Shown here in pieces: positions 1 to 22,114 of a stretch of 22,114 nucleotides of DNA. The DNA lies in the IMG/VR virus record IMGVR_UViG_3300035670_007999, positions 1 to 22,114 of that record, one strand, 5' to 3'. Position 1 is the stretch's first letter. Every line of letters begins with the position of its first letter. Made by a program: the position numbers and the translations under genes. The notes under the pieces were generated by a model. The model was not told the origin of the DNA and made no database searches. It saw only the letters and a program-made list of their open reading frames with translations. This DNA comes from a virus.

Positions 1-78
1 AAACTCCGGTGGATCAAACACCGGGGAACCATCAATGTGGACCGTATCCCGCCGAGAGATTTTGGTAATTTCGGACAG
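1..78 (-). CDS. possible 5' end of the next distal tail gene (partial, CTG start)
   Basis: A minus-strand frame without stops runs from an in-frame TAA near 122 to the left edge. Its translation from a CTG at 78 begins LSEITKISRRDTVHIDG and goes on to a plausible FDPPEF. There is no ATG, GTG or TTG before this point that gives a good start, so the CTG start is a guess. The orientation agrees with the tail operon on its right. Only about 26 residues are visible and no family can be named. The competing frame with an ATG at 31 is also open and gives a less protein-like sequence. Confidence 0.3.
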   Translation of the reverse strand, partial: MSEITKISRRDTVHIDGSPVFDPPEF

Positions 79-98
79 GGGTTTTGGAAAAACCTGTC
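74..98. repeat. imperfect inverted repeat
   Basis: GACAGG at 74-79 pairs with CCTGTC at 93-98, and the space between is an almost self-complementary T4/A5 stretch. It overlaps the possible CTG start at 78. It could be an RNA hairpin hiding that start, an intergenic operator, or chance. There is no T-run that would make it a classic terminator. Confidence 0.4.
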
Positions 99-126
99 TG
101 CGGGGACCGCTGCGGGAGATTTATGG

Positions 127-146
127 TAACCCTTGCGTAAGGGTTA
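127..146. repeat. 8-bp stem hairpin containing a stop codon
   Basis: TAACCCTT (127-134), loop GCGT, AAGGGTTA (139-146) form a perfect 8-bp inverted repeat. The TAA stop of the gene at 144-935 lies in one arm. No T-run follows on either strand, so a simple rho-independent terminator is unlikely. The stem contains TTGCGTAA, which matches a half site of the operator-like palindrome at 13898-13917. Confidence 0.55.
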
Positions 147-935
147 TTGGGGGCTGCGGGTGGTGATTTGAAGACGGGCGAACTGCTTTGGCACATCCGT
201 CCGGACGCCGGCGTCGTTGACGAATGTTCCCGAGAAAGGGGTGCCCCAACACGGATTTACCACTTCGCCAAACATGTTCGGCACCAGATACATGGGCCAA
301 GAAACCCAGTTGGCGGACTCATAAGACGTGAATTGAACATTTGGGACGGTGATGCTCCAAGTGGTGGCCGCGCTGGCGGACACAGTGGCGCCGGTCCAAC
401 CGGCCGCACGGAGGTCGGTCTGGAGCTGGGCCGCATCCTCTGGCATGTGATAGGGAAAATTGGGCAGCGACTGCACCACGCCGTTGATAGTGATGCCTGT
501 GAATGGTTGGCTGCGGGCGTCTCCATTGGTGTCGCCGGCGACCATTTGGCCCGTCTTGACCATCGATCTGACCGGATACTTGGAGCGGCCTCGGTAGCGG
601 AAGCCCCCGTCAGGTGCCACCGACGCCGGTCTGTGCAGCCAATCGTTCTCCCACGTTTGGAGATCTTCTGAGCGCTGGAGGCGAAAGGAAAATTTCAGGG
701 TTTCGTCCACCCATCCGTCGCGGGCGTTGCCGGCCAGCTGGGTGGGGAAATCGAAGTACACCTCGAACCATTTCTCCCAGCCGTTGGGGCCGTTTTCCTC
801 AAGGATTTCCACGGTCAACGGATTGCCCGGCTCGTCGAGTATGGAGAGACCATATCCGGGGCTGCCGAACGCTTGCAGACCGGCTGCAATACCTGCGCTG
901 GCGCCCGCCCGGTGGATGGAATTTCCGGCCAGCAT
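144..935 (-). CDS. putative distal tail structural protein (263 aa), unknown family
   Basis: The ATG at 935 follows the TGA of the upstream gene directly (TGAATG), so the pair is translationally coupled. The protein is rich in aromatic residues and beta-type sequence, including a segment RLQRSEDLQTWENDW near residues 86-100, with no transmembrane helix. Its place after the hub-like gene and a small beta-rich gene at the end of the tail operon suggests a tip or receptor-binding component. I do not recognise a family. The stop codon lies in a hairpin. Confidence 0.8.
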   Translation of the reverse strand: MLAGNSIHRAGASAGIAAGLQAFGSPGYGLSILDEPGNPLTVEILEENGPNGWEKWFEVYFDFPTQLAGNARDGWVDETLKFSFRLQRSEDLQTWENDWLHRPASVAPDGGFRYRGRSKYPVRSMVKTGQMVAGDTNGDARSQPFTGITINGVVQSLPNFPYHMPEDAAQLQTDLRAAGWTGATVSASAATTWSITVPNVQFTSYESANWVSWPMYLVPNMFGEVVNPCWGTPFSGTFVNDAGVRTDVPKQFARLQITTRSPQ

Positions 936-1361
936 TCAGTATTCCTCGGCGAGGGCTGTGACGGTGATGGTTTTGCTGGCGGTGACAGTAGCCAGCGCGG
1001 CCACTTTGAGGATGTCCCCGGCCTTGAGCGGGAGGTGGCGTTTGCCGTTGCGATCCACCGGCAGGAATGGCAGGGCGGCGGCGTTGAGGAGATCCACCGC
1101 ATTGTCAGCGCCGTTGGTTCCGGCAGCGATGGGGATATTGACCGTGGCGATCTGGCGCACAGTGCCGGCCCCGGCCACGTCGATCCCGATGCGGACATTG
1201 ACGGCGGCAGTATCATCGGACACGCAGGCGAGGCCTTTGACCACCGCGTCGTTGGAGGCGGCAGTATAGACGGTTTTCCAGGCAGTGGTGTCGGCCGGGA
1301 CGATGGTGACTCCGGCGGTGACGAATCCGACGGGCAGGAAGAGGGTGGTTTGTTTGGCCAT
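936..1361 (-). CDS. small beta-rich virion protein (141 aa)
   Basis: The ATG at 1361 begins 12 nt after the upstream stop. The protein is made of short alternating hydrophobic strands with many Ala, Val and Thr residues (for example KTITVTALAEEY at the C-terminus). It has no signal peptide or cysteine cluster. Its size and composition resemble small accessory tail or fibre-base proteins lying between hub and fibre genes in siphoviruses. The role is inferred from position only. Confidence 0.75.
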   Translation of the reverse strand: MAKQTTLFLPVGFVTAGVTIVPADTTAWKTVYTAASNDAVVKGLACVSDDTAAVNVRIGIDVAGAGTVRQIATVNIPIAAGTNGADNAVDLLNAAALPFLPVDRNGKRHLPLKAGDILKVAALATVTASKTITVTALAEEY

Positions 1362-1373
1362 GGTGCAGTGAGG

Positions 1374-3323
1374 TTAAATTCCGAGGATCATCATGTTGCG
1401 GGCAGTGCCGTATGAAACTGTGGCGCTGGGCAGGTAGTCGAAATGGGTGACGGATTCCGAAACCAAACCGGATGGGGAATCGGCAGGGTCCGTGGTGCCT
1501 TTGAACAATCCGTTTCGCCAATAAAGCACCGGCGGTCCGCCCATGCCGATGGTCTCGATATGTTCGATTGCCAAATCCAGATTCCCGCCCGTGCCGCCTC
1601 CGCCCGCGCCAGATCCGGTGCGTTGTTGCGGGGTTTCATAGCCGCCGACGACCTCGCCTTTGCGTGACGGGCCGGAGGTGCTGCCGATGGTGGCGGCGCC
1701 GCGTTCGTCGGGCGCGCACCAGGTGACCGGGGCGGCACGAAACATGCGCTGGAGTTCCAGGAAATCATCCGGTGCCAGGTGCGGCACCGGGCCGAAGGCA
1801 ATGCGCACAGTGCCGCGATCGATATCCCAGTCGGCGGAATGGACTGGAGCGCCCATGCTCGCCCATGCCGTGACGCCGCCAGACAGATGTAGCTTTTTGC
1901 CGAGGTAGCGGGTAGCGGCCACGTCATCGGCGATAATGGTCACATAGCCCTGGTATGTCATCGCCGCATGGATAGCGAGGTAGGTGGCCTCTGCGATGCC
2001 GGTGGGCACGTCTTCGGCGGCGACGTACTGGCTCAGCCCCTGATAAATCTTGGTGACCGCGTTGGTGGCGTTAACGCCTATTGGCACCATCTTGCGCACC
2101 AGGTCGCCGTCCACCAGTACCTTGGGCACGGCGATGTCCAGCAACTCTATTTCGGCGGCGGTAGCGTCCACCTCTTGGATCACCGCGTTGACGATGACGC
2201 GCCCCACCTTTTTGCGCATCCAATCCTCGACATTCCCGCGCAATAACTCGCGCGGCACGTCGGAAACCGCCGACACCTCTAGCCGCGGAGCGTTGGGGTT
2301 GATCGGGTCCGGGTGGGCATCCGGTGCCGCTTCCAGGGTTGCGGCCAGAGACACGACCGAGAAATGGTTGTCGGCGATACCCACCAGGCTCGGGTTGTGG
2401 AGCTTGAGCCACTCTTTAACGGTCGCCGCGCTTGGCTCATCCACGTCTGTCGGTATGGTGCGCGTCTGGATCCGCTGCTTTTGGATTTGGAGATCCGCGC
2501 CGGCCATGGGGATGGTCGAGCACAAACACTTCGGGCCATCGTCCGGCCCGTCCGCCGGGTACTTGTCCACCGCCACGGATCGATAGACCTCGCCGTCGAT
2601 TGTGCTTGCGTACTCATAAATCAGGCGCACAGAGGTGGGCAGCAGGTCGTCTCGCTTGGTGCAGGAAAAATCCACGATTTGCGGAGTGGCTAGGGCCACG
2701 GTCACAGCGGACATGCTCGCCACAGCCGTCACGTTGAAAGTCGGCGTGGATGTCGTGTGATCGATCCACGGTACCCAGTCCGGATGATACCGCAGGCATT
2801 GCCGGATCGCCTCGGCGCATGACGTGTTGGAAATCTCTGCCGGCAGCATGGTCTCGCCGGATGGGATGGTGCCCACGGCGATGGACACCCCGGCGGCGGC
2901 CGCGAAGGTGATGATCTCGGTGATTTGCTGGCCTATGGTGCAGCGCTCGAAGGCCGTGGAAACCCAGCGCAGCCCGAGGATCGCGCGGGGCATGAGAATG
3001 GCCGTCGGCGTGTTGCCATAATACCAGTTCTCCTGATAGACAGTCGCTTCCAATTCCGCCCACGCATCGCTTACCTCGATGTCTTGTCCTTGGTTCGATC
3101 CCTTGGCGGATTTTTGGATGCCGGTGACCTTGCCCTGAAAGAACTTCGCGGCGTCCCGATACACGGTGACCGCATCGCCCACCGACAGGATTTCCGCCGC
3201 CCCATACGCCCCGCTGCGCTCAAGCGTGACCGTGGACGGTGCCTGGGTGCGGTCGGTGCCGCGCACCGCCCGAAGCCCGAGGGTTTCCGGCGAGGAAGAG
3301 TTGATGAGCCAGGCGGCAGGCAT
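1374..3323 (-). CDS. tail hub / distal tail protein (649 aa)
   Basis: This is the largest tail gene after the tape measure and sits immediately downstream of it apart from a plus-strand moron. Residues about 1-130 contain a segment with SVGDAVTVYRDAAKFFQGKVTGI, typical of the first beta domain of hub proteins (gp27/gpD-like fold). The middle (about 130-550) alternates beta segments with helices. A glycine-rich linker (about 570-580) leads to a C-terminal domain of about 70 residues. The start at 3323 is preceded by AACCACCC and no Shine-Dalgarno. Assignment as a hub of a non-contractile tail is from position, size and fold impression; no lytic motif was seen. Confidence 0.7.
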   Translation of the reverse strand: MPAAWLINSSSPETLGLRAVRGTDRTQAPSTVTLERSGAYGAAEILSVGDAVTVYRDAAKFFQGKVTGIQKSAKGSNQGQDIEVSDAWAELEATVYQENWYYGNTPTAILMPRAILGLRWVSTAFERCTIGQQITEIITFAAAAGVSIAVGTIPSGETMLPAEISNTSCAEAIRQCLRYHPDWVPWIDHTTSTPTFNVTAVASMSAVTVALATPQIVDFSCTKRDDLLPTSVRLIYEYASTIDGEVYRSVAVDKYPADGPDDGPKCLCSTIPMAGADLQIQKQRIQTRTIPTDVDEPSAATVKEWLKLHNPSLVGIADNHFSVVSLAATLEAAPDAHPDPINPNAPRLEVSAVSDVPRELLRGNVEDWMRKKVGRVIVNAVIQEVDATAAEIELLDIAVPKVLVDGDLVRKMVPIGVNATNAVTKIYQGLSQYVAAEDVPTGIAEATYLAIHAAMTYQGYVTIIADDVAATRYLGKKLHLSGGVTAWASMGAPVHSADWDIDRGTVRIAFGPVPHLAPDDFLELQRMFRAAPVTWCAPDERGAATIGSTSGPSRKGEVVGGYETPQQRTGSGAGGGGTGGNLDLAIEHIETIGMGGPPVLYWRNGLFKGTTDPADSPSGLVSESVTHFDYLPSATVSYGTARNMMILGI

Positions 3324-3343
3324 GGGTGGTTCTTTTGCTAAAA

Positions 3344-3376
3344 TTTCCGGGTTTTAATTTCCCCCGGCGGTATGAT
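3344..3376 (+). promoter_or_regulatory. possible promoter of the zinc-ribbon gene
   Basis: TATGAT at 3371-3376 is a good -10 hexamer, 13 nt before the ATG at 3390. An upstream TTTCCG at 3344-3349 is 21 nt away, too far for a standard -35, so the promoter may be weak, use another sigma factor, or be wrong. A promoter is expected because the gene is opposite in direction to both neighbours. Confidence 0.3.
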
Positions 3377-3389
3377 AAGCTGCCGGACC

Positions 3390-3617
3390 ATGAAAGCGAA
3401 ACTTCACGCATGTCCGGCCTGCGGCACACAGATTTACAAAGGCGCTCGCACCTGCCCGAATTGCGGCAAAACGCGGACCAGCGCTGTGGGCATCATCATT
3501 GCCGTGCTGATCGGGCTGGCCGCCGCTTGGCTGCTTACGGCCCGCACATGCTCGGAGTCCGGGCAACTTGACAAGGCTGTGGAAGAGGCGCAAAGACACC
3601 ACCAAAGGAACCGCTAG
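3390..3617 (+). CDS. zinc-ribbon single-pass membrane protein (75 aa), moron
   Basis: This is one of only three interior plus-strand genes. Residues 8-26 hold two CPxCG knuckles (CPACG at 8-12, CPNCG at 22-26), a short zinc ribbon. A hydrophobic helix at about 34-51 (GIIIAVLIGLAAAWLLT) follows, then a charged tail. The ribbon would face the cytoplasm if it follows the positive-inside rule. I chose the ATG at 3390 over the one at 3372 because TATGAT overlaps the latter. The gene diverges from the hub gene and converges on the tape measure. Zinc-ribbon plus TM proteins occur widely in bacteria; a role in superinfection exclusion or host modification is only a guess. Confidence 0.75.
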   Translation: MKAKLHACPACGTQIYKGARTCPNCGKTRTSAVGIIIAVLIGLAAAWLLTARTCSESGQLDKAVEEAQRHHQRNR

Positions 3618-3640
3618 ACCGGCGAGTGTGGTTTTGAGAA

Positions 3641-5032
3641 TCATTTTCCGGCGCGGAGGTTTTTGACTTGGCCTTCCAAGGCCTTAATTTTGTCAGCTTC
3701 GATCTGCAAATTCGTGATCAACGTGTTCAGGAAGCGCACCATTTCATTCGATGCCTTGGGTAAATTTTGCTCCACTTTGCGAGACAGCCCTGCCAGCTCC
3801 TTGGCCGATGTGCCGTCTGCCAGGGCATCCGCCACTCCGCCGGCGGCGATGATGTTAGGATCGCGCGGGCCGCGTCCGCTGCCAGCCACCCGCTGTGCAA
3901 TATCGGCGCTGACAGCCCGCGCACTGTAGTTCAGGCTTTCCTTTTCGCGATCCAGCGAGTGCCCAGCGTCTTGTTTCCGCGCGGCGGCGAACTCCAGAGC
4001 GGCCTCTCTGTTCGCCTTTTCGTATTCTTCATTCGCCTTGTCCTGTTCTTTCTGGAGACGCGCCGCCTTGTTGGCTTCTTGCTCCCGTATCGTCCCCTCC
4101 GCCCCCGCGTTGATGCCGCGGCGTTGTTCCGCAGCGACGGCCTTGGCGGTGGCAAGTTCCTGATTGGTTTTATCCAGGACGGCCAGCAGCTCATCCACTT
4201 GTTTTTGCGCACGCGCGCGGTCCTCGGGAGAGCCGCCCTCGGCGGTCACTTTGTCCCGGTTGCGCACGGCGTTGAAATAATTATCCGACGCGCTCCAGGA
4301 CTCATTGATTTTTAAAAACAGGTTGCGATCTATCTTGCCTATTTCGCGTTGTGCGTCCATCGCGGCCCGCCGCGCCCTCACATCTTCCGGCGCTTCTCCG
4401 GAGCGGATGGCCTCCTTGTCCAAATTGTCCTGTTCCTTCGCATCCGCCGCCTCCTTGGCATCCTTGATGGCATTCGCATCTTTAAGAATCTGGGAGAGCT
4501 TTTTCATCTCGTCGCCCAGCTTGATGCCACTGGCGATGAGTCTTCCAACGTGTGCCTCGTGATCTTTTGCCAAGTTAGCGAACGAATCGTTAACGTCCTT
4601 GAAGGCATCCTGCACGGTGGTCCCGGTGGTCAGTTCCAGTAGGGCTCCGATAGGATCTTTCAGCGCCTGAACCCATCCTTTGGCCGATTCCACCGTGTCT
4701 GCCATGGCGGCATCCACCTTGCGCAGCGCGTCGGTATTGATGGAGTTCAGGCCGTCATTGATCTGCCCTATGGTTTGCCCGGCGGCCCGCGCAGCATACG
4801 CGATGGCCCCGGCCGCCAAAGCGATCTCTTTTGCGCGGCCGATGAAGGACGCGCCGCTGCCCTTTCGATCTTCGAGTTGTTGGTTGTAAGCCGCCGCCGC
4901 TTTCTCCCCCTCCTTCATTTCCCTGGTGAGGGCTTCGAGGGAATCCTTGGTCTCGTCGATAGACCCCTTGGCATCCTCCGCCCCGGATGTGTCGGCGGTG
5001 GTCTTGAAGGAGATGTTGATGTCGTCTGGCAT
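3641..5032 (-). CDS. short tape measure protein (463 aa)
   Basis: It is mostly charged, alanine-rich helix and coiled coil over residues about 170-360 (long stretches of EKANREAALEFAAARKQ type). One moderately hydrophobic segment lies near residues 63-90 (AKEIALAAGAIAYAARAAG), as is usual in tape measures. It lies between the gene at 5037 and the hub gene, where the tape measure belongs. The N-terminus MPDDINISFKTTADTSGAEDA resembles the start of many phage tail tape measures. At about 0.15 nm per residue the tail would be near 70 nm, which is an estimate. The start follows the previous stop by 4 nt (TGACGCCATG). Confidence 0.75.
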   Translation of the reverse strand: MPDDINISFKTTADTSGAEDAKGSIDETKDSLEALTREMKEGEKAAAAYNQQLEDRKGSGASFIGRAKEIALAAGAIAYAARAAGQTIGQINDGLNSINTDALRKVDAAMADTVESAKGWVQALKDPIGALLELTTGTTVQDAFKDVNDSFANLAKDHEAHVGRLIASGIKLGDEMKKLSQILKDANAIKDAKEAADAKEQDNLDKEAIRSGEAPEDVRARRAAMDAQREIGKIDRNLFLKINESWSASDNYFNAVRNRDKVTAEGGSPEDRARAQKQVDELLAVLDKTNQELATAKAVAAEQRRGINAGAEGTIREQEANKAARLQKEQDKANEEYEKANREAALEFAAARKQDAGHSLDREKESLNYSARAVSADIAQRVAGSGRGPRDPNIIAAGGVADALADGTSAKELAGLSRKVEQNLPKASNEMVRFLNTLITNLQIEADKIKALEGQVKNLRAGK

Positions 5033-5036
5033 GGCG

Positions 5037-5477
5037 TCACGGGCCTACACGGGAGAATCCGGTGCAGGTGAGTTGATATGATTTGACGTGCGAGTCGGGC
5101 ACGCCGTCCAGATAGACGGCGGGGTCGAAGTGGTGAATGAAGCAGTTGGCGAACAGCCAGTAGCGGTCGGTGACGCCATAGACCTCGATCTTGAGCGGCT
5201 TGCGGCCTAGCAGGTCTATGGCGATCAGGCTGTCGAGCACGGCGGCGCGTGCCAGGGCGTCGGTAGTTTCCGGCTTGTAGATGTCGATGCGCAAAAGGAC
5301 CGCGCCGTTGCCGGAAGGGCGCAGGAACGGGGCGGCGGCATCGACAAGCGGCACTACCTCCAGGCCGCGGCCCAGCGGCCAGCGCGGCTCGCCCTCGATC
5401 TCGTCGCCATAGGCCAGCAGCACCAGCGGAGTGCCGCTGGGATCGAAGGTGGCGCGCCAGTTGCTTGTGAGCTTCAT
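5037..5477 (-). CDS. putative tail assembly protein (146 aa)
   Basis: The start is placed at the ATG at 5477 (MKLTSNWRATF). A TTG at 5495 in the same frame would add six residues encoded by a heptad repeat, and I think this is not used. The protein is globular, with alternating strands and a helix (ALARAAVLDSLIAIDLLG) in the middle, and no membrane segment. It sits directly before the tape measure, where siphoviruses place tail chaperones, but no slippery frameshift site was noticed. Family not recognised. Confidence 0.75.
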   Translation of the reverse strand: MKLTSNWRATFDPSGTPLVLLAYGDEIEGEPRWPLGRGLEVVPLVDAAAPFLRPSGNGAVLLRIDIYKPETTDALARAAVLDSLIAIDLLGRKPLKIEVYGVTDRYWLFANCFIHHFDPAVYLDGVPDSHVKSYQLTCTGFSRVGP

Positions 5478-5483
5478 GCTTTT

Positions 5484-5511
5484 GTCATCTGTCAACGGTC
5501 ATCAGTCATCA
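5484..5511. repeat. heptad array, 4 units
   Basis: GTCATCT, GTCAACG, GTCATCA, GTCATCA occupy almost the whole gap between two tail genes. This is the same heptad family (GTCAtYG) as at 6634, 11483, 12519, 13805, 14594 and 21828. There is no hairpin core or inverted arm here. Confidence 0.8.
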
Positions 5512-5515
5512 GTTG

Positions 5516-6604
5516 CTACCCCTGGATGGCCACTGGATTGTAGGGGCCGGCTCCGCCGGTCAATGCCGAACCTAACGACGTGGCGATCACACCCGAGCCA
5601 TCGCCGCCAGCGGCAGCGGTGACCAGGGCGCTGGCAGCTACCGAAGCAGCCACGGCGGCCACTGCTTGGTTGGCGCTGCTTGCGCCGGCGGTAAACGTGA
5701 CTTCCGCTTGCCCCAGATCCACAGCCGCCCATGTCAGCCCGGCATCATCCGGCCACGTGGTTTGCGGATATTCGTTGGTGGTGGCCTCGTAAACCGTCAC
5801 GCCGCCCAATGTGGCCAGGCAATACCAGAAACCTTCGTCCTGCAATATGATCAGTGGGTCGCCTGCTTCCTTGGTGCCGGCATTGCTCCACCTTTTACCT
5901 CCCTCGAAGTACGTCCATTCCAACACCTTGCCGGCTCCCAAATAGCCTCCCGCTGTAATCATCCGCGCCTTTGCCCCGGATTGCACCGTGATATCAAACC
6001 CACTGACCGACACCGTAGTCGCGGCGGCGGCGGCAGCGTCCGGCTGGGCGACTGTAATCGCAACTGCCGGATTCCCGGTGTCCCGCGATGTGTACGTCAC
6101 TGCCGAGTCGCCGGTGCCGATAGTCCGGTTGGCGCGCGCGGACGCCACATAGGGATTCGAGCCGAGCACAACCGCGGGAGCGGATGGAGCGGACGGCTGG
6201 CCGCCAGCCTGAACGGATGCCGGGGCGTCCAGTGCCTTGGCGACCAGCGTCGGACTTCCTGTTCCGGTGGTCACCGTCCAGCTCGTCAGTCCGTCGGGCG
6301 TGAGGGCCTCGCTGGTTTTGGTCGCGCTGTAGGTGGACGCATGAGTCACCGTCCACGCGGTGCCGTTGGAGGACGCGATCACGTTGCCCGCGCCAGCCAC
6401 CAGGGATCCGTTGGTGCTCCACGCGGGCAAGCCGTTGAGCAGCCCTGCGAACCACAGGTCGCCGTTGATCCCGCTCGCCGGATCGCTAACCCCAGCCAGC
6501 GTGAGAATTTGTTTCCCGGCGGGAAAGTTCCCAAAAACCGGTGTCGGCGCCGCGGGCGCGGAGTACGAAAAAGCGGCAATTACCAGATCAGGATTGGTTG
6601 GCAC
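5516..6604 (-). CDS. tail-associated multidomain beta protein (362 aa)
   Basis: The start is GTG at 6604, the only good start before the conserved part. Residues about 30-120 form a module with an NGxxW-type pattern (GLLNGLPAWSTNG, then NGTAWTV, then LTSW). From about 160 a domain often seen in phage tail proteins begins (VTYTS..GN..AITV..SVSGFDITV). It is interrupted by about 90 residues that look like a second copy of the N-terminal module, and ends with AVAAVAASVAASALVTAAA. The nested segment has lower G+C (53-55 % in sampled lines against 72 % just upstream). Location between tail tube and tape measure suggests a tube-decorating or tail protein. The exact function is unknown. Confidence 0.75.
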   Translation of the reverse strand: MPTNPDLVIAAFSYSAPAAPTPVFGNFPAGKQILTLAGVSDPASGINGDLWFAGLLNGLPAWSTNGSLVAGAGNVIASSNGTAWTVTHASTYSATKTSEALTPDGLTSWTVTTGTGSPTLVAKALDAPASVQAGGQPSAPSAPAVVLGSNPYVASARANRTIGTGDSAVTYTSRDTGNPAVAITVAQPDAAAAAATTVSVSGFDITVQSGAKARMITAGGYLGAGKVLEWTYFEGGKRWSNAGTKEAGDPLIILQDEGFWYCLATLGGVTVYEATTNEYPQTTWPDDAGLTWAAVDLGQAEVTFTAGASSANQAVAAVAASVAASALVTAAAGGDGSGVIATSLGSALTGGAGPYNPVAIQG

Positions 6605-6633
6605 TTGGTGGAAAGGTTGAAGGTTATTTGTTA

Positions 6634-6726
6634 GTCATTGGTCATCGGTCATTGGTCATCGGGAAGAGAAGATGCAATGCGCTTTTCTTTTTCTGCCCGA
6701 TGCCTGCTGACTGTTGACCGTTGACT
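6634..6726. repeat. heptad-hairpin element, complete
   Basis: Four heptads GTCATTG/GTCATCG at 6634-6661 lead into a core GGGAAGAGAAGATGC...GCGCTTTTCTTTTTCTGCCC, which can fold on itself. Inverted-sense heptads follow (CTGTTGA, CCGTTGA) to about 6726. It is close to identical over its core to the element at 12519-12610. It fills the gap between two tail genes and has no coding capacity that matches a protein. Confidence 0.85.
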
Positions 6727-6729
6727 GGC

Positions 6730-7293
6730 TTACGCCTGCGCCGGGAAGTTGGTGGAGTTGCCGGCCACTGCCACGCCTGCCACCGCCTTGATCTGGGTGA
6801 AGCGCAGCGAAGGGGTGACGATCTTTTCGTCGAACACGTTGTCGCCTTCAAGGCGGCACTCGCACCACCAGTCCATGATGAAGCGGTCGAAGCCGCCGAG
6901 CGCGCGGCCTTGCAGGCGCAGCCAGCCTTCGATCTTGCGATCCATCGAAAGGCCCGGCGTCTGCGCGGTGCCTTCCGCGATGATTGCGGTGAACCCCACT
7001 TGAAGACGCCACACGATCTCCGCCATCTCGCGCGTTTTGACGGTGAGGAAATCCTGCGTCACGAACGAGCGATTGACCAATTCGCGTCCGCCGCTGGGCA
7101 GCGGGCGCAAAAACGGCGCGTCGATTTTGGCGTTGCCGAACTTGAAGTCCAGCACGGTGCCGATGGTGTTGTCCGTCCAGTTGGTGGCGGGCGATGTGGA
7201 TGGTTTGGAAGTGGCAGACGCCGAGAGGATACCGCTTGGGATGAAGTAAGCGAATCCGCCGATGAGCATTTCCTGAAGTGTGGGTGCGGACAT
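6730..7293 (-). CDS. major tail tube protein (187 aa)
   Basis: Size and position (after tail terminator and completion genes, before tape measure) match a siphovirus tail tube subunit. The sequence alternates short strands (GTVLDFKFGNAKID, WRLQVGF, FIMDWWCECRLEG) and has no transmembrane helix, as expected for a tube fold. The leader CAACCACTACTATG has no Shine-Dalgarno. Identification rests on synteny and general composition. Confidence 0.65.
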   Translation of the reverse strand: MSAPTLQEMLIGGFAYFIPSGILSASATSKPSTSPATNWTDNTIGTVLDFKFGNAKIDAPFLRPLPSGGRELVNRSFVTQDFLTVKTREMAEIVWRLQVGFTAIIAEGTAQTPGLSMDRKIEGWLRLQGRALGGFDRFIMDWWCECRLEGDNVFDEKIVTPSLRFTQIKAVAGVAVAGNSTNFPAQA

Positions 7294-7303
7294 AGTAGTG
7301 GTT

Positions 7304-7331
7304 GGTTATTGGTGATTTGTGATTGGAGATT
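7304..7331. repeat. divergent heptad array, 4 units
   Basis: GGTTATT, GGTGATT, TGTGATT, GGAGATT are exactly seven bases apart in the gap between two minus-strand genes. They are a degenerate form of the heptads found elsewhere in the window. No core or inverted arm is seen. Confidence 0.65.
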
Positions 7332-7338
7332 TTTTCTA

Positions 7339-7530
7339 TCAGACACCGACGAATTTGAGTGCGCCGGGCTGGTGGGTGTTGATGGCATCGGCCTGTGCCT
7401 TGGTAAGCGGCAGGCGGTGCGTGCGGTAGCAGATGAGGTTGCCGATTTCGATGTCGTGACAGGCCACTTCGTAAATTGCGGTGGGCTCAACGGCGGCTTC
7501 GGAGGTGGTTTCCTTTTTTGATTTGTCCAT
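7339..7530 (-). CDS. small conserved-position tail gene (63 aa), unknown
   Basis: The ATG at 7530 follows a CCACCAACACC leader. A charged N-terminus (MDKSKKETTSEA) is followed by a compact globular part (IYEVACHDIEIGNLICYRTHRLPLTKAQADAINTHQP). It lies where Mu-like phages carry a small gene between gp37 and the sheath or tube (DUF2635 position), but the sequence lacks the DUF2635 pattern. Its function is unknown. Confidence 0.65.
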   Translation of the reverse strand: MDKSKKETTSEAAVEPTAIYEVACHDIEIGNLICYRTHRLPLTKAQADAINTHQPGALKFVGV

Positions 7531-7554
7531 GGTGTTGGTGGCGGTTGTTTGTTG

Positions 7555-8016
7555 TTAGTGAGAAACGGGAATGAGGACGTCGACGTCGTACTTGAGGTAT
7601 TTCGCATCGGGCACCAGACCGCCGTCCTGGACCTGAGCCTCGCCGTATGCGTGGTAGCCGACCGGAACCCATTGCCACAGACGGTTGAGGATGCTCTCCA
7701 TCACCTGGTCCGCGGGATATGCGTTGGCGGCAATGACCGGCTTTGACCAAACGCAGACGTTGTAGCGGTGAGCCAAGCGCGGCGTGGATGCGTTTTTGTC
7801 CAGCACGGTCCATCCGTTCCAAACAATGATGATGGCGCAGCCTGTGGTTTTTTTAACCTCCGCATCAATGGCCGCGGCCAGAACCTGCTGCTCGTAGATA
7901 ACCACGCCCACTGCGGTGATATCCAGCGGCGTGGGGATCTCGCCTGCGGCGGGCGCGGTTTGCAGCCGGGTCTTGATCAAGCCCGCATGGATCATGGCCT
8001 TGGACGTGGTGCTCAT
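7555..8016 (-). CDS. tail terminator / gp37-like protein (153 aa)
   Basis: It overlaps the preceding gene by 4 nt (ATGA). The N-terminal helix (AMIHAGLIKTRLQ), a central strand with IIIVWNGW, and the C-terminal KYLKYDVDVLIPV pattern fit small tail terminator proteins such as Mu gp37 (DUF1834). Position after the gpG-like completion gene supports this. Terminators cap the tail tube and join it to the head. Confidence 0.6.
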   Translation of the reverse strand: MSTTSKAMIHAGLIKTRLQTAPAAGEIPTPLDITAVGVVIYEQQVLAAAIDAEVKKTTGCAIIIVWNGWTVLDKNASTPRLAHRYNVCVWSKPVIAANAYPADQVMESILNRLWQWVPVGYHAYGEAQVQDGGLVPDAKYLKYDVDVLIPVSH

Positions 8017-8627
8017 GAGTTGTAGATGGCGGACATCAAGTAATTGTTGGATGCGTCGCGGGCGCTTTGGCGGAATTCCTGATCGGATGGCAGCAGGGTG
8101 CGGTCCTGTTTCTGGGTGACGGTGCGGCGCAGCCAGAATCCGACCTCTCCCTTTTTGTGGCTGCCGCCGTCGGCTTGAAAGATCATCGCCGGGAAGCTGA
8201 TCCAGGAGCGGATCACGGCGAACTGGAAGGTGCCTTCCGGGAAGTCCCGCATGGTTTTGCCATAGGTATCCTTGTGGCCGGGCAACGTGAGGTAGGTCCG
8301 GCCGGAGCCTGGCACAAGCACCACCTGGCCGAACGCGCGGCCGAGACCGGTGCGTCGCGGGATCACCAGCACCGCCTGCGTGTCGTCGGACCGCGCGGAG
8401 AGCGCGGCCGCGTTGCGGGCGCGGAAGCCGGTGGGCGTGGCACCCAAGCTGCTGGCGGAGCGGTGGCTGGCGGACTTTTTAAGAAATCTTTTCGTGTCCG
8501 CCATGACGTCCTTGGCGATGGCCGCATGCAGCGGGCCGCGGTCTTGCAGCACCTTTGCAACGCGGCGCGCGCGCTCCTCGGTCTGCTTCGCGCCGGTGAC
8601 GTCGATAGATATGGTCAGGGCGCTCAT
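8013..8627 (-). CDS. phage virion morphogenesis / tail completion protein (Mu gpG, P2 gpS-like)
   Basis: Residues about 15-55 (RVAKVLQDRGPLHAAIAKDVMADTKRFL) match the start of the virion morphogenesis family (Phage_tail_S), with the typical D-R-x-P-L and a helix ending in RF. The rest is longer and more beta-rich than Mu gpG. It overlaps the upstream and downstream genes by 4 nt each. It probably acts in head-to-tail joining. In Mu this gene precedes the protease; here it follows the capsid genes. Confidence 0.7.
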   Translation of the reverse strand: MSALTISIDVTGAKQTEERARRVAKVLQDRGPLHAAIAKDVMADTKRFLKKSASHRSASSLGATPTGFRARNAAALSARSDDTQAVLVIPRRTGLGRAFGQVVLVPGSGRTYLTLPGHKDTYGKTMRDFPEGTFQFAVIRSWISFPAMIFQADGGSHKKGEVGFWLRRTVTQKQDRTLLPSDQEFRQSARDASNNYLMSAIYNS

Positions 8628-9583
8628 TGCACGGTCCTTTCCGGTTTGGGCATGGCGGCAATAGCGGCTTGTTTTTCCGTCTCGTCGCGTGCGGCACGCT
8701 CGGCCTGAACTCTGGCCACCCAGGTATCCACTTTATCAGGCACGGGAGTGGCGCCGGTGGATTTGGCAAATGATTTGATGATCTCCGGATCCACGCCGGC
8801 CAAGGAGATTTGCGGCGCGGGCATTGGCTGGCGGCCGGCCATGGTGACCGGGCCGGATTCCAGCCACTGGTCTGGAGTCTCTCCATCCGGGCCGGTGATG
8901 CCCAGCGCCTGGCAGTCGGCGGCGGAAATCTCATCCCAACCCATCCCCGAGTTAAACGCGAATGGCGGATGATCCACACCCAGCGCGTCCTGAAAATTGT
9001 CATAGGATCCCAACTCGCCCCAAATCGGATCTCCTTTCAGAGCTATCATCCGGCCTCCTGTTTCATCCAACGGCTTGCCCCCGGCGATGGTCCAGCGGCT
9101 CGGCCAATCGCGCGGCACGGCCACGTCCAGCTCGCGCACCAGTTCGTATGCCGGGAATGCCCGCAGGCGGTCGGGAGTCATGCCGCGCAATTGCAGGCCT
9201 GCTCCCTGCATGAGTTCAAGCTGTGTGCGGATGATGAGATCCATGCGGCGGAAGCTCCGCAGGTCCTGAAGCGAGCCCTTCATCGCGGGCTCAACCTCTT
9301 CCCCTGGGAAGCCGCCTTTTTCGGCATCGTATCCCAGGGCATCCAGCGTTTCGTAAAGCGCGGTGCGTGCCTGCCCTTCGCCGATGTCGCCGGCGGCGAG
9401 TTTGTCGATCACTTCCTTGATCTTGGAAACGTAAATCGCGTTGGTTCCACGCGCCGTAAACACCGCCCGCGCCAAGACATCCGCACCCATCGCCCGCAAC
9501 TCCGCCGTGCCCATCGTGGTGGGCATCTCGCCGCGCGTGCTGGCGGCGAGGAAGCTGTCGGTGATGGATTGCAGCAGGGTCAT
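8624..9583 (-). CDS. putative minor head protein (319 aa), MuF-type C-terminal region
   Basis: The N-terminal 150 residues are helical. Residues about 165-250 carry GRMIALKGDPIWGELG, then HPPFAFNSGMGW and a run ending in LGI, a pattern I associate with C-terminal regions of MuF/SPP1 gp7-like minor head proteins. It is followed directly by the gpG-like gene, as F is followed by G in Mu, which supports this call. The clear N-terminal head-morphogenesis core is not obvious, so the family call is tentative. The leader is ACACTAACAAATG. Confidence 0.55.
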   Translation of the reverse strand: MTLLQSITDSFLAASTRGEMPTTMGTAELRAMGADVLARAVFTARGTNAIYVSKIKEVIDKLAAGDIGEGQARTALYETLDALGYDAEKGGFPGEEVEPAMKGSLQDLRSFRRMDLIIRTQLELMQGAGLQLRGMTPDRLRAFPAYELVRELDVAVPRDWPSRWTIAGGKPLDETGGRMIALKGDPIWGELGSYDNFQDALGVDHPPFAFNSGMGWDEISAADCQALGITGPDGETPDQWLESGPVTMAGRQPMPAPQISLAGVDPEIIKSFAKSTGATPVPDKVDTWVARVQAERAARDETEKQAAIAAMPKPERTVQ

Positions 9584-9594
9584 TTGTTAGTGTT

Positions 9595-9807
9595 TCAGTT
9601 TTTGGCGGCGGCCGCCAGCGGGATGGTGCTTATTGGCACTAGTTCGAAATCCATGCGGATGAGTTTCCCCAGCAACTCCGTCCACTCGCTGGCAAACGGG
9701 TCGCGGATGATGTCCGGCTCTCCGGGCGTGGGCAGGCGCGGCTCCTCCTTCACGGTTAGAACCACCTCGGCGGTGCGGCCGTCCTTGAATGTGATTTTGC
9801 AGGTCAT
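9595..9807 (-). CDS. small hypothetical protein (70 aa)
   Basis: The ATG at 9807 starts 9 nt after the upstream stop with a CATCACCCC leader. It has an N-terminal beta hairpin (CKITFKDGRTAEVVLTVKEE) and no cysteine pair or membrane segment. It sits between the head-completion and the minor head gene. No family is recognised. Spacing and the like-stranded operon suggest it is real. Confidence 0.65.
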   Translation of the reverse strand: MTCKITFKDGRTAEVVLTVKEEPRLPTPGEPDIIRDPFASEWTELLGKLIRMDFELVPISTIPLAAAAKN

Positions 9808-9816
9808 GGGGTGATG

Positions 9817-10275
9817 TTAAATTCCGTCCATGCGCTCGCGGCCGGTGCGGCTGCCGGGGCAACTGACGATTTCCACGCCGGATGGTTTTTCGGCGGGGAC
9901 GGCGGTGGCCACGGCGTCATCGGCGGGCTCGGGGCGGATGGTGCCTTTGGCGACCAGGCGGAAAAACGCCTCGGCCTCTTCGGTTTCCTTTTTCCGGTCG
10001 TCATCTTGGACGTAATCCGGGATGCCGGTGAGCACGCGGCCGCGGGCTAGCACCAGGGCGCGGGCCTTGAACGAGGGCGGGATTTTGGTGGTGTCGGCGC
10101 TGAGCGTGTTGGGTGCCCAGGTGGCGACCATGCCGCGAATCTCCGCGATCAGGTTAGCGAGAATGCCGGGAATCCGGTTAGGCCTGCCAACAGAAGTACT
10201 GACGGCGGCAAGCGCCTGCTCGTTGGAAGTCATGACGTCTTCCAGATCGGCGGAGGTGAGTGTGGTCCAGAGCAT
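9817..10275 (-). CDS. head completion / connector protein, Mu gp36-like (152 aa)
   Basis: The N-terminus LTSADLEDVMTSNEQALAA and the segment with WAPNTLSADTTKIPPSF followed by a helix of the ALVLARGRVLTG type fit the head-tail connector proteins of the DUF1320 (Mu gp36) group. The C-terminal tail is Ala/Pro-rich. It follows the major capsid gene as in Mu-like phages. The start at 10273-10275 is preceded by heptads of the ATTGAGG type. Confidence 0.65.
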   Translation of the reverse strand: MLWTTLTSADLEDVMTSNEQALAAVSTSVGRPNRIPGILANLIAEIRGMVATWAPNTLSADTTKIPPSFKARALVLARGRVLTGIPDYVQDDDRKKETEEAEAFFRLVAKGTIRPEPADDAVATAVPAEKPSGVEIVSCPGSRTGRERMDGI

Positions 10276-10279
10276 GGGA

Positions 10280-10338
10280 GATTGAGGATTGCAGATTGAG
10301 GATTGGAAAAGTCAACGGTCAGCGGTCAGCGGTCATCA
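10280..10338. repeat. two heptad arrays (GATTGAG-type and GTCAGCG-type)
   Basis: GATTGAG, GATTGCA, GATTGAG, GATTGGA run from 10280 to 10307, immediately upstream of the connector gene start on the minus strand. GTCAACG, GTCAGCG, GTCAGCG, GTCATCA run from 10311 to 10338. An A/G-rich core follows but no right arm, which is replaced by two hairpins. Confidence 0.8.
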
Positions 10339-10342
10339 GAAA

Positions 10343-10367
10343 GAAAAGAACCGGCAGAAGCCCGGTG
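10343..10367 (-). terminator. possible terminator hairpin after capsid gene
   Basis: On the minus strand ACCGG, 7-nt loop, CCGGT is followed by TCTTTTCTTTCT. It is downstream of the major capsid gene and beyond the larger hairpin at 10370-10406. The T-run is interrupted by C, so partial read-through is likely, which the downstream head genes would need. Confidence 0.45.
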
Positions 10368-10369
10368 AT

Positions 10370-10406
10370 GCGGCGGAGGGGTGAAAGACGAAACGCCCCC
10401 CGCCGC
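10370..10406 (-). other. strong GC hairpin downstream of capsid gene
   Basis: GCGGCGGAGGGG (10370-10381) pairs with CCCCCCGCCGC (10396-10406) around an A-rich loop. It lies 22 nt past the capsid stop. Without a T-run it looks more like an RNA stabiliser for the capsid message than a terminator; the weaker hairpin after it carries the T/C tract. Confidence 0.55.
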
Positions 10407-10427
10407 ACGGACCGGAGTCCTGAGCGG

Positions 10428-11435
10428 TTAGCTCGCGCTGTGCGTGATGGTCACGCGGCGGACGCCCGTGGTGATCGGCGCGAAGATCAGCGACTCATGC
10501 CAGACGGTGATGTCGGTGTACACCGCCGCTTCCTGAACGGCCACGGCCCATTCGCCGCCGCCGGTGACGGGGCTGTAGGCGCGTTTGATGTTGCTCGGGT
10601 CATCCATGATCGGGCTTTCCAGCGCCGAGTAGGAGTAAGCGAGCAGCGCCAGGCGGTCGGCCTTGGCCGCGCCCTTGACGGTTTGCTTCATGCCGTCCTC
10701 GATGATGACCTTTTGCACGCCAAGGTAGCGGGCAAGTTCATCCAGCGAGTAACCGGCATGATTGCTCATGCTGTGGTTCACGCGGGCCGCATTCTCATAG
10801 CTGTCCTGGCGGGACTGCCACGCGCTGTTGCCAATCACGACGTGGGTGGGAATCAAGCCCGACGCAGTGCGTCCGGTCTGCACCATCGCGCGGAGCAAGC
10901 CGTCCGGGTTGGTGGTGCTGCTGAACGTCACGGCCAGATCGGTGGATGCCGCATGAACCACGGCGATGCCGCGAACGATGTCGGCCCGAATGAGACGCGC
11001 CTTGAGGGCGGCTGCATAGCGGTTTTCCCAGCCTGAGACAATCGCGCCGTTGACCTTGGGCAGCGTCTTGTGATCGACGCGCATGGTCAGGCCCTTTTGC
11101 TGCGTGGCGGCGGTGGCGGTGGTGCCACGGTATTCCACGCGCTTGAAGGCCGCGCCCACTCCGCGGATGTCGGAATCGTCGGCTTCCGTCAGGAACGCCT
11201 CGTCATCCGCCTTGGCGAACTGGAAAAAGTCATTGGTTTGCAAACCAGGGAAAAGCGCGTTGAGGCGCTCCTCCTCATTGGTCGATGGCATGCCGGCCAG
11301 GTAGCCCTGCACGTCCTGTGCCAGCGATCCGGCATAGTTTTGCGTGGCGTTGGCGACAGTAATTTGACCGAGCACGGGAGTGTCGGATTGGAACGATGCG
11401 CCGGTGAGGGCGAGGAATGCATTCAGATGTTTCAT
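10428..11435 (-). CDS. major capsid protein (335 aa)
   Basis: The length and layout fit an HK97-fold major capsid protein of Mu-like and related phages. The sequence has a helical N-arm (about 1-75), an extended E-loop-like stretch (EYRGTTATAATQQKGLTMRVDH, about 100-122), a spine helix (GWENRYAAALKARLIRADIVRGI) and a beta-rich C-terminal part (VAVQEAAVYTDITVWHESLIF). Its location between decoration protein and connector is decisive. There is no Mu-T-specific motif I can name. Heptad repeats GATTGAT lie immediately upstream of the ATG at 11435. Confidence 0.85.
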   Translation of the reverse strand: MKHLNAFLALTGASFQSDTPVLGQITVANATQNYAGSLAQDVQGYLAGMPSTNEEERLNALFPGLQTNDFFQFAKADDEAFLTEADDSDIRGVGAAFKRVEYRGTTATAATQQKGLTMRVDHKTLPKVNGAIVSGWENRYAAALKARLIRADIVRGIAVVHAASTDLAVTFSSTTNPDGLLRAMVQTGRTASGLIPTHVVIGNSAWQSRQDSYENAARVNHSMSNHAGYSLDELARYLGVQKVIIEDGMKQTVKGAAKADRLALLAYSYSALESPIMDDPSNIKRAYSPVTGGGEWAVAVQEAAVYTDITVWHESLIFAPITTGVRRVTITHSAS

Positions 11436-11442
11436 GATTTCA

Positions 11443-11475
11443 GATTGATGATTGATGATTGATGATTGATGATTG
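11443..11475. repeat. GATTGAT tandem repeat, 4.7 units
   Basis: Four perfect GATTGAT units and a partial fifth lie 8 nt upstream of the capsid start on the minus strand, where they read as ATCAATC. Units of similar type precede the decoration gene start and the connector start. They may affect translation or be carried by the neighbouring element. Confidence 0.9.
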
Positions 11476-11482
11476 TGGGTAA

Positions 11483-11633
11483 GTCATTAGTCACCGGTCA
11501 TTGGTCATTGGTAAGTCAACGGTCAACGGGCACCGGTCATCAGGAAGAAAAGACCCGCTGCGAGCTTCTTTCCCGATGACCAATGACTGATGACTGATGA
11601 CTGCTTCATGACTGCTGACCGATGACCGACGAC
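11483..11633. repeat. heptad-hairpin element, largest copy
   Basis: The left arm has eight heptads (GTCATTA, GTCACCG, GTCATTG, GTCATTG; after GTAA, GTCAACG, GTCAACG, GGCACCG, GTCATCA). A core stem pairs GGTCATC with GATGACC and GGAAGAA with TTCTTTCC. The right arm holds GATGACC, AATGACT, GATGACT, GATGACT and more diverged units to 11633. The whole could fold as a long hairpin and fills the space between two capsid genes. Confidence 0.9.
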
Positions 11634-11641
11634 TTGTTAGC

Positions 11642-12481
11642 TTATCCTTGCGCGGTCCAGGTGCCGGTGTAGTTGGTGCAATCCCATGTGCCGGCGGTGA
11701 GGCAGACGAGTTCCACGTTTTCACCGACCGCATCGGCCGTGAGGTATTTGCCGGCGGCACCTTGCACGCCGGTGCTGGGCAGGGCGATGGTTTCGGTGCC
11801 GTTCGGATCGAGGCGGAGTTCCTGCGCGGCCTCGACCACGGCAGTCACGCGCATGCCAACCACGGCGGCGGGCAATGCAAAGGTGACTGCTCCAGACGCG
11901 CCGGCGTTGGAAACAATGATGCCGGCGGTGGCCTGTAGGGCGCTGACCGTGGCGTCCGCGGCGGAAACCGTGACTGCCGGAGTGCTGACCGGCATCGGAA
12001 TGCAGGTGAGGACTTCGATTTCCTGCCCGTCGGCAGTGGTGGCGGTTAGCGCGGTGCCCACCATGTAGGAGCCGGAGGCCGCTGTGGCGCTCACTTTGCC
12101 GTCGGCGTCGGTATAGACCGGAGCGTCCACGGCGATGACGCCGGAGGCGATCATGAGCTGCGTGTCGGGCCCGCCCAAACACTTAACTCCGATCTCGGTA
12201 GTGACCAGAGCCGCGTCCGCTACAGTGCCGATAGGTCGGGCGGTGGCGGTGCCAACCAGGATCTGGCGGGCTGCCGTGCCCTTCCTGGCCAGCAAATACG
12301 GCGTGGCGAACGCCGCCTCGGTCACGCGGCTGACAAGCCCGCCGGCATGGCTGCCTGCGGTATTGAGTGCGTCTGTTAGCCCCAGCGGCTCGAAGAGCAA
12401 TTGGAACGAGCGGGTGATGCCTGCGAGCAGGCCTGCAATGAGCGCGATGAGGAGCGCGAATCCGTGTTTTACTTGTTTCAT
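11642..12481 (-). CDS. capsid decoration-like protein (DUF2190-type) with second beta domain (279 aa)
   Basis: Residues about 50-170 follow the DUF2190-like layout (ATPYLLARKG, VGTATARPIGTV, DAPVYTDADGKVS, SYMVGTALTATTADG). Residues about 175-278 form a second domain of a type common on capsids and tail fibres (GAVTFALPAAVVGMRVTAV, ending NYTGTW). The N-terminus is odd: about 22 hydrophobic residues (FALLIALIAGLLAGI) after MKQVKHG, like a signal or membrane anchor. The gene directly precedes the capsid gene, as decoration genes often do. Confidence 0.7.
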   Translation of the reverse strand: MKQVKHGFALLIALIAGLLAGITRSFQLLFEPLGLTDALNTAGSHAGGLVSRVTEAAFATPYLLARKGTAARQILVGTATARPIGTVADAALVTTEIGVKCLGGPDTQLMIASGVIAVDAPVYTDADGKVSATAASGSYMVGTALTATTADGQEIEVLTCIPMPVSTPAVTVSAADATVSALQATAGIIVSNAGASGAVTFALPAAVVGMRVTAVVEAAQELRLDPNGTETIALPSTGVQGAAGKYLTADAVGENVELVCLTAGTWDCTNYTGTWTAQG

Positions 12482-12494
12482 GATATCAGATTGT

Positions 12495-12515
12495 GGATGG
12501 TGGATGGTGAATGGT
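12495..12515. repeat. GGATGGT heptads, 3 units
   Basis: GGATGGT, GGATGGT, GAATGGT lie in the leader of the decoration gene, next to the element at 12519. They are comparable to the GATTGAT array at 11443 upstream of the capsid gene. Both genes share the leader CAATCTGAWATCATG. Confidence 0.75.
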
Positions 12516-12518
12516 TAA

Positions 12519-12610
12519 GTCATTGGTCATTGGTCATTGGTCATCGGGAAGAGAAGATGCGTTGCGCTTTTCTATTTCTTACCGATGACTGCTGACCGTT
12601 GACCGTTGAC
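12519..12610. repeat. heptad-hairpin element, complete
   Basis: Three GTCATTG and one GTCATCG units (12519-12546), a core GGGAAGAGAAGATGC...GCGCTTTTCT, and inverted heptads (GATGACT, CTGACCG, TTGACCG) make an element nearly identical to 6634-6726. The stop of the protease/scaffold gene lies just beyond it. Confidence 0.9.
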
Positions 12611-12614
12611 CAGG

Positions 12615-13154
12615 TTACTTTTCAAACAGTGCGGGATTGGCGGCGCGGCACGCGTCGTAGGCGCGGGTCCAGCCATCGCCGGTGGTGATGTCGATGCTTT
12701 TTTCAGCGGCGAAGGCGCGGACGCCCTCGGTGATTTTGGCGGCCGCGTTGGCGGCATCCGTCACGCCGGCCTGGCGGCGCGTTGCCAGATCAATCACCTT
12801 GTTGGAGGTGTTGAGCGTGGGCATGAGCTTGCCGAGCTTGGCGCTTTCCGTGGCGAAGGAGGTATTGAGTGCTTCAGTCCAGGCGGGGCGTTCGGCTTCG
12901 GTGATGCGGCCGGTGTTGATGGCTTCCGTGATGACGGTTTCCACGGCGGCGCCGCGGATGAGTGTCAACTCGGTTTCCAGCTTTCCAACGCGGCTGTTGG
13001 CTGCGGTGGCGGTGGTTTCCGCAATGACCTTGTCGGCCTCGGCGGTGGTTTTTTCACCGATCATCTTGACGATGGCGGCGCTGATTTCATCGGGGCTCGG
13101 ATCCGCGTCCGGGGCGAACCCCAGTGCGGCGAGCGCGTCTGCTGTTAGTTTCAT
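12615..13154 (-). CDS. possible nested scaffold protein (internal start)
   Basis: This frame is the C-terminal 179 residues of the protease gene, starting at ATG 13154. The product would be mostly helical and charged with no protease residues. In Mu the scaffold Z is made from an internal start in I. No Shine-Dalgarno is seen at 13154, but none is seen at other starts here. Confidence 0.4.
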   Translation of the reverse strand: MKLTADALAALGFAPDADPSPDEISAAIVKMIGEKTTAEADKVIAETTATAANSRVGKLETELTLIRGAAVETVITEAINTGRITEAERPAWTEALNTSFATESAKLGKLMPTLNTSNKVIDLATRRQAGVTDAANAAAKITEGVRAFAAEKSIDITTGDGWTRAYDACRAANPALFEK

Positions 13155-13796
13155 GTCGGTGGTGTCTGGGTTCTCGGTGCTGCCGTTCGTGGCTTCTGGA
13201 GAGGTGTTAGTTTCCTCGCCGATCCCGTCGAGGGAATTAAGGGCGAGGGTATTGGTCATGATGTTGGGGGTGTTGGTGAGCGCGTCGCTCCATAACAAAA
13301 CCGGCTTGTAGTATCCCTTGCGGCCGGGAATTTCCGAGAGGCGCCAGAACGGCGACTGGCCGGTGTATTTGGGCGCGTCGCCTCCTAACAATTCCACGCC
13401 ATCGGCATTGAGCGCGGCGGTCACATAGATGCCGTCGTCACCCGGATCGATGGACTTGATGCGGCCCACGGCGCTGGCGCGGTGTCCGGGGTTTTTTGCC
13501 AGCCATGCGGCATCGTCGGCGTGTCCCTCGTAAATCGGGATGCCGCGAAAAAAGGTAGCGAACTTGGTAGCCAGGCTGCCGAAGTTGGCGGCCAGAGTTT
13601 CGGCCACGCCGCGATCGATCACCTGAATGATCGGATTGCCATGCACGTCATCCACCGGAAACTCGCCGTAAGGGCTGAGACGGTAGGTGATATTGGCAGT
13701 GCCCTCGGGCAACGTGAGTTCCTGATAGACACCGGACGCGGCATTGAGGGCCGCGCGAGCGATGTTCATGGCGGAGGTGATGAGTTTATTGGTCAT
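12615..13796 (-). CDS. prohead protease with C-terminal scaffold (Mu I-like, 393 aa)
   Basis: Residues about 20-185 are a Mu I-like (phage I protein) protease. A His at 92 (YEGHADD) and a Ser at 148 (TGQSPFW) are the likely catalytic pair, and YVTAALNADG fits the family. A Thr/Asn-rich linker (about 193-214) leads to a helical scaffold region. An in-frame ATG at 13154 (residue 215, MKLTADALAALG) could give a separate 179-residue scaffold, as gene Z is nested in I of Mu. The proposed first codons ATGACCAATAA look heptad-derived; M10 (MNIARAAL) is an alternative start. Confidence 0.85.
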   Translation of the reverse strand: MTNKLITSAMNIARAALNAASGVYQELTLPEGTANITYRLSPYGEFPVDDVHGNPIIQVIDRGVAETLAANFGSLATKFATFFRGIPIYEGHADDAAWLAKNPGHRASAVGRIKSIDPGDDGIYVTAALNADGVELLGGDAPKYTGQSPFWRLSEIPGRKGYYKPVLLWSDALTNTPNIMTNTLALNSLDGIGEETNTSPEATNGSTENPDTTDMKLTADALAALGFAPDADPSPDEISAAIVKMIGEKTTAEADKVIAETTATAANSRVGKLETELTLIRGAAVETVITEAINTGRITEAERPAWTEALNTSFATESAKLGKLMPTLNTSNKVIDLATRRQAGVTDAANAAAKITEGVRAFAAEKSIDITTGDGWTRAYDACRAANPALFEK

Positions 13797-13804
13797 AAAA
13801 AGAA

Positions 13805-13832
13805 GTCATTGGTCAGCGGTCATTGGTCATTG
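13805..13832. repeat. heptad array, 4 units
   Basis: GTCATTG, GTCAGCG, GTCATTG, GTCATTG lie just upstream of the protease/scaffold start (minus strand). No inverted arm follows; instead a different hairpin begins at 13844. Confidence 0.85.
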
Positions 13833-13843
13833 GTTGAAGAGTC

Positions 13844-13875
13844 GCCGAGAAAAGCGGCGGAAAAGTTTTTTCGGC
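13844..13875. other. inverted repeat upstream of plus-strand cassette
   Basis: GCCGAGAAAA (13844-13853) and TTTTTTCGGC (13866-13875) make a 10-bp stem (one G-T pair) with a GC-rich loop. It sits between the heptad array and the plus-strand promoter. On the plus strand it could end transcription arriving from the left, or belong to the repeat element. Confidence 0.5.
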
Positions 13876-13891
13876 AAACGGGAAATAATTG

Positions 13892-13919
13892 TTGACCTTT
13901 ACGCAGATTTGCGTAAATT
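13892..13919 (+). promoter_or_regulatory. promoter with operator palindrome
   Basis: TTGACC (13892-13897) and TAAATT (13914-13919) are spaced 16 nt as -35 and -10. A perfect inverted repeat TTTACGCA, GATT, TGCGTAAA (13898-13917) fills the spacer and overlaps the -10. This is the classic site for a repressor acting on its own promoter; the next gene encodes a helix-turn-helix protein. The start codon is about 50 nt downstream. Confidence 0.7.
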
Positions 13920-13969
13920 GATCTCGTCAGCGGCAATGATGCCAACGACCAACCAACAAGACCAAAGCC

Positions 13970-14203
13970 ATGCAAATCACCTGTAACCACTCCGCAAGTT
14001 CCTACGGCATTCCCGTTATCCTGGGCGATGACGGGAAGGTCATGGACTACGCACCAGGCATCAAGGCGATCCGCGCCAAACGCGGATGGAGCACACAAGA
14101 ACTGGCCGACAAGTGCGGCGTTTCCCGCCGCACCGTCGAGGGCTGGGAGGCCGGCCGCATGCCGGAGGCCCGCTGCTTGAACATCATGGCCACCCTTGTC
14201 TGA
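13970..14203 (+). CDS. XRE-like helix-turn-helix regulator (77 aa)
   Basis: Residues about 30-62 hold a helix-turn-helix (GIKAIRAKRGWSTQELADKCGV followed by SRRTVEGWEAGR), typical of XRE-type regulators. The N-terminal 29 residues (ITCNHSASSYGIPVILGDDG) form a short beta-like region not usual for the family. It follows a promoter with an operator-like palindrome, so autoregulation is likely. The next gene starts 3 nt after its stop. The cassette lies between the protease and the portal gene, opposite in strand to both. Confidence 0.75.
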   Translation: MQITCNHSASSYGIPVILGDDGKVMDYAPGIKAIRAKRGWSTQELADKCGVSRRTVEGWEAGRMPEARCLNIMATLV

Positions 14204-14206
14204 TCC

Positions 14207-14506
14207 ATGCCGCGCATCCGTTACGACTGGTCCCAGGTTGACTGGACGCGGCCGAGCGCTGAGATCGCGCTCTATCTCGGTTGCTGCGGGCAATCCGTCG
14301 CCGCCGCCCGCCGCCGCTACAACAAGCGCCGCGGCGCTGGCATTAAATGCAATTGGCTGGTGGTCACGCCGGACGGCCAGCGAATCCATGTGCGCAACCT
14401 TAAGGCATGGTGCGGCGGGAACCACACGCTGTACTCGGGTTTGATCGCCGTGGCCAATGGCCGATCCCATGCCTATGGCGCGGGCTGGCTGATAAGCCGC
14501 GCATAG
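14207..14506 (+). CDS. small DNA-binding protein, HTH plus NUMOD-like module (99 aa)
   Basis: The N-terminal part (WSQVDWTRPSAEIALYLG then QSVAAARRRY) is a helix-turn-helix of the kind found in small phage proteins. Residues about 50-99 (VVTPDGQRIHVRNLKAWCGG.., SGLIAVANGRSHAYGAGW) follow the pattern of the DNA-binding mini-domains that accompany homing endonucleases, with the typical closing GW. There is no HNH or GIY-YIG nuclease. Starting with ATG at 14207, it is coupled to the regulator upstream, and a terminator follows. The role is unknown. Confidence 0.65.
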   Translation: MPRIRYDWSQVDWTRPSAEIALYLGCCGQSVAAARRRYNKRRGAGIKCNWLVVTPDGQRIHVRNLKAWCGGNHTLYSGLIAVANGRSHAYGAGWLISRA

Positions 14507-14531
14507 ACCAGCTGACATAACAAACACCAAT

Positions 14532-14567
14532 CCCGCCCGCCGCCCCGTCGGTGGCGCGGGGTTTTTT
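14532..14567 (+). terminator. rho-independent terminator of plus-strand cassette
   Basis: CCCGC pairs with GCGGG and an inner GCCGCC pairs with GGTGGC (two-base bulge), followed by GTTTTTT. It closes the transcript of the two DNA-binding genes and keeps it from running into the portal gene on the opposite strand. Confidence 0.85.
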
Positions 14568-14593
14568 GTCGGGTGGTGAGTGGTCATGAACAA

Positions 14594-14621
14594 GTTATTG
14601 GTCATTGGTTATTAGTCATCG
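14594..14621. repeat. heptad array overlapping the portal C-terminus
   Basis: GTTATTG, GTCATTG, GTTATTA, GTCATCG. The portal stop is inside, and the last residues of the portal (PMTNNQ) are encoded by the array. No hairpin core or inverted arm is seen. Confidence 0.8.
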
Positions 14622-16839
14622 GGGTAGAAACTCCCAGATAGGCGTCTGCCATCTGGCGGACGAGTTCGGCTTCGGTGGCGGCGGCGTCGGTGAGATCCGG
14701 CAATGATGCGGAGATTTTTTTCAGCGCGCCGCGGATGGCCGGCAAATCCTTGGCCCGATACGCAGCCTCCAGCGCTTTGCCGATGGGCTGCATGTCCGCT
14801 GCGAGCGCCGTGCGCAGGGCCTGCATGGACTGGTCAACGGTGGATCGGTCATCGGTCACCGGGGAAGATGCGATGTTAGCCGCGGTGGTTTTGTTGGCTG
14901 ATAGTTTTTTTGGAAATCGTTGCGACACAGGCACGATGCTTCCTTCCTTCGTCCTGATTACGGCTTCGGCGGAAATGATCATTTGTTTTTCATCCGCTGA
15001 AACCGGGTCGAATATAACCGCTCCGTCAGGAGTTTTGAACCCTACCTCTTTACGGCTTGTGGAATCGTAATTGTCGAACCAAAAATTGGATACGGCATCC
15101 CGATTGTCCCAAAATCCTGCGCTTTCAATAATTTTTGGAGGATTGAGCGCGCTTGATGCCGCGTCCATTGCGGACCCTCCATTGTCTTTTGCCCACTGGA
15201 TAAAGTTTGGATCTTTGGCGACATATCCGACCGCCCATTTCGGAACCGGTGGAAAATCAGAACTCTTTGCCAAGTATTTCGAATCGCCGTAATGATCGTT
15301 TCCGATATTTGGATTATGAGGATTCCAATCTGCCAGGAGCACCACGTTGGAGCTGTCTTTGATGCTTTCGGATCCTCTATAGTGGGACAAATCATATCCG
15401 GCGGAAAATGCAGCCTTATCAAAAATTTCTTGTGCCTTTTCCAGGTCACCGGATGCGACGGCAGCTAAATAATCCGCATCTATCTGATTGGTTTCAAGCG
15501 ATCCGGATTCCATTTGTTTGACCCATTGGCCGCCCTCGCGCACGCCCTTGGGATTGCGGGCTTGCAGCGGGTTGTAGGCGTTGAGTGCGGTGGTTTGCGT
15601 TTCCCCGAGCGCCTCCTCATCCGCATCAGCTTCGACGATGCCGAATTTGTTGGTGAACCAGGATTTGGAGATCCGGACGCCCATGGTCTTGGCTTTTTCG
15701 ACGATGGTGATTTCCTGTTGCAGGTTGTCGCGGGTCTTGGTGCGGAGTATCAGCTCGCAGAGGACCGGAGCGTTTTTCCCGAAGTGCCAGGCGATCACCT
15801 GCGCCGTTAGATTGCGGTTGATGGTTTCGGAAACCCATGCGGAGTTGTCGGCATCGAGTTCGTCGGAGTCTTCCTGTTGCGGGTTGGAGCCCACGCCATC
15901 CTGCATGGCCATGGTGGACAGGTCCCCGCCGCGCCAGAGGCGGACCTGGGCGCGGTCCATGCGGTCGATGAGTTTGACATACGGCACTTCGCCCTGAGTG
16001 GCCAGGTTGAGGACGTCGATCATGTCGCCCTGGTTGATCACGGCGCCGAACTCGCTGCCCATGGTGGCCACGGCCTCGGCCATGTCGGTCCAGCCGGTGC
16101 TGCCCTTTTGCGCGGTGGTTTTTCCGAGGAACGCGGGCATGCCGTGGCGGTCGCAGTAGGTGAGCCAGTCCTGGAGTGGGATTTGCTTGAACATGCGGGC
16201 GAGCACGCCGGCGAGCATGACGCCGCGACCTTTGGAGATCATCCACGCGTTGCGGCCGCCGAGGGTTTCCAGATCCACGCCGCGCTGGGCGGAGTAGGTG
16301 GGCAGGAATTTCATCTTGCCGGTGGTCACCTCGAAAAACCAAGTGGGCACCTTGACCAGCTCCGCATTGAGTTGTCCGCGCGTGGGCATCCAGATGATGT
16401 GATGCGCGGCGTAGCCTTTGCCATAGGCGTCCATGATCTGTTGGACTAACAAACGCATGCCGCCGGATTCCTCCAGCTCCACCGCGTCGGATACTTTCAG
16501 GAACTGAAAGAACGCCTGCAACACTGCCTGTTGTTTTTCCGCCAGAGGCTTTTGCTCGGGCGTGATTTCGTCCTTGGGTAGCACATCATAGCCCCAGCGA
16601 CTGACTGCCGCCTTGGCTTTGGGAGCGACGGTGGAAATCACGTCGTCATGTTTCTCCAGCCATTCCATCACCCAGGCCAGCGCGGCAATCTCGCCGCGGC
16701 TGTAGGCCTCCAACTGACGCACCAAGACATCCGGAGTCCACCCGCGAAGCGGGTTGAAGCGCGATTGTTTTTCGAGCTTCACGCGTTCCGCGCTAACAGG
16801 GCGGCCGTCGGGGCCTAGAATGGTGCTTGGTTTGCTCAC
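14602..16839 (-). CDS. DUF935-type portal protein with an ART/polyvalent-like insertion (745 aa)
   Basis: Residues 1 to about 425 are a DUF935 (Mu gp29-like) portal core (GEIAALAWVMEWLEKHDDVISTV, YGKGYAAHHIIW, DWLTYCDRHGMPAFLGKT). A linker RNPKGVREGGQWV (428-440) and a helix (about 452-478, YLAAVASGDLEKAQEIFDKAAF) lead into AGYDLSHYRGS (480-490) and on to IISAEAVIRTKEGSIVPVSQRF (621-642). Both patterns resemble the edges of ART-like domains of MuF and polyvalent proteins (AGYxxxxYHGT, IKSADPVTYDDxGNVIPLSERF). Residues about 665-745 resemble the normal DUF935 tail. The start is GTG at 16839, overlapping the upstream stop. Mu gp29 is about 500 residues, so the extra length is the insertion, and it is lower in G+C. 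Confidence 0.85.
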   Translation of the reverse strand: MSKPSTILGPDGRPVSAERVKLEKQSRFNPLRGWTPDVLVRQLEAYSRGEIAALAWVMEWLEKHDDVISTVAPKAKAAVSRWGYDVLPKDEITPEQKPLAEKQQAVLQAFFQFLKVSDAVELEESGGMRLLVQQIMDAYGKGYAAHHIIWMPTRGQLNAELVKVPTWFFEVTTGKMKFLPTYSAQRGVDLETLGGRNAWMISKGRGVMLAGVLARMFKQIPLQDWLTYCDRHGMPAFLGKTTAQKGSTGWTDMAEAVATMGSEFGAVINQGDMIDVLNLATQGEVPYVKLIDRMDRAQVRLWRGGDLSTMAMQDGVGSNPQQEDSDELDADNSAWVSETINRNLTAQVIAWHFGKNAPVLCELILRTKTRDNLQQEITIVEKAKTMGVRISKSWFTNKFGIVEADADEEALGETQTTALNAYNPLQARNPKGVREGGQWVKQMESGSLETNQIDADYLAAVASGDLEKAQEIFDKAAFSAGYDLSHYRGSESIKDSSNVVLLADWNPHNPNIGNDHYGDSKYLAKSSDFPPVPKWAVGYVAKDPNFIQWAKDNGGSAMDAASSALNPPKIIESAGFWDNRDAVSNFWFDNYDSTSRKEVGFKTPDGAVIFDPVSADEKQMIISAEAVIRTKEGSIVPVSQRFPKKLSANKTTAANIASSPVTDDRSTVDQSMQALRTALAADMQPIGKALEAAYRAKDLPAIRGALKKISASLPDLTDAAATEAELVRQMADAYLGVSTPMTNNQ
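14833..14861. repeat. heptad element inside the portal gene
   Basis: GTCAACG, GTGGATC, GTCATCG, GTCACCG lie in frame within the portal coding sequence at about residues 660-669 (VTDDRSTVDQS), just after the ART-like segment. The bases after it (GGGGAAGATGC) resemble the core start of the elements at 6634 and 12519. Most of the inverted arm is absent. Confidence 0.75.
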
Positions 16840-17123
16840 GGGATTGACGGGTGTCTAGCGGGTTGGAATTTCATGCTGCATAGTCTCGCCACTTTGGTCG
16901 ATAGAGACGCAAGACTCCAAGACCCAAGACCCAAGAGAAGAGTAAGAAAAGATTCTGGAAGTGCGGCAGATCTCCAGTCTTGCGTCTTGCGTCTTGAAGT
17001 CTTGCGTCTGGCATGCCTTGTGCCGTCTGTGCCGTGCCCTGTGCCGCCCTCGCACCGCGTTTTGGGCACCAATGCGCCAAACGCCGGGCACCCCCGGCTC
17101 AAATCGCCTCCTGTGCGCGTCAT
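16836..17123 (-). CDS. small frame between terminase and portal, largely repeat-derived (95 aa)
   Basis: The ATG at 17123 overlaps the terminase stop (ATGA) and the stop overlaps the portal start (GTGA), so ribosomes could pass through it to the portal. The product is low in complexity and basic in the middle (GTGHGTDGTRHARRKTSRRKTQD) and shares no family I know. Most of the frame is the heptad-type element at 16905-17047. It may be a decayed or repeat-expanded small gene, kept open for translational coupling. A competing frame of similar length starts at 17175 but does not couple at both ends. Confidence 0.45.
   Translation of the reverse strand: MTRTGGDLSRGCPAFGALVPKTRCEGGTGHGTDGTRHARRKTSRRKTQDWRSAALPESFLTLLLGLGSWSLASLSTKVARLCSMKFQPARHPSIP
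16905..17047. repeat. second-family heptad-hairpin element (CAAGACC type)
   Basis: The left arm reads AGACGCA, AGACTCC, AAGACCC, AAGACCC and the right arm CTTGCGT, CTTGCGT, CTTGAAGT, CTTGCGT, in inverted sense, around an A/G-rich core at about 16938-16973. A further array of TGTGCCG-like units follows at 17019-17047. The layout matches the GTCATTG elements but the heptad sequence is different. It lies between the terminase and portal genes. Confidence 0.8.
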
Positions 17124-19126
17124 AAGCCCGCTCCTTTCCGCCGAAATTCCGGCCGCATGGATGCGATGGGCTCATAGCCGCCGGTGGCCATGACGAAAGC
17201 GTGCCCGCCGACCAGTTCTGACAGTCCGCTGTAGGCGTTAGCCAGCATCAGGTGGTTCTCGCACTTATCGACGTAGTCCTTTTGCTCGCCGTCGCTGGTG
17301 GTCTCACGTTTGGAGCCGGTGATAAGGTGGCTTTCCAGGGTCTCGATGATGGGCGGGCTGCCGGGCACTCGCTGGGGCAGGCGCATCACCGGTTCTTCCA
17401 GGAGCTTGCCGCCGACCACGCGGATGACGTTCTCGGCGGGCGTTAGAAACTCATTGACCACGCGGTTGATGGCTTCAAAGCGGTTGCACTGGATTACCGG
17501 ATAGAAACGGTTGAAGCCGCCCTGGGGATCGATGCCGAGTTTGTGGACGATGCCGCCGCCGGGCTTGATGGCAAACTCCACGACGAAACAACGCAGGCCC
17601 TCCCAGCGGCGGTTGGCTCCATCCCAAGTGAGGCCGCCGGGGAATTGCAGGCGGGCCTCGTTAGGGCGGCCGTTATAGGGCATCCAGTCGATGCCTTCCA
17701 GACCGTTGAGCTTGTAGCACAGCGTGCGTGCCTCATCCACGGCGGGGTTGGCATCTATGGCCAGGCACGCGAGGCCGAGCTTGTGGAAAAGTGCCTCGCC
17801 ACGGGCGACCATCTGGGAAAGTGGGATTTGTTCGGCCCAGTTGACGTGTTTCCTGGCATCGCTGAAAACATCGCGGCTTGTAAACCAGCAGCGGTTGCCG
17901 GTATCCATTCCGGCAAAGCGCGGCACGGCGGCCGGTGCCATGGTGAGATCAAACGGATCCTCCATGCTGCGGGAACGCAGAATGATTTCCGGGCTGATGG
18001 CCTGTTCGGTGTTGGATGGCAGCGCCATCACATCACAGCGAAACACCACCATCATTTCCGGATCCTTGATCGCATCCTGCCAGCGGCTGACAAATTGATT
18101 GATGGGCATGGCGCCGATCAGGAACTGGGAAATGCGGAAACTCCACTTGCGCAGCTTCACGCGCTCGGGCTTGCGGAATTGGAGGATCGGCTGTGAACGG
18201 TCGATAGGCGCGCCGGTGTCCGGATCCGCGAAATAGTAGTTGGCTCCAGGTTCATATTCCCAAGCGGTGCCCGCATCATCGCGGAAGTCTCCGCTCATCG
18301 TGAGCTTGGGGTCCGTTTTGTTTGGCGCTCCATCCACCGCCAGGCGGCAGACCTGCGGCCAAAGCTCCTCAAGATTGATCGGCTTGCTGCCTGGAACCTC
18401 GAAAAGAAAAACGCCCTGGCTGCCGTCCTCCCATTGCTTCTGCTGGCCGGCGGCGTGGATGCGCTGGGTGCCGATGCTGCAGCGCAGACGCAGCTTGCTG
18501 CTGCTCATGCGGCCCGTTAGATATTTGCTGCGCTTGGCGGGGATATCGTCTTTTTCATCCTCCATGGCCACGTCCATTGAGAACGAAGTGGGGATTTTGC
18601 CCATGCCGCGGATCATGCCCTGGCTTTTGCGCCGGCCGTCGCTGATTTGAAACGCGCCCTTGCGGTTCACGCTGCGGCCGCGCTTATCTTCCAGCTTGCC
18701 CACCGTCATGAGCGGTCCCAGCCACTCGATCTGCTCGATCACGTCTGGCCGGAGCTTCGTATCGACGATGCCCTCGACGAGGTCGTCATCAGGCAGATAG
18801 TAGCCCCAGTTCATGAAGCGGCAGGCCGTCAGATAGATGCCGAAGTTCAAAGCCAGGATGGTTTTGCCGAACTGTGCCCCGCCGCAGATATCCACGGTGG
18901 CGTCCGGCAGCGGCTCTCCGGTGTGGGATCCCAGCACCAGGTCCAGAGTGTCGATAATGGGGATGAGCGCCTCGCGGCCTTCCAGCGAATAGCGTATATA
19001 CTCGCCGCCGGACGTTTTGGCCCAGGCCCAGTTGTCCAGGAACTCCCGGAAGGAGGCCACCTGTGGCGCGTTGCCCTTGGTGGGCTCGCCCAGGCGTTTT
19101 TCCAGTTTGTCCAGGACACTGCTCAT
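17120..19126 (-). CDS. terminase large subunit, GpA-like (668 aa)
   Basis: An ATPase domain has a Walker A of unusual form, GGAQFGKT (residues 82-89), and a Walker B ending in acidic residues MDVAMEDE (184-191). A C-terminal nuclease has acidic residues at D408 (FAGMDTGN) and D458 (LAIDANPAVDEA). These fit the GpA-like terminases rather than Mu gp28. The gene starts one base into the preceding stop (TGATG) and ends overlapping the small frame at 16836. It packages DNA by ATP-driven translocation and cuts it with the nuclease. Confidence 0.85.
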   Translation of the reverse strand: MSSVLDKLEKRLGEPTKGNAPQVASFREFLDNWAWAKTSGGEYIRYSLEGREALIPIIDTLDLVLGSHTGEPLPDATVDICGGAQFGKTILALNFGIYLTACRFMNWGYYLPDDDLVEGIVDTKLRPDVIEQIEWLGPLMTVGKLEDKRGRSVNRKGAFQISDGRRKSQGMIRGMGKIPTSFSMDVAMEDEKDDIPAKRSKYLTGRMSSSKLRLRCSIGTQRIHAAGQQKQWEDGSQGVFLFEVPGSKPINLEELWPQVCRLAVDGAPNKTDPKLTMSGDFRDDAGTAWEYEPGANYYFADPDTGAPIDRSQPILQFRKPERVKLRKWSFRISQFLIGAMPINQFVSRWQDAIKDPEMMVVFRCDVMALPSNTEQAISPEIILRSRSMEDPFDLTMAPAAVPRFAGMDTGNRCWFTSRDVFSDARKHVNWAEQIPLSQMVARGEALFHKLGLACLAIDANPAVDEARTLCYKLNGLEGIDWMPYNGRPNEARLQFPGGLTWDGANRRWEGLRCFVVEFAIKPGGGIVHKLGIDPQGGFNRFYPVIQCNRFEAINRVVNEFLTPAENVIRVVGGKLLEEPVMRLPQRVPGSPPIIETLESHLITGSKRETTSDGEQKDYVDKCENHLMLANAYSGLSELVGGHAFVMATGGYEPIASMRPEFRRKGAGL

Positions 19127-19662
19127 CAGGCTTTGGCCACGGCGGCTTTGAGTTCGGCAAAAAGTTTTTCGGCACGGGCGTTTCCCTTGATTTCCGCAAA
19201 CAGCGCGTCCAGCCCGGCATCGATCTTGCTCTTGGCGGCGGCGGTGAGTTTTTCCTTTTCCAACTGCTGCGCCTGGCTTTGCAGCCGCAGGCGCGCCAAG
19301 GCCACATAGCCCTTCACATTGCCGCTCTCCAGCGCCTCTGTGGTGAACACGAGTTGTCCCACGCGTTCCACGTCCTCGGGAGTCATGTTAGGATCGCGAG
19401 CTAGTTCCAGCCGCGCCTGTTCGGCACGGGCCGCCGCTCCGTCCAGCCGGCGCTTGAGCGCCAACCACTGGTAGAAATTGGCCACCGCGCTGGTGCTCAC
19501 CTCAAAGCCGAAGCGGCCCGGTGCCCACGCGGCAACATCCGTTAGCGTCCACACCTTGTCCCCTTCCACTTCCGGGTGGCGCAGCGACCAGAGTTCGTCC
19601 AGCGCCTCTTGCGGGAGATTCTGCAAACGCGCGTCGGCTCTAACGGTGATGGTTTTGCTCAC
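19126..19662 (-). CDS. DUF3486-like small terminase subunit (Mu gp27-like, 178 aa)
   Basis: The start is taken as GTG at 19662, overlapping the upstream stop (GTGA), giving MSKTITVRADARLQNLP. The central part (WTLTDVAAWAPGRFGFEVSTSAVANFYQWL) is a helix-turn-helix typical of DUF3486, and a long helical C-terminus follows. In Mu-type phages this protein directly precedes the large terminase. A longer start at 19707 would run into the upstream gene and is not preferred. Confidence 0.75.
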   Translation of the reverse strand: MSKTITVRADARLQNLPQEALDELWSLRHPEVEGDKVWTLTDVAAWAPGRFGFEVSTSAVANFYQWLALKRRLDGAAARAEQARLELARDPNMTPEDVERVGQLVFTTEALESGNVKGYVALARLRLQSQAQQLEKEKLTAAAKSKIDAGLDALFAEIKGNARAEKLFAELKAAVAKA

Positions 19663-19931
19663 TGTAGGGATTTTTGTTTGGCGGTGCCTGCCGGGGTGAT
19701 GTACCAAAGGACATCCCCGGAATCCTCATCGTCCTCGCTGCGGATGTATGCGTGTTCGTGGTTCCATTCGCGGGCGTCGCGCAGGTCCTGAAGCCCGACC
19801 GGAGCGCCGTACAAGACGCGCACCATCTCCAGGAGCATGACCTCGGTCTTGCCATATCCGGGGGCCATGTCGAGCGCCTCGCGCACCTTGCGGCGGAGGA
19901 TGGCGATGATGGGTTTTTCCTTATTATACAT
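19659..19931 (-). CDS. VpaChn25_0724-like winged-helix protein (90 aa)
   Basis: The pattern ALDMAPGYGKTEVMLLEMVRVLYG, then GLQDLRDAREW, then VLWYITPAGTAKQ matches the short winged-helix family found just before DUF3486 in Mu-like phages. The order DUF2730-like, winged helix, DUF3486 supports it. The start overlaps the end of the DUF2730-like gene by 8 nt. Confidence 0.75.
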   Translation of the reverse strand: MYNKEKPIIAILRRKVREALDMAPGYGKTEVMLLEMVRVLYGAPVGLQDLRDAREWNHEHAYIRSEDDEDSGDVLWYITPAGTAKQKSLQ

Positions 19932-20436
19932 GATCGGGGTTTTTTTTGGCCAGTGCCATGATGGCGGATCCGAGCTTGCCGATGTCCTTGCTCACCTCGG
20001 TGCGAACGTGGATGGCGGCCAGCCTGTCGGCGTGCTCATTGAGTTTGTCGTGGATGCGCCGGCGCCGCTCCGCCCCCTCATCGTTGGACTCGGTGATCCG
20101 CGTGTGGAGCTGATCGCCCATGGTGATGATCTTTTCGCTCAACACCTCGTTCAACTGCCGGGACCGCTCCACCGAGCGCTCGTCGCGCTCCATGACCAGC
20201 ATGACGATTTTATCGTAGAGGGCTTTCATTTCCCGCAGGTCGTTCTTGGTATCGCGCATGCAGGCCGCGCATTCCTCGCGGGTCACATAGTGTTTCTCGA
20301 TGCTCACCCCGAGCGGATTGTTGACGATGCGCGTGGAGCCAATCTCCGCGATTTTGCGGTTGAGATTGAGCATGCCCATGCTGTTGAGCGCTACAAGCAC
20401 CGCCACGATGAGGGATCCTACGGTCATGATGTCCAT
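19924..20436 (-). CDS. DUF2730-like membrane / coiled-coil protein (170 aa)
   Basis: The ATG at 20436 begins 2 nt after the upstream stop. An N-terminal transmembrane helix (MTVGSLIVAVLVALNSMGML) is followed by a long charged coiled coil (about 50-150). A CAAC pair sits near residue 58. Mu-like phages carry a DUF2730 protein here, of unknown role. A start at 20505 would extend it into the upstream gene and is not preferred. Confidence 0.7.
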   Translation of the reverse strand: MDIMTVGSLIVAVLVALNSMGMLNLNRKIAEIGSTRIVNNPLGVSIEKHYVTREECAACMRDTKNDLREMKALYDKIVMLVMERDERSVERSRQLNEVLSEKIITMGDQLHTRITESNDEGAERRRRIHDKLNEHADRLAAIHVRTEVSKDIGKLGSAIMALAKKNPDHV

Positions 20437-20438
20437 GT

Positions 20439-20666
20439 TCAGGGTGTGGTTGCGGGGGCTTTCAGGTTGAGATATCGATCGCCCGCTTCCAGAGCGCAGG
20501 CCCATTTGATGATTGCCGGGATTCCGCCCTTGGCGGTGTTTTCCCGCACCCGGGCGACGGCATATCCGTGCAGCACTCGCAGCTCGGCCTCCGGCAGGGC
20601 ATGCACATGCGCGGCGGTGTCACCGGCCAGCACCGCGTCAATGTATAGTTCCACCGGCGGGATCAC
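20439..20666 (-). CDS. small hypothetical protein (75 aa)
   Basis: ATGA overlap with the end of the endolysin gene, then a 2-nt gap to the DUF2730-like gene. It is mostly helical, with an acidic N-terminal part (PPVELYIDAVLAGD), and has no cysteine pair or membrane segment. The coupling on both sides suggests a real gene of the lysis-packaging junction. No family is recognised. Confidence 0.7.
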   Translation of the reverse strand: MIPPVELYIDAVLAGDTAAHVHALPEAELRVLHGYAVARVRENTAKGGIPAIIKWACALEAGDRYLNLKAPATTP

Positions 20667-21256
20667 AGCACGCTTCCTTTCTGTTTATAGAGGAGGCGCT
20701 TGGCTTCCATAGTCAGGCCGGTGGCGATCTCGTAGTGCGGAATGTCCCGGAATGATTTCCAGTTGCCTCCCCACTCCAGGCCGCAGCCGGACGCATGCGC
20801 GGCACAGGCGCGATGCACCCGCTCCGCAAGCGCTGGGTTGGACTCGTCGGCGTAAATCTTGCCGGAGAAAACCGCGAAGTCCACGGCGATGCCGAAGTTA
20901 TGGTTGCTGTAGCCGCCGGCGGCTTTGGTCACGCGCGGGCGCTGCGCGAAAAGTTTGTCCTGCTCCTCCCAGGTGCGGTGTCCGCTGATGGCCACATACT
21001 CGCATCCCAGCGTGGCGGCCGTGGCCTTGGCCAGTAGCGTGAAGCTTTCGAAACGGTCCCGCGCCTTGGAGTCCAGCGTGGCCAGCGTGGCCAGCGTGCG
21101 GGCGTCGAGCGCCTGCAATGGCACGGCGTTTGGCGACACCTGATCCAGCAATGCCAGCTCCTTCAAAATAGCGTTGACGGTTTCCGGCCCGACCACGCCA
21201 TCCGCTTCCACGCCCACGGCGCGCTGAATGGTCTTGATGCTGTCGATTAAATTCAT
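20663..21256 (-). CDS. endolysin, M15-type peptidase with peptidoglycan-binding N-terminus (197 aa)
   Basis: The N-terminal region (IKTIQRAVGVEADGVVGPETVNAIL) is a peptidoglycan-binding fold. The catalytic domain carries R94 (SGHRTWEEQ), H119 and D126 (YSNHNFGIAVDF), and H174 (DIPHYE), the zinc-ligand layout of M15 D-Ala-D-Ala-type endopeptidases. No signal peptide is present, so a holin or equivalent should release it. The neighbouring membrane gene may do so. Confidence 0.9.
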   Translation of the reverse strand: MNLIDSIKTIQRAVGVEADGVVGPETVNAILKELALLDQVSPNAVPLQALDARTLATLATLDSKARDRFESFTLLAKATAATLGCEYVAISGHRTWEEQDKLFAQRPRVTKAAGGYSNHNFGIAVDFAVFSGKIYADESNPALAERVHRACAAHASGCGLEWGGNWKSFRDIPHYEIATGLTMEAKRLLYKQKGSVL

Positions 21257-21333
21257 GGCTTGAAAAGTCCGGGAGAACTGAGGACGCGTGTGGATCTAAT
21301 TGGGGCCTGTGATCCTCGTTGCTCCCTGGAAAA

Positions 21334-21822
21334 TCATTTCACGATCACTCCGGCGGGGTTGATCGTTTCGGTCACCACTTTTCCGTCCGGCATGGTGGCG
21401 ACCAGGTTATCCCCTTTGGGAGATCTGACGATGATGACGGATGCGTCCTTGGCATCGTTGCGCGTTTGCCAATCCTCGATGAGTTTGGCCATGGCTACCG
21501 GATCCAGCGCGAATGTCGGCTTCCCGGTGCCGTCATAGGTCATGCTACACGACGGCAGGCCCACGCAGAGCAAGCCTGCCGCCGTGATCCATACCAGCAG
21601 GCACGGAAACATCCCGGAATCCGTGCCGGGTTTCGGCTCCTCCGAACCGAAAAGGGAAACCTTGCCGCTCGTCACAAATCTAACCAGCACGTTCGCCGCC
21701 GCCAATGCGCTCAGCGCCGTCTCGGGGTTAGCCGCCAGCCAGTCTTTGACTGCCGGCACAAACGCCACCAGCGCGGCGATGAAATTCAACCAGAACGTCT
21801 TGCTTTGAAGTATGTTTTTCAT
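21334..21822 (-). CDS. holin-like protein with lipobox-like C-terminal domain (162 aa)
   Basis: The start is placed at the ATG at 21822 (MKNILQSK). TM1 is at about 10-29 (FWLNFIAALVAFVPAVKDWL) and TM2 at about 72-91 (FPCLLVWITAAGLLCVGLPS). TM2 is followed by C92, S93, so LPSC is a lipobox-like site; the Pro at -2 is unusual. An in-frame ATG at 21612 (M71) would give a 92-residue lipoprotein with a short signal peptide, resembling an outer spanin. The upstream TM has holin-like N-terminal layout. It lies next to the endolysin, and the leader AACCACCCC lacks a Shine-Dalgarno. Confidence 0.65.
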   Translation of the reverse strand: MKNILQSKTFWLNFIAALVAFVPAVKDWLAANPETALSALAAANVLVRFVTSGKVSLFGSEEPKPGTDSGMFPCLLVWITAAGLLCVGLPSCSMTYDGTGKPTFALDPVAMAKLIEDWQTRNDAKDASVIIVRSPKGDNLVATMPDGKVVTETINPAGVIVK

Positions 21823-21827
21823 GGGGT

Positions 21828-21926
21828 GGTTATTGGTCATTGGTCATTGGTCAGCGGGCATCAGGAAAGAGGGCTCTTGTCGCTTGCGTCTTCACTGATG
21901 ACCATTGACCAATGACTGATGACCTC
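21828..21926. repeat. heptad-hairpin element at the start of the late operon
   Basis: GGTTATT, GGTCATT, GGTCATT, GGTCAGC, GGGCATC run from 21828 to 21862, then a core with GGAAAGAGGGCTCTTG, then inverted heptads from 21897 to 21924 (GATGACC, ATTGACC, AATGACT, GATGACC). It lies upstream of the lysis gene. Confidence 0.9.
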
Positions 21927-21973
21927 CCCACCCGGTGACAGATTCCCCACCTCTGCCCACCCCTGTTTATTTT

Positions 21974-22001
21974 TTTCCGTTAGGAAAGCGCGTGCTACAC
22001 T
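21974..22001 (+). promoter_or_regulatory. possible promoter with small inverted repeat
   Basis: TACACT at 21996-22001 can be a -10, and TTTCCG (21974-21979), 16 nt upstream, a weak -35. TTTCC, GTTA, GGAAA (21974-21987) is a 5-bp inverted repeat. The ATG at 22008 is only 7 nt past the -10, so the transcript might be almost leaderless. The evidence is thin. Confidence 0.3.
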
Positions 22002-22007
22002 GCCCGC

Positions 22008-22114
22008 ATGTCCGCCGCCCGCCACCTCCGCGCCATCCCAGATCACCCGGAACTATTCGTCTTGCCGGACAAGATCTCCGCTCTCCAGCTTCCGCCGCTG
22101 CCGGATAAATTCAC
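22008..22114 (+). CDS. 5' end of a plus-strand gene (partial)
   Basis: An ATG at 22008 opens a frame reading MSAARHLRAIPDHPELFVLP and continuing to the window edge without stop. It is divergent from the late operon. No family is visible in 35 residues. It could be an early or middle gene of the phage or a host gene. Confidence 0.5.
   Translation, partial: MSAARHLRAIPDHPELFVLPDKISALQLPPLPDKF

What the first reader, a model, noticed from the sequence alone, without database searches (positions are those of the whole stretch)
14602..16839. Portal protein carries an ART/polyvalent-toxin-like insertion
The DUF935-type portal is about 245 residues longer than Mu gp29. The extra part starts after a linker (RNPKGVREGGQWV, 428-440) and a helix ending in DKAAFSAGYDLSHYRGS, and ends with IISAEAVIRTKEGSIVPVSQRF (621-642). 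Both edges resemble those of ART-like domains normally attached to MuF head proteins (MVDEAAxxAGYxxxxYHGT ... IKSADPVTYDDxGNVIPLSERF). G+C in two 60-base samples is 45 % (15061-15120, 15241-15300) against 63 % in a sample of the portal core (16081-16140), so it was probably acquired. If the portal end enters the virion it could deliver an effector, modify virion or host proteins, or be an inactive relic. I could not place a catalytic triad; the Arg488-Gly in YRG is the only candidate I see.
Basis: partly seen in the sequence, partly recalled or inferred. Interest (0 to 1): 0.8.

Follow-up and report, generated by a model that had tools for sequence, protein, structure and literature searches.

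The report
Phage portal carrying an ADP-ribosyltransferase-like cassette
A structural protein at the DNA gate of a Mu-like phage has taken up a foreign enzyme-like module of the ADP-ribosyltransferase type, with its predicted active-site residues intact, so the phage head probably carries an effector in an unusual place.

Summary
The 745-residue ORF is a Mu-type portal (Pfam Portal_Mu, E 7e-48). Its close relatives (about 63-82 % identical) all lack the extra part. GC at third codon positions drops from 78 % to 45 % at residues 441-647, exactly the stretch between a short adaptor and the portal's C-terminal helical domain. The extra part is a complete cassette with the same edges as ADP-ribosyltransferase (ART) cassettes of giant polyvalent phage proteins. 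Its interior is a small domain that Pfam, PHROGs and NCBIfam do not recognise; I found it framed in polyvalent proteins, in a MuF-like protein and as free ~120-residue proteins. A confident model of a compact relative (pLDDT 94) resembles ARTs: five of the six solved structures with Z 2 or more are ART folds, with AcrIF11 best at Z 6.2. The ART His-Tyr-Asp residues map to His486, Tyr517 and Asp605, all present; Arg488 is not conserved. Sequence profiles do not link the interior to ART-PolyVal or AcrIF11. Related portals carry other effector-type domains, and portal-effector fusions are published. This is therefore a new variant of a known kind: an undescribed ART-like subfamily placed inside, not after, a portal. 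Activity and delivery are inferred.

The parts
14602..16839 (-). Portal gene with internal cassette, 745 aa (P0001)
15637..16668 (-). Portal_Mu (PF06074) core, residues 58-401
   Evidence: Pfam E 7.3e-48
15520..15579 (-). Adaptor linker AYNPLQARNPKGVREGGQWV, residues 421-440; residues 428-440 still have the high GC3 of the portal (11 of 13)
   Evidence: Same motif A[FY][ND]PxQxR..(..)G..W precedes extra domains in the L089 portal and the L088/L089 MuF-like protein; GC3
14899..15519 (-). Acquired low-GC cassette, residues 441-647
   Evidence: GC3 change-point; absent from relatives
15394..15471 (-). Cassette prefix YLAAVASGDLEKAQEIFDKAAFSAGY, residues 457-482 (two helices in the model)
   Evidence: Shared with ART cassettes of polyvalent proteins; helices H15-27 and H31-44 of the model
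14989..15393 (-). ART-like core, residues 483-617
   Evidence: Family alignments A3/A4/A6; models and fold comparison
15382..15384 (-). His486 codon, strand 1, predicted NAD-site histidine
   Evidence: Alignment A6; position of AcrIF11Pae2 His20
15289..15291 (-). Tyr517 codon, after strand 2, predicted NAD-site tyrosine
   Evidence: Alignment A6; position of AcrIF11Pae2 Tyr46
15025..15027 (-). Asp605 codon, hairpin between strands 4 and 5, predicted catalytic acid
   Evidence: Alignment A6; position of AcrIF11Pae2 Asp146/Glu147
14914..14979 (-). Cassette suffix IISAEAVIRTKEGSIVPVSQRF, residues 621-642
   Evidence: Same suffix ends ART cassettes
14626..14850 (-). Portal C-terminal helical domain resumes, residues 664-738
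   Evidence: Aligns with L002, L005 and L119 portals

Best explanation
The portal gene of this Mu-like phage took up, in frame, a complete cassette of about 207 codons. The cassette landed right behind an adaptor linker, in the variable linker between the portal core and the portal's C-terminal helical domain. It encodes a small ADP-ribosyltransferase-fold domain with the residues expected for NAD+ binding and catalysis (His486, Tyr517, Asp605). Shown here: the insertion, its foreign composition, its kinship with framed cassettes of polyvalent proteins, an ART-like predicted fold and the conserved triad positions. Inferred: the domain faces the inside of the head as part of the portal ring, is an active mono-ADP-ribosyltransferase, is freed by the head maturation protease encoded downstream (or acts while portal subunits are still free in the producing cell), and modifies a host or defence protein early in infection.
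For: Insertion: portals L002, L003, L004, L005 and L120 (about 63-82 % identical) lack it. Foreign origin: GC3 0.449 at residues 441-647 against 0.781 elsewhere. Cassette: phmmer matches over the whole length to modules in polyvalent proteins, 1.2e-26 (L077) and 1.2e-20 (L026, where it sits between two other cassettes with the same edges); 42 distinct cassettes share the edges, most with ART-type interiors; ART-PolyVal is recognised in L026. Fold: window model pLDDT 80, whose only two PDB matches over more than 100 residues are ARTs (8dwq = AcrIF11Pae2, and 6fkg MbcT); BFVD hits are ART-PolyVal-like proteins, E 8.7e-6; compact relative pLDDT 94, six chains with Z 2 or more: 6kyf AcrIF11 (Z 6.2, 106 residues, 3.8 A), cyanophage A4 pre-ejectosome (5.6), diphtheria toxin (4.1), 8dwq AcrIF11Pae2 (3.9), MbcT (3.9), Tpt1 (2.9). 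Triad: His20/Tyr46 and Asp146/Glu147 are needed for AcrIF11Pae2 activity (PMC12421852); the matching residues are present here. Carrier role: the 70 %-identical portal L119 ends in PBECR3; portal and MuF-like protein of L089 carry extra domains after the same adaptor.
Against: The Z scores are moderate and Foldseek alone gave no significant PDB hit. Profile comparison of the interior with ART cassette interiors or AcrIF11 found nothing. The four most distant relatives lack the histidine and three members have Asn instead of Asp (74). Portals are not known to leave the virion, and the cassette is internal, so delivery would need cleavage on both sides; no second adaptor is seen after the cassette.
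Confidence: 0.75

Rival explanations
1. The domain is an ART-fold protein without enzymatic activity (a decayed or binding-only cassette) tolerated in a flexible portal linker.
Against: The reading frame is open over the whole cassette and all three predicted residues are present in the window; relatives from unrelated phages keep the same residues.
Confidence: 0.25
2. The domain works in place as part of the portal, for example modifying or protecting the portal-terminase apparatus during packaging, and is never delivered.
For: It is tethered on both sides inside a structural protein that stays in the capsid; PMC9503650 mentions countering immunity aimed at the packaging apparatus as an option.
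Against: The same cassettes occur in giant polyvalent proteins and near internal virion proteins, which are thought to be injected.
Confidence: 0.2
3. The extra residues are an ordinary portal domain (crown, barrel or wing) of this lineage.
For: Position between core and C-terminal helices.
Against: Absent from relatives at about 63-82 % identity; GC3 break; homologues lie in non-portal proteins.
Confidence: 0.02
4. An assembly artefact joined a polyvalent-protein fragment to a portal.
For: The window is a metagenomic virus record; only one copy was found.
Against: Both junctions are in frame, the portal's C-terminal domain resumes after the cassette, and the composition break coincides with the cassette edges.
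Confidence: 0.04

Closest known systems
ART-PolyVal cassettes (PF18760; Iyer et al. 2017, PMC5512222)
   Same: Same edge motifs; same order of H, Y and D along the chain; found side by side in tandem in L026
   Different: Interior has no detectable sequence similarity to ART interiors; carrier is a portal, not a giant polyvalent protein
AcrIF11 anti-CRISPR ADP-ribosyltransferase (6KYF, 8DWQ; PMC12421852)
   Same: Best solved-structure match in fold (Z 6.2 and 3.9); H, Y and D/E at the same topological places
   Different: No sequence-profile similarity; AcrIF11 is a free protein, this one is fused to a portal; target unknown
Portal- and MuF-effector fusions (PBECR, 2H, Nudix, ART; PMC5512222, PMC9503650)
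   Same: Effector-type domain fused to a packaging-module head protein
   Different: Here the domain lies inside the portal, before its C-terminal helical domain; PBECR3 in the related L119 lies after it
MuF toxins (Jamet et al. 2017, PMC5576092)
   Same: ART-type domain carried by a head protein of the packaging module
   Different: No MuF domain in this protein; the relatives' portal gene is followed directly by the protease gene

Membership tests
Mu-type portal (PF06074) | Portal_Mu profile match above cutoff | tested here: met
   164 bits, cutoff 23.9, residues 58-401
ADP-ribosyltransferase superfamily | ART fold (two small beta sheets) | tested here: met
   Two AlphaFold2 models; 5 of the 6 chains with Z 2 or more are ART-fold proteins, best Z 6.2; moderate scores, so a solved structure is still needed
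ADP-ribosyltransferase superfamily | Catalytic H - Y - E/D in strand 1, after strand 2, around strand 5 | tested here: met
   His486, Tyr517, Asp605 by alignment and topology; spatial geometry not checked
ADP-ribosyltransferase superfamily | NAD+-dependent ADP-ribosylation | not testable with these tools
   needs biochemistry
ART-PolyVal (PF18760) | Profile match | tested here: not met
   No hit for the insert or its subfamily up to E 10 or E 1; hhalign probability 0.3 %
ART-PolyVal (PF18760) | Polyvalent-protein cassette edges (AGY... and IKSADPVTYDDxGNVIPLSxRF) | tested here: met
AcrIF11 | Sequence-profile similarity | tested here: not met
   hhalign probability 0.2 %; no PDB sequence hit
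AcrIF11 | ADP-ribosylates Csy1 and blocks type I-F CRISPR | not testable with these tools
   needs assay
MuF toxins | MuF domain | tested here: not met
   No MuF match in P0001 in Pfam, PHROGs or NCBIfam
Portal-effector fusions (Iyer 2017, 2022) | Portal domain and effector-type domain in one open frame | tested here: met

The most novel reading that the evidence does not exclude
Portals of this phage lineage act as carriers of exchangeable effectors behind a fixed adaptor (A[FY][ND]PxQxR...G..W). The inserted cassette is an active, AcrIF11-like ADP-ribosyltransferase that the head protease cuts out of the portal ring and that enters the cell with the DNA to disable a host defence.
Probability: 0.15. 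Interest if true: 0.8.

Novelty: new variant of a known kind. Interest (0 to 1): 0.52.

Why it matters
It adds an ART-like subfamily, absent from Pfam, PHROGs and NCBIfam, that can be tested at once because the active residues are predicted. It also shows a portal gene that has gained an effector cassette next to near relatives with the empty site, a clean case for asking whether portals, and not only MuF or giant polyvalent proteins, carry effectors into the cell and how they would be freed.

Tried and rejected
Searches with the insert alone in viral contigs and genome contigs gave no relatives, because exact 8-residue patterns missed the divergent interior; searching with the edge motifs solved this. 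The ChewyVIII phage hit lies antisense to annotated genes and was dropped. PHROG and Pfam hits of the insert were weak and inconsistent, except phrog_7449 (a 1714-position profile, E 0.007), which fits a polyvalent protein. A role for Arg488: relatives have Lys-Gln-Arg, Arg-Gln-Arg or no Arg there. Profile links to ART-PolyVal interiors and to AcrIF11 were sought and not found. The domain was not found in the annotated phage and plasmid collections, and in only one of 289 genomes drawn from the phylum of L005. ORF 13820-14605 (-) after the portal looked like a further late gene but has no family hit and overlaps two + strand ORFs, one with an HTH match.

Full report
1. Observation. Window 14602-16839 (-) is one open frame of 745 codons with a Mu-type portal core at residues 58-401 (Pfam E 7.3e-48). 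Portals of near relatives were found in three virus contigs (L002, L003, L004), in a Lentisphaerae MAG (L005) and, by the genome search, in further genomes of that phylum. L002-L005 and L120 (about 63-82 % identical) go from the core through a short variable linker straight into the C-terminal helical domain. L119 (70 %) does the same and adds a domain at its very end. The window alone has about 210 extra residues in that linker. GC3 breaks sharply: the best two-segment fit gives residues 441-647 with GC3 0.449 against 0.781 for the rest; eight other genes never fall below 0.668 over 205 codons. Residues 428-440 (RNPKGVREGGQWV) still have high GC3 (11 of 13), so part of the adaptor probably belongs to the recipient side.

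2. What the insert is. The edges match the frame of ART cassettes in large polyvalent proteins. A scan with the edge motifs brought 80 loci. phmmer with the insert matched whole modules in L077 (1.2e-26) and L026 (1.2e-20) and edge motifs in many others. In the held sequences 42 distinct cassettes run from prefix to suffix; most interiors are recognisable ARTs (YHGT ... GYDGI), while the window falls in a cluster of seven. In L026 this subtype sits in tandem between two other cassettes, and Pfam recognises ART-PolyVal in that protein.

3. The subfamily. Iterated searches gave a family with LSHRR ... N..YG ... DIVDSAGAWDD..FVS..W ... G..T.DGAV..D. It occurs framed in polyvalent proteins, in a MuF-like protein (L088/L089), at the C-terminus of larger proteins (L097, L099, L102), and as free proteins of about 115-165 residues (L091, L093, L098, L101, L103, L136, L140). 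None of the members scanned has a convincing Pfam or PHROGs hit in the domain, and the window insert has none in NCBIfam. Only 1 of 289 genomes drawn from the phylum of L005 has a match.

4. Fold and active site. The window cassette modelled with 14 relatives gives pLDDT 80 and pTM 0.76. Its BFVD hits are ART-PolyVal-like proteins (E down to 8.7e-6), but these share the frame as well. Its only PDB matches over more than 100 residues are 8dwq and MbcT. A compact relative without the frame (L093, 118 aa, 19 sequences) gives pLDDT 94 and pTM 0.83. Among 521 PDB chains aligned, six reach Z 2: AcrIF11 6kyf 6.2, cyanophage A4 pre-ejectosome chain 5.6, diphtheria toxin 4.1, 8dwq 3.9, MbcT 3.9, Tpt1 2.9. 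8DWQ is AcrIF11Pae2 (PMC12421852). Five of the six are ART folds (MbcT, diphtheria toxin and Tpt1 from general knowledge); the pre-ejectosome domain I could not identify. Individual Z values are modest, and Foldseek alone was not significant, so the argument rests on which structures come up. Polyvalent ARTs use H in strand 1, Y in strand 2 and D in strand 5 (PMC5512222). AcrIF11Pae2 needs His20/Tyr46 and Asp146/Glu147. By alignment and topology the window has His486 in strand 1, Tyr517 after strand 2 and Asp605 in the hairpin between strands 4 and 5. Across 19 members the histidine is kept in 15 (two of these counted by inspection), the tyrosine in 17 and the aspartate in 16, with Asn in the other three. 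Arg488 is not conserved.

5. Surroundings. In the relatives the protease gene follows the portal gene directly, where Mu has MuF (from general knowledge). In the window two + strand ORFs lie between portal and protease, one a helix-turn-helix protein. Other portals also carry extra domains: L119 ends in PBECR3 (E 1.5e-9) and L130 in a weak PBECR1 match (E 4e-4, below cutoff). L089 has a Portal_Mu protein (E 3.6e-74) with about 340 extra residues after two adaptors, and the next gene, MuF-like by its position and appearance (no Pfam match), carries this same ART-like cassette after the same adaptor. The adaptor A[FY][ND]PxQxR..(..)G..W occurs in the held sequences only in these proteins and in the window portal.

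6. Mechanism. Shown: an acquired cassette, in frame, with an ART-like predicted fold and intact predicted active residues. Likely, from the families named: the domain lies inside the head with the portal ring (portal C-terminal regions face the capsid interior; general knowledge) and is an ADP-ribosyltransferase. Inferred only: release by the head protease and entry with the DNA, or action in the producing cell; a host or defence target.

7. Known or new. Fusions of PBECR, 2H, Nudix and ART domains with portals or MuF are published. New here are the ART-like subfamily, its place inside the portal before the C-terminal helical domain, and the direct view of empty and occupied sites. I file it as a new variant of a known kind.

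Noticed in passing
window 13970-14203 (+) and 14207-14506 (+): Two ORFs on the opposite strand between portal and protease, one with an HTH_3 match (E 7e-9), the other without a Pfam hit; relatives have no genes there. Looks like a small inserted module within a late operon.
   Followed up: partly
L119 697-2775 (-): Portal 70 % identical to the window's ends in a PBECR3 nuclease-like domain (Pfam E 1.5e-9).
   Followed up: yes
L130 1081-3603 (+): Portal of 841 aa with a possible zinc-ribbon and a weak PBECR1-like domain at its end.
   Followed up: partly
L089 37-2454 (+) and 2453-5095 (+): Portal with two adaptors and extra domains, one containing a GHHR motif as in ParB-like domains (no Pfam hit), followed by a MuF-like protein carrying the same ART-like cassette as the window.
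   Followed up: partly
L088 1-2454 (+) versus L089 37-2454 (+): Two contigs share the MuF-like gene, but upstream one has a 2065-aa polyvalent protein that ends in the same tail as the other's portal: recombination or an assembly join.
   Followed up: no
L101 3878-4369 (+): A free copy of the ART-like domain beside the terminase and portal genes of another Mu-like phage, on the opposite strand.
   Followed up: partly
L148 390-962 (-): A divergent relative in a 2471-aa protein of a genome from the phylum of L005, with YVHGR and FYAG motifs that look intermediate to ordinary ARTs.
   Followed up: partly
whole subfamily, e.g. window residues 577-578: An invariant Trp-Asp (IVDSAGAWDD motif) in the helical part is more conserved than the proposed triad; its role is unexplained.
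   Followed up: no
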